Shown one piece after another: positions 1 through 64,000 of a stretch of 64,000 bases of DNA; position 1 is the stretch's first letter, and each line of letters starts with the position of its first letter. Location: NCBI RefSeq assembly GCF_035987325.1, contig NZ_CP108488.1, positions 5,766,001 to 5,830,000 of the forward strand. Reading direction: 5' to 3'. Under the pieces are notes generated by a model. That model was not told where the DNA came from and did no database searches. It saw nothing but the letters and a program-made list of their open reading frames with translations. The position numbers and the translations under genes are program-made. Source of the stretch: Streptomyces sp. NBC_01244 (lineage in GTDB: Bacteria; Actinomycetota; Actinomycetes; Streptomycetales; Streptomycetaceae).

Positions 1-1164
1 GGTGACCTCATCGCCGAGGCGATGGACAAGGTCGGCAAGGACGGTGTCATCACCGTCGAGGAGTCCAACGCCTTCGGCCTGGAGCTCGAGTTCACCGAGG
101 GCATGGCCTTCGACAAGGGCTACCTGTCCCCGTACATGGTCTCCGACCAGGAGCGTATGGAGGCCATCCTCGATGACCCGTACATCCTGATCAACCAGGG
201 CAAGATCTCCTCCATCCAGGACCTCCTGCCGCTGCTCGAGAAGGTCATCCAGGCCGGCGCCTCCAAGCCGCTCCTGATCATCGCCGAGGACGTCGAGGGC
301 GAGGCGCTCTCCACCCTCGTCGTCAACAAGATCCGTGGCACCTTCAACGCCGTCGCCGTCAAGGCGCCCGGCTTCGGTGACCGCCGCAAGGCGATGCTCC
401 AGGACATGGCCACCCTCACCGGTGCCACCGTCATCGCCGAAGAGGTCGGCCTCAAGCTCGACCAGGCCGGTCTGGACGTACTGGGCTCCGCCCGCCGCGT
501 CACGATCTCCAAGGACAGCACCACCATCGTCGACGGTGGCGGCTCTTCCGACGAGGTCCTCGGCCGCGTCAACCAGATCAAGGCCGAGATCGAGTCCACC
601 GACTCGGACTGGGACCGCGAGAAGCTGCAGGAGCGCCTGGCGAAGCTCGCCGGCGGCGTCTGCGTCATCAAGGTCGGCGCCGCCACCGAGGTGGAGCTCA
701 AGGAGAAGAAGCACCGTCTCGAGGACGCCATCTCGGCGACCCGCGCCGCGGTCGAGGAGGGCATCGTCTCCGGCGGTGGCTCCGCTCTCGTCCACGCCGT
801 GAAGGTGCTGGAAGGCAACCTGGGCCTGTCGGGCGACGAGGCCACCGGTGTCGCGGTCGTGCGCCGCGCCGCCGTCGAGCCGCTGCGCTGGATCGCGGAG
901 AACGCCGGCCTCGAGGGCTACGTCATCACCGCGAAGGTCGCCGAGCTCGAGAAGGGCCAGGGCTTCAACGCCGCCACCGGCGAGTACGGCGACCTGGTCA
1001 AGGCCGGCGTCATCGACCCGGTCAAGGTCACCCGCTCCGCGCTGGAGAACGCCGCTTCCATCGCGTCGCTGCTGCTCACGACCGAGACCCTGGTCGTCGA
1101 GAAGCCGGCCGACGACGAGGGCGACGCCGGTCACGGCCACGGTGGCCACGGCCACAGCCACTGA
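1..1164 (+). CDS. groEL1: 60-kDa chaperonin GroEL1, 3' part (5' end outside window)
   Basis: ATP-driven folding chaperonin of the cytosol. The reading frame is open from base 1 (Gly-Asp-Leu-Ile) and gives 387 residues. A full GroEL has about 540, so roughly 150 N-terminal residues, including the first part of the equatorial ATP-binding domain, lie upstream of the window. The apical and second equatorial domains are intact, with typical blocks such as [28 protein letters not shown] and [11 protein letters not shown]. The C-terminus is His-rich ([10 protein letters not shown]) rather than the GGM tail. In actinobacteria this marks the GroEL1 paralogue, normally encoded with groES. A strong hairpin follows the gene. 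Identity is certain; the paralogue call rests on the tail and on the neighbouring whiB/sigma/guaB genes. Confidence 0.95.
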
Positions 1165-1172
1165 CCTCGTCG

Positions 1173-1208
1173 GTAAGCACGGCGAGTAAGCACGGCGAGT
1201 AAGCACGG
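1173..1208 (+). repeat. 13-bp tandem repeat (about 2.8 copies) just after groEL1
   Basis: The unit GTAAGCACGGCGA occurs at 1173-1185 and 1186-1198, and as a truncated copy at 1199-1208, between the groEL1 stop codon and its terminator hairpin. Each unit contains TAA. It is probably a slippage product with no known role. Confidence 0.8.
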
Positions 1209-1209
1209 A

Positions 1210-1250
1210 AAGCCCCGGTCACCGCTGCCAAGCGGTGGTGACCGGGGCTT
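1210..1250. terminator. Hairpin terminator between groEL1 and the convergent SnoaL-like gene
   Basis: The inverted repeat AAGCCCCGGTCACC / GGTGACCGGGGCTT has perfect 14-bp outer arms and a short GC-rich inner loop, followed by TTTT on the plus strand. It sits between convergent genes, so it can serve both directions. Confidence 0.85.
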
Positions 1251-1280
1251 TTCCGTGTGCCGCAGACCCGGCGCGAAGAG

Positions 1281-1979
1281 CTATCCGGGCATCATGCCCA
1301 TCTGGCGCATCAGGCCCGGGGCGTCGTAGTACCACCAGTCCTCGGCGATCCGGCCGTTCTCGATCCGGCAGGTCGTACAGCCCGACATGGTGAATTCCTT
1401 GCCGGTCGGCGAGACCCCCATGAACTCGCCCTTGTGGGTGCCCTTCCAGTCCCACAGGGTGGTGACGCAGTCGCCTTCGGCGATCTGGCGCGTCATGTCG
1501 AAGGTCATGTCGAAGGCGCCCCGCCACATGCCGACGGTCTTGCGGATGCCTTCGCGGCCGTTGCCCTGGCCGGCGCTCTCCATGATGTCGTGGGTGACGT
1601 AGTCGGCCGCGATGCACTCTTGGACGGCGTCGAAGTTGCCCTTGCCCACGACCTCCTCGAGGAAGCGGTTCACGACGAGCTTGTTGAGGTACTCGTCACG
1701 GACCACGTCGAGGTTCATGAACTTCGGCATGCCGTCGCAGAGGGCCACCATCTCCTGGAACATCCGGTCGGTTTCCGGGAGCTGGGAGTTCCTCATGGCC
1801 TCTTCGTACGAGGGGAATTCGACGAGGTCCACGTAGTGGGTCTTGGAGTCGCGGTCCCTGCCGATGAGGGTGTGGGTGACCGTGCGCTTTCCGGCGGTCT
1901 GCTCGGCATAGCGGTCGATGAGACTGTTCATCTCGTCGAAGCGCTTGGTCTCGTAGTCGATCACTTGTACGAATGTCAT
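1281..1979 (-). CDS. SnoaL-like polyketide cyclase / ester cyclase family protein, two-domain
   Basis: A 232-residue protein. Residues 1-100 look like a small alpha/beta-barrel domain with an unassigned fold. Residues about 105-230 resemble the NTF2/SnoaL fold (a helix-rich start, then WDWKGTHKGEF and the GRIAEDWWYYD strand typical of SnoaL-like proteins). SnoaL relatives cyclise polyketides or act as small-molecule isomerases and hydrolases; no substrate can be read here. The start at 1979 is supported by GGGAGG 8 bases upstream. The gene lies 102 bp downstream of the SDR gene on the same strand, so readthrough is possible. It is not obviously part of a biosynthetic cluster. Confidence 0.7.
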   Translation of the reverse strand: MTFVQVIDYETKRFDEMNSLIDRYAEQTAGKRTVTHTLIGRDRDSKTHYVDLVEFPSYEEAMRNSQLPETDRMFQEMVALCDGMPKFMNLDVVRDEYLNKLVVNRFLEEVVGKGNFDAVQECIAADYVTHDIMESAGQGNGREGIRKTVGMWRGAFDMTFDMTRQIAEGDCVTTLWDWKGTHKGEFMGVSPTGKEFTMSGCTTCRIENGRIAEDWWYYDAPGLMRQMGMMPG

Positions 1980-2081
1980 CGCGTCGCCTCCCGCGCTGGA
2001 TGGGACACATCCAGTCTAGGGAGATTTCACCCATATGCCGCGTTTACCCACAGGTCATCACGGGCCCGGTTGCCCGCCCGG

Positions 2082-2855
2082 TTATTGGGGCCCGTACTTG
2101 CGCCCCGTCCGCGAGGACACCCCGCCCAGCAGTCCCCGCGGGGTCAGCTTCACCACGCTCATCAGTGCCTTGTACCGCGGGTCCGGGATCGACACCGTCT
2201 TGCCCCGCGCCAGATCGGCCAGGGCCGCCGCCACCAGCTTGTCGGCGTCGAGCCACATCCAGCCGGGGATGTTGTCCGTGCCCATGCCGGCCCGCTCGTG
2301 GAACTCGGTCCGGACGAAGCCCGGGCACAGCGCCATCAGCCGTACGCCCGAGCCGGTCAGGTCCTTGGCCGCACCCTGGGTGAACTGCACGACCCAGGCC
2401 TTGCTCGCCCCGTACGTGCCGCGCGGCAGGAAGGCGGCCACCGAGGCCACGTTGATCACGCCGCCGCGCCCGCGCGAGCGCATCGGCTCCACGGCCGCCG
2501 AGGTCAGCCGCAGCACGGCCTCGATGTGGACCTTCAGCATGGTCAGCTCGTCGGCCATGGAGACCTCGAGGTAGCGGCCCTTGTTGCCGAAGCCCGCGTT
2601 GTTCACCAACAGGTCCACGGGGTGCTTGCGGTCGGCGAGGCGCTCCTCGACCGCCGTGATGCCCTCCTCGGTGGAGAGGTCGGCGGCCAGCACCTCCGCC
2701 TCGATCCCGTGCCGGTCGTGCAGCTCGGTGGCCTGCTCGCCGAGCCGCTTCGTGTCCCGGGCCACCAGGACCAGGTTGTGCCCCTGGGCGGCGAGCCGCC
2801 GGGCGAAGGCGGCGCCGATGCCCGCCGTGGATCCCGTAATCAACGCAGTCGTCAT
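2082..2855 (-). CDS. Short-chain dehydrogenase/reductase (SDR)
   Basis: A classical SDR oxidoreductase of 257 residues. The NAD(P) motif TGSTAGIG is at residues 8-15, NNAG at 85-88, catalytic Ser near 138, and the Y148-x3-K152 pair in YGASK. Lengths and spacings are canonical. An Arg in VARDTKR just after beta-2 favours NADP(H). The substrate cannot be predicted. The start codon lies 9 bp after the stop of the upstream MOSC gene, so the two are probably one transcript. The ribosome site is weak, which fits translational coupling to MOSC. Confidence 0.9.
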   Translation of the reverse strand: MTTALITGSTAGIGAAFARRLAAQGHNLVLVARDTKRLGEQATELHDRHGIEAEVLAADLSTEEGITAVEERLADRKHPVDLLVNNAGFGNKGRYLEVSMADELTMLKVHIEAVLRLTSAAVEPMRSRGRGGVINVASVAAFLPRGTYGASKAWVVQFTQGAAKDLTGSGVRLMALCPGFVRTEFHERAGMGTDNIPGWMWLDADKLVAAALADLARGKTVSIPDPRYKALMSVVKLTPRGLLGGVSSRTGRKYGPQ

Positions 2856-2864
2856 AGGCGCAAC

Positions 2865-3542
2865 CTAGTCGCCCCGCTTCCCGTACTTCTCCACGTGGGC
2901 CAGCGCCTTGTCCCGAGCCTCCGGCTCCAGTGCGTCGCCCGCCGCCAGCGTGCGCGGCAGCAGATCCCGCTCGGTGGTGAAGGCGCGGAACCAGAACTCC
3001 ACCGTCACCTCGTGGTCCGGGCGGTGCACGACCTCGATGGTGTCGCCGGGGGAGACCGAGCCCTCCCGAAGGACCCGCAGGTAGGCGCCCGGCCGGGCTT
3101 CCTGCGTGAACCGCTTGACCCAGGCCTTCTCGCCGAGCATCCCCTGGAAGGTCCGGCACGGGATACGGGCCGAGGCCACCTCGAGGAGCAGATCGGGGCC
3201 GACCCGCCACCGCTCGCCGAGCAGCGCGCCGTTCACGTCGAGACCGGAGGTGGTGAAGTTCTCGCCGAAGATCCCGCCGGGCAGTTCGCGGCCGAGCTCG
3301 CCCTCCCACCACTCCAGGTCCTCGCGGGCGTACGCGTACACGGCCTGGTGGTCACCGCCGTGATGGCGCAGATGGCAGACGTCGTCCCCCTCCACGCCGC
3401 TCGCGCCGACACCCTTGGGTCCCGGCGCGAAGACCCGTACGGGTCCCGGCGCCGGAATCTTGCCGTGACCGGTCAGCCCGTCCGGGGCGTCGGTGTAGTC
3501 GACGGCCGTCGCGCGGCCGAGGTTCACGGAGATCAGATGCAT
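2865..3542 (-). CDS. MOSC domain-containing protein (YiiM-like)
   Basis: A 225-residue MOSC (molybdenum cofactor sulfurase C-terminal) domain protein. The conserved cysteine of the fold is in ARIPCRTFQ (Cys129), preceded by GENFTTSGLDVN and followed by the GAYLRVLREG strand. Family members bind the molybdenum cofactor and reduce N-hydroxylated compounds (YiiM, mARC). It is the first gene of a probable two-gene unit with the SDR 9 bp downstream, which could supply reductant; that pairing is inference. A TAGCGT -10-like hexamer lies 8 bp upstream of the ATG, suggesting a short or leaderless mRNA. It is divergent from the lysR gene across 80 bp. Confidence 0.88.
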   Translation of the reverse strand: MHLISVNLGRATAVDYTDAPDGLTGHGKIPAPGPVRVFAPGPKGVGASGVEGDDVCHLRHHGGDHQAVYAYAREDLEWWEGELGRELPGGIFGENFTTSGLDVNGALLGERWRVGPDLLLEVASARIPCRTFQGMLGEKAWVKRFTQEARPGAYLRVLREGSVSPGDTIEVVHRPDHEVTVEFWFRAFTTERDLLPRTLAAGDALEPEARDKALAHVEKYGKRGD

Positions 3543-3610
3543 GGCCCCACGCTAGCCGAATCACCTCAAAGGCAGCCCGGGATTATTCGCGCCGACATCA
3601 AAGCACCCCT

Positions 3611-3616
3611 TATGCT
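3611..3616 (+). promoter_or_regulatory. -10 element for a leaderless lysR transcript
   Basis: TATGCT (near-consensus TATAAT) ends 6 bases before the GTG start at 3623. The expected transcription start therefore coincides with the start codon, and no Shine-Dalgarno sequence lies in between. The -35 region is unclear. Confidence 0.5.
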
Positions 3617-3622
3617 CGAAGG

Positions 3623-4522
3623 GTGATCGAGGCACGCCATCTCCGAGTTCTGCGCGCTGTCGCCGGAACCGGGTCCTTCTCCGCCGCCGCCCGCGAGCTC
3701 GGCTGCACCCAGCCGGCCGTCTCCCAGCAGATGAAGGCGCTGGAGCAGTCCGCCGGCACCCCGCTGCTGATCCGCACCGGGCGCGAAATGCGCCTCACCC
3801 AGGCCGGTGAGGCGCTGGTCCGGCATGCCGCCGGGATCCTCGCCGGGCTGACGGCCGCCGAGGAGGAGGTCGCGGCCATCGCCGGGCTGCGCGCCGGCCG
3901 GGTCCGCCTGGTCTCCTTCCCCAGCGGCAGTTCCACGCTGGTGCCGACCGCGCTCGCGGCGATGCGCGCCGAGCATCCGGGGACCCGGATCTCGCTGGTC
4001 GAGGCGGAGCCGCCGCGCTCGGTGGAGATGCTGCGCGAGGGCGACTGCGATCTCGCACTGGCCTTCCGCTACGGCGGCGCCTCCGGATCGGCGACGGAGT
4101 GGGAGGACCTCGTGGTCCGGCCGCTGCTGACCGACCGGCTCGTCGGGCTGGTGCCCGAGGGGCACCGGCTGGCGGGGGCGGAGCGGGTGGGCATGGCGCA
4201 GCTGGCCGACGAGCCCTGGATCGCGGGCTGTCCGCGCTGCCGCCGCCATCTGGTGGAGGTGTGCGAAGCCGTCGGCTTCACCCCGCGCATCGACTTCGCC
4301 ACCGACGACTACCCGGCCGTGGTCGGCCTGGTCGGGGCCGGGCTCGGGGTCGCGGTGCTGCCCGAGCTCGCGGTGGAGTCCGTACGGGCCAAGGGCGTGA
4401 GCACCCTCGTCGTGGAACCGGCCGTCGAGCGGGAGGTCGTCGCGCTGACCCTGCCCGACCTGGCCAGGGTCCCGGCGGTGGCCGCGACCCTGGCCCAGCT
4501 GGAGCGGGCCGCCCGGCGCTGA
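3623..4522 (+). CDS. LysR-family transcriptional regulator
   Basis: A 299-residue regulator. The winged HTH occupies residues 1-60 (IEARHLRVLRAVAGTGSFSA, then LGCTQPAVSQQMKALEQ), a linker helix follows, and residues about 88-290 form a type-2 periplasmic-binding-protein-like effector domain. The GTG start at 3623 sits exactly where transcription from the upstream TATGCT box should begin, so the mRNA is probably leaderless. It is divergent from the MOSC-SDR genes with only 80 bp between them. By the usual LysR arrangement these are its likeliest targets. The inducer cannot be inferred. Confidence 0.92.
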   Translation: MIEARHLRVLRAVAGTGSFSAAARELGCTQPAVSQQMKALEQSAGTPLLIRTGREMRLTQAGEALVRHAAGILAGLTAAEEEVAAIAGLRAGRVRLVSFPSGSSTLVPTALAAMRAEHPGTRISLVEAEPPRSVEMLREGDCDLALAFRYGGASGSATEWEDLVVRPLLTDRLVGLVPEGHRLAGAERVGMAQLADEPWIAGCPRCRRHLVEVCEAVGFTPRIDFATDDYPAVVGLVGAGLGVAVLPELAVESVRAKGVSTLVVEPAVEREVVALTLPDLARVPAVAATLAQLERAARR

Positions 4523-4571
4523 CGTCCTGCGCCGGCGGTCCGGCGCTGACGGTCCGGCCACCCGGCCCATC

Positions 4572-4627
4572 GGCGCCGGATCAGTGGCGCCGGGTCAGTG
4601 GCGCCGGGTCAGTGGCGCCGGACCGGC
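4572..4627 (+). repeat. 14-bp tandem repeat (4 copies) downstream of lysR
   Basis: The unit GGCGCCGGGTCAGT is repeated at 4572, 4586, 4600 and 4614. The first copy has A for G and the last decays after GGCGCCGGA. Each unit contains the palindrome GGCGCC. It lies in the 290-bp gene-free stretch between the convergent lysR and whiD genes and may provide transcription-ending structure. Confidence 0.8.
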
Positions 4628-4716
4628 AGCGCCGGACGGGGCCGCCACGTGAAGGACCGTACGGCGGTACGGCCGGTCGGGTGGCGGACCCGGTCCGGTA
4701 CGTGGCACGCCGGCGC

Positions 4717-4765
4717 GTGCCGGTGCCGTGTGTGCCGGTGCCGTGCCTGTCGGTGCTGTGTCTGT
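4717..4765 (+). repeat. 15-bp tandem repeat (about 3 copies) downstream of whiD
   Basis: Copies GTGCCGGTGCCGTGT (4717), GTGCCGGTGCCGTGC (4732) and CTGTCGGTGCTGTGT (4747) decay progressively. They lie between the lysR and whiD 3' ends. Just beyond, GAAACG and CGTTTC form a small hairpin near 4779-4801 that may end the whiD transcript. Confidence 0.7.
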
Positions 4766-4812
4766 CGACGAGTCGAGGAAACGTTCCTTCGGTCGTTTCG
4801 TGTGAAGCCCGC

Positions 4813-5148
4813 TCAGTGCGGAGCGATCGGCGTGCTCGGTCCGATCGCGCTCGTCGCCGGGATCAGGCGATGGCGTGCGCGGCCCATCAGTTCTTCGCGT
4901 TCGTCCTCGGTGAGGCCGCCCCACACCCCGTAGGGCTCGCGGACGGCGAGTGCGTGTGCGGCGCATTCAGAACGCACCGGGCAGCGCATGCAGACCTCTT
5001 TAGCCGAGGTCTCGCGCGCGCTCCTGGCCGCGCCCCGCTCGCCTTCCGGGTGGAAGAAGAGGGAGCTGTCGACCCCGCGGCAGGCAGCCAGCAGCTGCCA
5101 GTCCCAGAGATCGGCGTTCGGTCCGGGGAGGCGGGAGAAATCTGCCAT
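4813..5148 (-). CDS. whiD: WhiD, WhiB-like [4Fe-4S] developmental regulator
   Basis: A 111-residue Wbl protein needed in Streptomyces for late sporulation. All four cluster-ligating cysteines are present: C23, C53, C56 and C62 (C-x29-C-x2-C-x5-C). The G-V-W-G-G turn is at residues 74-78, followed by a basic C-terminal helix. The start at 5148 (MADFSRLPGPN) has AGAGGA upstream and agrees with the known WhiD N-terminus. An in-frame GTG at 5199 would add 17 residues but is less likely. Wbl proteins act with sigma factors at promoters and respond to oxidants or NO. The gene is divergent from bldM. Its C-terminal tail (after RARHRL) is the variable part of the protein. Confidence 0.95.
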   Translation of the reverse strand: MADFSRLPGPNADLWDWQLLAACRGVDSSLFFHPEGERGAARSARETSAKEVCMRCPVRSECAAHALAVREPYGVWGGLTEDEREELMGRARHRLIPATSAIGPSTPIAPH

Positions 5149-5373
5149 TGGTAGTCCTCTTGGTGCCGGTACTGAGGCGGATACGGTCCATGTCTCCACA
5201 CCTACTGTCGTAGTAGATGTAAATATGACTCATTGGGAATCTAGCCTCAGACATGTGCCAAACGGAAGGAAAGCCGCCAAATAGGGCATACCGTCATCTG
5301 GAGGACACGCGGCGAGTGGCGCCTGCCTTGTGTTCGCTTCCTCACGTAGAGTGCCGAAGGTGTCCGTCCGACC

Positions 5374-5401
5374 CGTAACTCTTTCGAGTGACCATCGTTG
5401 A
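5374..5401 (+). promoter_or_regulatory. Sigma-BldN promoter of bldM
   Basis: CGTAAC at 5374-5379 and CGTTGA at 5396-5401 are separated by 16 bp, which matches the known sigma-BldN consensus of the bldM promoter in S. coelicolor. It lies 126 bp upstream of the bldM ATG. The rest of the 379-bp whiD-bldM intergenic region should hold the whiD promoters, but I could not assign them with confidence. Confidence 0.85.
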
Positions 5402-5527
5402 GAGTGCGAAGGCGGTTGAACCAAGAAGTTCTCGGACAGGTGTCCGGGGGCATCGACCGCACAGGTGACGATACGTACCAGCCTGGAGGCTCAAGGTGAC
5501 GCGCATCAGCAGCTGCGGAGGGCGGTC

Positions 5528-6139
5528 ATGACATCCGTCCTCGTCTGCGACGACTCCCCGCTTGCCCGAGAGGCGCTCCGTCGCGCGGTTGCCACCGTGC
5601 CCGGCGTCGAGCGTGTGACGACGGCTGCCAACGGCGAGGAAGTCCTCCGCCGCTGGGGTGCCGACCGTTCCGACCTGATTCTGATGGATGTACGGATGCC
5701 CGGGCTCGGCGGTGTGGAGACGGTTCGCCGGCTGCTCTCGGCCGACCCCGGCGCCCGCATCATCATGCTGACGGTCGCCGAAGACCTGGACGGCGTGGCC
5801 CTCGCGGTCGCCGCCGGCGCCCGGGGCTATCTGCACAAGGACGCCTCGCGCGCCGAACTGCGGGCCACGGTCACCCAGGCCCTCGCCGACCCGACCTGGA
5901 GGCTGGCCCCGCGCCGGCTCCGCTCGGCCGAGATGGGCGCCGCGCCCACGCTCACCGCGCGCGAGATCCAGGTGTTGGAGGGCATGAGCCACGGCCGGTC
6001 CAATGCGGAGATCGGGCGCGAGCTCTTCCTCTCCGAGGACACGGTCAAGACGCACGCCCGCCGGCTGTTCAAGAAGCTCGGCGCGTCCGACCGGGCGCAC
6101 GCCGTGGCGCTCGGGTTCCGCTGGGGCCTGGTCCGCTGA
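5528..6139 (+). CDS. bldM: BldM, atypical NarL-type orphan response regulator
   Basis: A 203-residue developmental regulator. The receiver domain is residues 1-120, with the acidic pair D8-D9, D54 in LILMDVRMPG and a Lys in GYLHKDA. A LuxR-type HTH follows at about 138-203 (LTAREIQVLEGMSHG, then FLSEDTVKTHARRLFKKLG). No kinase gene is adjacent. In studied Streptomyces, BldM activity does not require phosphorylation; it acts as a homodimer or as a heterodimer with WhiI. The ATG at 5528 has GGAGGG immediately upstream and gives the known protein length; an in-frame GTG at 5465 is rejected. It is transcribed from the sigma-BldN promoter at 5374. Confidence 0.96.
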   Translation: MTSVLVCDDSPLAREALRRAVATVPGVERVTTAANGEEVLRRWGADRSDLILMDVRMPGLGGVETVRRLLSADPGARIIMLTVAEDLDGVALAVAAGARGYLHKDASRAELRATVTQALADPTWRLAPRRLRSAEMGAAPTLTAREIQVLEGMSHGRSNAEIGRELFLSEDTVKTHARRLFKKLGASDRAHAVALGFRWGLVR

Positions 6140-6401
6140 CCGCGCGACCGCCGGCCCTCACCGGCCGGCGGTGCCGCGGGCGGGCCGGCCCGCCCGGCTC
6201 CCCGGATCTCCCGGTCCCGACCGCCCACCGGAATCTCCCGCCGTCGGATCCGCCGCACCCTGGTGCGTACCGGGGATTGACGGTGCACAATCCGGGGGAC
6301 GTGTCGCTTCGGGCGCGATGCCGCATGCTTGAGGGTGTGGCGCATCCTGGAGATGTCGCCGCGGGGACGATTCGGCCGAGCGGGAGGGGAGGGGCCAGAG
6401 C

Positions 6402-7139
6402 ATGAGTTCCGGTGCACCCACCCCGCACAACCCGTCGACGCATAACGCTTCGACGCACAACACGGGCCGCGGTGCCGCGAATACTCCGGCGCCAAGGCAC
6501 CATGGATTGATGCGCGACGACGAGGCCCCGGGGTCACCCGCGACCACAGGCGGCAGCGGCGCCTCCCGAAACAGCGGCGACAGTACCGTCAGCGCGCTCG
6601 TACGCCGTGCGGTGGAAGGCGACGAGCAGGCCACCCACGATCTGCTCGCCTTCGTGCACCCCCTCGCCATCCGCTACTGCCGCTCCCGCCTGTCGCGACT
6701 TCCGGGTGACGCTCGTCACTTCGTGGAGGACCTCGCGCAGGAGGTCTGCGTCGCCGTGCTGATGGCGCTGCCGCGCTACCGCGACACCGGGCGCCCCTTC
6801 GAAGCCTTCGTCTTCGCCATCGCCGCGCACAAGGTCGCCGATCTCCAGCGGGCCGCCATGCGCCATCCGGGCAGTACGGCCGTGCCCTCCGACGAGATGC
6901 CGGAACGGCCCGACGACTCCCTGGGTCCGGAGGAGCGCGCGCTGCTGAGCAGTGACGCCGCCTGGGCCAAGAAGCTGCTCGCCAATCTGCCGGAGAACCA
7001 GCGCGAGCTCCTGGTCCTGCGCGTGGCCGTCGGGCTGACCGCCGAAGAGACCGGGCAGATGCTCGGGATGTCCCCCGGGGCGGTGCGCGTCGCCCAGCAC
7101 CGGGCGCTGAGCCGGCTCCGTGCGCTCGCAGAGCAGTAG
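6402..7139 (+). CDS. ECF-like RNA polymerase sigma factor, SigD/ShbA type
   Basis: A 245-residue sigma-70 family protein. The N-terminal 60 residues are low-complexity (Asn/Thr/His/Gly). Region 2 covers about 62-135 ([17 protein letters not shown], then [20 protein letters not shown]) and region 4 about 185-245 ([20 protein letters not shown], then [18 protein letters not shown]). The position directly upstream of guaB, and next to whiB-like and groEL1 genes, parallels mycobacterial sigD-guaB2. In S. griseus the ShbA sigma factor that drives hrdB is of this type; that assignment is from memory. The start at 6402 has a GGGAGGGGAGGGG tract upstream. An internal ATG at 6510 would remove the disordered tail and cannot be excluded. 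No anti-sigma gene follows. Confidence 0.85.
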
Positions 7140-7157
7140 GCCGTACGGGGTTTTTCC

Positions 7158-8770
<1,613 letters not shown>

Positions 8771-8783
8771 TACCAGCAGCTCA

Positions 8784-8815
8784 GGAGGGGCGGGCCCGCA
8801 CGGGTCCGCCCCTCC
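8784..8815 (+). terminator. Hairpin terminator after guaB
   Basis: GGAGGGGCGGGCCC - GCAC - GGGTCCGCCCCTCC forms a 14-bp stem with one mismatch, 14 bp after the guaB stop codon. No T-run follows, as is usual in Streptomyces. Confidence 0.7.
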
Positions 8816-8915
8816 GGCGTGCCCGGCGGGTGCGTCCGTACAGCGGTCACCGGAACGCGGCGCGCCGGGGTTCGGGGATACTGGACGGGCAGACCCAGAG
8901 GAAAGGCCACCACAC

Positions 8916-10040
8916 GTGACTGAGATCGAGATCGGGCGCGGCAAGCGCGGCCGCCGGGCGTACGCGTTCGATGACATCGCCATCGTCCCCAGCCGCCGGA
9001 CCCGGGACCCGAAGGAGGTCTCGATCGCCTGGCAGATCGACGCCTACCGCTTCGAGCTCCCGTTCCTGGCCGCTCCCATGGACTCGGTCGTCTCCCCGCA
9101 GACCGCCATCCGCATCGGCGAGCTCGGCGGCCTCGGCGTGCTGAACCTCGAAGGTCTGTGGACCCGGTACGAGGACCCGCAGCCGCTGCTGGACGAGATC
9201 GCGGAGCTGGACGAGGAGTCCGCCACCCGCCGTCTCCAGGAGATCTACTCCGCCCCCATCCAGGCGGACCTGATCCGTCAGCGGATCAAGGAGGTGCGCG
9301 ACTCCGGTGTCGTCACCGCCGCCGCGCTCTCCCCGCAGCGCACGGCCGAGTTCTCCAAGGCCGTCGTCGACGCGGGCGTGGACATCTTCGTGATCCGCGG
9401 CACCACCGTGTCGGCGGAGCACGTCTCCGGCGCCGCCGAGCCGCTGAACCTCAAGCAGTTCATCTACGAGCTCGACGTCCCGGTCATCGTGGGCGGCTGC
9501 GCCACCTACACCGCGGCCCTGCACCTGATGCGCACCGGCGCGGCCGGTGTCCTGGTCGGCTTCGGCGGCGGCGCCGCGCACACCACGCGCAACGTGCTGG
9601 GCATCCAGGTCCCGATGGCCACCGCCGTCGCCGACGTGGCCGCGGCCCGCCGCGACTACATGGACGAGTCCGGCGGCCGCTACGTGCACGTCATCGCCGA
9701 CGGCGGCGTGGGCTGGTCCGGCGACATCCCGAAGGCCGTCGCCTGCGGCGCCGACGCCGTGATGATGGGCTCCCCGCTGGCCCGTGCCACCGACGCGCCC
9801 GGCAAGGGCAACCACTGGGGCATGGAGGCCGTCCACGAGGACGTGCCGCGCGGCAAGAAGGTCGACCTCGGCACGGTCGGCACCACCGAGGAGATCCTCA
9901 CCGGCCCGTCGCACTCACCGGACGGCTCGATGAACATCTTCGGCGCGCTGCGCCGCTCGATGGCCACCACCGGCTACAGCGAGCTCAAGGAGTTCCAGCG
10001 GGTCGAGGTCACGATCGCGGACTCGCAGCACAGCCGCTGA
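8916..10040 (+). CDS. guaB3: GuaB3 family IMP dehydrogenase-related protein
   Basis: A 374-residue IMPDH/GMP-reductase barrel without CBS domains (RAYAFDDIAIVPSRR at the start, then LAAPMDSVVSPQTA). The loop equivalent to the IMPDH active site reads GGGAAHTTR, so His replaces the catalytic Cys of GSICTTR in the neighbouring GuaB. The protein ends with the SMNIFGALRRSMATTGY block. It follows guaB, as guaB3 follows guaB2 in mycobacteria. The reaction carried out by actinobacterial GuaB3 is not settled. The GTG start has GAGGAAAGG upstream. Confidence 0.9.
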   Translation: MTEIEIGRGKRGRRAYAFDDIAIVPSRRTRDPKEVSIAWQIDAYRFELPFLAAPMDSVVSPQTAIRIGELGGLGVLNLEGLWTRYEDPQPLLDEIAELDEESATRRLQEIYSAPIQADLIRQRIKEVRDSGVVTAAALSPQRTAEFSKAVVDAGVDIFVIRGTTVSAEHVSGAAEPLNLKQFIYELDVPVIVGGCATYTAALHLMRTGAAGVLVGFGGGAAHTTRNVLGIQVPMATAVADVAAARRDYMDESGGRYVHVIADGGVGWSGDIPKAVACGADAVMMGSPLARATDAPGKGNHWGMEAVHEDVPRGKKVDLGTVGTTEEILTGPSHSPDGSMNIFGALRRSMATTGYSELKEFQRVEVTIADSQHSR

Positions 10041-10059
10041 CGCCCGTCCCGTACCGCCT

Positions 10060-10093
10060 GAGGCCCGGCTTCCCCTGTGGGGAGCCGGGCCTC
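10060..10093 (+). terminator. Hairpin terminator after guaB3
   Basis: GAGGCCCGGCTTCCCC and GGGGAGCCGGGCCTC form a 15-bp stem with one bulged T and a 3-nt loop, 20 bp after the guaB3 stop codon. Confidence 0.8.
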
Positions 10094-10125
10094 GGGCGTG
10101 CCGGGGGTGCGCGGCCGGGGTCCGG

Positions 10126-10413
10126 TCAGCTCTTGCCCTTGGTCCGGCGGTTCACGCAGATGGACCACGGGACGAGGAAAGCCGCCGCGAGGAGCAGCCA
10201 GGGCACCAGGGAGTACGCGTCGTCCCGGGCGAGCTGGCCGTGCCGGTCGCCCATGAACGTGCCGGCCAGGACCACCCACGCGAGGGCGAGCATCCCGGGG
10301 ACGCCGAGCACCCACAGCAGGACGGTGAACCGGGCGGAGGGTTCGAAGCGCGTGGGGTGTGGGGGGCGCGAGGTGTTCGGGCGGTTCGGGGTGTTCGGGA
10401 GGTTCGGGGACAC
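10126..10413 (-). CDS. Small membrane protein, function unknown
   Basis: 95 residues with two predicted membrane helices (RFTVLLWVLGVPGMLALAWV and SLVPWLLLAAAFLVPWSICV). A Pro/Asn-rich N-terminus (NLPNTPNRPNT) is encoded by a short tandem repeat, and the C-terminus is basic (NRRTKGKS). I chose GTG at 10413 because a TATGAT -10 box ends 6 bp upstream of it, giving a leaderless mRNA. An ATG at 10473 would add 20 residues but lies upstream of that box. The gene is convergent with guaB3. I do not recognise the family. Confidence 0.6.
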   Translation of the reverse strand: MSPNLPNTPNRPNTSRPPHPTRFEPSARFTVLLWVLGVPGMLALAWVVLAGTFMGDRHGQLARDDAYSLVPWLLLAAAFLVPWSICVNRRTKGKS

Positions 10414-10582
10414 GCGCGGATCATAGGGCCGGGGGTCGTGCGGAAGACAGGTTTCCGGGTGGCGCGTGATCATGGGGATGCCTGCTCGGAGCGGCGAAGC
10501 CGCGAATCCGCGGGGGCCGGGAACGGGGACGGCCCCGGAGTCCTGTGCGGAGTCCGGGGCCGGGCCGTGTGGAACCGAGGAG

Positions 10583-11137
10583 TCAGGCGGCCTTGCGGGC
10601 CGACTGGAAGGCGGTGTAGCCGCCGAGGGCGAGGAAGAGGTACGTCATCGGGCCGGACGTCTCCTTCCAGGCGTCGACGAGCAGGGAGGTGCCGAGGTCG
10701 AGCACGTCGAGGGTGCTCACGCCGAGCTCGTCCGCACCGATCATGGCGATGCCGAGGATCTGGCCCCCGAACACGGCGGCCAGCGAGAGCAGGGCGCTGA
10801 GCACCGGCAGGAGGGGGTTGGCCCCGCCGAGCTTGCCGGCGGCGAAGCCGACCGCTGCGCCGACGGCGACGGCCGCGAAGCCGATCTGGTACTCGGTCAT
10901 GCCGATGATCGTGCCGTAGACGGCACCGGTGACCAGGGCGGCACCCACGGCCGCGGCGATCCCGAGGCCCACGTTGGCGGGGCGCGCCGGGGCCGGGGCC
11001 TGGGCCCGGAGGAAGTCGGCGCCGGACGGGCCCGGGTAGCCGGCCGGGGCGGCGGCGTCGGGTGCGTGCGTCGCGTGCGTCGCGGGCGTCGCCGGAGTGG
11101 TGGAGTCGGACGCGGGCGACGGGAACTGCTGGCTCAT
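10583..11137 (-). CDS. Membrane protein of unknown function with Pro/Ala-rich N-terminus
   Basis: 184 residues. The first 60 are disordered (Ser/Pro/Ala/Thr-rich, as in many Streptomyces proteins starting MSQQ). Four hydrophobic segments follow from about residue 65: VGLGIAAAVGAALVTGAVYG, FAAVAVGAAVGFAAG, a long LLPVLSALLSLAAVFGG segment, and MTYLFLALGGYTAF near the C-terminus. The start at 11137 follows a GGGGGGAT tract; an ATG 11 codons upstream has no ribosome site. It stands alone, with no clear functional partner. Confidence 0.7.
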   Translation of the reverse strand: MSQQFPSPASDSTTPATPATHATHAPDAAAPAGYPGPSGADFLRAQAPAPARPANVGLGIAAAVGAALVTGAVYGTIIGMTEYQIGFAAVAVGAAVGFAAGKLGGANPLLPVLSALLSLAAVFGGQILGIAMIGADELGVSTLDVLDLGTSLLVDAWKETSGPMTYLFLALGGYTAFQSARKAA

Positions 11138-11287
11138 GGAGAAATCCCCCCCAGGGATTCGTGGGCACACGGGCCCGCACGACTGACGTGGGGGTGTATG
11201 TGCGAGATAAGTCGCCGCAGGCTAGCAGCAGCCTGCGACATCCGTGGAGGGGTTTCGGGTGGCGGAACCGTGCGCGCGGGGCACGCC

Positions 11288-12517
11288 CTAGAGGCGGTGT
11301 GCGGCGCCCGCCGGGCTGGCGCCTCGGGTGTCCAGGAGCAACTGGGCCTTCACCGCCAGGCCTTGCAGGTCGTAGGTGCGGTGGTGCTGGAGCAGGATCG
11401 TCAGATCGGCGTTGGCGGCGGCCTCGTACAACGATTCGGCGCGGGGGACGGGCTGGTCCCTGACGCGCCATCCGGCGATGTACGGGTCGTGGTAGCTGAT
11501 CAGCGCACCGAGGTCGAGGAGGCGGCTGGCGATCTCGCGCGCCGGGGAGCCCTCCTGGTCGGCGAGGTCGGGCTTGTAGGTGACGCCCAGGAGGAGGACG
11601 CGGGCGCCGCGCGCGGACTTGCCGTGCTCGTTGAGCAGGGTCGCGCTGCGCTGGATGACGTACTGCGGCATCCGGTCGTTGATCTCCTGCGCCAGGCCGA
11701 CCATGCGCAGCGGGTGGCCCGGGGTGCGGGTGGTGTGGGGGAGGTAGTTGGGGTCGAGGGGGACGCCGTGGCCGCCGACTCCGGGGCCGGGGCGGAAGGC
11801 CTGGAACCCGTACGGCTTGGTCTCGGCGCAGCGGATGACGTCCCACAGGTCCACGCCCAGGTCGTGGCAGAGCACGGCCATCTCGTTCATGAGGGCGATG
11901 TTGACGTGCCGGTAGTTCGTTTCGAGGAGCTGGACCGTTTCGGCCTCGCGCAGGCCGCGGGCGCGGACCACCTTGTCGGTGAGCCGGGCGTAGAAGGCGT
12001 GTGCGGACTCGGTGCAGGCGGGGGTGAGGCCGCCGATGACCCTGGGGGTGTTGGAGATGCCGTGCGTGCGGTTGCCGGGGTCGAGGCGGCTGGGGGAGTA
12101 GGCCAGGTGGAAGTCCCGGCCGGCGCGCAGGCGGGAGCCCGATTCGAGGATCGGGCGCAGGTAGTCCTCGGTGACGCCGGGGTGGGCCGCCGATTCGAGG
12201 ATGACGGTGGTGTGCGGGCGCAGCCGGGCGGCGAGCGTGCGGCCCGCCTCGCCGACCGCGGACAGGTCGAGCGCACGATCCGCGCCGAGCTGGGTAGGGG
12301 CGCAGATGACGGCGGTGCGGACCCGGCCGAGCTCGGCGGGGTTGGTGGTGACCCGGAAGCCGGCCGCCGACATGCGGCGGATCTCGGCGGCGGTGAGGGT
12401 GGAGTCCGTCGCCGGACCGCTGTCGTAGCCGACCGTCTCGATCCCGGCGGCCACGGCTGCCTGGGCGAGCGGGAGGCCGAGATGGCCGAGTCCGATGACG
12501 GCGAGATCTGCGGGCAT
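11288..12517 (-). CDS. Nucleotide-sugar dehydrogenase family protein lacking the catalytic cysteine
   Basis: 409 residues related to UDP-N-acetylmannosamine/UDP-glucose dehydrogenases. The NAD fold begins with VIGLGHLGLPLA (GxGxxG), the central helical domain has TNYRHVNIALMNEM, and the C-terminal domain has LLLGVTYKPDLAD. The active-site motif, normally GVGGHC(I/V)PxDP, reads GVGGHGVPLDPNYL (codon GGC, one base from TGC), so the thiol for the four-electron oxidation is missing. It may be inactive or limited to a first oxidation step. The start at 12517 is chosen for the AAGGGAAGGG tract 11-20 bases upstream; an ATG at 12547 lacks one. It is divergent from glpD. Confidence 0.85.
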   Translation of the reverse strand: MPADLAVIGLGHLGLPLAQAAVAAGIETVGYDSGPATDSTLTAAEIRRMSAAGFRVTTNPAELGRVRTAVICAPTQLGADRALDLSAVGEAGRTLAARLRPHTTVILESAAHPGVTEDYLRPILESGSRLRAGRDFHLAYSPSRLDPGNRTHGISNTPRVIGGLTPACTESAHAFYARLTDKVVRARGLREAETVQLLETNYRHVNIALMNEMAVLCHDLGVDLWDVIRCAETKPYGFQAFRPGPGVGGHGVPLDPNYLPHTTRTPGHPLRMVGLAQEINDRMPQYVIQRSATLLNEHGKSARGARVLLLGVTYKPDLADQEGSPAREIASRLLDLGALISYHDPYIAGWRVRDQPVPRAESLYEAAANADLTILLQHHRTYDLQGLAVKAQLLLDTRGASPAGAAHRL

Positions 12518-12796
12518 GGGGGTGCCGTCCCTTCCCTTCCCTGACATGCATGAGGGGGCGGAGCGCGCAAGTCCTGTGGAGGAGGAAAGCTGGCGCAATG
12601 TCAGACTAGGCGTATATATGACAGATATGTCGTATTCAGGGGTCTTGGCCGCCTCCGTGTTATCCACAGGCGGTGGCTGATGTGGGTGCGGCCGGTGAGA
12701 ATCATGAACGGGCGATGTGAGCGGGATCACCCACAACCGGTGGGATGGCCGCATAGGGCGGACGGGGCGACCCGCGTCAACGGGAGGCAGGCAGCC

Positions 12797-14575
12797 GTGA
12801 GGACTGGGACAGGGGCAGGGACGGGCGCAGCGGCAGGTGCGGGGACGGGGATGGGGATGGGGGGGAGCGGTGGGCGGGCCTCGCTGGGGCCCGTGCAGCG
12901 GGCCGAGGCGCTCGCCGGGATGGCCGAGCGGGAGCTGGACGTGTTGGTGGTCGGGGCCGGTGTGGTGGGCGCCGGTACCGCCCTCGATGCCGTGACCAGG
13001 GGTCTCGCCACCGGACTGGTGGAGGCGCGGGACTGGGCTTCGGGCACCTCCAGCCGTTCCAGCAAGCTCATCCACGGCGGGCTCAGATACCTGGAGATGC
13101 TCGACTTCGCCCTCGTGCGGGAGGCGCTCAAGGAGCGCGGCCTGCTGCTGGGGCGGCTCGCACCGCACCTGGTGAAGCCGGTGCCCTTCCTCTACCCGCT
13201 GCAGCACAAGGGGTGGGAGCGGTTCTATGCCGGGTCGGGCGTCGCGCTGTACGACGCCATGTCGCTCTCCAGCGGCCACGGGCGAGGGCTGCCGACGCAC
13301 CGGCACCTCTCGCGCAAGCGCGCCCTGCGGATCGCGCCGGCGCTGCGCAAGGACGCACTGGTGGGCGCCCTGCAGTACTACGACGCCCAAATGGACGACG
13401 CGCGCTACGTGGCGACCCTGGTCCGGACGGCCGCGGCGTACGGGGCGCAGTGCGCCAACCGGGCGAGGGTCGTCGGCTTCCTGAGGGAGGGCGAGCGGGT
13501 GGTCGGCGCGCGGGTGCAGGACGTGGAGGGCGGCGGGGAGTACGAGATCCGGGCGAAGCAGATCGTGAACGCCACGGGGGTGTGGACGGACGACACCCAG
13601 GCGCTGATCGGGGAGCGCGGGCAGTTCCACGTGCGGGCTTCGAAGGGCATCCACCTCGTCGTCCCCAAGGACCGGATCCACTCCTCGACCGGGCTGATCC
13701 TGCGGACCGAGAAGTCGGTGCTCTTCGTCATCCCGTGGGGCCGCCACTGGATCGTGGGCACCACGGACACCGACTGGGACCTGGACAAGGCGCACCCGGC
13801 GGCGTCGAGCGCGGACATCGACTACCTGCTGGAGCACGTGAACTCGGTGCTGGCCGTCCCGCTCACCCGGGACGACGTCCAGGGGGTCTACGCCGGCCTG
13901 CGGCCGCTGCTGGCCGGGGAGTCGGACGCGACGAGCAAGCTCTCGCGCGAGCACACGGTGGCGCACCCCGTACCGGGGCTCGTGGTGGTCGCCGGCGGCA
14001 AGTACACGACGTACCGGGTGATGGCCAAGGACGCGGTGGACGAGGCGGTGCACGGGCTGGACCAGCGGGTCGCGCCGTGCGTGACGGAGGACGTGCCGCT
14101 GGTCGGTGCCGAGGGGTACCGGGCCCTGTGGAACGGCCGGGCGCGGATCGCCGCGCGGACGGGGCTCCATGTGGTGCGGGTGGAGCACCTCTTGAACCGG
14201 TTCGGCTCGCTGACGGAGGAGCTGCTGGCACTGATCGCGGAAGACCCCTCCCTCGGGGAGCCGCTGACGGGGGCCGACGACTACCTCCGGGCCGAGGTGG
14301 TCTACGCGGCCTCGCACGAGGGGGCGCGGCACCTGGACGACGTGCTGACGAGGCGGACGCGGATCTCGATCGAGACCTTCGACCGGGGGACGCGATCGGC
14401 GCGCGAGTGCGCGGAGTTGATGGCTCCGGTCCTGGGATGGGACGAGCAGCAGATCGAGAAGGAAGTGGAGCACTACGAGAAGAGGGTGCAGGCGGAACGG
14501 GAATCGCAGCGCCAGCCGGACGATCAGACGGCGGACGCGGCGAGGCTGGGGGCGCCGGACATCGTCCCGTTGTAA
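12797..14575 (+). CDS. glpD: Aerobic glycerol-3-phosphate dehydrogenase
   Basis: FAD-dependent, membrane-associated oxidation of glycerol-3-phosphate to dihydroxyacetone phosphate, feeding electrons to the quinone pool. 592 residues. The FAD fold has VVGAGVVGAGTALDAV, then GTSSRSSKLIHGGLRYLE, and VVAGGKYTTYRVMAKDAVDE near the FAD-binding end, followed by the C-terminal helical domain. The GTG at 12797 has GGGAGG 9 bases upstream. The first 35 residues are a Gly/Thr/Met low-complexity stretch encoded by a G-rich repetitive tract, so the true start could lie slightly further in. Upstream in-frame starts (12680) have no ribosome site. No glpF or glpK gene is adjacent. Confidence 0.93.
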   Translation: MRTGTGAGTGAAAGAGTGMGMGGSGGRASLGPVQRAEALAGMAERELDVLVVGAGVVGAGTALDAVTRGLATGLVEARDWASGTSSRSSKLIHGGLRYLEMLDFALVREALKERGLLLGRLAPHLVKPVPFLYPLQHKGWERFYAGSGVALYDAMSLSSGHGRGLPTHRHLSRKRALRIAPALRKDALVGALQYYDAQMDDARYVATLVRTAAAYGAQCANRARVVGFLREGERVVGARVQDVEGGGEYEIRAKQIVNATGVWTDDTQALIGERGQFHVRASKGIHLVVPKDRIHSSTGLILRTEKSVLFVIPWGRHWIVGTTDTDWDLDKAHPAASSADIDYLLEHVNSVLAVPLTRDDVQGVYAGLRPLLAGESDATSKLSREHTVAHPVPGLVVVAGGKYTTYRVMAKDAVDEAVHGLDQRVAPCVTEDVPLVGAEGYRALWNGRARIAARTGLHVVRVEHLLNRFGSLTEELLALIAEDPSLGEPLTGADDYLRAEVVYAASHEGARHLDDVLTRRTRISIETFDRGTRSARECAELMAPVLGWDEQQIEKEVEHYEKRVQAERESQRQPDDQTADAARLGAPDIVPL

Positions 14576-14724
14576 CTCCGTCACTTCGCGGGCGGAACCG
14601 TGGACCCGGGGCTCCCGTCCGTTGCGGAGTAAGGGACAATGAGGGTTCTGCCGGGGCGGGTTACCGGGCACCCCGGCCGCTGCCAGGGCAACCGGAGCAG
14701 GCGGCACGAACGCAGAGGGGACGC

Positions 14725-17292
14725 ATGTCGAAGCCGGAGCACACCGAGTCGCCGGAGCCGTCTGTCGGGACGGGATCGCCGGTGCCTCCGGCGACACCCC
14801 CGACGGACCCGAAGTCTCCCGCCGAGCCGCCCGCGGCGGGAGCCGCGAAGCGTGCCGCGGCGGGCGCTGCGAAGGCCGGTGACGGGTCGGCCGCCGACCC
14901 CGCCGGTGCCGAAGCCGGTGCGGGCGGGGCCGCGGAGTCCGCGAAGCCCGCTGCGGGGGTGACCGGTCCCGAGGACGCGAAGCCCGCGGCTTCCGCGGCG
15001 GAGCCGGAGCCGCGGAAGCCGGCTGCGGCGAAGGCTGCCGGTGGGGCCGAGCCGGAGGATGCGAAGCCCGCGGGTGTGGGCGCCGGGTCCGAGGGTGTGG
15101 CGAAGGCTGCCCGGGTGAAGGCCGAGCCGGAGGATGCGAAGCCTGCGGGTGTGGGCGCCGGGTCCGAGGGTGTGGCGAAGGCTGCCCGGGTGAAGGGCGA
15201 GCCGGAGGACGCGAAGCCCGTCGGTGCGAAGGCGGAGTTGCGGAAGGCCGCCGTCGTGAAGGCGGACGGTGCGGGCGAGGGCGCGAAGCCCGTCGCGGTG
15301 AGCAAGGCCGACGAGGTGGCCGCCGCCGTCAAGGCCGCCGCGGCCAAGGCGGGACAGGGCGCTCAGGACGAGGGCCGGCTGCTCGCGGGCCGGTACCGGC
15401 TCAGTGACGTCCTCGGCAAGGGCGGCATGGGCACCGTCTGGCGCGCCCGGGACGAGACCCTCGGCCGGACCGTCGCCGTCAAGGAACTCCGCTTCGGCAG
15501 CGGCGTCGACGAGGACGAGAAGCGCCGCCTCATCACCCGCACCCTCCGCGAGGCGAAAGCCATCGCCCGGATCCGCAGCGGCGGCGCGGTGACCGTCTAC
15601 GACGTCGTCGACGAGGACGGCCGGCCGTGGATCGTCATGGAGCTCATCGAGGGCCCCTCGCTCGCGGAGTTCATCCGCGAGAGCGGCCCGCTGACCCCCC
15701 GCCGCGCCGCGGAAGTCGGCCTCGCCGTGCTCGACGTGCTCCGTGCCGCCCACCGCCAGGGCATCTTGCACCGGGACGTGAAGCCCTCCAACGTGCTCCT
15801 CGCCGACCACGGCAACGGCCGCGTGATCCTCACCGACTTCGGCATCGCCCAGGTCGAGGGCGACCCCTCCGTCACCTCCACCGGCATGCTCGTCGGCGCG
15901 CCCTCGTACATCTCGCCCGAGCGGGCCCGCGGCCAGCGCCCCGGCCCGCCGGCGGACATGTGGTCACTCGGCGGCCTGCTGTACGCCGCCGTCGAGGGGG
16001 TTCCCCCGTACGACAAGGGGTCGGCGCTCGCGACGCTCACCGCCGTGATGACCGAGCCCGTCGAACCGCCCAAGAACGCCGGCCCGCTGACCGAGGTCAT
16101 CTACGGCCTCCTCGTCAAGGACCCCGCCCACCGGCTCGACGACGACCGCGCGCGGGCGCTGCTCACCGCCGTGATCGAAGCACCCGAGCCGCCGGCCCCC
16201 GTACTCGCCCCGGAGGTCGAGGAGACCCGGCAGATATCGCTCGCCGAGGCCCGCGACGCCGCCGAGAAGGCGGCTGCCGACAAGGCGGCCAAGGCCGCCG
16301 AGAAGGCGGAGAAGAAGGAACGCGAGCGCCGTGAGCGCGAGCAGCGCGAGCGTGCCCGCGCGGCGTTGAAGTCGGCCCGCAAGGCGGCGGCCGCCAGTGC
16401 CGCGGCCTCGGCCGCCGCCACGGCCGTGACCGCGACCGCCGCGGAGTCCCCGTCGCCGCGCCCGTCGCCCGTCGCGGCCCCGCTCACCGACGTCGTGCCG
16501 CGCCGCACCATCGCGCTCGCGATAGCCGGCGTGGTCGTGGCGCTCGCCGTCATCGGCTCGGTCATCGCGTACGCCATCAGCGGTGACGACGAGAAGGACG
16601 GTTCGCTGAAGGACGGCAAGGGCGGCAGTTCCGCAGCCGCTTCGAGCCCCGCCGCCGGCTCCTCGCCCCCGCCTTCGACCTCACCCTCGCCCACTCCCTC
16701 GCCCACTCCCTCGCCGAAGTCCGGAGAGTCGTCCGGCGGAGGGGCCGCCTCGCCGGGCCCGGGCACGTCGCAGGGCTCCGGCACCAATCCCGGCCAGGGC
16801 CAGGGCGCCACGCCCGGGGGAGCCCTGCCCGGGATCCCGCCCGGGTACGTCCAGGTCGACGACCCCGGGTTCCATTTCGCGATGGTCATGCCCGAGGGCT
16901 TCAAGCAGACCGGCGTGATAGGGGACAACGACGGCGTCATCTACAGCCGCGACGGTGGTTTCCCGCGCATCCAGATCGACTTCAACAGCTCGCCGAAGGA
17001 CGATGCCCGCGCCGCCTGGCTGGCGCTGGCCCCGGGCGTGGCGAGCAGCAGCAGCAACTACAACCTGGTACGCCTCGAAGCGGTCGACTACCGCGGGTAC
17101 CCGACCGTCGCGGACTGGGAGTTCGAGCGGGACCAGAAGGGTGCGCGGGTACGGGTGCTCGACCGCGGGTTCCGGATCGACTCGAAGCACGGCTACGCCA
17201 TCATGATCACCTGCGTCGCGGACCAGTGGGCCGCGGCGGAGTGCACGCAGCTGCGCACCACGGCGTTCGACACCTTCCAGCCACGCGGCTGA
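14725..17292 (+). CDS. Membrane Ser/Thr protein kinase 1 (Pkn2-type, active-site complete)
   Basis: 855 residues. Residues 1-215 are Ala/Lys/Pro-rich and disordered and include a 25-residue repeat. The kinase domain is about 222-480, with P-loop GKGGMG (231-236), K253 in VAVKEL, HRDVKPSN (349-356), DFG (371-373) and YISPER. A Lys/Glu/Arg coiled region follows, then a membrane helix (IALAIAGVVVALAVIGSVIA), a Pro/Ser linker, and an extracytoplasmic domain of about 145 residues starting GYVQVDDPGFHFAMVMPEGF. The ATG at 14725 has GAGGGG 5 bases upstream. It is the first of three tandem kinase genes. In S. coelicolor the corresponding cluster (SCO4775-4779, from memory) affects spore-wall synthesis. 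Confidence 0.93.
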   Translation: MSKPEHTESPEPSVGTGSPVPPATPPTDPKSPAEPPAAGAAKRAAAGAAKAGDGSAADPAGAEAGAGGAAESAKPAAGVTGPEDAKPAASAAEPEPRKPAAAKAAGGAEPEDAKPAGVGAGSEGVAKAARVKAEPEDAKPAGVGAGSEGVAKAARVKGEPEDAKPVGAKAELRKAAVVKADGAGEGAKPVAVSKADEVAAAVKAAAAKAGQGAQDEGRLLAGRYRLSDVLGKGGMGTVWRARDETLGRTVAVKELRFGSGVDEDEKRRLITRTLREAKAIARIRSGGAVTVYDVVDEDGRPWIVMELIEGPSLAEFIRESGPLTPRRAAEVGLAVLDVLRAAHRQGILHRDVKPSNVLLADHGNGRVILTDFGIAQVEGDPSVTSTGMLVGAPSYISPERARGQRPGPPADMWSLGGLLYAAVEGVPPYDKGSALATLTAVMTEPVEPPKNAGPLTEVIYGLLVKDPAHRLDDDRARALLTAVIEAPEPPAPVLAPEVEETRQISLAEARDAAEKAAADKAAKAAEKAEKKERERREREQRERARAALKSARKAAAASAAASAAATAVTATAAESPSPRPSPVAAPLTDVVPRRTIALAIAGVVVALAVIGSVIAYAISGDDEKDGSLKDGKGGSSAAASSPAAGSSPPPSTSPSPTPSPTPSPKSGESSGGGAASPGPGTSQGSGTNPGQGQGATPGGALPGIPPGYVQVDDPGFHFAMVMPEGFKQTGVIGDNDGVIYSRDGGFPRIQIDFNSSPKDDARAAWLALAPGVASSSSNYNLVRLEAVDYRGYPTVADWEFERDQKGARVRVLDRGFRIDSKHGYAIMITCVADQWAAAECTQLRTTAFDTFQPRG
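15046..15225 (+). repeat. 75-bp coding tandem repeat inside kinase 1
   Basis: 15046-15120 and 15121-15195 differ at a single base and encode the same 25 residues (beginning AEPEDAKPAGVG). A third, truncated and diverged copy runs to about 15225. The near-identity at synonymous sites indicates a recent duplication. Confidence 0.9.
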
Positions 17293-17409
17293 TACCCGCC
17301 CCGATCGGGCTCGGGTCAGCCTCGCCAGGGCCGGGACGCGGGCGCCCCGGGCGTCGTATCGTGTCAGCGGGGCCTGGGGGACGGGCCCGCAGCTCTCGGG
17401 GGAGGCGAT

Positions 17410-20280
17410 GTGGAGGACTACGCGGGCCGGATCCTGGCCGAGCGCTACCGTCTGCCGCTGCCGCCGTCGGACGCTTACGAACTGATCGAGACCCGGGCCT
17501 TCGACACGCGCAGTGGCCAGGAAGTCCTCGTACGGCAGGTGCCGTTGCCGGAGGTCGTCGACGCGGAGCTGCTGGACGGCACGCGGGGCGGTCCCCCCGC
17601 CGCGGGGGGCCGGCGCGTACCGCAGGGTGAACTGCCCGCCGTGCGCAGGGCGATCGAGGCGGCGCAGGCGGCGGCTTCCGTGCCGGACCATCCGCGGCTG
17701 GACCAGGTCTTCGACGTGTTCGCGGAGGGCGGTTCGCTGTGGATAGTGAGCGAACTCGTCCCGGCCAGACCGCTGGCGGCGCTGATCGCCGACGAGCCGC
17801 TGAGCCCGTACCGGGCCGCGGAGGTGGCGGCGGACGTGCTGACCGCACTGCGGGTGCTGCACGGGCACGGGTGGACACACCGGAACATCACCATGCGGAC
17901 GGTGCTGATCTGCGAAGACGGGCGAGTCGTCCTGACGGGGCTCGCGGCGGGGGCCGCGGAGGACGCCCTGTGCGGATACGACCCGGTCCCCCCGCGGGAC
18001 GGGTACGCAGGCGGGTACGGCCACGCCGCCTTGGCCGGGCCGGGGGTGGACGCCGGGTACGGACAGGGACCCGAGGCCGGTGCGGGGTCGGTCGGCGGGC
18101 AGCGGGGCGGGCAGCCGGGCTGGGAGCAGCTCGGCGAGCGGTACGACGACTCCTACGGGAGCGGGCCCGCGGAGCCTTCCGGACGCAATGGCGTGCACGG
18201 TCCGGGTGCGGCCGTCCAGGGGGCTGGGAACGCGGCGGAGTACGCGCCGCTCGTGGCTCCGGGGTACGACACCGGGCCGCGCTACCGGGACCACATAAGC
18301 CCGGGCACGACCGGTACCGCAGGCACGTCCGCAGCCCCCGGTACTTCCGGGCCCCCCGGCCCTCCCAGCACCTCCGGCACTCCGGGAACTCCCGGCGCTT
18401 CCGACACTCCCGGCACTCCCGGGACCTCCGGCAACCCCGGGGACCGGCCCGATCTGAAGGCCGCCGCGCGGGCCGGGGCCATCGCCGCGTACCGGGCCGG
18501 GGCCCAGGCCGCCGCGCGGATCGCCGAGCAGCGCAAGGCCGGCGCGGAGCCCGCGCCGGAGCAGGAGGCGGAGCCGAGGCCGGAGGGGTCGAAGGTGCCG
18601 CAGGGGTACTCGTACCCGTACGGCGGCCCGGACAGCGGTGCGACCTGGCACGGAGCCACCCCGCGCCGCCAGGCCCTGCCTCCGGCCGAAGCGGAACCGC
18701 CGGCCCGAGCGGAACCCCCGGCCCGAGCCGCGCTGCCGGCGCAACTCGCCCTTCCCCAGGGCTACCAGCAGGCGGACGCCCCGGGCGACGGCCGGGCCCC
18801 CGGGCAGCCGACGGCGCCGGGCGGCCGGGCGCAGCCCCAGGACGGCGCGGAGCACCGGGCGGCCCCCGGGCCGGGGTACGACCCCGGCCACGGGCAGCCT
18901 TCTCCGGGACCGGGCCACCCGGACCAGGCGGGCTTCGACCGGCCGGTCCCGCGGGACGGCGCCGGGTACCTAGGGCAGCCCCGGCTCGGGCCGGACCGCC
19001 CGGATCCGGCGGGCCCCGGCCACGGCGACCCGCAGGGCGCCGCCGGGTGGGGGAGCGGGCCGCGGAGCGGGCTCGATGCCGAGCGGGCCCGGCAGACGCG
19101 GATGGCCGTGGTCGGGGCCGTTACCGAGCGGTGGGCTCCCGAGCAGGCGCAGGCCGTGCACGGGCCGTGGCAGCTGGCCGCGCCGGTCGGGCCGGCCACC
19201 GACCTGTGGGGGCTCGGCGCGCTGCTGTACCGGGCCGTACAGGGCCATGCCCCGTACCCCGAGGACAGCGTCGCCGAGCTCGTGGAGATGGTCTGCGCCG
19301 AGCCCCCCGCCTTCGCCGAGGAGTGCGGCCCGCTGCGCCCCATCGTGGAGTCCTTGCTGCGCCAGGACCCGACCGAGCGGCCCGACTTCGAGGAGCTCCG
19401 CGGCTGGCTGCGCTCCCTCGTGCGGTCCGCCCCGGAACCCGAGGGCGGCTTCGCCATGCTGCCGCCGGTGGTGGAGGACCCGGCCAGGCTGCCCGTCGTA
19501 CGGCGGCGAGCCGACCTGCACGGCCGGCACCGCAGCGCCGAACACCCCCGCACGTCGCGTTCGCTGGGGCGTTCCCTGTTACTCGGGATCCTCGTCCTGC
19601 TCTCGGGAGCGGTGGCCTACGCCCTGTTCTTCATGCCCGGAGCCGCCGATCCGCAGGGCGGCGGGCAGAAGGCCGCCGGAATGAGGCCGCCCGCCGCGAC
19701 CCCGTCGCAGAGCCCGGGCCGCGGCCCCGGCCAGAGCCCGAGCCCGAAGGCGAGCGGGTCCGGCCGGGCTCCGAGCCCTTCCGCGAACCCGCCCGAGTCC
19801 AGGCCCGCCCCGCAGACCAACGCCCCCGCTCCGCCCGGGTACACCGTCCAGCAGGACGCCGAGCACTTCTCGATCAACGTCCCGAACGGCTGGGAGCGCC
19901 GCGGAATGAACGAGTCCGGTCAGGTCCGCTACACGGAGGGGGACTTCGTGCTGACCGTCGTCCCCGGCCGGGACAAGGTCCAGGGCAACCCCGACCCGGC
20001 CACCTACCAGAAGGACAAGGAGCCCGAACTGGCCCCGTACCGCTCCTCCACCTGGTCCAGCGTCAGCGACATCAAGTCCACCAAGGTCGGCAACCAGCTC
20101 CGCGTGACCGGCCGGTACACCTGGATCGACGGCAACGGCCGGTCCGTCGTGGCCCGCAATTTCGTCGTCGCGCTCGGAGGTTCCTACCACGTCGTCATGG
20201 TCACGGGCCCGCAGGACCAGGAGGGCAAGGTCACCGAGACCTTCGAGCAGGCGACGGCCAGCTACAAGAGCGGCGGCTGA
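17410..20280 (+). CDS. Membrane pseudokinase with a large low-complexity insert and a TTA codon
   Basis: 956 residues. The kinase N-lobe and early C-lobe span about 10-180 and the end of the C-lobe about 566-670. In between is a Gly/Pro/Ala/Gln-rich insert of about 375 residues, including a collagen-like stretch near 299-345. Catalytic motifs are lost: no glycine loop, VLVRQV in place of VAIK (39-44), HRN for HRD (157-159), TGL for DFG (176-178). WAPE (575-578) and DLWGLGALLY remain. A membrane helix (about 720-740) and an extracytoplasmic domain beginning GYTVQQDAEHFSINVPNGW follow. An in-frame TTA lies at 19579-19581. The GTG at 17410 follows GGGGGAGG. It is probably a scaffold or regulator of the flanking kinases (inference). 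Confidence 0.88.
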   Translation: MEDYAGRILAERYRLPLPPSDAYELIETRAFDTRSGQEVLVRQVPLPEVVDAELLDGTRGGPPAAGGRRVPQGELPAVRRAIEAAQAAASVPDHPRLDQVFDVFAEGGSLWIVSELVPARPLAALIADEPLSPYRAAEVAADVLTALRVLHGHGWTHRNITMRTVLICEDGRVVLTGLAAGAAEDALCGYDPVPPRDGYAGGYGHAALAGPGVDAGYGQGPEAGAGSVGGQRGGQPGWEQLGERYDDSYGSGPAEPSGRNGVHGPGAAVQGAGNAAEYAPLVAPGYDTGPRYRDHISPGTTGTAGTSAAPGTSGPPGPPSTSGTPGTPGASDTPGTPGTSGNPGDRPDLKAAARAGAIAAYRAGAQAAARIAEQRKAGAEPAPEQEAEPRPEGSKVPQGYSYPYGGPDSGATWHGATPRRQALPPAEAEPPARAEPPARAALPAQLALPQGYQQADAPGDGRAPGQPTAPGGRAQPQDGAEHRAAPGPGYDPGHGQPSPGPGHPDQAGFDRPVPRDGAGYLGQPRLGPDRPDPAGPGHGDPQGAAGWGSGPRSGLDAERARQTRMAVVGAVTERWAPEQAQAVHGPWQLAAPVGPATDLWGLGALLYRAVQGHAPYPEDSVAELVEMVCAEPPAFAEECGPLRPIVESLLRQDPTERPDFEELRGWLRSLVRSAPEPEGGFAMLPPVVEDPARLPVVRRRADLHGRHRSAEHPRTSRSLGRSLLLGILVLLSGAVAYALFFMPGAADPQGGGQKAAGMRPPAATPSQSPGRGPGQSPSPKASGSGRAPSPSANPPESRPAPQTNAPAPPGYTVQQDAEHFSINVPNGWERRGMNESGQVRYTEGDFVLTVVPGRDKVQGNPDPATYQKDKEPELAPYRSSTWSSVSDIKSTKVGNQLRVTGRYTWIDGNGRSVVARNFVVALGGSYHVVMVTGPQDQEGKVTETFEQATASYKSGG
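18304..18441 (+). repeat. Collagen-like Gly-X-Y coding stretch in the pseudokinase
   Basis: Codons 299-344 encode imperfect GTx/GPP/GTP/GNP triplets with a Gly/Pro/Thr/Ser bias. The DNA is a degenerate GGC-ACT-CCC-type 9-bp repeat. It lies inside the cytoplasmic insert, not in the exported domain. Confidence 0.65.
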
Positions 20281-20397
20281 CGAGGTATCAGTACGGCGAT
20301 TGCGTCACAGTGCGGCCCAACCGCCTCCGAGTGGTTCCGCCGCCGCCCGTGATCTCCGTAGTCTGACCGGAAGTGCACAGAGCGGCGGCGGGGATTC

Positions 20398-22167
20398 GTG
20401 GAACAGCAGACAGGTGCGGGTGCGGTGCTCGCAGGCCGGTACCGGCTCGTGGAGCCCATCGGCAGGGGCGGCATGGGCAAGGTGTGGCGCGCCCACGACG
20501 AGCTGCTGCACAGGACGGTCGCCGTCAAGGAACTGACGGCCGGGCTGTACGTCGCCCAGGCGGACCGGGACGTCCTGCACGCCCGGACGCAGAAGGAGGC
20601 CCGGGCCGCGGCCCGGATCCAGCATCCGGCGGTCGTCACCGTGCACGACGTACTGGAACACGACGACCGGCCCTGGATCGTCATGGAGTACATCGACGGC
20701 CCCTCCCTCGCGGACGCGGCGAAGACGGCCGGCCGGATCGAACCCCGCGAGGCGGCCCGGATCGGGCTGCACGTGCTCGGCGCGCTGCGCGCCGCGCACG
20801 CGGTCGGCGTACTGCACCGGGACGTCAAACCGGGCAACGTGATGCTCGCCAAGGACGGGCGGGTGATGCTCGCCGACTTCGGCATCGCCGCGATCGAGGG
20901 CGACTCCTCCATCACGCGCACCGGCGAACTCGTCGGCTCCATCGACTACCTGGCCCCCGAACGGGTCACCGGCGGGTCCCCCGATCCGGCCTCCGACCTG
21001 TGGTCGCTCGGCGCGACGCTGTACACGGCCGTCGAGGCCCGCTCGCCGTTCCGCCGCACCTCGCCCATCTCCAGCCTCCAGGCCGTGGTGAACGAGGAGC
21101 CGCCCGCCCCGACCCACGCGGGCGCGCTGGCCCCGGTCATCACGGCGCTGCTGCGCAAGGATCCGGCGCAGCGGCCCTCGGCCGACGAGGCCGAGCAGAT
21201 GCTGCTGCAGGCGATGGAGGGCCGCGAGCCGAAGTCGGCGCAGGCGTACGTACCCACGCGCGCGATGGGCTCCGATGAGCTGGGCGCCGCCCGGAACGAG
21301 CCGGCGGACACGGCCACACTGCCCGGGAACGGGGAGCCGGGCGCGAACCAGGACCAGAATCAGGGCCGGGCGCCGGAGCCGGTGCCGGGCCAGGGGCCGG
21401 GTCAGGGTCCGGCTCCGGCATTCGCCGCCCGGTCGGAATCCGGGCCGGGCGGGCAGGGCGGACACCCCGGACCGGGCGGATCAGGCGGGCCGGGTCGCCG
21501 TGACGCCGGAGCCCCCGGTTGGATCGGGCGCGCGGCGGTCATCGCCGTGGTGGCGGCGCTGCTCGGCGGCGGCGGGGTGTTCGGGATCCTGAAGTACACC
21601 AGCGACTCGGACACGGACGGCGGGATCCCGGGCCGGACGGCCGGTGCGAAGGAGTCCCCCGGTGCCTCCTCCGGTGCCGGGGGCGGCAAGGGGCAGGCGG
21701 AAGAGGTTCCGCCGGCGGGCTGGTCGAAGGTGGTCGACAAGGAGGGCTTCGCCCTCTTCGTCCCGGACGGCTGGAAGCGCCGGGAGGACGGGTCGCAGAT
21801 CGACTACACCGGGGACGGCGGCAAGCACTTCATCCGGATCGCGATGGACCGCAAGCCGCTGTTCAAGGACCCGTACGCACACCTGCTGGACCTGGAGAAG
21901 CAGGTCGCGAAGCGCTCCGACTACGTGCGCCAGACCCTGCACCCGAACACCTTCCGGGGGCAGGTCAAGGCCGCCCTGTGGGAGTTCGCCTGGACGGAGA
22001 GGACCGGGGCCTTCACCGGGCCGCGGAAGGCCATCGAGCAGATGTACTACACGCCGGACGGCACCGAGTACGCGGTGTACATGTCGGGTCCGGTCGCGGA
22101 CTGGGACACGACCAGGTCACAGTTCGACGTCGTGCTCAGCGGCTGGCAGCCGGCCCCGGCCCGCTGA
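20398..22167 (+). CDS. Membrane Ser/Thr protein kinase 3 (active-site complete)
   Basis: 589 residues. The kinase domain is about 12-275, with GRGGMG (22-27), K44 in VAVKEL, HRDVKPGN (140-147), DFG (160-162) and YLAPER. A Gly/Pro/Gln linker follows, then a membrane helix (about 378-400, AAVIAVVAALLGGGGVFGIL) and an extracytoplasmic domain (about 435-589: GWSKVVDKEGFALFVPDGW, ending SGWQP). The domain order matches kinases 1 and 2, so the three arose by duplication. The GTG at 20398 has GGGGATT upstream. A TAGTCT -10-like hexamer at 20359 suggests its own promoter, 117 bp after the pseudokinase gene. Confidence 0.93.
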   Translation: MEQQTGAGAVLAGRYRLVEPIGRGGMGKVWRAHDELLHRTVAVKELTAGLYVAQADRDVLHARTQKEARAAARIQHPAVVTVHDVLEHDDRPWIVMEYIDGPSLADAAKTAGRIEPREAARIGLHVLGALRAAHAVGVLHRDVKPGNVMLAKDGRVMLADFGIAAIEGDSSITRTGELVGSIDYLAPERVTGGSPDPASDLWSLGATLYTAVEARSPFRRTSPISSLQAVVNEEPPAPTHAGALAPVITALLRKDPAQRPSADEAEQMLLQAMEGREPKSAQAYVPTRAMGSDELGAARNEPADTATLPGNGEPGANQDQNQGRAPEPVPGQGPGQGPAPAFAARSESGPGGQGGHPGPGGSGGPGRRDAGAPGWIGRAAVIAVVAALLGGGGVFGILKYTSDSDTDGGIPGRTAGAKESPGASSGAGGGKGQAEEVPPAGWSKVVDKEGFALFVPDGWKRREDGSQIDYTGDGGKHFIRIAMDRKPLFKDPYAHLLDLEKQVAKRSDYVRQTLHPNTFRGQVKAALWEFAWTERTGAFTGPRKAIEQMYYTPDGTEYAVYMSGPVADWDTTRSQFDVVLSGWQPAPAR

Positions 22168-22169
22168 GA

Positions 22170-22199
22170 CCGGGCCCCGGCGGCTGCCGCCGGGCCCGG
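22170..22199 (+). terminator. Hairpin terminator after the kinase cluster
   Basis: CCGGGCCCCGGCGGC and GCCGCCGGGCCCGG form a 14-bp stem with one bulged C, beginning 2 bp after the kinase 3 stop codon. Confidence 0.75.
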
Positions 22200-22200
22200 A

Positions 22201-22232
22201 TTCCGCCATCCTGCCAGCGATCACTGGCGGAA
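22201..22232. promoter_or_regulatory. Nested inverted repeat upstream of the aldehyde dehydrogenase gene
   Basis: TTCCGCCA (22201) and TGGCGGAA (22225) form outer arms, and GCCAG (22213) with CTGGC (22224) form an inner pair. It lies 62 bp before the gadd-type ALDH start, directly after the kinase terminator. It could be an operator; no regulator is assigned. Confidence 0.35.
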
Positions 22233-22294
22233 ATGGCAAAATCCGGTTACCGGCGGGTACCCAAAGCACCCCCGGGCGCAATACGCTCACGGCC

Positions 22295-23923
22295 ATGACG
22301 GACACGCAGGCCCCGGCCCCCCTCCGCAGCGCCCCGCAGCCCACCAATCCGGTCGCCCCCGCCCCGGCCGGCGCCCGGAGCGCCGCCGACGTGGTGACCC
22401 CCGAACTGGTCGCCCGGCTGACCCGCGGGGTGGCCGGCTCCGGCCGCACCGCCAACCACAGCCCCTTCACCGGGGACCGGCTGGCGGAGCTCCCCGAAGC
22501 CACCCCCGAGGACGTGGCGGAGGCCTTCGCCGCGGCCCGCGCCGCCCAGCCCGCCTGGGCCGCCGTGCCCGTCCGCGCCCGGGCCGCCGTACTGCTGCGC
22601 TTCCACGACCTGGTGCTGGCACGCCAGGCCGAGGTGCTCGACCTGATCCAGCTGGAGACCGGCAAGGCCCGCCTGCACGCCCACGAGGAGGTGCAGGCCG
22701 TCTCGATCGCCGCCCGGCACTACGGCCGCAAGGCGCCCTCGTACCTGCGTCCCAAGGGCCACACGGGCGCCATGCCCACCCTCACCAAGGTCACCGAGCT
22801 GCGCCAGCCGCGCGGGGTCATCGGCCAGATCGCCCCCTGGAACTACCCCCTCGAGCTCTCCGTCGGCGACGCCCTGCCCGCCTTCGTCGCGGGCAACGCC
22901 GTCGTGATGAAGCCCGACACCGAGACCGCGCTCACCGCCCTGTGGGCCCGCGACCTGATGATCGAGGCGGGCCTGCCGGCCGAGGTGTTCCAGATCGTCC
23001 TCGGCGAGGGCCCGGTCGTCGGTCCCGAGGTGGTCCGGCACGCCGACTACGTTTCGTTCACCGGTTCCACGCGTACCGGCCGCGAGGTGGCCCAGGGCGC
23101 GGCCGCCCGCCTGGTCGGGGTCTCCCTCGAACTCGGCGGCAAGAACGCCATGCTCGTCCTGCGCGACGCAGACGTGGAGAAGGCCGCCGCCGGCGCCGTC
23201 CGCGCCTGCTTCTCCTCCGCGGGCCAGCTCTGCATCTCCATCGAGCGGCTGTACGTCCACGCTTCGATCGCCGACGAGTTCGTCGCCCGGTTCGCCGCCC
23301 GTACGAAGGCCATGCGCCTCGGTTCCTCCCTCGCCTACGGCGCGGACATGGGCTCCCTGGCCGGCGAACGCCAGCTGGCGGCCGTGCAGCGCCACGTGGA
23401 CGACGCCGTCGCCAAGGGCGCCACCCTCGTCACCGGCGGCGTCGCCCGCCCCGACATCGGCCCGCTCTTCTACGAGCCGACCATCCTGGACGGCGTCGAG
23501 ACCGCGATGGCGGTGTGCGGGGAGGAGACCTTCGGCCCGGTCGTCTCCATCTACCGCTTCACCGACGAGGACGCGGTCATCGAAGAGGCCAACGGCACCT
23601 CCTACGGCCTGAACTCCAGCGTGTGGACGAAGGACGCGCGCCGCGGCCACGCCGTCTCGGCCCGCCTGCGCACCGGCACCGTCAACATCAACGAGGGGTA
23701 CGCCCCGGCCTACGGCAGCGCCCAGGCGCCGATGGGCGGCATGAAGGAATCCGGCCTCGGCCGCCGCCACGGCTCCGAGGGCATCCTCAAGTACACCGAG
23801 GCCCAGACCGTCGCCCACCAGCGGCTGGTGCCGATGGGGCCGTCGTTCGGGATGGACGACGAGAAGTACGCGGAGTTCATGACGCGCAGCCTCAAGATCA
23901 TGAAGGCCTTCCGGCTCCGCTAG
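22295..23923 (+). CDS. Succinic semialdehyde dehydrogenase-type NAD(P)+ aldehyde dehydrogenase
   Basis: A 542-residue ALDH superfamily enzyme, most like GabD2-type succinate-semialdehyde dehydrogenases. Recognisable parts are APWNYPLELSVGDALPAF (cofactor/entry region), FTGSTRTGREVA, general base E279 in LELGGKN, nucleophile C313 in SAGQLCIS, and EETFGPVVSIYRF. Substrate assignment is by overall resemblance and is not certain. The start at 22295 is the first ATG after the promoter-like intergenic DNA. The gene is 56 bp upstream of the GMC oxidoreductase gene, suggesting co-transcription. Confidence 0.9.
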   Translation: MTDTQAPAPLRSAPQPTNPVAPAPAGARSAADVVTPELVARLTRGVAGSGRTANHSPFTGDRLAELPEATPEDVAEAFAAARAAQPAWAAVPVRARAAVLLRFHDLVLARQAEVLDLIQLETGKARLHAHEEVQAVSIAARHYGRKAPSYLRPKGHTGAMPTLTKVTELRQPRGVIGQIAPWNYPLELSVGDALPAFVAGNAVVMKPDTETALTALWARDLMIEAGLPAEVFQIVLGEGPVVGPEVVRHADYVSFTGSTRTGREVAQGAAARLVGVSLELGGKNAMLVLRDADVEKAAAGAVRACFSSAGQLCISIERLYVHASIADEFVARFAARTKAMRLGSSLAYGADMGSLAGERQLAAVQRHVDDAVAKGATLVTGGVARPDIGPLFYEPTILDGVETAMAVCGEETFGPVVSIYRFTDEDAVIEEANGTSYGLNSSVWTKDARRGHAVSARLRTGTVNINEGYAPAYGSAQAPMGGMKESGLGRRHGSEGILKYTEAQTVAHQRLVPMGPSFGMDDEKYAEFMTRSLKIMKAFRLR

Positions 23924-23979
23924 TCCGTTCCGCTCCGCCGGCCCGTTCCGCCAGTCCGTTCTGCAGGGGAGGCACCGCA

Positions 23980-25773
23980 GTGTCGTACGACCATGCCTAC
24001 GACTACGACGTCATCGTCATCGGATCGGGTTTCGGAGGGTCGGTCTCGGCGCTGCGGCTCACCGAGAAGGGGTACCGGGTCGGCGTCCTGGAGGCGGGAC
24101 GCCGCTTCACCCGCGAGAGCCTGCCGAAGAACAGCTGGGACCTGCGCAACTACCTGTGGGCCCCGGCCCTCGGCCTGTACGGGATCCAGCGCATCCACCT
24201 CCTCGGCAACGTGATGGTCCTCGCGGGCGCCGGGGTCGGCGGCGGCTCCCTCAACTACGCCAACACCCTCTACGTGCCCCCCACCGCCTTCTTCGAGGAC
24301 CGGCAGTGGGCGTCCATCACGGACTGGCAGGACGAGCTCGCCCCCTACTACGACCAGGCCAAGCGGATGCTGGGGGTCCGGCTCAACCCGACGACGACCC
24401 CCTCCGACGTCCACCTCAAGGCGGCCGCCGCCAAGATGGGCGTGGCCGACTCCTTCCACATGGCCCCGGTCGGCGTCTTCTTCGGGGACGGCGATGATGC
24501 CGAGGGCCAGGGCAGGGTCCGCCCCGGCGACGAGGTCGCCGACCCGTACTTCGGCGGCGCCGGCCCCGCCCGCAAGGCCTGCACCGAGTGCGGCGAGTGC
24601 ATGACCGGCTGCCGGCACGGCGCCAAGAACACCCTCAACGAGAACTACCTGCACCTCGCCGAGCGGGCCGGCGCCGTCATCCACCCCATGACCACGGTCA
24701 CCGCGCTCTCCGAGCACCCCGACGGCGGCTACCGCGTCCGCACCGTCCCCACCGAGGGCCGCCGCCGCGCCGAGCCCAAGGTGCTGCGCGCCCGCTACGT
24801 GGTCGTCGCGGCGGGCACGTACGGCACCCAGACCCTCCTGCACACGATGAAGGACCTCGGCGAGCTGCCCCGCCTCTCGGACCGCCTCGGCGATCTGACC
24901 CGGACCAACTCCGAAGGCCTCGTAGGGGCTCAGACCGATGACCGCCGCTACCGCCGGCGGCACGGCAAGGACCAGCGGGCCGACTTCACGCGGGGCGTGG
25001 CCATCACCTCCTCGGTGCACCCCAACGCGGACACGCACATCGAGCCGGTGCGCTACGGCAAGGGATCCAACGCGATGGGGTTCATGACCATCCTCCAGGT
25101 GCCGTACTCCACCCACCGGGTCCGCGCCTGGTTCGGACGCACCGCCCGGCACCCCGTGCAGTTGCTGCGCTCGCTGTCCAACCGGCGCTGGTCGGAGCGG
25201 ACCATCATCGGCCTGGTCATGCAGTCGCTCGACAACTCCCTGACCACCTACCGCAAGCCCGGCGGCATCGGGAAAGGGCTGCTCACCGCCCGCCAGGGCC
25301 ACGGAGCGCCCAACCCCGTACAGATCGCCGAGGCCACGCGGGCGGCGACGCTGCTGGCCGAGGAGATCAACGGATTCCCCGGCAGCAACGTCGGCGAGCT
25401 GATGGGCACCCCGCTGACGGCGCACTTCCTCGGCGGCTGCCCGATCGGCGCCTCGCCCGAGGAGGGCGTGGTCGACCCCTACCACCGGCTCTACGGGCAC
25501 CCGGGCATCTCGGTGGTGGACGGCTCGGCGGTCTCCGCGAACCTCGGGGTCAACCCGTCGCTGACGATCACCGCGCAAGCGGAACGGGCGATGTCCTACT
25601 GGCCGAACAACGGCGAGCGCGACCCGCGCCCGGAGCAGGGGGCGTCCTACGCCCGCCTGGACGCCGTGGAACCGGTCCGCCCGGCGGTACCGAAGGAGGC
25701 CTTCGGGGCGCTCCGCCTGCCGTTCCTGGCGGTACCGGAGGTGCCGCCGCGCACGGCGCCCCCCGCCGCGTAG
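23980..25773 (+). CDS. GMC-family FAD oxidoreductase (cholesterol oxidase-like)
   Basis: 597 residues. FAD fold GSGFGGS at 15-21, then VLAGAGVGGGSLNYAN (GMC signature region). A Cys-rich CTECGECMTGCRHG segment occurs in the ferredoxin-like insert of this subfamily. The C-terminal block has HFLGGCPIGASPEEGVVD and VVDGSAVSANLGVNPSLTI. Related proteins include secreted cholesterol oxidases, but no Tat or Sec signal is visible here, so it is probably cytosolic. The GTG at 23980 has GGGGAGG 8 bases upstream. It probably shares a transcript with the preceding ALDH gene, and the pair may oxidise an alcohol to an acid (inference). Confidence 0.88.
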   Translation: MSYDHAYDYDVIVIGSGFGGSVSALRLTEKGYRVGVLEAGRRFTRESLPKNSWDLRNYLWAPALGLYGIQRIHLLGNVMVLAGAGVGGGSLNYANTLYVPPTAFFEDRQWASITDWQDELAPYYDQAKRMLGVRLNPTTTPSDVHLKAAAAKMGVADSFHMAPVGVFFGDGDDAEGQGRVRPGDEVADPYFGGAGPARKACTECGECMTGCRHGAKNTLNENYLHLAERAGAVIHPMTTVTALSEHPDGGYRVRTVPTEGRRRAEPKVLRARYVVVAAGTYGTQTLLHTMKDLGELPRLSDRLGDLTRTNSEGLVGAQTDDRRYRRRHGKDQRADFTRGVAITSSVHPNADTHIEPVRYGKGSNAMGFMTILQVPYSTHRVRAWFGRTARHPVQLLRSLSNRRWSERTIIGLVMQSLDNSLTTYRKPGGIGKGLLTARQGHGAPNPVQIAEATRAATLLAEEINGFPGSNVGELMGTPLTAHFLGGCPIGASPEEGVVDPYHRLYGHPGISVVDGSAVSANLGVNPSLTITAQAERAMSYWPNNGERDPRPEQGASYARLDAVEPVRPAVPKEAFGALRLPFLAVPEVPPRTAPPAA

Positions 25774-25802
25774 CCGCCGGCGCCGATGGGCCGCTGAACG
25801 AC

Positions 25803-25847
25803 TTCGGCGGGCACCGCACTCCCCCTCCGAGCGCGGTACCCGCCGAA
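25803..25847 (+). terminator. Hairpin terminator after the GMC oxidoreductase gene
   Basis: TTCGGCGGGCACCGCA and CGCGGTACCCGCCGAA pair over 16 positions with two mismatches around a 13-nt loop, 29 bp after the stop codon. Confidence 0.75.
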
Positions 25848-25966
25848 CTACAAGCAAGACAGCCGCCCGGCCCGGATGGTTGTACCGGAAACCGGCGACG
25901 GAGGTGTGGCGTCCGTCACACACCCAAGAGGGCAACCGTGGAGGGCCTTCGCGTGTCAAGACCGTC

Positions 25967-27643
25967 ATGAGAAAGCACATCTCCCTGCTGGCGGCAGCCG
26001 GCCTGGCGGCCGTCGGCCTGGCGGCCGTCGGCCTGGCCGCCACCCCTGCGAACGCCGCGGACCCGGTGTTCACGCTCACCAGCCCGGCGGAGATCGGCCT
26101 GCACCCGCATCCCGGGGGCGCCGCGAAGCCGCAGACGGCCACGGTCGGCTTCGTCGTCGAGAACGAGACCGGCAAGAACTTCGGCGAGCAGAGCACCTAC
26201 ACGATCGACCTGACCCCCCTCAAGGGCGTCGCCGACGTGAAGCTCACCCCGGAGCGGGCCAACGACTGCACCCTCACGGCGGCGAAGGTCACGTGCACGG
26301 ACTGGTCGGTCCGGACGTACGCCAGCGAGGTCGTGGCCCTGGACCTCACCGCCGTCAAGGGCAGCAAGACCGGCACGGTCGCCGACCTGACGATGACCGG
26401 CGCGGTGCAGGGCGCCACCTTCAAGCCCACCACCACCAGGGTCAAGGTCGGCGGCCCGGACCTGGTGCTGGAAGAGGCCAAGCTGAAGGCGAAGCTCGTT
26501 CCGGGCGAGTCCCAGCCGCTCCCGGTCGTCTTCGCCAACGCGGGCACCGAGTCCGTCAAGGGCGTGGCGCTGGAACTGAACACCACGCACGGCATGGGCC
26601 TGGTCGAGCAGTACGACAACTGCGCCTACAGCGAGGACCGCGGCGACGACGAGCCCTGGAACGTGGGCTGGGCCAGGACGGTCTGCACCTTCGACAACGA
26701 GATCAAGCCGGGCGAGATCTGGGAGATCGCCGGCGCGCTCACACTCAAGGCCGCTCCGCACGCCTTCATCGACGAGCTGATCTACGGGGTGCACGCGGCC
26801 GGCTCCGAGCCGAAGTCCACGCAGAAGCTCAGCACGCCCCGCACGGGCAAGAAGCTGGGCCTCAAGGCGCGCTCGGCCAAGGCCGCTCCGAACGCGGCGG
26901 ACCTGGACCCGTGGAACAACCGGCACGAGTTCGGCTTCTCGGTGAAGAACACCGCCGACCTGGTGGCCGCCCCCACCTTCGTGAAGGGCAAGGCGGGCGA
27001 GACGGTCAAGGCCGACATCGGCTTCCGCAACGACGGCCCCGCGTGGGTCGCCTACCTCCGCTCGGGCGAGGAGGTCGCCATGGTGGACATCGTGATCCCG
27101 GCGGGCGCGAAGGTCACCAAGGCCCCGAAGTCCTGCAGGTCCGTCACGGCCTCGGGGGGCTACCGCGAGGGTCAGCTGGGCGCACCGCGCTACTTCTGCC
27201 CGACCTCGCACGTCATCGGGGAGAAGGAGAAGTTCGTCTTCCCGTTCGAGCTGAAGATCGAGAAGGTCATCGCGGAGGCAACCGGGTCCGTCACGGTCGG
27301 CACCTGGTCACCCGAGGGTGCCGCGCCGATCGGCTGGGACCCGAAGCACGCCAACGACAAGGCCGCCTTCGTGATCAACGGCAAGCAGATCACGCCCACG
27401 CCGACGCCGGCTCCGACCACTCCCGGCCCGAAGCCGACGTCTTCCACGAGCCCGACGGCCACGCCGGGTACGAGCACCACTCCGAGCCCGGGCACCAGTA
27501 CCGGCAACGGCAAGACGCCGAACGGCGGCCTCGCCGAGACCGGCGCCACCGCCGGGCCGATCCTGATGGCCGGTGCGGCGCTCGTGGCCGCCGGTGGCGT
27601 GGTGTTCCTGGTGTTCCGCCGACGGGCCACCGGCCGCGCGTAA
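25967..27643 (+). CDS. Cell-surface protein with LAETG sortase signal
   Basis: 558 residues. The signal peptide ends at about residue 30 (VGLAATPANA), with a duplicated AAVGL motif. The long ectodomain contains two or three Ig-like/DUF11-style beta modules with Cys pairs (NDCTLTAAKVTC; DNCAYSE to RTVCTF; KSCRS to RYFC). A Thr/Pro/Ser stalk (PTPTPAPTTPGPKPTSS) follows, then LAETG at 522-526, a hydrophobic helix and RRRATGRA. LAxTG is the signal of class E sortases (SrtE) that anchor chaplins and other surface proteins in Streptomyces. The ATG at 25967 begins the basic MRKH signal peptide. Its ribosome site is weak, since GGAGG lies 23 bases upstream. Confidence 0.85.
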   Translation: MRKHISLLAAAGLAAVGLAAVGLAATPANAADPVFTLTSPAEIGLHPHPGGAAKPQTATVGFVVENETGKNFGEQSTYTIDLTPLKGVADVKLTPERANDCTLTAAKVTCTDWSVRTYASEVVALDLTAVKGSKTGTVADLTMTGAVQGATFKPTTTRVKVGGPDLVLEEAKLKAKLVPGESQPLPVVFANAGTESVKGVALELNTTHGMGLVEQYDNCAYSEDRGDDEPWNVGWARTVCTFDNEIKPGEIWEIAGALTLKAAPHAFIDELIYGVHAAGSEPKSTQKLSTPRTGKKLGLKARSAKAAPNAADLDPWNNRHEFGFSVKNTADLVAAPTFVKGKAGETVKADIGFRNDGPAWVAYLRSGEEVAMVDIVIPAGAKVTKAPKSCRSVTASGGYREGQLGAPRYFCPTSHVIGEKEKFVFPFELKIEKVIAEATGSVTVGTWSPEGAAPIGWDPKHANDKAAFVINGKQITPTPTPAPTTPGPKPTSSTSPTATPGTSTTPSPGTSTGNGKTPNGGLAETGATAGPILMAGAALVAAGGVVFLVFRRRATGRA

Positions 27644-27652
27644 CGGCGTAGG

Positions 27653-27745
27653 CGGGGGAACCAGCGCGGGGACAACGGGGGAACCGCGCGGGGGAACAAC
27701 GGGGGAAACCAAGCGGGGGGACCGCGGGGGAAACCGCGGGGGAAA
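27653..27745 (+). repeat. G-run array (potential G-quadruplex) after the LAETG gene
   Basis: Eight runs of 4-6 G occur in about 95 bp, mostly as the degenerate unit CGGGGGAAC. They begin 10 bp after the stop codon and end just before the terminator hairpin, in the transcribed strand sense. Confidence 0.7.
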
Positions 27746-27752
27746 GAGAAGA

Positions 27753-27786
27753 ACGGCCGGTCCGGGGCGTCCCCCGGGCCGGCCGT
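27753..27786 (+). terminator. Hairpin terminator after the LAETG surface protein gene
   Basis: ACGGCCGGTCCGGGG and CCCCGGGCCGGCCGT form a 15-bp stem (one mismatch) around a 4-nt loop. The following 27787-28023 contains a further inverted repeat (GTGACCGG at 27796 with CCGGTCAC at 27822) but no gene that I can support. Confidence 0.75.
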
Positions 27787-28023
27787 CCTCGTGTGGTGAC
27801 CGGGCTGCTGTCCCCTGCCGTCCGGTCACATGAAGGAGCGAGGTCCCACGACGCACGCCCGGCAGGGGGTGCGTCTCATCGCTCCAGCGAGCCACGCGTG
27901 GTGCTGCGGTCCCGCACCTGGCTGGCACGGTCATCCGCATCAACGAAGGGCCGCGGGGGCGGTCACGGTCCGGACGGGTGACGAACAGGCGTCACGGGAC
28001 GGCCGCGGGACCCGGCGCGTGCC

Positions 28024-28311
28024 TCACACCCGGCCCCGGCACAGCTCCAGCAGGGTCATCGCGAGCGTGGTGCCGGGCTTGCCGAGGGCGTCGCTCCAGT
28101 GGGTCAGGACCTCCATCTCGCGGGACAGGTGCACCCGGCGCCCGCCCGAGCCGATCCGGGCCTCCTGGATGACGGTCGAGACGGCCATCCGTTCCTGGAT
28201 CAGGCCGATGATCCGGTCGTCGATGGCGTCGATCCGCTCGCGGGAGCCGGCGATCAGCTGCTCGGGGGCGATCGGGTTCGAGATCGTGGTCGAGAGAGTG
28301 GTCGTGCTCAT
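28024..28311 (-). CDS. Chorismate mutase, AroQ class
   Basis: A 95-residue all-helical chorismate mutase converting chorismate to prephenate, the branch point to Phe and Tyr. The first helix carries the family pattern SRERIDAIDDRIIGLIQERM, followed by VSTVIQEAR and the SREMEVLTHWSD helix. There is no fused prephenate dehydratase or dehydrogenase, and no signal peptide, so it is the cytosolic monofunctional type. The ATG at 28311 has AGGAG 7 bases upstream. Upstream lies a 22-codon leader ORF with Phe/Tyr codons and a perfect hairpin, so expression is probably attenuated. It is divergent from guaA. Confidence 0.9.
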   Translation of the reverse strand: MSTTTLSTTISNPIAPEQLIAGSRERIDAIDDRIIGLIQERMAVSTVIQEARIGSGGRRVHLSREMEVLTHWSDALGKPGTTLAMTLLELCRGRV

Positions 28312-28355
28312 GGTCGGTCTCCTGTCGGTGGGGTCCGACCGGAGCGGGAACGCCG

Positions 28356-28387
28356 GAGCGCCCCGGTCCTGTCGGACCGGGGCGCTC
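28356..28387 (-). terminator. Predicted attenuator hairpin of the chorismate mutase leader
   Basis: On the minus strand, GAGCGCCCCGGTCC - GACA - GGACCGGGGCGCTC is a perfect 14-bp stem with a 4-nt loop, between the leader peptide stop (28414) and the gene start (28311). No U-tract follows, as is common in Streptomyces. A second, weaker pairing (GGTCGG with CCGACC) would enclose the AGGAG ribosome site just before the gene. Its position, before rather than after the gene, suggests attenuation. Confidence 0.7.
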
Positions 28388-28413
28388 TGGGAAGTCAGTG
28401 GCTCAAGCGAGCA

Positions 28414-28482
28414 TCACGATGACCCATGGCGACCGGACCGGCCGGTGCCATAGGTAAAGAGGAAGCTCAGCTGCTTGCGCAT
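28414..28482 (-). CDS. Leader peptide of chorismate mutase (22 codons, Phe/Tyr cluster)
   Basis: The reading frame MRKQLSFLFTYGTGRSGRHG ends in two Ser codons and TGA. Phe codons 7 and 9 and Tyr codon 11 lie within five positions (FLFTY), and Phe and Tyr are the end products of the pathway opened by chorismate mutase. The ATG lies 7 bases after a CATAAT -10 box and so coincides with the expected transcription start, giving a leaderless mRNA as in several known Streptomyces amino-acid leaders. The Tyr codon is followed by a self-complementary stretch (ATGGC to GCCAT), then by the 14-bp hairpin. Its existence is a prediction from position and codon content. Confidence 0.65.
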   Translation of the reverse strand: MRKQLSFLFTYGTGRSGRHGSS

Positions 28483-28488
28483 GGAGGG

Positions 28489-28518
28489 ATTATGGCCCTC
28501 TGTCCCGCTCCGTGCCAA
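28489..28518 (-). promoter_or_regulatory. Vegetative promoter of the chorismate mutase leader
   Basis: On the minus strand, TTGGCA (28518-28513) and CATAAT (28494-28489) are separated by 18 bp. Each hexamer matches the HrdB consensus at five of six positions. The expected start is at about 28482. Confidence 0.75.
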
Positions 28519-28606
28519 GCCGGTTCGGACACTGAGACGAAGAGGGGTATCCGTCCCCCGTTAGAATCGACAAAACAACCCCCTCTTCCGCCGGAAGGCC
28601 TGCCCC

Positions 28607-30193
28607 GTGCCAGAAGCCACCTTCGCCCCCCACGACAGCGCCCCGGACACGGTTCTCGTCGTCGACTTCGGCGCCCAGTACGCGCAGCTCATCGCACGCC
28701 GCGTCCGCGAGGCACGGGTCTACTCCGAGGTCGTGGCCAGCACGATGCCCGTGGCCGAGATGCTCGCCAAGAACCCGAAGGCGATCATCCTGTCCGGCGG
28801 ACCGTCCTCCGTGTACGAGGAGGGCGCCCCCCAGCTCGACGGCGCGATCTTCGAGGCCGGCGTCCCCGTCTTCGGCATGTGCTACGGCTTCCAGCTCATG
28901 GCGGTCACCCTCGGCGGCACCGTCGACAACACCGGCTCGCGCGAGTACGGCCGCACCCCGTTGGCCGTCTCCAAGGCCGGATCCACCCTCTTCGAGGGCA
29001 CCCCCGAGAACCAGTCGGTGTGGATGTCCCACGGCGACGCCTGCTCCGCCGCTCCCGAGGGCTTCACCGTCACCGCGTCGACCGACGTCGTCCCGGTCGC
29101 GGCCTTCGAGAACGACGAGAAGAAGCTCTACGGCGTGCAGTACCACCCCGAGGTGATGCACTCCACGCACGGCCAGCAGATCCTGGAGCACTTCCTCTAC
29201 CGCGGTGCGGGCCTGCAGCCCACCTGGACCCCCGGCAACATCGTCGAGGAGCAGGTCGCCCTCATCCGCGAGCAGGTCGGCGACAAGCGCGCCATCTGCG
29301 GCCTGTCCGGCGGCGTGGACTCCGCGGTCGCCGCGGCCCTCGTGCAGAAGGCCATCGGCTCGCAGCTCACCTGCGTGTACGTGGACCACGGCCTGATGCG
29401 CAAGGGCGAGACCGAGCAGGTCGAGAAGGACTTCGTCGCCGCCACCGGCGTGCAGCTGAAGGTCGTCGACGCCCAGGAGCGCTTCCTGAACGCGCTGGCC
29501 GGGGTCTCCGACCCGGAGACCAAGCGCAAGATCATCGGACGCGAGTTCATCCGCGTCTTCGAGGCGGCCCAGCTGGAGATCCTCCAGGAGGACGGCCCGG
29601 CGGTGGCCTTCCTGGTCCAGGGCACCCTGTACCCGGACGTCGTCGAATCCGGCGGCGGCACCGGCACCGCCAACATCAAGTCCCACCACAACGTGGGCGG
29701 GCTCCCCGACGACATCGAGTTCGAGCTCGTCGAGCCGCTGCGCCAGCTGTTCAAGGACGAGGTCCGGATGGTCGGCCAGGAGCTCGGCCTGCCCGCCGAG
29801 ATCGTCCAGCGCCAGCCGTTCCCCGGCCCCGGCCTGGGCATCCGCATCGTCGGTGAGGTCACCAAGGAGCGTCTGGACCTGCTCCGCGAGGCCGACGCCA
29901 TCGCCCGCCACGAGCTCACTGCGGCCGGCCTGGACCGCGAGATCTGGCAGTGCCCGGTCGTCCTGCTGGCCGATGTCCGCAGCGTCGGCGTCCAGGGTGA
30001 CGGCCGTACGTACGGCCACCCGATCGTGCTGCGCCCCGTCTCCTCCGAGGACGCGATGACCGCGGACTGGACGCGCATGCCCTACGAGGTGCTCGCGCGG
30101 ATCTCCACCCGCATCACCAACGAGGTGCCGGACGTCAACCGCGTGGTCCTGGACTGCACGAGCAAGCCCCCGGGCACCATCGAGTGGGAGTAG
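28607..30193 (+). CDS. guaA: GMP synthase (glutamine-hydrolysing)
   Basis: Converts XMP to GMP using ATP and glutamine, completing the route begun by guaB. 528 residues. The N-terminal class I glutamine amidotransferase has nucleophile C92 in [10 protein letters not shown] and the His-Glu pair in QYHPEVMHS. The ATP-pyrophosphatase domain has the P-loop [12 protein letters not shown]. The C-terminal dimerisation domain ends with [12 protein letters not shown]. The GTG at 28607 has GGAAGG about 10 bases upstream. A TAGAAT -10-like hexamer at 28562 may drive it, but I could not identify the -35. Confidence 0.97.
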
Positions 30194-30218
30194 GTCCCCA
30201 CTCGCCCCTGTAGGTGAC

Positions 30219-30253
30219 GAGGCCGCCGCTCCCGCGCAGGGAGCGGCGGCCTC
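30219..30253 (+). terminator. Hairpin terminator after guaA
   Basis: GAGGCCGCCGCTCCC - GCGCA - GGGAGCGGCGGCCTC is a perfect 15-bp stem, 25 bp after the guaA stop codon. Confidence 0.9.
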
Positions 30254-30317
30254 GCCGCGTGTATGGCCTCTTCGGCCGGTCGCCGGTACTTTGCGCCGCG
30301 ACCTTGAAGGAGGGGCC

Positions 30318-31142
30318 ATGGCCGAGCAGCCAGCAGGGACACGCGTACTCCCACCCGCACCCGTGCCCACCGGGCGGCTGGGCTTCGAGATGCCGCCCGT
30401 GTTCGCCACCGCCGGGGAGGAGCGTGCCCACCGCAAGGAACGGCTCGCCGGGGTGCTGCGGCTGCTGGGGAGGCTCGGGTACGAGGACGGGGTGGGCGGA
30501 CACGTCAGCGCCCGGGACCCGGAGTTCGAGGACTGCTACTGGGTGAACCCCTTCGGCCGGGCCTTCGGCGCGATCGGCCCCGACGACCTGCTGCTGGTCG
30601 ACGGGGAGGGGCGGGTCCGCCAGGGGGAGCGCAGGGTCAACCAGTTGGCCTTCGCCGTGCACGCGGCCGTCCACCGTGCCCGGCCCGCCGTGGTGGCCGT
30701 CGTCCGCACGCAGGCCCCGTACGGCAGGGCACTCGCCGCGCTCGGCGAACTGCTCGCCCCCGTCACCCAGGAGGCCTGCGCCTTCTACGAGGACCACGCG
30801 CTGCTCGACGAGTTTTTGGGCGGCGGCGCCTTGGGCGGTGGGGTCGCGGGCTACGGGGACGCCGAGCGGATCGCGGGCGCGCTCGGTCCCTACAAGGCGC
30901 TGGTCCTGCGGAACCTCGGGGTGCTGACGGTCGGCGACTCGGTGGAGGCGGCCGCCTGGTGGTTCATCGCTGCGGAGCGGGCCGCGCAGGTGCAGCTGAT
31001 CGCGCGGGCGGCCGGGAAAGCGGTGCTCATCAGCCACCACAGCGCCCTCGCGACCCGGGAGCGGTTCGGGTCGGATCTGGCGGCGTGGGTGAACTGCCAG
31101 CCGCTCCTGGAGGCCGCCGGAGCGGGTGCGTCAACATCATGA
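30318..31142 (+). CDS. Class II aldolase/adducin-fold protein without metal-binding histidines
   Basis: A 274-residue protein with the class II aldolase/adducin fold: GRLGYEDGVGGHVSARDPEF, then WVNPFG, VHAAVHRARPAVVAVVRTQA and ALVLRNLGVLTVG. In active enzymes the zinc ligands are the two His of an H-x-H segment and the His of RNHG. Here these positions read R-T-Q and RNLG, so all three ligands are replaced. It should not bind zinc in the usual way and may be a pseudoenzyme or an adducin-like binding protein. The ATG at 30318 has AAGGAGGGG upstream. An in-frame start at 30291 would add nine residues. It stands alone after the guaA terminator. Confidence 0.85.
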   Translation: MAEQPAGTRVLPPAPVPTGRLGFEMPPVFATAGEERAHRKERLAGVLRLLGRLGYEDGVGGHVSARDPEFEDCYWVNPFGRAFGAIGPDDLLLVDGEGRVRQGERRVNQLAFAVHAAVHRARPAVVAVVRTQAPYGRALAALGELLAPVTQEACAFYEDHALLDEFLGGGALGGGVAGYGDAERIAGALGPYKALVLRNLGVLTVGDSVEAAAWWFIAAERAAQVQLIARAAGKAVLISHHSALATRERFGSDLAAWVNCQPLLEAAGAGASTS

Positions 31143-31244
31143 ACGGTTAATCACCTGCTCTGACATCGTGCGCAATCCGGAACACTGCCCCAGTGGTGCA
31201 CAATTCGCTGGCATCGCACCGGAGTTCAGAGAGGCGGCACGTTC

Positions 31245-32501
31245 GTGGCTGTCCAAGAGATGTCCAGAAGCACCCATACCGCGGCCTGCGCCTGCGAGGA
31301 CTGCACACGAGAGGGGCACCGCCGCGCGGTCGCAGCGTTCCTGGAGAAGCGCGACGAGTTCGCCTCGGGGCAGGGAGTGCCGGCCGCCGTGGCCCACTCC
31401 CTCGGAGCCTCCCGGCAGTGGGTCTCCGACGAGCTGACCCTGTCCGCCCGGACGGTCGCCGACCGGGGCCGGGAGGCGGGCAGCTCCTGGCTCTACCTGT
31501 TCTCCCGGCGGGCCGTCCTCGCCGTGTGGATCGCCGCCGGGGTGCTGCTCCTGGTCCAGGTCGGCACCGCACTCGGCACCGGCTGGTCCACGGCGCGCAC
31601 CGCCGGGCTGCTGGCCGCGCTGGTCCTGGCCGCCCTGCTGACGGTGGCGGCCCGCGCGCAGACCCTCCGGGGCGGTCTGCTGGCCCCGCTGGTCGGCGAG
31701 GACAACCGGCTGTCCACCTCGAAGGCGGTACCGAGCGCCTGGCTGGTGCTCACCGCCTTCGCGACGCTGCTGCCCGCGCTGCGGCTCGCGGCCTCCTCGC
31801 CGGGACCCGAGCGCCAGGCCCTGTACGAGGGGCTCGCGCTCGACCGGGCGCTGCCGCTGCTGGCGGTGCTCGGGCTGACCTCGGGGGTCGCGGTGCTGGT
31901 GCGCCGGGTGGTCTCCGTACGGATCATGGGGCAGCGGTTGCAGAAGCTGCCGGCGGACCGGCCGACCGGGGCGGACCTGCTGACGGACGACGCGGGCCGG
32001 GGCTCCTTCCCGGACGCCCAGTACGTCCTGGTCTCCACCGTGGTGCTGGGCTTCGCGGCGGTCTCGCTGGCCCGGTTCCCGGACCGGCTGCCGGCGCTGC
32101 CGTGGGCGCTGGCACTGCTGGTGGCGCTGTCGGCGGCCGTGTACCTGGCGGCGAAGTACGCGGAGGGCAGCCGCCCGCTGGTCCTGTCGGTGGTGCGCAG
32201 ACGCGAGCCCGGGGACCTGGACGCGGCGATCCGCCCCGGGGACGACATCGAGATCCGCGGCGTGGGCTTCGTCCCTCCGGGGGCGCAGACGCCGGAGATG
32301 CTGGCCCGGCTGGTGGTCCGAGTGGGCGCGGTCCATGTGCACGTACCGCTGGTCCCGGTGGCGGGCGGCTTCATCAACCCGTCCGACGCCGTGCTGACCG
32401 TGCCGGTCCCGGCGGAAGTGGAGCCCGGGCGTATCGAGATCCAGGTCGTCACCGCCGCGGGGGTGGAATCAAACCGGTGCACCATCGACGTGGCGGAGTG
32501 A
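31245..32501 (+). CDS. Multi-pass membrane protein with C-terminal IPT/TIG-like domain
   Basis: 418 residues. A Cys-containing N-terminus (ACACEDC) and a short cytosolic helix come first. About six membrane helices lie between residues 85 and 305 (AVLAVWIAAGVLLLVQVGTA, LAALVLAALLTVAA and others). The C-terminal domain from about residue 325 (DDIEIRGVGFVPPGAQTPEM, then VPAEVEPGRIEIQVVTAAGV) resembles an IPT/TIG Ig-like module. The GTG at 31245 has GAGAGG upstream, and a CACAAT -10-like box lies near 31199. DoxX starts 18 bp downstream, so the two are probably co-transcribed. Function unknown. Confidence 0.75.
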   Translation: MAVQEMSRSTHTAACACEDCTREGHRRAVAAFLEKRDEFASGQGVPAAVAHSLGASRQWVSDELTLSARTVADRGREAGSSWLYLFSRRAVLAVWIAAGVLLLVQVGTALGTGWSTARTAGLLAALVLAALLTVAARAQTLRGGLLAPLVGEDNRLSTSKAVPSAWLVLTAFATLLPALRLAASSPGPERQALYEGLALDRALPLLAVLGLTSGVAVLVRRVVSVRIMGQRLQKLPADRPTGADLLTDDAGRGSFPDAQYVLVSTVVLGFAAVSLARFPDRLPALPWALALLVALSAAVYLAAKYAEGSRPLVLSVVRRREPGDLDAAIRPGDDIEIRGVGFVPPGAQTPEMLARLVVRVGAVHVHVPLVPVAGGFINPSDAVLTVPVPAEVEPGRIEIQVVTAAGVESNRCTIDVAE

Positions 32502-32519
32502 AGCGGGTACACATAGCGC

Positions 32520-33050
32520 GTGACCCGAACTGACGTCCCCTCCGGCGCCCCTGACGCTCCCACCGGACCGAGCGGCTTGCGCGGCCTGCGCGAGCTCGCC
32601 GCCCGCCACGCGCTCCTGCCCCTGCGGATCTTCCTCGGCGTGACCTTCGTCTACGCCGGCCTGGACAAGCTGACCGACTCGGCGTTCCTCAGGGCCACCG
32701 GCAGCGGCTCCATCGGCGAACTGATGAACGGGGTGCGCGACACCTCGGCGGTCCCGGCCCTGGTGGACCTGGCCCTGAAGGCGCCCGTCGGCTTCGCCGT
32801 GGCCCTGGCCATCGGGGAACTCCTGGTCGGCCTGGGGGTCCTGGCCGGACTGCTGACCCGGATCGCGTCCGTCGGCGGGGCCCTGATCTCGCTCAGCCTG
32901 TGGCTCACCGTGTCCTGGGCGGTGACCCCGTACTACTACGGCAACGACCTGATCTACCTGCTGGCCTGGACCCCGCTGGTCCTCGCCGGGGCGCCCTATC
33001 TGTCGCTGGACTCGCTGATCCGGTCGCGCCGGTCGCGGCGCACGGCGTAG
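32520..33050 (+). CDS. DoxX family membrane protein
   Basis: 176 residues with four membrane helices and the DoxX pattern: LLPLRIFLGVTFVYAGLDKL in helix 1, GFAVALAIGELLVGLGVLAG in helix 2, then SLSLWLTVSWAVTPYYYGND and LLAWTPLVLAGAPYLSLD. DoxX proteins in actinobacteria associate with membrane redox and thiol-stress partners, but no partner is encoded here. The GTG start lies 18 bp after the preceding gene. The last 55 bp overlap the 3' end of the convergent small membrane protein gene. Confidence 0.85.
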   Translation: MTRTDVPSGAPDAPTGPSGLRGLRELAARHALLPLRIFLGVTFVYAGLDKLTDSAFLRATGSGSIGELMNGVRDTSAVPALVDLALKAPVGFAVALAIGELLVGLGVLAGLLTRIASVGGALISLSLWLTVSWAVTPYYYGNDLIYLLAWTPLVLAGAPYLSLDSLIRSRRSRRTA

Positions 33051-33220
33051 GTCACCAGCCCGGCGACGGCGGCGAAGGCGAGACCGCCCGCGGTCATCAT
33101 CAGGACGAAGAACCAGGGCGGATCGGCCTCGCCCGCCGCGCCGAGGAGATAGAGCACCCCGGCCGACATCAGGACCAGTCCCGCGATCAGCCGTCCCGGC
33201 TGGAACTCATGACGCCGCAC
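32996..33220 (-). CDS. Small two-helix membrane protein coupled to pspC
   Basis: 74 residues with two membrane helices (LIAGLVLMSAGVLYLLGAAG and WFFVLMMTAGGLAFAAVAGL) and a charged C-terminus (RRDRRDRISESSDR). The GTG at 33220 has a strong GGAGGTGG ribosome site and overlaps the 3' end of the upstream pspC gene by 14 bp, so it is translationally coupled. An in-frame ATG at 33244 is possible but has no comparable site. It also overlaps the end of the convergent DoxX gene. I do not recognise the family; the coupling suggests a PspC-related envelope role. Confidence 0.7.
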   Translation of the reverse strand: MRRHEFQPGRLIAGLVLMSAGVLYLLGAAGEADPPWFFVLMMTAGGLAFAAVAGLVTYAVRRDRRDRISESSDR

Positions 33221-34601
33221 GGGCCACCTCCACCTGTCCCACACCCGCGCTGAGGTGCAATTCGATCGTGCCGCCGGCCTTGGTGCCCGAGTCGGGGGGC
33301 AGGGTCGCCTCCCGGGTTTCGGGGTGGTTGCGTATACGGACGTCCTCGCCGGTGTCGCCGGGCATCTGGATGTCGCCCAGCCTGACCGTCGCCACCGTCT
33401 TCGCGGTGACCTCCCTCGGGAGGATCACCCGCAGCCGGCCCGCGTCGATGGAAGCGCTGACGGGCACGGTGGTGCCCTTGGGCACGTCCACGTGGCTGAG
33501 GTCCAAGGTGGCGAGCCCGGTTCCCGCCTCGTACACCGGCGCCACCTCGGCCACCGCGGTCGGATGCCAGTCCACGACGCGCCAGTCGGTCCTGATGTCT
33601 TTGGGCAGCGCGACCGAACCGGCCAGCAGGACGGCCGTGATCACCGAGAACAGGATGGTGCCGAAGCCCGTGCGGCCCTTGACCGAGCTCACCGCGAGCC
33701 CCAGGCCGAAGACGGCGAGGGCGGCGGCGAAGCCGACCTGCAGGGCATGGCTCAGGGTGCTGCCCTCCCAGACCGCGGCGGTGGCGATGCTCCCGGCCAG
33801 CGCGGCCAGTACGAACACCCGGCCGCCGATGCCGCCGCGGGGCTGCCAGGGGACGCGCTCCGCGGATGGCGGAGCCGTCGCCGCCGGACCGCCGCCGGGT
33901 ACGGCCCCGACCGAGTCCTCGGGGCCCCACAGGTACCCCGTCGAGCCGACCGGCCCCGTGGTGCCGTCCTTGACCAGCGGATCCCGCCACCAGGACGGGC
34001 CCCCGGGCGCGGGCGGCGCCTGGGTCTCCGGCGGCGCCGGACTGTGCGCGGTGCGGTGCCCGGTACGGGTGGCCGCCGGGTACACGAACTCCGCGCCCGC
34101 CGCGGCGGCCTTGTCCTCGACAGCTCCGCCGGGCCCGCTGCGCCGGCGCAGCGACCAGTACGCCGCGGCGCCCAGCGCCAGGACGGCCAGCACGGAGAAG
34201 ACCGCCAGCCCGCCGTTGTCCAGCATCGACAGGAACAGGGCGCAGCCCACCAGCGCGGCGAAGACCGCCGCCAGCGTCGAGCCCTCGACCCGGCCGGTCA
34301 GCAGCTTCTTCGCCTCGCTGTCCTCCTCGCCCTCCTGGGGCAGCAGCAGCCACGCGAAGCCGTAGAAGATCAGACCGACGCCGCCGGTGACGGCGAGGAC
34401 GCCGAGCACGATCCGGAAGATCACCGGATCGAGACCGAAGTACCGGCCCAGCCCGCCGCACACGCCCGCGAGCACCTTGTCCCGCTTGCCGCGGCGCAGG
34501 GGAGGGCGCTCGGCGAGCGGCGAAGCGGAGCCGGCGCTCGCACCGGCCGCACTCCTGCCGGCTCCTGCGTCCGGCGGCGGGGAATCGTGTACTTCGGTCA
34601 T
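33207..34601 (-). CDS. PspC-domain membrane protein with LiaF-like C-terminal domain
   Basis: 464 residues. The PspC domain is about 38-95 (KVLAGVCGGLGRYFGLDPVI, then GLIFYGFAWLLLP). Several further membrane helices follow, separated by a Pro/Gly-rich cytosolic stretch. The C-terminal 110 residues form a beta-rich domain (LDLSHVDVPKGTTVPVSASI, then ILPREVTAKTVATVRLGDIQ) like the cell-wall-active antibiotic response (LiaF/DUF2154) domain. The ATG at 34601 begins MTEVHDSPPPD. It is divergent from the PspC-histidine kinase gene with 116 bp between, and is probably a component or target of that sensory system. Confidence 0.85.
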   Translation of the reverse strand: MTEVHDSPPPDAGAGRSAAGASAGSASPLAERPPLRRGKRDKVLAGVCGGLGRYFGLDPVIFRIVLGVLAVTGGVGLIFYGFAWLLLPQEGEEDSEAKKLLTGRVEGSTLAAVFAALVGCALFLSMLDNGGLAVFSVLAVLALGAAAYWSLRRRSGPGGAVEDKAAAAGAEFVYPAATRTGHRTAHSPAPPETQAPPAPGGPSWWRDPLVKDGTTGPVGSTGYLWGPEDSVGAVPGGGPAATAPPSAERVPWQPRGGIGGRVFVLAALAGSIATAAVWEGSTLSHALQVGFAAALAVFGLGLAVSSVKGRTGFGTILFSVITAVLLAGSVALPKDIRTDWRVVDWHPTAVAEVAPVYEAGTGLATLDLSHVDVPKGTTVPVSASIDAGRLRVILPREVTAKTVATVRLGDIQMPGDTGEDVRIRNHPETREATLPPDSGTKAGGTIELHLSAGVGQVEVARAAS

Positions 34602-34717
34602 GCGTACATGGTGACGGTCCGCCGCCGCCGCGGGCATCCGGATCTACCCTGGCGCAACCCTGATATCCCCCCGAGAGAACTGGGGGGCTGCCCTGATGCC
34701 ACCGCCGCCGCGAGCGT

Positions 34718-36028
34718 GTGACCATCGGTGACATGCCCGTAGCAGCCGCCCCACGCACGCCGTACGCACCGGACTCCGACGAGACGCCGCAGCGCAAGCT
34801 CTACCGCAGCGCCGACGGCCGGATGCTCGGCGGAGTCGCGCGCGGCCTCGCCGGGCACCTGGGCCTGCCCGTCATCTGGGTCCGGCTCACCTTCCTCGGC
34901 CTGTTCATGTGGGGCGACGGCCTCGGCATGCTGCTCTATGCCGCCTTCTGGGTCTTCGTACCGCTCGGCGTCGGAGGCCGCAGCGGCCACCGCTCCTACT
35001 TCGACACCCTCCCCGACGGCACCCGGCGGCTGCGCAAGCCCGAGCGGGGCCAGATCATCGCGCTGATCGCGCTGTGCGTCGGCGCGGGAATCTTCATCTC
35101 CCAGGTACAGGTCGGCGGCAGCTCCGGACGGTACGTATGGCCGACCCTGCTCGTCGGAGCCGGCGTGGTCCTCGTCTGGCGCCAGGCCGACAACGCCCGC
35201 CGCGCCCACTGGAACGCAGCGGCCGGCCGGCACGCCCGGCTGCTGCAGGCCGCCCGCGCACTCGCGGGCGTCGCCCTGGTCGGCGTGGGCCTGACCGTCT
35301 TCATCGTGGTCCGCGGCTCCGCCGCCCAACTGGGCAACGTCCTGACCGCCACCCTCGCGGTCCTCGTCGGCGTCGCCCTCCTGGCGGGACCCTGGCTGAT
35401 CCGGATGACCCAGGACCTCTCCGAGGAGCGCCTGATGCGCATCCGCGCCCAGGAGCGCGCCGAGGTGGCCGCCCACGTCCACGACTCCGTGCTGCACACC
35501 CTCACCCTGATCCAGCGCAACGCCGAGGACGTCGGGGAGGTGCGCCGCCTCGCCCGCGCCCAGGAGCGGGAGCTGCGCAACTGGCTGTACAAGCCCGAGG
35601 GCACCGGCAAGGACGAGGGCGAGGAACCGACGACGCTGGCCGAGGCCGTGAAGAAGACCGCCGCCGAGGTGGAGGACCACCACGGGGTCCAGATCGAGGT
35701 GGTCGTCGTCGGCGACTGCCCCCTCGACGAGAAGCTGGCCGCACAGATGCAGGCCGCGCGCGAGGCGATGGTCAATGCCGCCAAGTACGGTGGCGACGGC
35801 GGCCCCGTCCAGGTGTTCGCAGAGGTGGAGGGCCAGACGGTGTTCGTGTCCGTACGGGACCGCGGCCCCGGCTTCGACATCGACGCGGTACCGGACGACC
35901 GGATGGGCGTACGAGAATCGATCATCGGCCGGATGCAGCGCAACGGCGGGACGGCCCGACTGCGGTCCGCGCCCGACGGCGGCACGGAAGTCGAGCTGGA
36001 GATGGAAAGGGCGGCGAAGGCAGCATGA
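34718..36028 (+). CDS. PspC-fused NarL-type histidine kinase
   Basis: 436 residues. The N-terminal PspC domain is about 26-85 (KLYRSADGRMLGGVARGLAG), followed by further membrane helices to about 235. The HisKA_3 dimerisation helix has phosphoacceptor H255 in HVHDSVLHTL. The HATPase domain has the N-box EAMVNAAKYGG and the G-box VRDRGPGFD. The architecture suits sensing of envelope stress, as in LiaS-like kinases. The GTG at 34718 is taken as start; an in-frame ATG at 34733 is an alternative and neither has a strong ribosome site. The stop overlaps the regulator start (ATGA), so the pair is translationally coupled. Confidence 0.92.
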   Translation: MTIGDMPVAAAPRTPYAPDSDETPQRKLYRSADGRMLGGVARGLAGHLGLPVIWVRLTFLGLFMWGDGLGMLLYAAFWVFVPLGVGGRSGHRSYFDTLPDGTRRLRKPERGQIIALIALCVGAGIFISQVQVGGSSGRYVWPTLLVGAGVVLVWRQADNARRAHWNAAAGRHARLLQAARALAGVALVGVGLTVFIVVRGSAAQLGNVLTATLAVLVGVALLAGPWLIRMTQDLSEERLMRIRAQERAEVAAHVHDSVLHTLTLIQRNAEDVGEVRRLARAQERELRNWLYKPEGTGKDEGEEPTTLAEAVKKTAAEVEDHHGVQIEVVVVGDCPLDEKLAAQMQAAREAMVNAAKYGGDGGPVQVFAEVEGQTVFVSVRDRGPGFDIDAVPDDRMGVRESIIGRMQRNGGTARLRSAPDGGTEVELEMERAAKAA

Positions 36029-36720
36029 CCGAGGACAGCGCGAGCACCGGCGGCGTGACCAGGAGGGTCCGGGTGGTGCTCGTCGACGACCACCGGATGT
36101 TCCGCACCGGGGTACAGGCCGAGATCGGCGAGACCGAGCGGACCGGGGTCGAGGTCGTCGGCGAGGCCGCCGACGTGGACCAGGCCGTCACCGTCATCAC
36201 CGCCACCCGACCCGAGGTGGTGCTCCTCGACGTGCACCTGCCCGGTGGCGGCGGCGTCGAGGTACTGCGCCGCTGCGCCCCGCTGATGGGCGCCGTCGAG
36301 GACCCGGTACGGTTCCTGGCCCTGTCGGTGTCGGACGCCGCCGAGGACGTCATCGGGGTCATCCGGGGCGGCGCCCGCGGCTACGTCACCAAGACGATCA
36401 CCGGCACCGACCTGGTGGACTCGGTCTTCCGCGTCCAGGACGGGGACGCGGTGTTCTCGCCGCGGCTGGCGGGCTTCGTGCTCGACGCCTTCGCCTCGAC
36501 GGACGCCCCGCCCGTCGACGAGGACCTGGACCGCCTCACCCAGCGCGAGCGCGAGGTGCTGCGGCTGATCGCGCGCGGGTACGCGTACAAGGAGATCGCC
36601 AAGCAGCTGTTCATCTCGGTCAAGACCGTGGAATCCCACGTCTCGGCCGTGCTGCGCAAGCTCCAGCTCTCCAACCGCCACGAGCTGACCCGCTGGGCGA
36701 CGGCCCGCCGGCTGATCTGA
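36025..36720 (+). CDS. NarL/LuxR-family response regulator, partner of the PspC kinase
   Basis: 231 residues. The receiver domain has acidic residues D21-D22, phosphoacceptor D69 in VVLLDVHLPG and a Lys in YVTKTI. A LuxR HTH covers about 170-231 (LTQREREVLRLIARGYAYKE, then FISVKTVESHVSAVLRKLQL). The start ATG at 36025 overlaps the kinase stop codon. The divergent pspC operon is the most obvious target, in line with PspC/LiaFSR-type loci. Confidence 0.93.
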   Translation: MTEDSASTGGVTRRVRVVLVDDHRMFRTGVQAEIGETERTGVEVVGEAADVDQAVTVITATRPEVVLLDVHLPGGGGVEVLRRCAPLMGAVEDPVRFLALSVSDAAEDVIGVIRGGARGYVTKTITGTDLVDSVFRVQDGDAVFSPRLAGFVLDAFASTDAPPVDEDLDRLTQREREVLRLIARGYAYKEIAKQLFISVKTVESHVSAVLRKLQLSNRHELTRWATARRLI

Positions 36721-36774
36721 GCCCCGGTCGCCTGAGCCCCGGTCGCCTGGGCCCCGGTCGTCCGGGCCCCGGTC
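36721..36774 (+). repeat. 15-bp tandem repeat (about 3.6 copies) between convergent genes
   Basis: GCCCCGGTCGCCTGA (36721), GCCCCGGTCGCCTGG (36736), GCCCCGGTCGTCCGG (36751) and GCCCCGGTCAGGCC (36766). The array fills the 52-bp gap between the response regulator and nlpC genes, and the last copy reaches the nlpC stop codon. Confidence 0.85.
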
Positions 36775-37825
36775 AGGCCGGCCGCGAGGCTCCGGCCCAG
36801 GGCATCGAGTCCACCGGCGCGACGCGGACCGTGGAGCCGGGACGCGGGGCGTGGACCATCTGGCCGTTGCCGACGTACATGCCGACGTGCGTGACGCCGG
36901 AGTAGAAGAACACCAGGTCACCGGGGGCCAGCCGGTCGCGGGAGACCCGCTGTCCCGCGTTGATCTGCGTATAGGTGGTGCGCGGCAGCGACACCCCGGC
37001 CGCCCGCCAGGCCGCCTGGGTCAGGCCGGAGCAGTCGTACGAGCCCGGGCCCGTCGCGCCCCACACGTACGGCTTGCCGATCGCCCCGTACGCGAACGCC
37101 ACCGCGCGGGCCGCGCGGGAACTGTCGGCGGGCGGCGGAGCCTGGGTGGCGGGGCGGCTCGGGGCGGGTCCGGCCGAGCGGGCCTCGTAGGCCGCGCGCT
37201 CCTCGGCCGTCAGCTTGGCCAGCAGCCGCTGCGCGGCGGTCAGCTTCTCCTCGATCTCGGCCTTGTGGCCCGCGAGTTCGCGCTGCCGGCCCCGCAGGTC
37301 GGCCAGGCGCCCGTCGGCCTGTTCCTTGAGCTTCCCGACCTCGTCGAGCCCCCGCCGCACGGCCGAGAGATCGGCCGCGTTGCGGTTCCCGGCGCGGGCG
37401 ATGAGGGCGGCCCGGTCCAGGTACTCCTGCGGATCGTCGGACATCGCCAGCTGTACGGCGGCGCCCAGCGTGCCGCTGCGGTACTGCGTCGCGGCCAGCG
37501 AACCGAGCGCACTGCGGGCCGTGTTGAGCCGGTCGGTCTTGCGGGCGGTCTCGTCCCGCAGCCCGTCGAGCGCGCGCTGCGCCTCGTCGGCCTTCTCCTT
37601 CGCCCCGTTGTACCGGTCCGTCGCGGCCTCGGCCTCCTCGTAGAGCCGGTCCATCTCCGACTTGACCTGCGAGGGCGTCGGCTGCGGATCGGCGTGGGAC
37701 GTGCCTTCGAACGCGGTGGCGGTGGCAGCGCCCGCGAGGGCGAGGGTGGCGGCGGTGGTGCGTACGGAGCTCCGTGCCGTGCCGCCGGTGAGCGGGCGCT
37801 GCCTGGGCTTTCGATGACTGGCCAC
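36773..37825 (-). CDS. Secreted NlpC/P60 peptidoglycan endopeptidase (RipA/B-like), copy 1
   Basis: 350 residues. A signal peptide (ATLALAGAATATAFEGTSHA) is followed by a long coiled coil (about 50-210, Glu/Ala/Arg/Leu-rich) and the C-terminal NlpC/P60 domain (about 235-350). The catalytic Cys is in YDCSGLTQAAW, the His in THVGMYVG, and a third polar residue in VHAPRPG. Such enzymes cut D-Glu-mDAP bonds, and the coiled coil usually keeps them in check. The GTG at 37825 (VASHRKPRQRP) follows GAGG; an ATG eight codons upstream is less likely. A TAGCGT -10-like box is at 37871. Paralogous to the gene at 39599. Confidence 0.9.
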   Translation of the reverse strand: MASHRKPRQRPLTGGTARSSVRTTAATLALAGAATATAFEGTSHADPQPTPSQVKSEMDRLYEEAEAATDRYNGAKEKADEAQRALDGLRDETARKTDRLNTARSALGSLAATQYRSGTLGAAVQLAMSDDPQEYLDRAALIARAGNRNAADLSAVRRGLDEVGKLKEQADGRLADLRGRQRELAGHKAEIEEKLTAAQRLLAKLTAEERAAYEARSAGPAPSRPATQAPPPADSSRAARAVAFAYGAIGKPYVWGATGPGSYDCSGLTQAAWRAAGVSLPRTTYTQINAGQRVSRDRLAPGDLVFFYSGVTHVGMYVGNGQMVHAPRPGSTVRVAPVDSMPWAGASRPA

Positions 37826-37962
37826 GAGGGCCTCACGTCCTTCCTCCATCGGTGCTTGGAGGAGGACGCTAGACCCGAAGGTAACGGGCGGATGACGAGA
37901 TGATCGAAAGTGGCGGGACGCGACCGGACCTGTCCGGTCCGGCGTCTGTCGATGGCCGTCCG

Positions 37963-38622
37963 CTATCCGCGGATCTCCGTCAGGCGGGCGAAGACGACCA
38001 CGTTGCCGTCGTAGCCCCCCTTCTTCGAGAAGCCGCCGCCGCAGGTGATCACGCGGATCTCCGGAGCGCCCTTGGGTCCGTAGACCCGCGCCGCCGGAAA
38101 ATCGTTCTTGCCGACGACCTCGATGCCGTACACGGTGAACACGGCGGTACGGCCGTCCTGTCGGTCCACCTCGATGTGCTGCCCCTGCTTGAGCGAGCCG
38201 AGCGCGTAGAAGACGGCCGGTCCCCGTTTGTTGTCCACGTGACCGTCGATCACCGTCGTGCCCTGGGCGCCCGGGGCGGGCGAGCCCTCGTACCAGCCGG
38301 CCAGGTTCCGGTCCTCCGGCGGCGGGGCGTCCACCCAGCCCTCGGCATCGAGTCCGACCCGGCTGACGGGGGCGTCGACCTGTACGGCCGGAATCCGGAT
38401 CCGGGTCGGCGGGGAGGGCTTCAGCGGCCGCGGGGCCGGCGGGAGGCGGCGGGCGGCCTCGTCGTGGGCAGGGTCGCCGACCAGCACGGCGGCCTGCGCG
38501 GGCTGCGGTGGACCGCCGTCCAGGTCGAGCCCGTTGGTGAGGAGAAACGTGCCGCTGAGGGCGACCACGGCAACGACGCCCCAGCCGCCGCGAGGCTTCG
38601 TACGCTCCTGGGGGCGGGGCAT
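37963..38622 (-). CDS. Class F-type sortase
   Basis: 219 residues. An N-terminal membrane anchor (GVVAVVALSGTFLLTNGLDL), a Pro-rich linker, then the sortase barrel with H128 in VIDGHVDN and nucleophile C194 in VITCGGGFS; R213 is the likely third residue. The short protein with a single N-terminal anchor and DGHVDN motif is typical of actinobacterial class F sortases. The ATG at 38622 has GGAAGGAG 10 bases upstream. The gene lies 179 bp downstream of a small secreted protein with a C-terminal membrane anchor and between two NlpC/P60 genes, so it is probably part of a cell-wall locus. Confidence 0.88.
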   Translation of the reverse strand: MPRPQERTKPRGGWGVVAVVALSGTFLLTNGLDLDGGPPQPAQAAVLVGDPAHDEAARRLPPAPRPLKPSPPTRIRIPAVQVDAPVSRVGLDAEGWVDAPPPEDRNLAGWYEGSPAPGAQGTTVIDGHVDNKRGPAVFYALGSLKQGQHIEVDRQDGRTAVFTVYGIEVVGKNDFPAARVYGPKGAPEIRVITCGGGFSKKGGYDGNVVVFARLTEIRG

Positions 38623-38741
38623 GATGCGCGCTCCTTCCGTGGTGCCGGGGAGTTTCAGGGACGGGGCCCGTGGCCCGGGGCCCGGGGTCTGTTGCCCGGG
38701 GTCTGTGGCCGGGCGGCCGCGATCCGGCGGCCGGTACTGGA

Positions 38742-38783
38742 CCGGGCCCGTCCGGTCGCCAGGGGCGGGTCGGACGGGCCCGG
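38742..38783 (-). terminator. Hairpin terminator after the secreted protein gene
   Basis: CCGGGCCCGTCCG (38742-38754) and CGGACGGGCCCGG (38771-38783) form a perfect 13-bp stem with a 16-nt loop, between the secreted-protein gene and the sortase gene on the minus strand. It may separate the two transcripts. Confidence 0.7.
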
Positions 38784-38801
38784 CGGTCAGGGGGTCGGTG
38801 G

Positions 38802-39326
38802 TCAGGCGTGGTCGCCCGCCCGGCGGCGCATCAGGAACACGCCGCCGCCGAGCGCACCGGCCAGCAGCGCGGAACCGGCCGCGATCTCGGTGCCGTTCAG
38901 GCCGCCGGCGCCGCCGCCGAGGCCGGCCTTGACGCCCTTGGAGGGAGCGGTCGTGCCGGTGCCGGTACCGGTCGAGGGGCCCGCGACCGTGAGGGTGGTC
39001 GTGCCCTTCTCGCCCTTGCAGTCGAAGGTGACCTCGTACTGGGCACCCGGCTTGGCGTCCGCGTCCACCTTGACGGTGGCGGACTTGCCCTCGTTGAGCT
39101 CGACCGCGTCGAAGATGCCGGAGGAGACCTTCACCAGCGGTTCCTGGCACTCGGTGGCGTTCAGCGTGACGGTGCCGCCCGGGGCGACGGCGGCGGGGGA
39201 GACGGTGAAGCCGAAGGACGTGACGTTGGGCGTGGTCCCGCCGTCATTGGCCGAGGCCATCGGCGCGGCGAGCGCGAAGGCGGCGGTGGACAGCAGGGCT
39301 ACGGACGCGACACGTATGGAACGCAT
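38802..39326 (-). CDS. Small exported protein with C-terminal membrane anchor (possible sortase substrate)
   Basis: 174 residues. The signal peptide ends near residue 26 (LALAAPMASA / style AxA site). A single Ig-like beta domain of about 90 residues contains two cysteines (ATEC and FDC) that can form a disulfide. A Gly/Thr linker follows, then a hydrophobic helix (EIAAGSALLAGALGGGVFLM) and RRRAGDHA. The layout is that of a wall-anchored protein, but there is no LPxTG or LAxTG before the helix; the sequence there is GGLNGTE. GGAGG lies 8 bases before the ATG. It is 179 bp upstream of the sortase gene. Confidence 0.8.
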   Translation of the reverse strand: MRSIRVASVALLSTAAFALAAPMASANDGGTTPNVTSFGFTVSPAAVAPGGTVTLNATECQEPLVKVSSGIFDAVELNEGKSATVKVDADAKPGAQYEVTFDCKGEKGTTTLTVAGPSTGTGTGTTAPSKGVKAGLGGGAGGLNGTEIAAGSALLAGALGGGVFLMRRRAGDHA

Positions 39327-39405
39327 GGTGAATCCTCCGGGTCCCCGAGGCGCAGCCGCGAACAGTTTGTCCGCAAAAGGCAGGAAATGCTCCTCGATGT
39401 GCTAG

Positions 39406-39435
39406 ACGCTAGGTCCGGTTGGCGGAACCTGCGAA
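39406..39435 (-). promoter_or_regulatory. Predicted promoter of the small exported protein
   Basis: On the minus strand, TTCGCA (39435-39430) and TAGCGT (39411-39406) have an 18-bp spacer, about 80 bp upstream of the ATG. The -10 is a good HrdB-type TAnnnT hexamer. Confidence 0.45.
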
Positions 39436-39467
39436 TCGAACGGCACGAACGGACCAACGGAGAGAGT

Positions 39468-39492
39468 GAGTTGGCGGGGCCCCCGCCAACTC
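39468..39492. terminator. Hairpin terminator after NlpC/P60 copy 2
   Basis: GAGTTGGCGGGG - C - CCCCGCCAACTC is a perfect 12-bp inverted repeat, about 107 bp downstream of the nlpC copy 2 stop codon on the minus strand. Confidence 0.7.
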
Positions 39493-39598
39493 CTTTGATA
39501 CGGACGGTGAGCGCCGCGCCGGAGGTCCCGCCGTGCGGTGGCGCTGAGTGACGGACACGCCGAGGGGGCAGCCAACGGAAAAGTCCGCGCTGCCGAGT

Positions 39599-40663
39599 TC
39601 ACCCCGGCCGGACGCTCCCGTAGATCGGCTGGTAGTAGACCGAGTCCTCGCGGACGGACGTCCCCGGCCGCGGGGCGTGGATCATACGGCCACCGCCGAT
39701 GTAGATCCCGACGTGACTGATGTCCGCGTAGAAGAAGACCAGGTCCCCCGGGCGCAGATCCTTGGTCGCGATCCGCGGAGCCGCCTTCACCTGGTCCCAG
39801 GTGGTGCGCGGCAGCGTGATCCCCGCCGCCCGCCAGGCGGCCTGGGTCAGGCCGGAGCAGTCGTACGAGCGCGGGCCGGTCGCGCCCCAGACGTACGGTT
39901 TTCCCAGCTGGGCCCGGGCGAAGGCCACCGCCTTGGCCCCCGACGCCGACGCGGCGGCGTCCCCGGGCAGCGGCCCCGAGGCGGCCGGTGCCCGCGGGGC
40001 CAGCGCCCGCGCCCGCTCCGACGCGGTGAGCCGGGCCAGCAGGGTGTTCGCCTCCGCGAGCCGGGCCTGCACCTCCTGCTTGCGCCCGCGCAGCTCCTCC
40101 TGCGCCTGCTCCAGTTCCCCGACCACCACGGCCGCCTCCCGGCGCTTGCCGGCCGTCTCCGCCCTGGCCCGGGTGTACTGGGTGAGCAGTGCGTCCTCGC
40201 GGCCGCCGAGCCGGTTCAGCAGGTGCGCCTGCGCGAAGAAGGCCTGCGGATCGGCGCTGAGCAGCAGGGTCGCGGTACCGCCGAGGCCACCGGCGCCGCG
40301 GTACCGGTCGGCGGCGTGGCTGCCGAGCAGCCGCCGGGCCTCGTTCAGCTTCTGCGTGGTGCCGGCGACCTGGTCCATGAGCGCCGACAGCAGGGCCCGC
40401 TGCTCCGCGGTCCGCCCGGCCGCCGCGTCGTAGGCCTGGGTGGCCGTGCCCGCCTGCCGGTGCAGCTCGTCCACGCGGGTCCGGACCTCCTCCACCGAGG
40501 GGCGGGGGGCGGGCGCCGCCGCGGCCTGGTGGGGGAGGAGCAGGCCCAAGGAGGACAGGGCCGCGGTCGTGACGACCACGGTGGGGGTGTTCGGATGTCT
40601 TCGGGTGCGCGGCTTGCGGTGGTGGGGGGAGGGGTGGGACGAGGGGAATCCGTACGGGTACAC
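39599..40663 (-). CDS. Secreted NlpC/P60 peptidoglycan endopeptidase, copy 2
   Basis: 354 residues with the same plan as the gene at 36773. An N-terminal region of basic residues precedes a signal helix (VVVTTAALSSLGLLLPHQ, AxA site in QAAAA). A coiled-coil segment (about 55-215) and the C-terminal NlpC/P60 domain follow, with catalytic Cys in YDCSGLTQAAW and His in SHVGIYIG. The catalytic domain is nearly identical in motif order to copy 1, but the coiled coil has diverged, suggesting different activation partners. The GTG at 40663 has a very strong AAGGAGGTG site. A TAGCGT -10-like box lies about 30 bp upstream. Confidence 0.9.
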   Translation of the reverse strand: MYPYGFPSSHPSPHHRKPRTRRHPNTPTVVVTTAALSSLGLLLPHQAAAAPAPRPSVEEVRTRVDELHRQAGTATQAYDAAAGRTAEQRALLSALMDQVAGTTQKLNEARRLLGSHAADRYRGAGGLGGTATLLLSADPQAFFAQAHLLNRLGGREDALLTQYTRARAETAGKRREAAVVVGELEQAQEELRGRKQEVQARLAEANTLLARLTASERARALAPRAPAASGPLPGDAAASASGAKAVAFARAQLGKPYVWGATGPRSYDCSGLTQAAWRAAGITLPRTTWDQVKAAPRIATKDLRPGDLVFFYADISHVGIYIGGGRMIHAPRPGTSVREDSVYYQPIYGSVRPG

Positions 40664-40800
40664 GGGCCGGCACCTCCTTCCGGTTGGCGGAGCACGCTAG
40701 CGCCGGAGAGGGCACCTCGGAAGGGGGCGGGACCCTTCCACAGGGCATATGCCGCCGAATTTTCCGTGGGAGGACCGGGATTTTCCGGGGGCGGGACCGG

Positions 40801-40823
40801 CTGTCGGTCCCGCCCCCTAAACT
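40801..40823 (+). promoter_or_regulatory. RecA-NDp/PafBC-type DNA-damage promoter of pcrA
   Basis: CTGTCGGTC-N8-TAAACT matches the damage-promoter pattern tTGTCRgtg-N8-TAnnnT at all but the first and ninth positions. The -10 ends 9 bp before the pcrA ATG, implying an almost leaderless transcript. Confidence 0.6.
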
Positions 40824-40832
40824 CGGAAGGCG

Positions 40833-43373
40833 ATGAGCAGCCTCTTTGACGACAGCTTCCTGGCCGACCTCTCCCCCTCCGAAGAGGTCCCCCCGCCGCC
40901 CGAAGACCATGCCGCGCCCGAGACGGGCGCGGACGATCTCTTCGGGGGCCGGTTCGATGCGCCCATCCACGGGGACGCGTACTACCGGGACGGCGCCCCC
41001 AGGCCCGTCATCGACCCGGCGGCGCTCCTGGAGGGGCTGAACACGGAGCAGCGCGCCGCCGTGGTGCACGCGGGTTCCCCGCTGCTCATCGTGGCCGGCG
41101 CCGGATCCGGCAAGACGCGCGTGCTGACGCACCGCATCGGCCACCTGCTGGGCGCGCGCGGGGTCCACCCGGGCCAGATCCTGGCGATCACCTTCACCAA
41201 CAAGGCCGCCGGCGAGATGAAGGAGCGCGTCGAGGACCTCGTCGGCCCGCGCGCGAACGCCATGTGGGTCTCCACCTTCCACAGCGCGTGCGTGCGCATC
41301 CTGCGCCGCGAGTCCAAGCGGCTCGGCTTCACCTCGTCCTTCTCGATCTACGACGCGTCCGACTCGAAGCGCCTGATGGCGCTCGTCTGCCGCGACCTGG
41401 ACCTGGACCCGAAGAAGTTCCCGCCGAAGGCCTTCAGCGCCAAGATCTCGAACCTGAAGAACGAGCTCATCGACGCGGACGCCTTCGCGGGGCAGGCCGC
41501 GGACGGTTTCGAGAAGACCCTCGCCCAGGCGTACGCGATGTACCAGGGGCGCCTCGGCGAGGCCAACGCCCTCGACTTCGACGACATCATCATGACCACG
41601 GTCCACCTGCTCCAGGCCTTCCCGGAGGTCGCGGAGCACTACCGGCGCCGCTTCCGGCACGTGCTGGTCGACGAGTACCAGGACACCAACCACGCCCAGT
41701 ACACGCTCGTGCGCGAGCTGGTCGGCACCGGCTACCCGGACCTGCCGCCCGCCGAGTTGTGCGTCGTGGGTGACGCCGACCAGTCGATCTACGCCTTCCG
41801 CGGCGCGACCATCCGCAACATCCTCCAGTTCGAAGAGGACTACGCGGACGCGACCACGATCCTGCTCGAGCAGAACTACCGCTCCACCCAGACGATCCTG
41901 TCCGCCGCCAACGCGGTCATCGAGCGCAACGAGAACCGCCGCGCGAAGAACCTGTGGACCGAGGCCGGCAGCGGCGCCGTCATCACGGGCTACGTCGCGG
42001 ACACCGAGCACGACGAAGCGCAGTTCATCGCCGACGAGATCGACCGGCTGACCGACGCGGGAGACGCGAAGGCAGGCGACGTCGCGATCTTCTACCGGAC
42101 CAACGCGCAGTCCCGCGTGTTCGAGGAGATCTTCATCCGCGTCGGACTGCCCTACAAGGTCGTCGGCGGCGTCCGGTTCTACGAGCGCAAGGAGGTCCGC
42201 GACGTCCTCGCGTACCTGCGCGTCCTGTCGAATCCCGAGGACAACGTCCCGCTCCGGCGGATCCTGAACGTGCCCAAGCGCGGTATCGGCGAGCGCGCCG
42301 AGGCCATGATCGACGCGCTCGCGATGCGCGAGAAGATCACCTTCCCGCAGGCGCTGCGCCGGGTCGACGAGGCCTTCGGCATGGCCGCCCGCTCGACCAA
42401 CGCCGTCAAGCGCTTCAACGTGCTGATGGAGGAGCTCCGCACCATCGTGGACTCGGGCGCCGGTCCGGCGGTGGTCCTGGAAGCGGTCCTGGAGCGCACG
42501 GGCTACCTCGCCGAACTCCAGGCCTCGACCGACCCGCAGGACGAGACGCGCATCGAGAACCTCCAGGAACTCGCCGCCGTGGCACTCGAATTCGAGCAGG
42601 CCAGGGAAGCGGCGGCGGCCGAGGCCGCCGAGAACGGTGCCCCGCCGGTGGGCCCCGGCACGCTCGCCGAGTTCCTGGAGCAGGTCGCGCTGGTCGCCGA
42701 CTCCGACCAGATCCCGGACGAGGACACCGACGGCAACGGGGTCATCACCCTGATGACCCTGCACACCGCCAAGGGCCTCGAGTTCCCGGTGGTCTTCCTG
42801 ACCGGCATGGAGGACGGGGTCTTCCCGCACATGCGCGCGCTGGGCCAGACCAAGGAGCTGGAGGAGGAGCGCCGCCTCGCCTACGTGGGCATCACGCGGG
42901 CGCGCGAGCGGCTGTACCTGACGCGCTCGAGCATGCGCAGCGCGTGGGGCACGCCCTCCTACAACCCGCCGTCGCGGTTCCTGGAAGAGATCCCGGCCGA
43001 GTACCTGCAGTGGAAGCGCACGGGCGCGGCGCAGAAGCCGGCGGGCCCGATGCGGAGCTCGGGCTCGGGGTACGGGTCCTCCGGCTCGGGTGGGGCCGGG
43101 GGCGGGTCGAAGGCCTCGTTCGGCACTTCGCCGGAGGCCTTCCTGTCCTCGTCGCGTTCGAAGTCGGGCCCGTCGGGGTTCGCCACGCGGCGGGCCTCCG
43201 ACAAGCCGGTCATCGCGCTGGTGGTCGGGGACCGGGTCACGCACGACCAGTTCGGGCTGGGCACGGTCATGGAGGTCAGGGGCGCGGGCGCGGACGCGCA
43301 GGCCACCATCGACTTCGGGGACGAGAAGCCGAAGCGGCTCCTGCTGCGGTACGCGCCGGTGCAGAAGCTCTAG
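40833..43373 (+). CDS. pcrA: UvrD/PcrA-type ATP-dependent DNA helicase
   Basis: 846-residue superfamily 1A 3'-5' helicase used in nucleotide excision repair, replication-fork rescue and RecA displacement. About 65 acidic N-terminal residues come first. Motif I is GAGSGKTRVL, Ia AITFTNKAA, II VDEYQDTN, III VVGDADQSIYAFRGA, IV QNYRSTQTIL, V LMTLHTAKGLEFPVVFLTGM and VI VGITRARERLYL. A Gly/Ser linker leads to the C-terminal PcrA/UvrD tudor-like domain (VGDRVTHDQFGLGTVMEVRG). The ATG at 40833 has GGAAGG close upstream. A predicted DNA-damage promoter ends 9 bp before the ATG. Confidence 0.96.
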   Translation: MSSLFDDSFLADLSPSEEVPPPPEDHAAPETGADDLFGGRFDAPIHGDAYYRDGAPRPVIDPAALLEGLNTEQRAAVVHAGSPLLIVAGAGSGKTRVLTHRIGHLLGARGVHPGQILAITFTNKAAGEMKERVEDLVGPRANAMWVSTFHSACVRILRRESKRLGFTSSFSIYDASDSKRLMALVCRDLDLDPKKFPPKAFSAKISNLKNELIDADAFAGQAADGFEKTLAQAYAMYQGRLGEANALDFDDIIMTTVHLLQAFPEVAEHYRRRFRHVLVDEYQDTNHAQYTLVRELVGTGYPDLPPAELCVVGDADQSIYAFRGATIRNILQFEEDYADATTILLEQNYRSTQTILSAANAVIERNENRRAKNLWTEAGSGAVITGYVADTEHDEAQFIADEIDRLTDAGDAKAGDVAIFYRTNAQSRVFEEIFIRVGLPYKVVGGVRFYERKEVRDVLAYLRVLSNPEDNVPLRRILNVPKRGIGERAEAMIDALAMREKITFPQALRRVDEAFGMAARSTNAVKRFNVLMEELRTIVDSGAGPAVVLEAVLERTGYLAELQASTDPQDETRIENLQELAAVALEFEQAREAAAAEAAENGAPPVGPGTLAEFLEQVALVADSDQIPDEDTDGNGVITLMTLHTAKGLEFPVVFLTGMEDGVFPHMRALGQTKELEEERRLAYVGITRARERLYLTRSSMRSAWGTPSYNPPSRFLEEIPAEYLQWKRTGAAQKPAGPMRSSGSGYGSSGSGGAGGGSKASFGTSPEAFLSSSRSKSGPSGFATRRASDKPVIALVVGDRVTHDQFGLGTVMEVRGAGADAQATIDFGDEKPKRLLLRYAPVQKL

Positions 43374-43410
43374 AGCGCCGACGGGCGGGACGCGGACCGG
43401 CGGCCCCGAG

Positions 43411-43430
43411 GCCCCGCGGCCCTGCGGGGC
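43411..43430. terminator. Hairpin between convergent pcrA and M23 peptidase genes
   Basis: GCCCCGC - GGCCCT - GCGGGGC, followed by a second inverted repeat (GGCCGGCC near 43452 with GCCGGCC near 43463), fills the 126-bp convergent gap and should end both transcripts. Confidence 0.6.
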
Positions 43431-43499
43431 ACGGGGGCGGGGGCTTGGGGAGGCCGGCCGGAGCCGGCCGGTGTCCCGCGTCCCGCGCGCCCGGTTCTG

Positions 43500-45065
43500 C
43501 TAGTTCGGGTTCAGGCCGTGGGCGCGCAGCCACGACTGCGGGTCCACCGGGGAGCCGCCGCCCGGCCGTACCTCGAAGTGCAGGTGCGGGCCGGTGGAGT
43601 TGCCGGAGTTGCCGGAGTACGCGATCACGTCGCCGGCCTTGACCTTGCCGGAGCGGATCTTGGCGCTGCTGAGGTGGCAGTACCAGGTCTCGGTACCGTC
43701 GGGCGCGGTGAGTATCACCATGTTGCCGTAGGCGGGGTTCCACTGGCTGCGCACGGTGCCGTCGGTGGCGGCCATGACCGAAGACCCGTAGGACACCGGG
43801 AAGTCGATGCCGGTGTGCACGGACATCCAGTTGACGCCCGCCTGGCCGAAGCCGGCGCTGAGGCCGTGCCGCGCGACGGGGAGGGCGAACTTGGGGCGGG
43901 CCGCCTCCCTGGCCGCCGCCTCCTCCGCCTTCTGCTTCTTCTCCTGGTCCTGGCGCAGGCGCAGGTCGATGCGTTCCTGGGTGCGGCTCGCGCGGTCCGC
44001 GAAGTCGCCGGCGTCGGCGCTGAGGGCGGTGAGCTGCGTGTCGAGCTTGCTGTTCGCCGCGACCGGCTTGATGGAGGCCGGGTCGGGGGCGGCCAGGGTG
44101 GTGGTCTCCTCGGACGGCTTCTCCGCACCGGTGAGACCGCCCACGGAGGCGGCGGCGACACCCGCGACGCCCATCACGCAGGCCGAGGGAACGGCCACGG
44201 TCAGCAGCGCGGAACGCTTGGCGGGAGTACGACGGCGGTTGGTGCTGCCGGCCTTGGCGGCACTCGCCTTGGCGACGGGCTTCGAGCCGGGCTTGGAACC
44301 GGCGCGGCGCGAGGGGCGCGGCTCGGCGGGCGCGGCCGGGGAGACGGGCATGGCCTGGGTGGGGAGATCGTGCACCTCGGTGCCCGCATCCCCGTCCATG
44401 TCCGCGTCCGCGCCCGCATCCGTGTCCGCGTCATCGGCATCGGCGGGGAGGAACTCGAAGACGGCGGTCTCGGTGTAGGTCACGTCGAGCGGGACCTCGC
44501 CCTCGACCTCGGGCGAGGTGGCGGCGTAGACCTCGTACCCGTAGTCGTAGGCGTACTGCTGCTCGTGAACCTGGGCGTGGGCCTGGCCGTGGGCCTGCTC
44601 CTGCGCCGGGACTTGGTGTTGCTGCTGCTCGTAAGCGCCGTACCCGTAGGCCGGTTCGGAGGCCGTGTTCCAGGCGGTGGCGTCGTAGGCACCGGTCTCG
44701 GTCCCGTAGCCCGGGACCGACCAGTGGCCGGTCTGCTCGGCGGAGGTCTCGTAGCCGAAGGCGGTGGACTGGTAGTCCACGGAGACGCCGCCCTGGGTGG
44801 GGACGGTCGAGAGGTAGCCGTCGTAGGCGGCGTATGCGTCGACGGACGGCTGCGCGTAGGAGTTCTGGGGGGCGGTCCAAGCCGTGGTGTCGTACGAGCC
44901 GGTGTCGTAGGAACCGGTGTCGTAGGAACCGTAGGTGGCGCCGTAGTTGTAGCCCTGGGCCTGTGTTTCATAGGACGCATAGGCTGAATCGCCAGCGAAA
45001 GTGGTGGTGGAAAGGCCGTCATACCCAAAATCGGGGTACTGGCCCGACGAGGGGCGGTCGTTCAC
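43500..45065 (-). CDS. M23 (LytM-type) peptidase with Tyr-rich cytosolic N-terminus
   Basis: 521 residues. Residues 1-270 are disordered and very rich in Tyr, Gln, Asp and Thr, including the repeat SYDTGSYDTGSYDT. A basic stretch and one membrane helix follow at about 280-300 (VAVPSACVMGVAGVAAAS), then a coiled segment (RTQERIDLRLRQDQEKKQKA), and a C-terminal M23 domain with the zinc motifs HTGID and HLHFEV plus the GNMVILTAPDG strand. The full metal ligand set is present, so it is probably an active wall endopeptidase facing the periplasm. The GTG at 45065 has AGAGAAG upstream. A TTGTCG-N18-TACAGT promoter-like pair lies near 45145-45175. Confidence 0.88.
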   Translation of the reverse strand: MNDRPSSGQYPDFGYDGLSTTTFAGDSAYASYETQAQGYNYGATYGSYDTGSYDTGSYDTTAWTAPQNSYAQPSVDAYAAYDGYLSTVPTQGGVSVDYQSTAFGYETSAEQTGHWSVPGYGTETGAYDATAWNTASEPAYGYGAYEQQQHQVPAQEQAHGQAHAQVHEQQYAYDYGYEVYAATSPEVEGEVPLDVTYTETAVFEFLPADADDADTDAGADADMDGDAGTEVHDLPTQAMPVSPAAPAEPRPSRRAGSKPGSKPVAKASAAKAGSTNRRRTPAKRSALLTVAVPSACVMGVAGVAAASVGGLTGAEKPSEETTTLAAPDPASIKPVAANSKLDTQLTALSADAGDFADRASRTQERIDLRLRQDQEKKQKAEEAAAREAARPKFALPVARHGLSAGFGQAGVNWMSVHTGIDFPVSYGSSVMAATDGTVRSQWNPAYGNMVILTAPDGTETWYCHLSSAKIRSGKVKAGDVIAYSGNSGNSTGPHLHFEVRPGGGSPVDPQSWLRAHGLNPN

Positions 45066-45322
45066 CAACTTCTCTTTCGCCTCGGCAGCGGGGGGCCTGG
45101 GTGGCCGAGGAATGTGGGGTCCTCGGAGGAGAGCAGTGGCGTGACTGTACCCGGCGGTTACACGCAACGACAATCTTCGGAGGCTTTTGTGCTCGGCGGA
45201 ACCGGGCATTCGGCCGTCTTTCGGTCCGCTGAAGACACACCCTTGGCCTTGAGTTCGAAAAGTGTTCGACTGGAGGTCGGTTTTCGCTCCCACGGCCGAG
45301 GTCGAACCGGGGCGGCCGCAGG

Positions 45323-46084
45323 TCAGGCGACGGAAGCGGCGCCGGGCTGCCGGAGGGCGATCGGCCGGGGTCCGTCGAGCGAGCGCCGCACTGCCGCGAT
45401 GACGGTGGGGTGTGCGGGCAGGGCGAGGTGTCCGATGCCGGTGACCTGCACGTTTTCCGCGAGCAGGTCCGGGTGTTCGATACGGGCCGTCTCGGTCGGG
45501 TCCATCAGCTCGTCGAACTCGCTCCAGAACGCCACGCACCGGGTCCGGCAGCCGGGCGCGGGCGCGCGCAGTTCGGTGAGCACCTCGGAATCCGGGCGCA
45601 TCTGCCGGACCAGGGGGTGCGCGTCCATGAAGGGCGCCACGCGGGTGCCGGAGTGCGGGGTGCCGAGCGTGACGAGCGTGCGGACGCGCGCGTCGCCGCC
45701 GAGGCGCTGGACGTAGTATCGCCCGACCAGCCCGCCGAGGCTGTGCCCCACCAGGTCCACCCGGTCCTGCCCCGTGCGCTCGCACAGCTCCTCGACGCGC
45801 CGGGCGAGATGCCGGGCGGTGACGCGCAGGTCGCGGGTGAAGGGGGAGTAGTTGTACGCCTCCACCTGCCGCCGGCCGCCGGCCCCGAGGGTGCGGCGCA
45901 GCAGGACGAAGACGGAACGGTTGTCGGTGAACCCGTGGAGCAGCAGCACCGGCGGGCGCTCGTGGGTGGCGGCGGCGGGTCGCTCCGGCAGTACCCCGGT
46001 GGGATACAGCAGGATGTGCCCGCCGAGCACGATGACTTCCAGTACGCCCGCCCGCAGCGCGGCCCCGGACATGGTCAGCCCCAT
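45323..46084 (-). CDS. Lipase-like alpha/beta hydrolase
   Basis: 253 residues. The oxyanion region VLLLHGFTDNRS, nucleophile elbow VGHSLGGLVG and C-terminal His in TGIGHLALPAHP fit a triacylglycerol lipase / PGAP1-like hydrolase; the acid is probably Asp in FDELMDPTE. An N-terminal hydrophobic segment (LEVIVLGGHILLYPTG) may anchor it. The ATG at 46084 follows a G-run; an ATG four codons downstream is possible. Substrate unknown. It ends 257 bp upstream of the M23 peptidase gene on the same strand. Confidence 0.85.
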   Translation of the reverse strand: MGLTMSGAALRAGVLEVIVLGGHILLYPTGVLPERPAAATHERPPVLLLHGFTDNRSVFVLLRRTLGAGGRRQVEAYNYSPFTRDLRVTARHLARRVEELCERTGQDRVDLVGHSLGGLVGRYYVQRLGGDARVRTLVTLGTPHSGTRVAPFMDAHPLVRQMRPDSEVLTELRAPAPGCRTRCVAFWSEFDELMDPTETARIEHPDLLAENVQVTGIGHLALPAHPTVIAAVRRSLDGPRPIALRQPGAASVA

Positions 46085-46259
46085 GGACGGCCCCCCCTAG
46101 CCTCTCGGGACCAGGGCGTCCGACCGCCCCGTGCCGTGCGGCTGTCGGCGCGGAGCGGTGGTACGCCATCCCACGTGTGATTTCCCCCTCGTGGTTGACC
46201 GCGAAACGGGGGTGTGCGCGATGCTGTACTTAACGTTCGTTCACTCGGGAGGCAGTGCG

Positions 46260-46667
46260 ATGGGTGTGACCGGTCCGATCCGTGTGGTGGTGGCCAAGCC
46301 GGGCCTCGACGGCCACGACCGAGGCGCCAAGGTGATCGCGCGGGCCCTGCGGGACGCGGGCATGGAGGTCATCTACACCGGCCTCCACCAAACCCCCGAA
46401 CAGATCGTCGACACGGCGATCCAGGAGGACGCCGACGCGATCGGGCTGTCGATCCTGTCGGGCGCGCACAACACGCTGTTCGCGCGCGTGCTGGAACTCC
46501 TCGCGGAGCGCGATGCCGAGGACATCAAGGTGTTCGGCGGCGGCATCATCCCGGAAGCGGACATCGCTCCGCTGAAGGAGAAGGGCGTGGCCGAGATCTT
46601 CACGCCGGGCGCGACGACCACGGCCATCGTCGAGTGGGTCCGCGCGCACGTCCGCCAGCCGGCATAG
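46260..46667 (+). CDS. icmB: Cobalamin-binding small subunit of an acyl-CoA mutase (IcmB-like)
   Basis: A 135-residue B12-binding domain. The DxHxxG motif is D17-G-H19-D-R-G22 ([12 protein letters not shown]), followed by the GLSILSGAH and GGGIIPEAD loops that hold the dimethylbenzimidazole tail. Stand-alone proteins of this size in Streptomyces are the small subunit of isobutyryl-CoA mutase, which pairs with IcmA encoded elsewhere and links valine catabolism with butyryl-CoA. A methylmalonyl-CoA mutase-type partner is also possible. The ATG at 46260 has GGGAGG upstream. A TTAACGTTCGTT stretch just before it may be an operator. Confidence 0.88.
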
Positions 46668-46691
46668 ATCCGCACCCCGTGCGGCACCGCT

Positions 46692-46802
46692 GCCGGGGAC
46701 CAGTCCCCGGACCCCTGCTCCTCAAACGCCGGAGGGGCTGATTTCGGTCGGCGTCAGCCTGCACGTGCAGGCTGACGCCGACTGCGTCCAGCCTCGCCGG
46801 CG
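46692..46802. repeat. Dispersed palindromic element, copy A
   Basis: Within it, 46747-46782 is a perfect 36-bp palindrome (arm GTCGGCGTCAGCCTGCAC). It is flanked by CGCCGGAGGGGCTG (46727) and its near-complement CAGCCTCGCCGGCG (46789). CTCCTCAAACGCCGGAGGGG and the GCGTCAGCCTGCACGTGCA core recur in copy B at 53739-54016. It follows icmB and probably also ends its transcript. Confidence 0.85.
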
Positions 46803-46850
46803 GTGGTCCACGCCCCGGGCGGGCCCGGCACTTCGGGTGGGGGCCGGCGG

Positions 46851-48491
46851 TCAGCTCGGCGGCGTTAGTTCCGCGTGCAGCGCCGCCCGCAGCCGCAGGG
46901 TGGCGACCAGGCGCTGGAAGGCTTCCGACCAGTACGCCGCCGCGCCACCCTCCTCCACCGGCTCCGCCGCCAACGCATCGAGCCGCCCCGCCTCCGCAGG
47001 ATCAAGGCACCGCTCCGCCAGTCCCATCACCCCGCTGAAGCTCCACGGGTAGCCGCCCGACTCCCGCGCGGAGTCCAGCGCCTCGATCACCGCCCGCCCC
47101 AGCGCCCCCGCCCACGGCACCACGCACACCCCGAGCAGTTGGAACGCCTCCGACAGCCCGTGCGCCCGTATGAACTCCGCCACCCACTCCGCCCGTTCCT
47201 CCTCCCCGAGGGCCGACAGGAGCTTCGCCCGCTCCGCCAGCGACGCCGTCGCCGGGCCCGCCGCGGGCGGTGCGGACGCCGAGCCGAGCAATGCCTGCGA
47301 CCACGCGGGGTCGCCCTGCCGCACCGCGGCCCGGCACCAGGCCGCGTGCAGTTCCTCCGCCCAGCCCTCGGCCACCGGCCACGCCACGATCTCCGCCGGA
47401 CCGAGTCCCCCGAACCGGTCCCCCCAGCACGACAGCGGCGCGGACTCCACCAACTGCCCCAGCCACCAGGCCCGCTCCCCGCGCCCGGCCGGCGGCCGCT
47501 TGACCACGCCGTCGCGCAGCATCCCCGCATCGCACTCGGCCGGCGGCGTCACCCCCTCCGGGCCGACGCAGGCCAGCGCTCGCACCGCCATCCGCCCGGC
47601 CAGCGCCGAGGTCGGCAGTGCGGACAGCAGCTCGGCGGCGGTCGCCCGGACATTGCGGCTGCGGTCGCCCAGCGCCGCTTCGAGGAACGGCTCGTCACCC
47701 GCCGACAGCCCCACCCGCAAGGAGTCGAGGAACATCAGCCGGTCCTCGGCCCGTTCGGTGCTCCACGTGGTCTCCAGCAGCCGCGGCCCGGCGGCCGCCT
47801 CGTGGGCCCGTACGAGGCCGAGCAGCGCGACGCGCTCGGCGAACAGCCCCTCCTGCCACAGCCGCTCCACTCCCATCGCGTCCCGCACGTCGGGCAGTTC
47901 GCCGGCGCCCCCGGAGCCCCCGCGCAGTGCGAACCGCCAGTCCGGATTGAGCCGGGCCAGCCACAGCCCGCGCGTCCCGGCCAGGGCCAGCGCCTGCGGC
48001 CGGAGGTCGCTGCGGGCCCGGGCGACGTCCAGCAGTGCGGGCACGAGCGAGGCCGGCGCCCGGTACCCGTGCTGTCCGGCGGCTGCCAGCCACTGCGGCA
48101 GCAGCTCCGTCAGGTCCGGGGCGGCCCCCCGCCGCCCGCTGCCGCTGCCCGCACCGGCCCGGCTCGCCAGCAGCTGCGCGAGCCGCCGCCGGGCCGGCTC
48201 CGGAGGCTCCGGACGCGGGTCGCGCGGGGCGGGCTCGGGACGCGGGCCGGCCTCGGCGGGTCTCAGCCCGGCCCGGCGCCGTACCGTCTGCACGGCCGCT
48301 GCCCCGAGCAGGGCCTCGGGACTGCCCCGGCGCCGCTCGGTGCCCAGCAGCGCGGTGCTCACCAGCTCGTCCCAGTTCCCGTCCGCGTAGGCCGTGTCCA
48401 CCGACCCGTCCGTCGTTCTGTCCGTCGCTCTGTCCGTATGCGTGTCCGTATGCGTGCCCGTGTGCGTGTGCGTGTCCGTGGTCGTGTTCAC
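46851..48491 (-). CDS. DUF5691-type protein of the SWIM/MoxR/VWA locus
   Basis: 546 residues with no catalytic motif. The N-terminus carries a Thr/His/Asp repeat (TDTHTHTGTHTDTHTD). From about residue 40 it is helical, with repeats that look HEAT-like (EDRLMFLDSLRVGLSAGDEP, then EAALGDRSRNVRATAAELLS). I assign DUF5691 from this and from the neighbourhood. The GTG at 48491 follows GAGGGAGGG. It lies 223 bp downstream of the SWIM gene on the same strand. In E. coli the yehLMPQ cluster has an analogous large helical partner (YehI), so this may be a structural subunit of the complex (inference). Confidence 0.75.
   Translation of the reverse strand: MNTTTDTHTHTGTHTDTHTDRATDRTTDGSVDTAYADGNWDELVSTALLGTERRRGSPEALLGAAAVQTVRRRAGLRPAEAGPRPEPAPRDPRPEPPEPARRRLAQLLASRAGAGSGSGRRGAAPDLTELLPQWLAAAGQHGYRAPASLVPALLDVARARSDLRPQALALAGTRGLWLARLNPDWRFALRGGSGGAGELPDVRDAMGVERLWQEGLFAERVALLGLVRAHEAAAGPRLLETTWSTERAEDRLMFLDSLRVGLSAGDEPFLEAALGDRSRNVRATAAELLSALPTSALAGRMAVRALACVGPEGVTPPAECDAGMLRDGVVKRPPAGRGERAWWLGQLVESAPLSCWGDRFGGLGPAEIVAWPVAEGWAEELHAAWCRAAVRQGDPAWSQALLGSASAPPAAGPATASLAERAKLLSALGEEERAEWVAEFIRAHGLSEAFQLLGVCVVPWAGALGRAVIEALDSARESGGYPWSFSGVMGLAERCLDPAEAGRLDALAAEPVEEGGAAAYWSEAFQRLVATLRLRAALHAELTPPS
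48421..48488. repeat. Short tandem repeat at the 5' end of the DUF5691 gene
   Basis: Degenerate 6-bp and 12-bp repeats of the GTGTCCGTATGC kind encode the Thr/His/Asp tract at the protein N-terminus. The copy number is likely variable between strains. Confidence 0.75.
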
Positions 48492-48714
48492 CGGATGCCC
48501 TCCCTCTTTCCCTCGTGTGCCGTGCCGTGTGCGGGTGGTCGTGCTCCGGTCCCGCCCCCTCCGCGGGACCGGAGCAGCTCGGTCTGTTTCCCTGTGGCGC
48601 ACACGGCCGTACCTACGGCCTCAACTGGCGTGGTTGTCGTCCACGAAAGCCCCCCGGCTCACTCGTTTCGAATACGTCGGCGCCCCCGCGCCGCCGCTTT
48701 CCCCCTGCGCCCGC

Positions 48715-50127
48715 TCAGCCCAGCACCACCGGCTCCGAGGAGTCCTGATGCCAGGCCGTCAGCGGGGTGAATCCGCGGTGTCCGCATTCGCCGAACACCG
48801 TCAGCGGGCCGCCTCCCGAAAGCGCGGCCAGCTGCCACATCCCGGTCCCGATCCGGCTCCCGGCCCCGGTCAGGGGCACGGGCAGGGCGGACATCCCCTC
48901 CGCGTCCGCCAATTGCCATGTCGCCGAGCCCTGTTGCTGTCCCTGCCGTCCTCCCTGTTGTCCTCCCGGTATCGGAACCACCGGGCCGAGCACCACCGGC
49001 CAGGACTCCAGCCAGGGGTCCTCGCGCAGTGCCGCGCCGTACGCCTCCAGTGCCGCGCCCGCGCTCACGCCGGTCGGCGCGGTCCGGCACGGCGCGGCCG
49101 GCGCGAACCTCTCCCCGAGATCCGCGCGCAGCCCGGCGGAGCCGGGCCGGAAGCGGGCTTCCGCCTCCAACACCAGCCCGACGGGCAGCGCCAGCCCCGG
49201 CGGTCGCCCGGGCGGGCCGAAGTCCAGGACCAGGGCCGGCCGCCCGCTCGCCAGCCCGCGCAGCCATATCCGGCGGGTGGTGAGACGGCCGTCCGGTGAC
49301 GCCGTGTCGTACTGGGCCAGCACGAGCCAGTGGTCCCGTACGGCCTCGCCGTCCGTCTGGGGCTGCAGTCCCAGACGGCTGCGGACCGTCGCGGCCAGCG
49401 GTTCCGGCAGTCCGGAAACCCCCAGCCAGGCCCGGTCCAGCAGGTGCAGCAGCGCGGCCTCCTCCAGCATCCGGGCGGGCCAGCCGGCGCCGCAACTGGG
49501 TATCGTCCCCAACTCCCGCACCCGCGCGGCCAGTCCGGGTGCCTGGGCGTCGACCATCCGGGCGGCGGTCTCCTCCCAGGCCGCGTATCCCGCCCGCTCC
49601 TGACCGGCGAGGCCGCCGCGCACCAGGTCCGCGAGCCGCTGTTCCAGCTCGGTGACGCCCGCGCCGATCCGGGCCGCCCGCCGCTCGGCCCGCTTGCGGG
49701 CCCCTTCGGCGTCGGCGGGCCCCGCCCGGCCGGAGCGGTCGGCGGCCGGGCGCGCTGCCTTCGCCGCCCGCTCGGCGAGCCACCCGTCCGCCCAGTCCGG
49801 AGCTTCGGCCGAGGTGCCGGCCGAGGTGCCGGCCGAGGTGTCGAGCCCCTCCGCGGCCCAGAGCAGCAGCAGGCCCAGCGCGTGCTTGCACGGGAACTTC
49901 CGGCTCGGGCAAGAGCAGTTGTACGCCGGCCCGGACAGGTCGACGACCGTCCGGTACGGCTTGCTGCCGCTGCCCTTGCACAACCCCCACACCGCACCGG
50001 AAGCGGAACCTCCGGTCTGTGACCACGGCCCCGCCCCACCGAGTCTGGCCCCCGCCTTGCGTGAGGCATCGTCAGGAGCCAGAGCCAGTACCTGTTCCGC
50101 TGTCCAGCGGACCCCCTGCTCAGTCAT
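48715..50127 (-). CDS. SWIM zinc-finger protein of the MoxR/VWA locus
   Basis: 470 residues. The SWIM motif CxC-x6-CxH is C71, C73, C80, H82 (NCSCPSRKFPCKH), preceded by a beta segment (GSKPYRTVVDLSGPAY) as in other SWIM domains. The remaining 370 residues contain a coiled-coil helix and a C-terminal region without known motifs. The family occurs with MoxR/VWA/DUF5682 genes, for instance YehQ in E. coli (from memory). SWIM domains bind DNA or protein. The ATG at 50127 is 7 bp after the -10 of a predicted DNA-damage promoter, so the mRNA is probably leaderless. It is divergent from the moxR gene. Confidence 0.88.
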   Translation of the reverse strand: MTEQGVRWTAEQVLALAPDDASRKAGARLGGAGPWSQTGGSASGAVWGLCKGSGSKPYRTVVDLSGPAYNCSCPSRKFPCKHALGLLLLWAAEGLDTSAGTSAGTSAEAPDWADGWLAERAAKAARPAADRSGRAGPADAEGARKRAERRAARIGAGVTELEQRLADLVRGGLAGQERAGYAAWEETAARMVDAQAPGLAARVRELGTIPSCGAGWPARMLEEAALLHLLDRAWLGVSGLPEPLAATVRSRLGLQPQTDGEAVRDHWLVLAQYDTASPDGRLTTRRIWLRGLASGRPALVLDFGPPGRPPGLALPVGLVLEAEARFRPGSAGLRADLGERFAPAAPCRTAPTGVSAGAALEAYGAALREDPWLESWPVVLGPVVPIPGGQQGGRQGQQQGSATWQLADAEGMSALPVPLTGAGSRIGTGMWQLAALSGGGPLTVFGECGHRGFTPLTAWHQDSSEPVVLG

Positions 50128-50134
50128 GTGTTCC

Positions 50135-50157
50135 ACGGTAGAGACCCCCACTGACAA
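50135..50157 (-). promoter_or_regulatory. RecA-NDp/PafBC-type DNA-damage promoter of the SWIM gene
   Basis: On the minus strand, TTGTCAGTG (50157-50149), N8, TACCGT (50140-50135). This is a full match to tTGTCRgtg-N8-TAnnnT. The -10 ends 7 bp before the ATG. Confidence 0.75.
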
Positions 50158-50194
50158 TCGCTCTGACCTGCAACAACACATCTTCCGGGGCCCG

Positions 50195-50217
50195 TTGTCA
50201 GTGGTCGGGTGCATCGT
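50195..50217 (+). promoter_or_regulatory. RecA-NDp/PafBC-type DNA-damage promoter of the moxR operon
   Basis: TTGTCAGTG (50195-50203), N8, CATCGT (50212-50217). It matches the motif except C for T at the first -10 base. With the SWIM promoter it makes a perfect CCACTGACAA / TTGTCAGTGG inverted repeat (arms at 50148 and 50195, 37 bp apart). Confidence 0.65.
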
Positions 50218-50261
50218 GGTTCCAGCAGTCGGAAGCGGCTGCGCAGCATTGGAGGGGGACC

Positions 50262-51368
50262 ATGGCCACGACCGGGAACGAGACCACCGCAGAGGCGCTG
50301 CGACCGCACGCCGAAGACGCCTTCGCGCACGAACTGAAAGCCCTGGCGGCCGCCGACGACCGGCCCCGCCCGGCCCGCTGGAAACTCTCCCCGTGGGCCG
50401 TGGCCACGTACCTGCAGGGCGGCACGCTCGAAGACGGCACCGTCATCACACCCAAGTACGTCGGCCCGCGACGGATCGTCGAAGTCGCCGTCACCACCCT
50501 CGCCACCGACCGCGCGCTGCTGCTCCTCGGCGTGCCCGGCACCGCCAAGACCTGGGTGTCCGAACACCTCGCCGCCGCCGTCAGCGGAGACTCCACCCTC
50601 CTCGTCCAGGGCACCGCCGGCACCCCGGAGGAGGCCATCCGCTACGGCTGGAACTACGCCCGCCTCCTCGCCCACGGCCCGAGCCGCGAAGCGCTCGTAC
50701 CGAGCCCGGTCATGCGGGCCATGGCCGAGGGCATGACCGCCCGCGTCGAGGAACTCACCCGGATCCCCGCCGACGTCCAGGACAGCCTCATCACCGTCCT
50801 GTCCGAGAAGACGCTCCCGATACCGGAGCTCGGCCAGGAAGTGCAGGCCGTGCGCGGCTTCAACCTCATCGCCACCGCGAACGACCGCGACCGCGGGGTC
50901 AACGAGCTCTCCAGCGCGCTGCGCAGGCGCTTCAACACCGTCGTCCTGCCGCTGCCCGCCACCGCCGACGCCGAGGTCGACATCGTCGCCCGCCGCGTCG
51001 ACCAGATGGGCCGCGCCCTCGACCTGCCCGCCGCCCCGGAGGGCCTGGAGGAGATCCGCCGCGTCGTCACCGTCTTCCGCGAGCTGCGCGGCGGAGTCAC
51101 CGACGACGGGCGTACGAAGATCAAGTCGCCCAGCGGCACCCTGTCCACCGCCGAGGCCATCTCCGTGGTCACGGGCGGCCTCGCCCTGGCCGCCCACTTC
51201 GGGGACGGCGTCCTGCGCCCCTCCGACGTGGCCGCGGGGATCCTCGGGGCCGTCGTCCGGGACCCGGCCGCCGACCAGGTGGTCTGGCAGGAGTACCTGG
51301 AAGCCGTGGTCCGCGAGCGCGACGGCTGGAAGGACTTCTACCGGGCCTGCCGGGAGGTGACGGCATGA
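50262..51368 (+). CDS. MoxR-type AAA+ ATPase
   Basis: 368 residues. Walker A is GVPGTAKT (90-97). The Walker B equivalent reads ARVEELTRIP (E163-E164), with Glu where most MoxR proteins have Asp-Glu. Sensor 1 is LIATANDRDRG and an Arg-finger region is SSALRRRFN. MoxR ATPases act as chaperones with VWA proteins, for example in metal-centre insertion or complex assembly. GGAGGGGG precedes the ATG. The stop overlaps the next gene's ATG (ATGA), so moxR and DUF5682 are translationally coupled. The resemblance to E. coli YehL and its neighbours is from memory. Confidence 0.92.
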   Translation: MATTGNETTAEALRPHAEDAFAHELKALAAADDRPRPARWKLSPWAVATYLQGGTLEDGTVITPKYVGPRRIVEVAVTTLATDRALLLLGVPGTAKTWVSEHLAAAVSGDSTLLVQGTAGTPEEAIRYGWNYARLLAHGPSREALVPSPVMRAMAEGMTARVEELTRIPADVQDSLITVLSEKTLPIPELGQEVQAVRGFNLIATANDRDRGVNELSSALRRRFNTVVLPLPATADAEVDIVARRVDQMGRALDLPAAPEGLEEIRRVVTVFRELRGGVTDDGRTKIKSPSGTLSTAEAISVVTGGLALAAHFGDGVLRPSDVAAGILGAVVRDPAADQVVWQEYLEAVVRERDGWKDFYRACREVTA

Positions 51369-53701
51369 GCCCCGGGACGACGGTCCCGAACACCCACGGC
51401 ACGGTCGCCGCGGGCCCGCTGCTGCTCGGCGTACGGCACCACGGGCCCGGCTCGGCCCGCGCGGTGCGCGCCGCCCTGGACGCGGCGCGGCCGGCGGCGG
51501 TGCTGATCGAGGGACCGCCGGAGGGAGACGCCCTGCTCCCGCTCGCCGCGGACCCGGGGATGCGCCCGCCCGTCGCCCTGCTCGCCCACGCGGCCGACGA
51601 CCCGGGGCGGGCCGCGTTCTGGCCCCTGGCCGGCTTCTCCCCGGAATGGGCCGCCATCCGGTGGGCGCAGGAGCGGGACGTGCCGGTGCGGTTCATCGAC
51701 CTCCCGGCCGCGCACTCGCTGGCCGTGCCGGAGGCCCCGGAGCAGGACCCGGAGGGGGCGGGGGACGCGGCGGACGGAGCGGCGCACGGATCCGTACGGC
51801 TGGACCCGCTGGCCGTGCTGGCGGAGACCGCCGGGTACGAGGACCCCGAGCGGTGGTGGGAGGACGTGGTCGAGCACCGTGGCGGGACGGGACCGGCCAC
51901 CGACCCGCTCGGCGTGTTCGAGGCGCTCGGAGAGGCCATGGGCGCCCTGCGCGAGGAGTACGGGGCGGGCGGCCACCACCGGGACCTGGTGCGCGAGGCG
52001 TACATGCGGCAGCGGATGCGGGCCGCGCGCCGGGAGTTCGGCGACGCCTACGCCGTCGTCTGCGGGGCCTGGCACGTCCCGGCCCTGCGGACGAAGACCA
52101 CCGCGGCCGCGGACAAGGCGCTCCTCGCCGGCCTGCCCAAGGTCAAGGTGGAGACCACCTGGGTGCCCTGGACCCACCGGCGCCTCGCCCGGGCCGGAGG
52201 GTACGGCGCGGGCATCACCTCGCCCGGCTGGTACGCACACCTCTTCGCGGCCCGGGACCGGCCCGTCGAACGCTGGCTGACCAAGGTCGCGGGCCTGCTC
52301 CGCGAGGAGGACCGGCAGGTCTCCCCGGCCCACGTCATCGAAGCCGTCCGGCTCGCCGACACCCTGGCCGCGATGCGGGGCCGGCCGGTGCCGGGGCTGA
52401 CGGAGACCCTGGAAGCGGTCCGGGCGGTGATGTGTGACGGCTCCGACATACCGCTCGCCCTGATCGAGGACCGGCTCGTCGTCGGAGACGTGCTCGGCGA
52501 AGTCCCCGACGCGGCGCCCGTCGTACCGCTCCAGCGCGACCTCACCCGCCGGCAGCGCTCGCTGCGGCTCAAGCCCGAGGCGCAGGACCGGGAACTGGAA
52601 CTCGACCTGCGCAAGGACACCGACGCGGCCAAGTCCCTGCTGCTGCACCGGCTGCGGCTGCTCGGCATCGACTGGGGCGTCCCGACGGCCTCCCGGGGGA
52701 GCACGGGCACCTTCCGCGAGACCTGGCGGCTGCGCTGGGAGCCGGAGCTCGCGGTGCGGGTGGCCGAAGCCGGCATCTGGGGGACCACCGTCCTCGGGGC
52801 GGCCACCGCCAGGGCCGAGGCCGACGCGGCGGGCGCCGGGGACCTGGGCGAGGTCACCGCCCTGGCGGAGCGGTGCCTGCTGGCCGGGCTCTCCGGGGCC
52901 CTGCCCGCCGTACTGCGGGCCCTCGCCGACCGGGCCGCGCTGGACACCGATGTGGCGGGCCTGGCCAAGGCGCTGCCCGCGCTGGCCCGTTCGCTGCGGT
53001 ACGGGGACGTACGAGGCACGGACGCGGCGGCCCTGGGGACGGTGGCGGCCGGGCTCGCGGAGCGGATATGCGTGGCGCTGCCGCCCGCCTGCGCGGCCGG
53101 GCTGGACGCCGACGCGGCGGAGGAGCTGCGGGGGCACGTGGACGGCGTGCACGGTGCGGTCGGGCTGCTGGAGGCGCTGGACACGGACGGCCTGCGGGAG
53201 CGCTGGGCGGCGGTGCTGCGGACGCTGGCCGGGCGCGACACCGTCCCCGGGCTGATACGCGGGCGGGCGGCGCGGCTGCTGCTCGACGACGGGCGGCTGG
53301 CGCCCGAGGAGACCGCCCGGCTGATGGGGCTCTCGCTGTCCCCGGCGTGCGCGCCGGCCGACGCGGCGGGCTGGATCGAGGGGTTCGCGGGCGGGGGCTC
53401 GGGCGGCGGCACGCTGCTGGTGCACGACGAGCGGCTGCTGGCGCTCATCGACGGCTGGCTGGCGTCGGTGCCGGAGCGGGCGTTCATCGACGTGCTGCCG
53501 CTCCTGCGGAGGACCTTCGGTGGGTACGAGGCGGGGGTTCGGCGGAGCCTGGGGGAGCTGGTGCGGCGGGGGCCGGGTGGGGGCCCGGCCGGGGTGGGGG
53601 CCGGGGGCGCGCCGGACGGCTTCGGTGCGGAGCTGGATCCGGTCCGGGCGGATGCGGTGGTGGACCTGGTCCAGCTGCTGCTGGCGGGGGCGCGGGGGTG
53701 A
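51365..53701 (+). CDS. DUF5682-type protein of the MoxR/VWA locus
   Basis: 778 residues. The N-terminal domain begins LLLGVRHHGPGSARAVRAAL and VLIEGPPEGDALLPL and contains AYAVVCGAWHVPAL, a pattern reminiscent of TraB/PrgY-like or erythromycin-esterase-like folds with conserved His. The middle and C-terminal parts are helical, Ala/Leu/Arg-rich and of unknown fold. No membrane helix or signal peptide is present. The ATG at 51365 overlaps the moxR stop. E. coli YehM is the likely relative. Function is unknown; the fixed association with MoxR and VWA suggests a client or core of the complex. Confidence 0.82.
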   Translation: MSPGTTVPNTHGTVAAGPLLLGVRHHGPGSARAVRAALDAARPAAVLIEGPPEGDALLPLAADPGMRPPVALLAHAADDPGRAAFWPLAGFSPEWAAIRWAQERDVPVRFIDLPAAHSLAVPEAPEQDPEGAGDAADGAAHGSVRLDPLAVLAETAGYEDPERWWEDVVEHRGGTGPATDPLGVFEALGEAMGALREEYGAGGHHRDLVREAYMRQRMRAARREFGDAYAVVCGAWHVPALRTKTTAAADKALLAGLPKVKVETTWVPWTHRRLARAGGYGAGITSPGWYAHLFAARDRPVERWLTKVAGLLREEDRQVSPAHVIEAVRLADTLAAMRGRPVPGLTETLEAVRAVMCDGSDIPLALIEDRLVVGDVLGEVPDAAPVVPLQRDLTRRQRSLRLKPEAQDRELELDLRKDTDAAKSLLLHRLRLLGIDWGVPTASRGSTGTFRETWRLRWEPELAVRVAEAGIWGTTVLGAATARAEADAAGAGDLGEVTALAERCLLAGLSGALPAVLRALADRAALDTDVAGLAKALPALARSLRYGDVRGTDAAALGTVAAGLAERICVALPPACAAGLDADAAEELRGHVDGVHGAVGLLEALDTDGLRERWAAVLRTLAGRDTVPGLIRGRAARLLLDDGRLAPEETARLMGLSLSPACAPADAAGWIEGFAGGGSGGGTLLVHDERLLALIDGWLASVPERAFIDVLPLLRRTFGGYEAGVRRSLGELVRRGPGGGPAGVGAGGAPDGFGAELDPVRADAVVDLVQLLLAGARG

Positions 53702-53738
53702 GGGGCCCTGGCGGGGCGGCCGCGGTGGGCCGCTGCGC

Positions 53739-54016
53739 GGGGCGGAGTCCCCTACCCGCCCTCGCCCGTTCCCCGGGGCTGCGCCCCGGACCCTTCGCCG
53801 GGTGCGGCGCCGTTTCCGGGGGCCAGCCCCCGGACCCCCGCTCCTCAAACGCCGGAGGGGCTGGATTTTCGCGGGCGTCAGCCTGCACGTGCACGCAGGA
53901 GGTGGGTCCATTCAGCCTCGCCGGCGTTTGAGGCGCGGGGTCTGGGGCGGAGCCCCAGGAGGGGTCCGGGCGCAGCCCGGGGAACGGGCGAAGGGCGGGT
54001 AGGGGACTCCGCCCCG
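53739..54016. repeat. Dispersed palindromic element, copy B (about 278 bp, MITE-like)
   Basis: Long imperfect inverted arms of about 56 bp (53739-53793 and 53963-54016; both carry GGGGCGGAGTCCCCTACCCG when read from their own end) differ by only a few indels. They flank an inner repeat with CTCAAACGCCGGAGGGGCTG (53843) and CAGCCTCGCCGGCGTTTGAG (53913). It fills most of the 394-bp gap between DUF5682 and VWA genes and shares its inner part with copy A. No transposase gene is present. Confidence 0.85.
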
Positions 54017-54095
54017 TGCGGCGGTATCGGTCGGGGGATGCCCCGCACCGGCCAGCACAGGTTGATGGGTGTGGCGAGAGTGAGGGGTGGGACCG

Positions 54096-55265
54096 ATGGA
54101 GATGGCTGGTGCGGAAGTGAGTGGCGGCGGCGCCGAGCGGTTGCGGCGGTGGCGGATGGTGTTGGGCGGGGGAGAGGGGGAGGGGACCGGGTGTGCGCTG
54201 AGCGGGGCGGACGCCGGGATGGATGCCGCGCTCGGGGCGCTGTACGGGGGAGACGGCGGCGGAGGGCGCAAGCGGGCGGGGGAGAGGTCGGCCGGGCTCG
54301 GCGGCTCCGCACCGAACGTGGCGCGCTGGCTCGGGGACATCCGGACGTACTTCCCCACCTCCGTGGTGCAGGTCATGCAGCGGGACGCGATCCAGCGGCT
54401 CGGGCTGTCCGCCCTGCTGCTGGAGCCCGAGATGCTGGAGGCGGTGGAGCCGGACGTACACCTCGTCGGCACCCTGCTCTCCCTCAACAAGGCCATGCCC
54501 GAGACCACCCGGGAGACCGCCCGCGCCGTCGTCCGCAAGGTGGTCGAGGCGTTGGAGAAGCGGCTCGCGAGCCGGACGCGGGCCACGCTGACGGGCGCGC
54601 TCGACCGGTCCGCGCGGATCAGCCGGCCGCGGCACGCGGACATCGACTGGGACCGGACCATCCGGGCGAACCTGACGAACTATCTCCCCGAATACCGGAC
54701 CGTCGTCCCCGAGCGGCTGATCGGATACGGGCGCGCCTCGAGGGCGGTGAAGAAGGAGGTCGTGCTGTGCATCGACCAGTCCGGTTCGATGGCGGCCTCC
54801 GTCGTCTACGCCTCCGTCTTCGGGGCGGTGCTGGCCTCGATGCGTTCGATCGCGACACGGCTGGTCGTCTTCGACACCGCGGTGGTCGACCTGACGGATC
54901 AGCTCGACGATCCCGTCGACGTGCTCTTCGGCACCCAGCTCGGCGGCGGCACCGACATCAACCGCGCGCTCGCCTACTGCCAGTCGAAGATCACCCGTCC
55001 CGCCGACACCGTCGTCGTCCTCATCAGTGACCTCTACGAGGGCGGCATACGCGATGAGATGCTGAAACGGGTCGCGGCGATGAAGGCGGCGGGGGTGGAG
55101 TTCGTGACGCTGCTCGCGCTGTCCGACGAGGGAGCTCCCGCCTACGACCGGGCCCACGCCGCCGCCCTCGCCGCGCTCGGCGCCCCGGCCTTCGCCTGCA
55201 CTCCGGACCTGTTTCCGGAGGTGATGGCCGCGGCGCTGGAGAAGCGTCCCCTGCCCGTTCCGTGA
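54096..55265 (+). CDS. VWA (von Willebrand A) domain protein, MoxR partner
   Basis: 389 residues. The N-terminal half is helical (LGDIRTYFPTSVVQVMQRDA, then PDVHLVGTLLSLNKAMPETT). The C-terminal VWA domain, from about 220, has an intact MIDAS: D227-Q-S229-G-S231 in CIDQSGSM, Thr in GGGTDINRAL and Asp in LISDLYEGG. It should therefore bind a divalent cation and ligand. MoxR-VWA pairs commonly act together; E. coli YehP is the likely relative (from memory). The ATG at 54096 follows GAGGGG; GTG 54087 and ATG 54102 are alternatives. The 394-bp gap from DUF5682 contains the palindromic element. Confidence 0.9.
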   Translation: MEMAGAEVSGGGAERLRRWRMVLGGGEGEGTGCALSGADAGMDAALGALYGGDGGGGRKRAGERSAGLGGSAPNVARWLGDIRTYFPTSVVQVMQRDAIQRLGLSALLLEPEMLEAVEPDVHLVGTLLSLNKAMPETTRETARAVVRKVVEALEKRLASRTRATLTGALDRSARISRPRHADIDWDRTIRANLTNYLPEYRTVVPERLIGYGRASRAVKKEVVLCIDQSGSMAASVVYASVFGAVLASMRSIATRLVVFDTAVVDLTDQLDDPVDVLFGTQLGGGTDINRALAYCQSKITRPADTVVVLISDLYEGGIRDEMLKRVAAMKAAGVEFVTLLALSDEGAPAYDRAHAAALAALGAPAFACTPDLFPEVMAAALEKRPLPVP

Positions 55266-55385
55266 CCGGCCGGGCACCACCGCGGTCGGCCGCCGCACCG
55301 CCCGCGCGGGGGCCCGTAGGGGAGTCCTCGCGGCGGTCGGCCATCGGCAGATCGCACGAAGATGCAGTTCAACCGTGAGGCGATC

Positions 55386-55400
55386 TGTGACAGGTATCAC
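55386..55400. promoter_or_regulatory. CRP-like palindrome upstream of sucC
   Basis: TGTGA-CAGGTA-TCAC carries a GTGA-N6-TCAC inverted repeat, the layout of CRP-family sites, about 200 bp upstream of sucC. Confidence 0.4.
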
Positions 55401-55424
55401 CGCTCAGGTGTGATCTGCGATTTA

Positions 55425-55438
55425 GGGACCTACGTCCC
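55425..55438. promoter_or_regulatory. DevR/DosR-like inverted repeat upstream of sucC
   Basis: GGGAC-CTAC-GTCCC matches the core GGGAC-N4-GTCCC of DevR/DosR boxes, though the flanks match poorly. It is 159 bp upstream of sucC. The rest of 55266-55596 shows no gene; GGATAAC at 55442 could be a -10 region. Confidence 0.35.
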
Positions 55439-55596
55439 ACGGGGATAACCTGCGGGACGGACATGCCGCGTCCACGGTCACCGTGTGCGCCTTCCTTGTG
55501 ACAGCGCCGTCACGTTGCCCTCCGCGGCACGCCCACGCAGATAGCAGACAACCGCGAATCACTGCGAATCTTTAAAAAGACAAGGGACGGACGCGC

Positions 55597-56775
55597 GTGG
55601 ACCTGTTCGAGTACCAGGCGAGGGACCTCTTCGCCAAGCACGGTGTACCGGTGCTGGCCGGTGAAGTCATCGACACGCCTGAGGCAGCCCGAGCGGCCAC
55701 CGAGCGCATGGGTGGCAAGTCGGTCGTCAAGGCGCAGGTGAAGGTCGGCGGCCGCGGCAAGGCCGGCGGCGTCAAGCTCGCCGCCACCCCGGACGAGGCC
55801 GTCGCCCGTGCGACGGACATCCTCGGGATGGACATCAAGGGCCACACGGTCCACAAGGTGATGATCGCCGAGACGGCTCCGGAGATCCTGGAGGAGTACT
55901 ACGTCTCGTACCTCCTCGACCGCACCAACCGCACCTTCCTGGCCATGGCCTCGGTCGCGGGCGGCATGGACATCGAGCAGGTCGCCGAGGAGACCCCGGA
56001 GAAGCTCGCCAAGGTCCCGGTGAACGCCAACGAGGGCGTGACCATCGAGAAGGCCCGCGAGATCGTCGCGCTGGCGCAGTTCCCGGCCGAGGTCGCCGAG
56101 AAGGTCGCCGAGGTCCTCGTGACCCTGTGGGCGACCTTCATCGCCGAGGACGCGCTCCTCGTCGAGGTCAACCCGCTCGCGAAGGTCGCCAACGGCGACG
56201 TCATCGCGCTCGACGGCAAGGTCTCGCTCGACGAGAACGCCGAGTTCCGCCAGCCGGGTCACGAGGAGTTCGTGGACCACGCTGCCGCGAACCCGCTCGA
56301 GGCCGCCGCCAAGGCGAAGAACCTCAACTACGTGAAGCTCGACGGCGAGGTCGGCATCATCGGCAACGGCGCGGGTCTCGTCATGAGCACCCTCGACGTC
56401 GTCGCCTACGCCGGCGAAAACCACGGCGGCGTCAAGCCCGCCAACTTCCTGGACATCGGCGGTGGCGCCTCCGCCGCCGTCATGGCCAACGGTCTCGAGA
56501 TCATCCTCGGCGACCCGGACGTCAAGTCCGTCTTCGTCAACGTCTTCGGTGGCATCACCGCGTGCGACGAGGTCGCCAACGGCATCGTCCAGGCGCTGCA
56601 GCTGCTCGAGGACAAGGGCGAGGCGGTCACCAAGCCGCTGGTCGTCCGCCTCGACGGCAACAACGCCGAGCTGGGTCGCAAGATCCTCTCGGACGCCAAC
56701 CACCCGCTGGTTCAGCGCGTGGACACCATGGACGGCGCGGCCGACAAGGCCGCCGAGCTCGCGGCTGCGAAGTAA
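55597..56775 (+). CDS. sucC: Succinyl-CoA synthetase (ADP-forming) beta subunit
   Basis: Beta subunit of the TCA-cycle enzyme that makes ATP or GTP from succinyl-CoA. 392 residues with an N-terminal ATP-grasp fold ([40 protein letters not shown]) and a C-terminal flavodoxin-like domain with the phosphate-loop region [10 protein letters not shown] and [16 protein letters not shown]. The GTG at 55597 has AAGGGACGG upstream. sucD follows after 21 bp, so the two form an operon. Confidence 0.97.
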
Positions 56776-56796
56776 GGGCAGAGGTCACAGACTCAC

Positions 56797-57687
56797 ATGG
56801 CTATCTTCCTCAACAAGGACAGCAAGGTCATCGTCCAGGGCATGACCGGTGCCACGGGCATGAAGCACACCAGGCTGATGCTGGCTGACGGCACCAACAT
56901 CGTCGGCGGCGTGAACCCGCGCAAGGCCGGCACCAGCGTCGACTTCGACGGCACCGAGGTCCCGGTCTTCGGCTCCGTCGCCGAGGCGATGGAGAAGACG
57001 GGCGCCAACGTCTCCGTCCTCTTCGTCCCGCCGGCGTTCGCCAAGTCCGCCGTGGTCGAGGCGATCGACGCCGAGATCCCGCTGGCCGTCGTCATCACCG
57101 AGGGCATCGCGGTGCACGACTCCGCCGCCTTCTGGTCGTACGCCTCCAGCAAGGGCAACAAGACGCGGATCATCGGCCCGAACTGCCCGGGTCTGATCAC
57201 CCCCGGCCAGTCCAACGCCGGCATCATCCCGGGCGACATCACCAAGCCCGGCCGCATCGGTCTCGTGTCCAAGTCGGGCACGCTGACCTACCAGATGATG
57301 TACGAGCTCCGTGACATCGGCTTCTCCTCGGCCGTCGGCATCGGTGGCGACCCGGTCATCGGCACCACGCACATCGACGCCCTCGAGGCGTTCGAGGCGG
57401 ACCCCGACACCGACCTGATCGTCATGATCGGCGAGATCGGCGGCGACGCCGAGGAGCGTGCGGCGGACTTCATCGCGAAGAACGTCACCAAGCCGGTCGT
57501 CGGCTACGTCGCGGGCTTCACCGCCCCCGAGGGCAAGACCATGGGTCACGCCGGTGCGATCGTCTCCGGTTCTTCGGGCACCGCACAGGCCAAGAAGGAA
57601 GCCCTGGAGGCCGCGGGCGTGAAGGTCGGCAAGACGCCGACCGAGACCGCGAAGCTGGCGCGCGAGATCCTGAACGCCGCGCAGTAA
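56797..57687 (+). CDS. sucD: Succinyl-CoA synthetase alpha subunit
   Basis: 296 residues. The N-terminal CoA-binding Rossmann domain ([31 protein letters not shown]) is complete. The C-terminal domain carries the phosphorylated active-site His251 in [10 protein letters not shown], with [13 protein letters not shown] and the glutamate region GEIGGDAEE also present. Length and motifs are canonical. It forms the enzyme with SucC, encoded 21 bp upstream. Confidence 0.97.
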
Positions 57688-57722
57688 GCAGCAAGCAGTA
57701 GGCAGTAAGCAGTAAGCGGCAG
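57681..57722 (+). repeat. 7-bp tandem repeat spanning the sucD stop codon
   Basis: Six heptamers of the GCAGTAA type (GCAGTAA, GCAGCAA, GCAGTAG, GCAGTAA, GCAGTAA, GCGGCAG) begin with the last sucD codons. They place several stop codons in successive frames. Confidence 0.8.
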
Positions 57723-57741
57723 CCTTCGGCTGTACGTGCGG

Positions 57742-57785
57742 ACGGGCGTGGCCCGCACCCTGTGAGGGGTGCGGGCCACGCCCGT
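57742..57785. terminator. Hairpin terminator after sucCD
   Basis: ACGGGCGTGGCCCGCACCC - TGTGAG - GGGTGCGGGCCACGCCCGT is a perfect 19-bp stem followed by TTTCC. It separates sucD from the convergent XRE-sigma-like gene and can act in both directions. Confidence 0.92.
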
Positions 57786-57815
57786 TTCCGTAGACGGAGA
57801 GCGCCGGACGTACGG

Positions 57816-59855
57816 CTATTCGAGGCTCGGCGCGATCCGGGCCGGTCCGGCCGACGGATCGGACAGCAGCTTGTCGTGGAGCTGCCGGCCCTCGTCCGTG
57901 AGCTGCTGCGGGCCGCTGTGCGGGGGCACGCCCGACACGCTCGTGCCGGGGGCGCGCGGAGGCTCGTACTCGGTGGGGGCGGTCACCCAGGTGTAGGCCG
58001 TCGCGGCGGCGATGGCCGCCGATACCCCGATCACCGCCCGCGTCCACAGCCGGTTGCGGTGCTCGCCGGCCACCCGTACGACGGCTGCCGCGCGCGGCTC
58101 CAGCGGGCGGGCCGGCGTCAGCGTGCCGAGCCGCTCGCGCAGCACCGCGGACTGCTTCGCGGGCGCCACGCCGTCCAGTTCGGGGAGCAGGTCGGCGAGG
58201 TCGGCGTGCGCGTTGACGAGCCGGCTGCCGGCGGTCGGCGTGGACGCCTCCGTCTCGGCGGCGGTGTCGGGGAGGTCCAGCCCGACGCCGTCGTAGAGCA
58301 GCACGGTCCGGCGGTGGGCCGGGGGCAGCCCGAGCATCGCGTCCAGCAGGACGCGGTCGGCGGGCTCGGCCGGAGGCTTGTCGGGGTGCCGGTGCGAACG
58401 CCGGAACCGGTGCCAGGGGGAGAGCGCGTACTCGTACGTCGCCGCCCGCACCCACCCGACCGGATCGGGATCGGTGGCGACCTCGGGCCAGCGCTCCCAC
58501 GCCTGCTGGAAGGCGCGCTCCACGGCCTCACAGGCGAGGGCGTGGCGGCCGGTGAGGAGGTAGGCCTGGCGGGACAGGGCGGGGGCCGTGCGGGCGTAGA
58601 GGGCGTCGAAGGCGGAGGTCGCCGTCACGGTCGGGGCGCCGTCGCCGGGGGCCTGGGGGGCGTCCCCGGGCGCGTCCTCGGGGGCGGTACGGGCCTTCGC
58701 GGCCGGGCCGCCCGCCGTGCGGGCGTCTCCCTCGGGGGCTGCCGGCCCGGCGCCCTTGCCGGTCGGCGCGGAGTCGGGAGCGGCGGCCCTCCCGGGGGCC
58801 TTCCCGGCGGCCGGGTCGGAGCCCGGACCGGAGCCGGCACCGGAGCCCGCCCAGGAGCCCGCCCCGGTCGGCCCCGCCCCGGTGGCCGGGTGGGATTCCG
58901 AACCGGTGTCCGGCCCGGAGCCCGGCCCGGTGGTGCTCGTCCGGGTGGCGGCTTCGGAGCCCCGTCCGGCGGGGTTCCCCGTGCCCGGCCCGGTGCTCGG
59001 CGCGGCGGGCCTCCCGGAGCGCGGCTCCGAGTCCGGTCCGGCGCCTGAGCCGGTGTCAGGGGCCGCACCCGTACCGGCGCCCGGGAGACCGGGGCCACCC
59101 GGGCGGAGGGCTGCGAAGCCGCCGCCTCCGCCGTGGCCGCCTCCGCCGTGGCCGCCTCCGCCGTGGCCGCCTCCGCCGTGGCCGGCGCCGCCCTGGGCGG
59201 CTCCGGCCCTGACCGTGGACTTCGCCTCGTGCCGGGGCATCCCGACGGGCGGCTTCGCGGCGCGCTTGACGGCGGCCTTGGGCCGGGTCTGCGCCCCGGC
59301 GGGCCGGGTGAGTCCGCGCATCATGCGCAGCCCGAACCGGCTCTCGGGGGCATCGTCGGCTGACGCCGCGTCTGCGTCCGCGGTTCCGGCGCCGGTTGCC
59401 GCCTCGGTGCGCTCCGTGTCGCTGTCGAGCGGGCTCTCGGACGTGGCGAACGGGGCTGACGCCGCGTCCGTGTCCGCTCCGGCGGGGCCGGTTGCGGCGG
59501 ACGCGTCGACGGCGGACCCCGTGGCCGGGCCGTCCGGGGGAGCCGAGCCGTCGGTCCGCGCGGTGGGGCCCGTGGGGCCCGTGGGGCCTGTGGGGCCTGT
59601 GGGGCCTGTGAGGCCCATAGGGTCCGAGGGGGTGGAGTCGGCGGACTCGTCCGTGGACAGGCGGGTCAGGAGCTTGGAGTAGGCCTCCAGCTTGCGGCCC
59701 CGGGGGTGGGTGCGGCCGGTCTCCCAGGAGCGGACCGTGTTCGAGGTGACGCCCACTGCCGCCGCGACCTCATCGTGCGTCAGGTCGGCCGCTTCGCGCA
59801 GGCGTCGGCGTTCCTTCGGGGTGGGGAGGCCCAGCTCCGTGACGCTTTGTGTCAT
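57816..59855 (-). CDS. XRE HTH / low-complexity / sigma-70-like / membrane fusion protein
   Basis: 679 residues. An XRE HTH at about 13-66 ([20 protein letters not shown]) is followed by a GPT collagen-like repeat (84-98), a Gly/Ala/Pro/Thr-rich region with GGGGH repeats (about 222-245), and a sigma-factor-like part (about 412-565) with region 2 ([34 protein letters not shown]) and region 4-like ([20 protein letters not shown]). One membrane helix at about 603-624 ([20 protein letters not shown]) precedes an extracytoplasmic tail of about 55 residues. The ATG at 59855 has no clear ribosome site. A membrane-tethered regulator is plausible; the sigma-like region may have lost polymerase binding. 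Confidence 0.8.
59121..59192 (-). repeat. GGGGH-coding tandem repeat
   Basis: A 15-bp unit encoding GGGGH is repeated about four times, giving GHGGGG-type His-spaced glycine runs at residues 222-245. The DNA reads as repeats of GCCTCCGCCGTGGCC on the plus strand. Confidence 0.85.
59562..59615 (-). repeat. Gly-Pro-Thr collagen-like tandem repeat
   Basis: Five to six consecutive GPT codon triplets (unit 9 bp) encode residues 84-98 of the XRE-sigma-like protein. Confidence 0.85.
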
Positions 59856-59974
59856 GCCACACTCCCCGCGACCCGGACGCCCTGAGCGAAAAAGTACATA
59901 AACGTATATTGAGCGACACCACGGTCATTCGCCTGTTACCCGCCCATAGCGCGTGTCGTTGGCACCATGGCGGG

Positions 59975-61738
59975 GTGACCCAAGTGACCGAACGCGGGAC
60001 CTCGTTGCCCATGCCCCCCAGGGCCCCCGCACGGCGCCGTTCACCGGCGGCCGCCGCGTGTGTCGTGGGTGGCGCCGTCGCCGCAGTACTGGGGCTCGGC
60101 TTCCTCGCCGTGCTCGTCATCGTGCTGTGGATCAGCTCCCCCTACCCCGACAGCGGCCCCGGCGGCGCCCTGCACCTCGCGGCGGGCCTCTGGCTGCTCG
60201 CCCACGGGACCGACCTCGTCCGCTACGAAACCCTCTCCGGGGTGCCCGCCCCCGTCGGCCTGACCCCGTTGCTGCTCGTGGCCCTGCCCGCGCTGCTGAT
60301 CCGGCGCGCCGCCCGGCTCGGCAGCGCCGGGCAGGAGGACCGGGGCGCGGAGCCGCTGCCCGCGGGCGTGGTGTTCTCCGCCGTGCTCTGCGGCTACCTC
60401 GGGGTCGGCGCCCTGGCCGTCGTGTACGCCGCAGCCGGGCCGCTGCCGGCCGACCCGCTCAGTGCGGCCCGCCACCTCCCGGTCGTCGCCGCCCTCGCCG
60501 CCGCCGGCGGGGTCTGGGAGTCCCGGGGGCGGCCGCTCGGGCAGCTGCCCGGCCGGCTCACCCGGCCCCGCCACACCCTCGCGCTGCGGGCCGGCGCCGG
60601 CGGGGTGCTGGTGCTCCTCGGCGGCGGAGCCCTGCTGGTCGGGGGCTCGCTGGCCTGGCACGGGGCGGAGGTGCAGGGCTCCTTCGCGGCGCTGACCGGG
60701 GACTGGTCGGGCCGCTTCGCGGTGCTGCTGCTCTCCCTCGTGCTGATCCCGAACACCGTCGTCTGGGGCGCCGCCTACGCCCTCGGTCCCGGCTTCGCTC
60801 TGGGCACCGGAGCCGCCGCGACCCCGCTCGGCTTCGGCGGCTCGCCCGCGCTGCCGCGCTTCCCGCTGCTCGCGGCGCTGCCCCCGGAGGGCCCCGGTAC
60901 GCCGCTGACCTGGGCCGTCGGCGCGGTGCCGGTGGTGGCCGGGCTGGCGGTGGGCTGGTTCGCGGTACGCCGGGCACGCGATGTCTCGTACGGGGAGACC
61001 GCGCTCACGGCGGCGCTGGGCGCCCTGGTGTGCGCCCTGGCGACGGCCGCCCTCACCGCGGCTTCGGCGGGGCCGCTCGGTTCCCGGGAGCTGGCCGCCT
61101 TCGGCCCGGTGTGGTGGCAGACGGGCGGGGCGGCCCTGGGCTGGACCCTGGCCCTCGCGGTCCCGCTGGCCGTCACCGTGCACGCCTGGCGGAACCGGCC
61201 CGCGAGGGGCCTGGCCGGCGCCGGCTCCGAGGACGCCTGGCACGACAGCGGCGTGCGCGAGGTCCGCTGGGCGGCTCTGCGCCGGGCGGCGGGCACCTTG
61301 ATCCCGGACTTCTCGGGCACCCCGGCCGAGGGTGACGGGCCGTCCCCGGCCCGGGCTCCGGAGGAAGCGTCCCGGCCGGTGTCCGCACCGCCGAAGCGCC
61401 CCGTGCTGGTCATGCCCGGCCTCAAGCTGGACCTGACCCCGATCCCGCTGCCCGCACTTCCCGCGGAGCCGCTGCCGGCGACCGCGGGAGCGCCCCCGCA
61501 CACGCCCGTGCCCGTGCCCGCACCCGCACCCGCATCGGCCCTCGCAGCCGAGCCCCGGCCCGGGGCCCTCGTACCGGCAGGATCGTCCCTTCCGGAGCCC
61601 CCGCCACCGCCCCGGCAGCCCCCGGCCGCGGCCCCGCTCGTCCCGCCGGTGACCGGAGCCCGCGTACTGACCCGCCGGAAACCCGGAACGGAACCGGCAG
61701 TGGAACCGGCAGCGGAACCGGGAATCGAACCGGCTTAG
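59975..61738 (+). CDS. Multi-pass membrane protein (DUF6350-type)
   Basis: 587 residues. About ten hydrophobic helices lie between residues 28 and 405, among them [40 protein letters not shown] and [21 protein letters not shown] long Pro/Ala-rich cytosolic tail follows ([12 protein letters not shown], then [14 protein letters not shown]). No catalytic motif is present. It is upstream of purN in the same gene order I recall from other Streptomyces, where it is a conserved membrane protein called DUF6350. The GTG at 59975 is chosen over upstream in-frame starts because the DNA before it is AT-rich promoter-like sequence shared with the divergent XRE-sigma-like gene. Confidence 0.75.
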
Positions 61739-61807
61739 GCAAGGGACCCGGGGCAGGCCGGACAGCCCGCGCCGGAGGCCGCCCGGATCGACCAGCCCAT
61801 CGACCGG

Positions 61808-62524
61808 CTAGCGCTGGACCTCGAGCATCTTGCCGATGAAGTTGTCCGGCAGCAGGTCGTTGCACTGCAGCTCGGCCGGCTTGGTGAGGGCGTCCTGCTT
61901 GCAGACGTAGAAGTCCTTGTACGTGAGCTGCACGGCATACGAGGACAGCGCCAGCAGGATCGCGAGGGAAGCCGTCACCAGACCGCTCGCCGCCGCCGTC
62001 CGCTGGGGCCGGGCGGCGGCACCCAGCGCCGCCAGCCCGCCCCGGGCCGCACCGGGAGCCGCACCGGCACCCGTGGCCGTACCGGCACCCGGATCCGCAG
62101 CGGCGCTCCTGCCCGTCCCCGTACCCACGTCCTCCGCCGAGGCGCCCGTGCCGCGCGAGCGGCCGGACGCGCCCTTCGCCCCGTCCCCGGACGGCTTCGC
62201 AGGGACCCCGCGCAGCGCGCTGATCCCCCAGTACAGGGCGAGCGCGCCCAGCAGCAGCCCCATCGAGGGGATGCCGAAGACCCCGAAGAAGAAGCCCCAC
62301 ATGCCGGCCAGCAGCGCGTACCGCGCCCGCCGCTGGATCGGGTCCGTGGGGTCCCAGCGCGCCGGTCCCGACCCGGGGTCCGCGCCCGGTCCCGACCCGG
62401 GTTCCTGCTGGTCGCCGCCGTCACCGCCGGCGCGCGGCTCCCAGAGCCGGTCGGGCCGGCCTTCCGGGGGCGCCGCGAAGGGGTTGTCGTCGGTGGGGCG
62501 GTCGGGCTGGGGGCGGTCCGGCAT
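61808..62524 (-). CDS. Membrane protein of unknown function
   Basis: 238 residues. A Pro/Asp/Gly-rich N-terminus (about 1-65), two membrane helices in a hairpin (YALLAGMWGFFFGVFGIPSM, GLLLGALALYWGISALRG), a disordered Gly/Ala/Thr stretch, then a third helix (LVTASLAILLALSSYAVQLT) and a short external domain with two Cys (DFYVCKQD, ELQCNDLL) likely to form a disulfide. It resembles the DUF4190-type layout of Streptomyces. It is convergent with the DUF6350 gene. No function assigned. Confidence 0.72.
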   Translation of the reverse strand: MPDRPQPDRPTDDNPFAAPPEGRPDRLWEPRAGGDGGDQQEPGSGPGADPGSGPARWDPTDPIQRRARYALLAGMWGFFFGVFGIPSMGLLLGALALYWGISALRGVPAKPSGDGAKGASGRSRGTGASAEDVGTGTGRSAAADPGAGTATGAGAAPGAARGGLAALGAAARPQRTAAASGLVTASLAILLALSSYAVQLTYKDFYVCKQDALTKPAELQCNDLLPDNFIGKMLEVQR

Positions 62525-62678
62525 CGGGTGTGTTTCATCCCCTGTGTCGTGGACGCCGCTGGGACGTCCGAGGCCTGTTTACGGCGTGTACGCCAGACGC
62601 TACCGCCCACCCGTCCCCCCGTCCCTCGGGGGCCGTCCGGTGTGCCGGTATCGTTGCAGGCGGTCGGTGGCTTCGTAT

Positions 62679-62700
62679 GGTCCCCCGTATACCGGGGACC
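62679..62700. promoter_or_regulatory. 22-bp near-palindrome upstream of purN
   Basis: GGTCCCCCGTATACCGGGGACC pairs at 20 of 22 positions and centres on GTATAC. It lies 87 bp before purN, within the 262-bp gap to the divergent membrane-protein gene. It is a candidate operator for the purNH operon; no regulator is assigned. Confidence 0.45.
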
Positions 62701-62786
62701 CGAAGTTTCATGCGATCGCACAAGACGAACGACGCGCCCCCGGTTCACGCCGGGAGGCGCCCCCGCTCGACGAGAAAGGGCCTCCC

Positions 62787-63410
62787 ATGGCCGCCTCCCG
62801 CCTGGTCGTGCTGGTCTCCGGATCCGGCACCAACCTCCAGGCCCTGCTCGACGCCATCGACGCCCATCCCGGCGGACCCGAGGGTTTCGGCGCCGAAGTC
62901 GTCGCCGTGGGAGCCGACCGCGAGAACATCGCCGGACTGGAGCGCGCCGAGAAGGCCGGGATCCCCACCTTCGTGTGCCCGGTCAGGTCGTACGCGAGCC
63001 GTGCGGAGTGGGACGCCGCCCTCACCGCGGCCACCGACGCGCACGCGCCGGACCTGGTGGTCTCGGCGGGGTTCATGAAGATCGTCGGGCCGGAGTTCAT
63101 CGGCCGCTTCGGCGGCCGGTTCGTCAACACGCACCCGGCCCTCCTCCCGGCCTTCCCGGGCGCCCACGGCGTACGGGACGCCCTCGCCTACGGCGCGAAG
63201 GTCACCGGCTGCACCGTCCACTTCGTGGACGCGGGCGTGGACACCGGTCCGATCATCGCCCAGGGTGTGGTCGAGGTCAGGGACGAAGAGGACGAAGCCG
63301 CTCTCCATGAGCGGATCAAGGAAGTCGAGCGCGAGCTGCTCGTCGACGTCGTGGGGCGCCTGGCCCGGCACGGCTACCGCATCGAGGGACGAAAGGTAAC
63401 AATCCAGTGA
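62787..63410 (+). CDS. purN: Phosphoribosylglycinamide formyltransferase (GAR transformylase)
   Basis: Transfers the formyl group of 10-formyl-THF to GAR in purine synthesis. 207 residues. The phosphate-binding start is [18 protein letters not shown]. Catalytic residues N114/H116 lie in [13 protein letters not shown] and D152 in DAGVDTGPI, all conserved. The ATG at 62787 follows GAGAAAGGG. The stop overlaps the purH start (GTGA), giving translational coupling. It is the first gene of the purNH operon. Confidence 0.97.
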
Positions 63411-64000
63411 CCGCCGCAGAGGCCGCAGGGACCGCAGAGACCGTGACCGCAGAGGGCGAGGACCTCGCCGCGTCGAAGCGCCCGATCCGGCGCGCGCTCA
63501 TCAGCGTCTACGACAAGACGGGACTGGAAGAGCTGGCCCGCGGTCTGCACGAGGCGGGTGTCGCCCTCGTCTCGACCGGCTCCACCGCCTCGAAGATCGC
63601 CGCCGCCGGGGTGCCCGTCACCAAGGTCGAGGAGCTGACCGGCTTCCCCGAGTGCCTGGACGGCCGGGTCAAGACCCTGCACCCGCGCGTGCACGCCGGC
63701 ATCCTCGCCGACCTGCGCCTGGAGGACCACCGCAACCAGCTCGCCGAGCTGGGCGTCGAGCCCTTCGACCTGGTGATCGTCAACCTCTACCCGTTCCTCG
63801 CGACCGTCCAGTCGGGCGCGACCCCGGACGAGTGCGTGGAGCAGATCGACATCGGCGGCCCCTCGATGGTCCGCGCCGCCGCCAAGAACCACCCCTCGGT
63901 GGCCGTGGTCACCAGCCCGGCGCGCTACGACGCCGTGCTCGCCGCCGCCCAGGGCGGCGGTTTCGACCTCACCGCCCGCAAGCGGCTCGCGGCCGAGGCC
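63407..64000 (+). CDS. purH: Bifunctional AICAR transformylase / IMP cyclohydrolase, 5' part
   Basis: Last two steps of IMP synthesis. 198 codons are visible, and the rest of about 520 lies beyond the window. The visible part is the N-terminal IMP cyclohydrolase (MGS-like) domain after a 23-residue extension: [20 protein letters not shown], then [32 protein letters not shown] and [14 protein letters not shown]. The AICAR transformylase domain is not seen. The GTG at 63407 overlaps the purN stop. Confidence 0.96.

Follow-up and report, generated by a model that had tools for sequence, protein, structure and literature searches.

In a stretch of 64,000 nt from Streptomyces sp. NBC_01244 (contig NZ_CP108488.1; hereafter the window), five genes are arranged in two divergent arms. 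The left arm, on the (-) strand, consists of a SWIM zinc-finger gene (48715..50127; 470 aa; Pfam PF04434) followed by a DUF5691 gene (46851..48602; 583 aa; Pfam PF18944, E 1.9e-158). The right arm, on the (+) strand, opens with a moxR-type AAA+ ATPase gene (50262..51368; 368 aa; AAA_5 PF07728, E 1.6e-37), whose stop codon overlaps the start (ATGA) of a DUF5682 gene (51365..53701; 778 aa; Pfam PF18934), and ends with a third gene, of the CoxE-type VWA kind (54087..55265; 392 aa; VWA_CoxE PF05762, E 6.6e-61). The SWIM ATG at 50127 (-) and the moxR ATG at 50262 (+) enclose an intergenic region of 134 bp. The title of the first-pass annotation had named the SWIM and DUF5691 genes; Pfam confirms both domains, while the range given there (50127-55265) omits both genes.

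An AAA+ MoxR gene beside VWA, DUF5682 and SWIM genes is what defines a YehL-type MoxR-VWA cluster, and this is what is found here. Other MoxR-VWA pairs are NorQ-NorD and RavA-ViaA; by analogy, the five-gene product is probably an AAA+ remodelling complex. The AlphaFold2 model of the DUF5682 protein (pLDDT 87.5) has an alpha/beta N-terminal domain and a helical-repeat C-terminal part. Its Foldseek comparison with solved folds, for which a TraB/EreA/ChaN-like fold was considered for the N-terminal domain, returned nothing significant, and the VIA rows in the structure comparison lie mostly over the helical repeats. The model of the SWIM protein is of middling confidence (pLDDT 76.3). Our literature search found no paper on DUF5682, and only unrelated ones on the yeh genes. 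Protein searches gave almost exclusively Streptomyces matches.

Two predicted outward promoters with a shared element

RecA-NDp (PafBC) promoters follow the consensus TTGTCRGTG-N8-TAnnnT. On inspection of the sequence, CCACTGACAA begins at 50148 and TTGTCAGTGG at 50195; the inverted repeat with outward motifs that had been proposed at these positions is indeed there, as two perfect TTGTCAGTG-N8-YAnnnT sites. The predicted SWIM-arm promoter (50135..50157, (-); core 50149-50157) matches the consensus completely, and its -10 (TACCGT, 50135-50140) ends 7 nt ahead of the ATG, both as the first-pass annotation had described. The predicted moxR-arm promoter (50195..50217, (+); core 50195-50203, -10 CATCGT at 50212-50217) is complete save for C in place of T at -10 position 1, so that its match depends on Y at this position; its predicted start lies near 50224. 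These are the sole perfect motif matches in the window, against an expected 0.01. The window has a single facing pair, and its 100 shuffles gave neither two perfect matches nor a facing pair.

Between the two sites lies a shared central element, GCAGGTCAG (50163..50171, (-); CTGACCTGC on the (+) strand). It precedes the SWIM core by 5 nt in direct orientation and the moxR core by 23 nt in inverted orientation. CAGGTC is exact in 116 of the 128 loci with a gap below 130 bp (2.5% in shuffles); in wide-gap loci about half of the moxR promoters (16/32) lack an exact element next to them. The core-to-core gaps step by about 11-12 bp (26, 37, 49, 60 and 71), a pattern suggestive of a constraint on helical phase. 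A tree of 115 loci shows at least 21 changes among these gap classes, and no phasing is seen in gaps above about 75 bp. The first-pass annotation had neither the element nor the phased spacing, nor the literature on TopA discussed below.

Conservation within the family and homologous clusters elsewhere

All 160 Streptomyces loci compared (two sets, 80/80 and 80/80) have both sites with no more than one core mismatch, and the cores are exact on both sides in 144; the loss of motifs that had been named as evidence against the proposal is thus not seen. The SWIM core is exact in 149 loci and its -10 reads TAnnnT in all 160. On the moxR side, 154 loci have an exact core and 159 a CAnnnT -10, which makes the departure of the moxR half from TAnnnT a fixed feature. 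Core positions carry about 1.7-2.0 bits of information, against about 0-1.3 bits for 30 upstream positions. The SWIM ATG stands 6-7 nt past the -10 in 159 of the 160 loci, and the SWIM mRNA is predicted to be leaderless. SOS/LexA control of the locus was rejected: the exact LexA core (GAACN4GTTC, the only form of the SOS box searched for) occurs in one of the 160 intergenic regions.

Among 20 loci from other genera of the Streptomycetaceae, 14 have both sites when two mismatches are allowed and three have neither. A survey of 396 Actinomycetota genomes found the facing pair in nine, all Streptomyces (9 of the 12 sampled from this genus), each time as a single copy 1.2-1.6 kb upstream of DUF5682; the reversed control gave none. 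A paralogous locus in the same genome was rejected as a second target, its 13 kb holding no site at one mismatch. Phage cargo was likewise rejected: viral contigs gave 24 pattern matches, none of them confirmed.

Outside the family, allowing one core mismatch yields no RecA-NDp site in the 26 loci read (L037-L054 and L233-L240); for L037-L054 this covers only about 1.5 kb around DUF5682, and promoters ahead of a distant SWIM gene fall outside that scope. Loose sites with two mismatches did turn up: in Nonomuraea one precedes the estimated SWIM start by about 230 nt (L234, 2816 +), another lies at 930 (-) in L237, and two fall within E. coli genes; all are probably chance occurrences. LexA-type and Deinococcus RDRM patterns are absent upstream of the first gene in the fully read clusters. 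On the 26 loci, universal damage control of this kind of cluster was rejected, and in the loci compared the promoter link is limited to the Streptomycetaceae. The E. coli yehL-yehM-yehP-yehQ cluster likewise encodes MoxR, DUF5682, VWA and SWIM proteins (26-28% identity in DUF5682); unlike the present locus, it lies on a single strand, has no DUF5691 match and no one-mismatch RecA-NDp site. The clusters of Nonomuraea, Nocardia, Deinococcus, Methylobacterium and Hymenobacter comprise the same five (SWIM, DUF5691, MoxR, DUF5682, VWA), in Hymenobacter with SWIM and DUF5691 within one gene, but all are co-directional and without a one-mismatch site. Since the yeh and other homologous clusters read have no one-mismatch site, the link alone gives the MoxR-VWA-SWIM kind at large no physiological context.

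Probable damage control of the locus and its alternatives

The genome itself holds 24 sites of the motif and none of the reversed pattern. Pfam scans of the genes behind 20 of them (L003 and L008 are among those left out) identify, among others, RecA, UDG (ung), an IMS (Y-family) polymerase, Lhr and SNF2 helicases, DNA polymerase III delta' and NUDIX; the motif marks a genuine DNA-repair regulon in this genome. Genes for pafB and pafC (HTH_PafC+WYL+WCX and WYL+WCX) lie close downstream of pafA. Across 61 Streptomyces genomes we count 1181 strict sites, against three control matches, and every genome has sites. According to a study of LexA in S. venezuelae (PMC9380542), the PafBC motif of M. 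smegmatis lacks conservation in that species; the study leaves open the existence of a damage response independent of RecA/LexA in Streptomyces, and the presence of the motif in 61/61 genomes argues for one. In S. coelicolor, the motif is reported ahead of the UV-inducible SCO6735 (PMC5087735).

SCO4803-SCO4805 of S. coelicolor very probably is the orthologous MoxR-DUF5682-VWA arm, to judge from 815 aa and spacings of 102/170 nt against 815 aa and 103/171 bp, a match drawn from relatives' loci rather than from the S. coelicolor sequence. According to PMC8120823, these genes are induced eightfold upon TopA depletion, which its authors take as supercoiling-dependent; the sections consulted name no domains, PafBC promoter or SWIM arm. 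PafBC-type promoters offer an explanation for this induction. TopA depletion alters supercoiling besides damage signalling.

We read the 134-bp region, with good probability, as back-to-back PafBC-type promoters for both arms of one five-gene machine, raised together upon ssDNA, with a phased contact at GCAGGTCAG. This reading builds on features established by computation: both sites and how well they are conserved, the repair regulon, the presence of pafB/pafC, the central element and the phasing of the gaps. Candidate PafBC/ssDNA control of the locus is well supported. SWIM-DUF5691 and MoxR-DUF5682-VWA would have one promoter each. The trigger would be ssDNA from DNA damage, stalled forks or strongly negative supercoiling; PafBC, as an activator, would bring housekeeping RNA polymerase to the -26 core of each arm, and both arms would rise together. 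Because both arms start from back-to-back damage-type promoters, the whole machine probably comes on as a unit once ssDNA accumulates. The element between the promoters may be bound as a second protein contact, with both cores and GCAGGTCAG held roughly on one DNA face. The first-pass annotation had linked the whole divergent locus to the DNA-damage regulon: the regulatory half of this proposal is strongly supported (160/160 conservation, the repair regulon, pafB/pafC, the TopA response of the very probable counterpart), within the family only.

Direct control by negative supercoiling, with PafBC dispensable, would account for the eightfold rise of SCO4803-4805 in the manner its authors suggest, but we regard it as unlikely: the cores are the RecA-NDp sequence common to recA and other repair genes. 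Moreover, PMC6637917 reports that TopA depletion raises recA, recX, lexA, dnaE2, dinP and uvrA, and that the first five are induced by TopA up-regulation alike, a pattern that agrees better with a damage-type signal than with supercoiling in a single direction. It is also improbable that PafBC drives one arm only and that the weaker CAnnnT half on the moxR side is used by some other factor or as a basal promoter. The two -10 elements do differ consistently (CAnnnT in 159/160 against TAnnnT in 160/160); yet 154/160 loci keep an exact moxR core, CAnnnT recurs in composite sites ahead of HEPN_SAV_6107 and Lhr genes, and the published induction concerns the moxR arm (SCO4803-4805).

That another WYL or unidentified regulator reads TTGTCAGTG in the Streptomycetaceae, for a stress regulon of another kind, we consider quite improbable: PafBC binding to the motif was shown in mycobacteria only and the initial S. 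venezuelae search missed the mycobacterial motif (PMC9380542), but here pafB and pafC are present and the motif heads recA, besides preceding SCO6735. A role in defence against phages or plasmids is very improbable, although predicted conflict systems include MoxR-VWA modules (PMC10910872) and the DUF5682 and VWA proteins have phage-protein relatives, with one phage record matching. The 'defence complex' of the first-pass annotation finds no backing in PADLOC, whose models match none of the five proteins (E 0.01), and an orthologue in 269 of 295 Streptomyces genomes is more core-like than a patchy defence system. With MoxR-vWA-beta-propeller ternary systems (bpMoxR) the locus shares the MoxR and VWA pair, but it scores 24.5 bits against a cut-off of 27, the cluster has no beta-propeller gene and no propeller domain occurs in seven proteins scanned around the locus.

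Going beyond back-to-back PafBC-type control, we tentatively suggest that GCAGGTCAG could be the contact of a second activator (PafC's own HTH, a second PafBC or a co-activator), defining a composite class of damage promoters. The divergent initiation complexes would then be mechanically coupled on one DNA face at about 11.4 bp/turn, and the two arms of an AAA+ machine responsive to topology would react to ssDNA as one switch, with feedback on the expression of topA and gyrB. The PafBC-type promoters by themselves give a widespread, poorly understood AAA+/VWA/DUF5682 cluster a concrete candidate signal in one family. With other RecA-NDp promoters (the PafBC regulon; S. rimosus recA, M. tuberculosis, SCO6735) the sites have in common the TTGTCAGTG core, the 8-nt spacer and the -10. 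Those promoters serve repair genes, whereas the target here is a non-repair AAA+/VWA cluster; the two back-to-back sites with a common GCAGGTCAG, phased spacing and a C kept at the start of the moxR -10 set the locus apart, and a promoter that is both phased and composite would represent a new architecture.

The promoter pair and its conservation

Perfect matches to the RecA-NDp (PafBC-type) pattern TTGTCAGTG-N8-YAnnnT occur exactly twice in the window, as the pair that the first-pass annotation had described, facing outward between the SWIM gene (ATG at 50127, minus strand) and moxR (ATG at 50262, plus strand); 0.01 perfect sites per window are expected by chance, and a facing pair arose in 0/100 shuffles. 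Conservation across Streptomyces was assessed in two samples, taken without de-duplication by species: 80 loci out of 565 confirmed relatives (MoxR identity 88-99%), and 80 loci, mostly 70-76% identical, chosen among the 269 of 295 genus genomes that carry a DUF5682 orthologue. Both sites were present at one core mismatch or fewer in 80/80 loci of each sample (160/160 together), and were exact on both sides in 71 and 73 loci, respectively. Because the SWIM ATG follows the -10 by 6-7 nt in 159/160 loci, a leaderless SWIM mRNA is a conserved prediction.

Outside the genus, 20 Streptomycetaceae loci from 13 genera were searched with two mismatches allowed: the moxR-side site was found in 17, the SWIM-side site in 14, and neither in three (L241, L243, L259). 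An exact facing pair, with a gap between cores of 25-55 bp, was found in 9 of 396 Actinomycetota genomes, all Streptomyces, as a single copy 1.2-1.6 kb upstream of DUF5682. It was absent from three of the 12 Streptomyces genomes in that draw, two of which (G023, G193) show one or more sites close to moxR; in the third (G128) no site was seen in the stretch read. The predicted DNA-damage control of the whole divergent locus is right as far as can be read from the DNA, taxonomically narrower in being confined to one family, and part of a wider regulatory picture that includes a composite element, its phase and a link to TopA.

Central element and phased spacing

Between the two cores lies the shared element GCAGGTCAG. 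Among the 128 loci with gaps below 130 bp, CAGGTC is exact in 116 (and in 2.5% of shuffles) and GCAGGTCR is present within one mismatch in 125. With distances measured to the last of the seven matched bases, the element stands in direct orientation upstream of one core at 5-6 nt (128 cases), 17-18 nt (11) or 0-1 nt (9), and inverted at 13-14 nt (27), 24-25 (72), 36-37 (18), 47-48 (6) or 58-59 (2); 11 cases below 60 nt are off position (19, 29-31, 42, 55). Wide-gap loci (at least 130 bp) carry a copy beside the SWIM core in 21/32 and beside the moxR core in 15/32, so independent copies are common, not universal. By eye, a small lipoprotein-like gene lies between the promoters in 9 of 13 wider-gap loci inspected, and has its own TTGAC-type box in L077, L079, L083, L084, L087, L093, L098, L100 and L102.

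Core gaps below 75 bp take only the values 7, 25-27, 29-30, 36-39, 47, 49-50, 60-61 and 71 (distinct sequences, 180 loci). Gap class changed at least 31 times on a FastTree phylogeny of 152 DUF5682 proteins, where one most parsimonious assignment has 13 changes between neighbouring close classes and 14 back from wide gaps, and at least 21 times on an IQ-TREE phylogeny of 115 close loci. Were spacings free over 20-75 bp, the probability of 21 landings within 2 bp of the five centres would be about 4e-8, a figure that serves as a guide only because the centres were picked after seeing the data. The best-fitting period is about 11.5 bp, close to the helical repeat values deduced from repressor looping in vivo. 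Gaps of 85-201 bp showed no phasing.

Damage-type promoters elsewhere in the genus

The pattern matched 24 sites in the genome itself (10.0 Mb, 3 contigs) versus 0 for its backwards-read form. The first downstream gene was scanned with Pfam at 20 of the 24; two others are the present locus, and L003 and L008 were left out. The genes scanned are RecA, uracil-DNA glycosylase, IMS polymerase, Lhr helicase, SNF2-type helicase, DNA pol III delta', NUDIX, HEPN_SAV_6107, DUF3375, pentapeptide, WGR, DAO and OrfB_IS605-type genes, and several that match no family. Strict TAnnnT sites were present in 61/61 Streptomyces genomes (total 1181, median 16, range 3-40; 3 control matches). The pafA gene has pafB and pafC close downstream. 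In the available parts of two papers, the mycobacterial motif is said not to be conserved in S. venezuelae, the question being left open (PMC9380542), and a RecA-NDp promoter is reported upstream of the UV-inducible SCO6735 (PMC5087735); our motif counts side with the latter.

Five of the genome's sites precede IS605 OrfB/TnpB-like genes; the Pfam match is to OrfB_IS605 in L010, to the same family at a score below cut-off in L021 and to HTH_OrfB in L017, with L020 and L022 called by eye. These genes are read as putatively damage-promoter-driven; the inverted element occurs at gap 13 in L010, L020 and L021, with a variant in L022. On a 300-kb contig, a perfect site (L024, G000:C2:284537-284559) lies at a DUF3375 gene, which we take to be JetA-like, of Wadjet.

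The composite AGGTCAG-N4-6-TTGTCAGTG was found at 71 places, spread over 35 of 41 Streptomyces genomes (reversed control 0). Its commonest owners are HEPN_SAV_6107-like genes, downstream at 16 of 30 loci examined (identified by eye, with Pfam used for L261 and L006). The remaining 14 comprise the present locus (4), lhr (3), a second SWIM gene (3), a pentapeptide gene, an MFS gene, one locus without an ORF and one with an unclear owner. The second SWIM gene, with C-terminal SWIM, has this promoter in L263, L276 and L287 / L291-L293; in L291 a large ORF follows it.

TopA, proteins and gene order

According to the accessible portion of PMC8120823, S. coelicolor SCO4804 has 815 aa (86.04 kDa), with non-coding DNA of 103 bp upstream and 171 bp downstream. 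From a possible GTG start, the DUF5682 protein of L221 would have 815 aa and 86.1 kDa; its gene would then lie 102 nt past the moxR stop, with 170 nt separating it from a VWA start. That of L154 has 815 aa and 102 nt. Given this agreement, SCO4803-4805 very probably correspond to moxR-DUF5682-VWA. TopA depletion induced sco4804 and adjacent genes eightfold (PMC8120823); it also induced dnaE2, dinP, recX, recA, lexA and uvrA (PMC6637917, as far as available). PafBC is activated by ssDNA (PMC11804915), so hypernegative supercoiling that yields ssDNA would be a simple common cause of these inductions. Direct supercoiling control, the reading of the PMC8120823 authors, is a less probable alternative. 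In their paper, a transposon insertion in sco4804, polar on sco4805, is reported to reduce topA and gyrB transcripts, and SCO4804 to bind DNA non-specifically; they conclude that it acts on topA indirectly.

The AlphaFold2 model of DUF5682 (pLDDT 87.5) has an N-terminal alpha/beta domain and a C-terminal helical-repeat part, with weak fold matches. Residues RHH (24-26), E49-G50-P51, D112, E211 and G234..W236-H237 are identical in 62/62 aligned sequences, which suggests an active site. The nearest solved relatives of MoxR are midasin and NorQ; a remodelling role for the machine is a suggestion by analogy.

In Nonomuraea, Nocardia, Deinococcus, Methylobacterium and Hymenobacter, a single strand carries SWIM, DUF5691, MoxR, DUF5682 and VWA in that order (SWIM and DUF5691 form one gene in Hymenobacter). 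Methylosinus and Rhizobium resemble these but for a broken VWA match or a weak SWIM match, and E. coli has MoxR, DUF5682, VWA, SWIM. At one core mismatch, no RecA-NDp site was found in any of these clusters. The Streptomycetaceae set has two divergent arms with one site each. We infer that the divergent split and the damage promoters probably arose together in this family. A paralogous moxR-DUF5682-VWA locus in the same genome (L152, G000:C1:403000-416000; 33-47% identity in matched parts) has no damage-type site. The 385-bp gap between DUF5682 and VWA at 53702-54086 holds long GC-rich inverted repeats; such a gap is replaced in L153 and L155 by an overlap between a VWA start and the DUF5682 stop.
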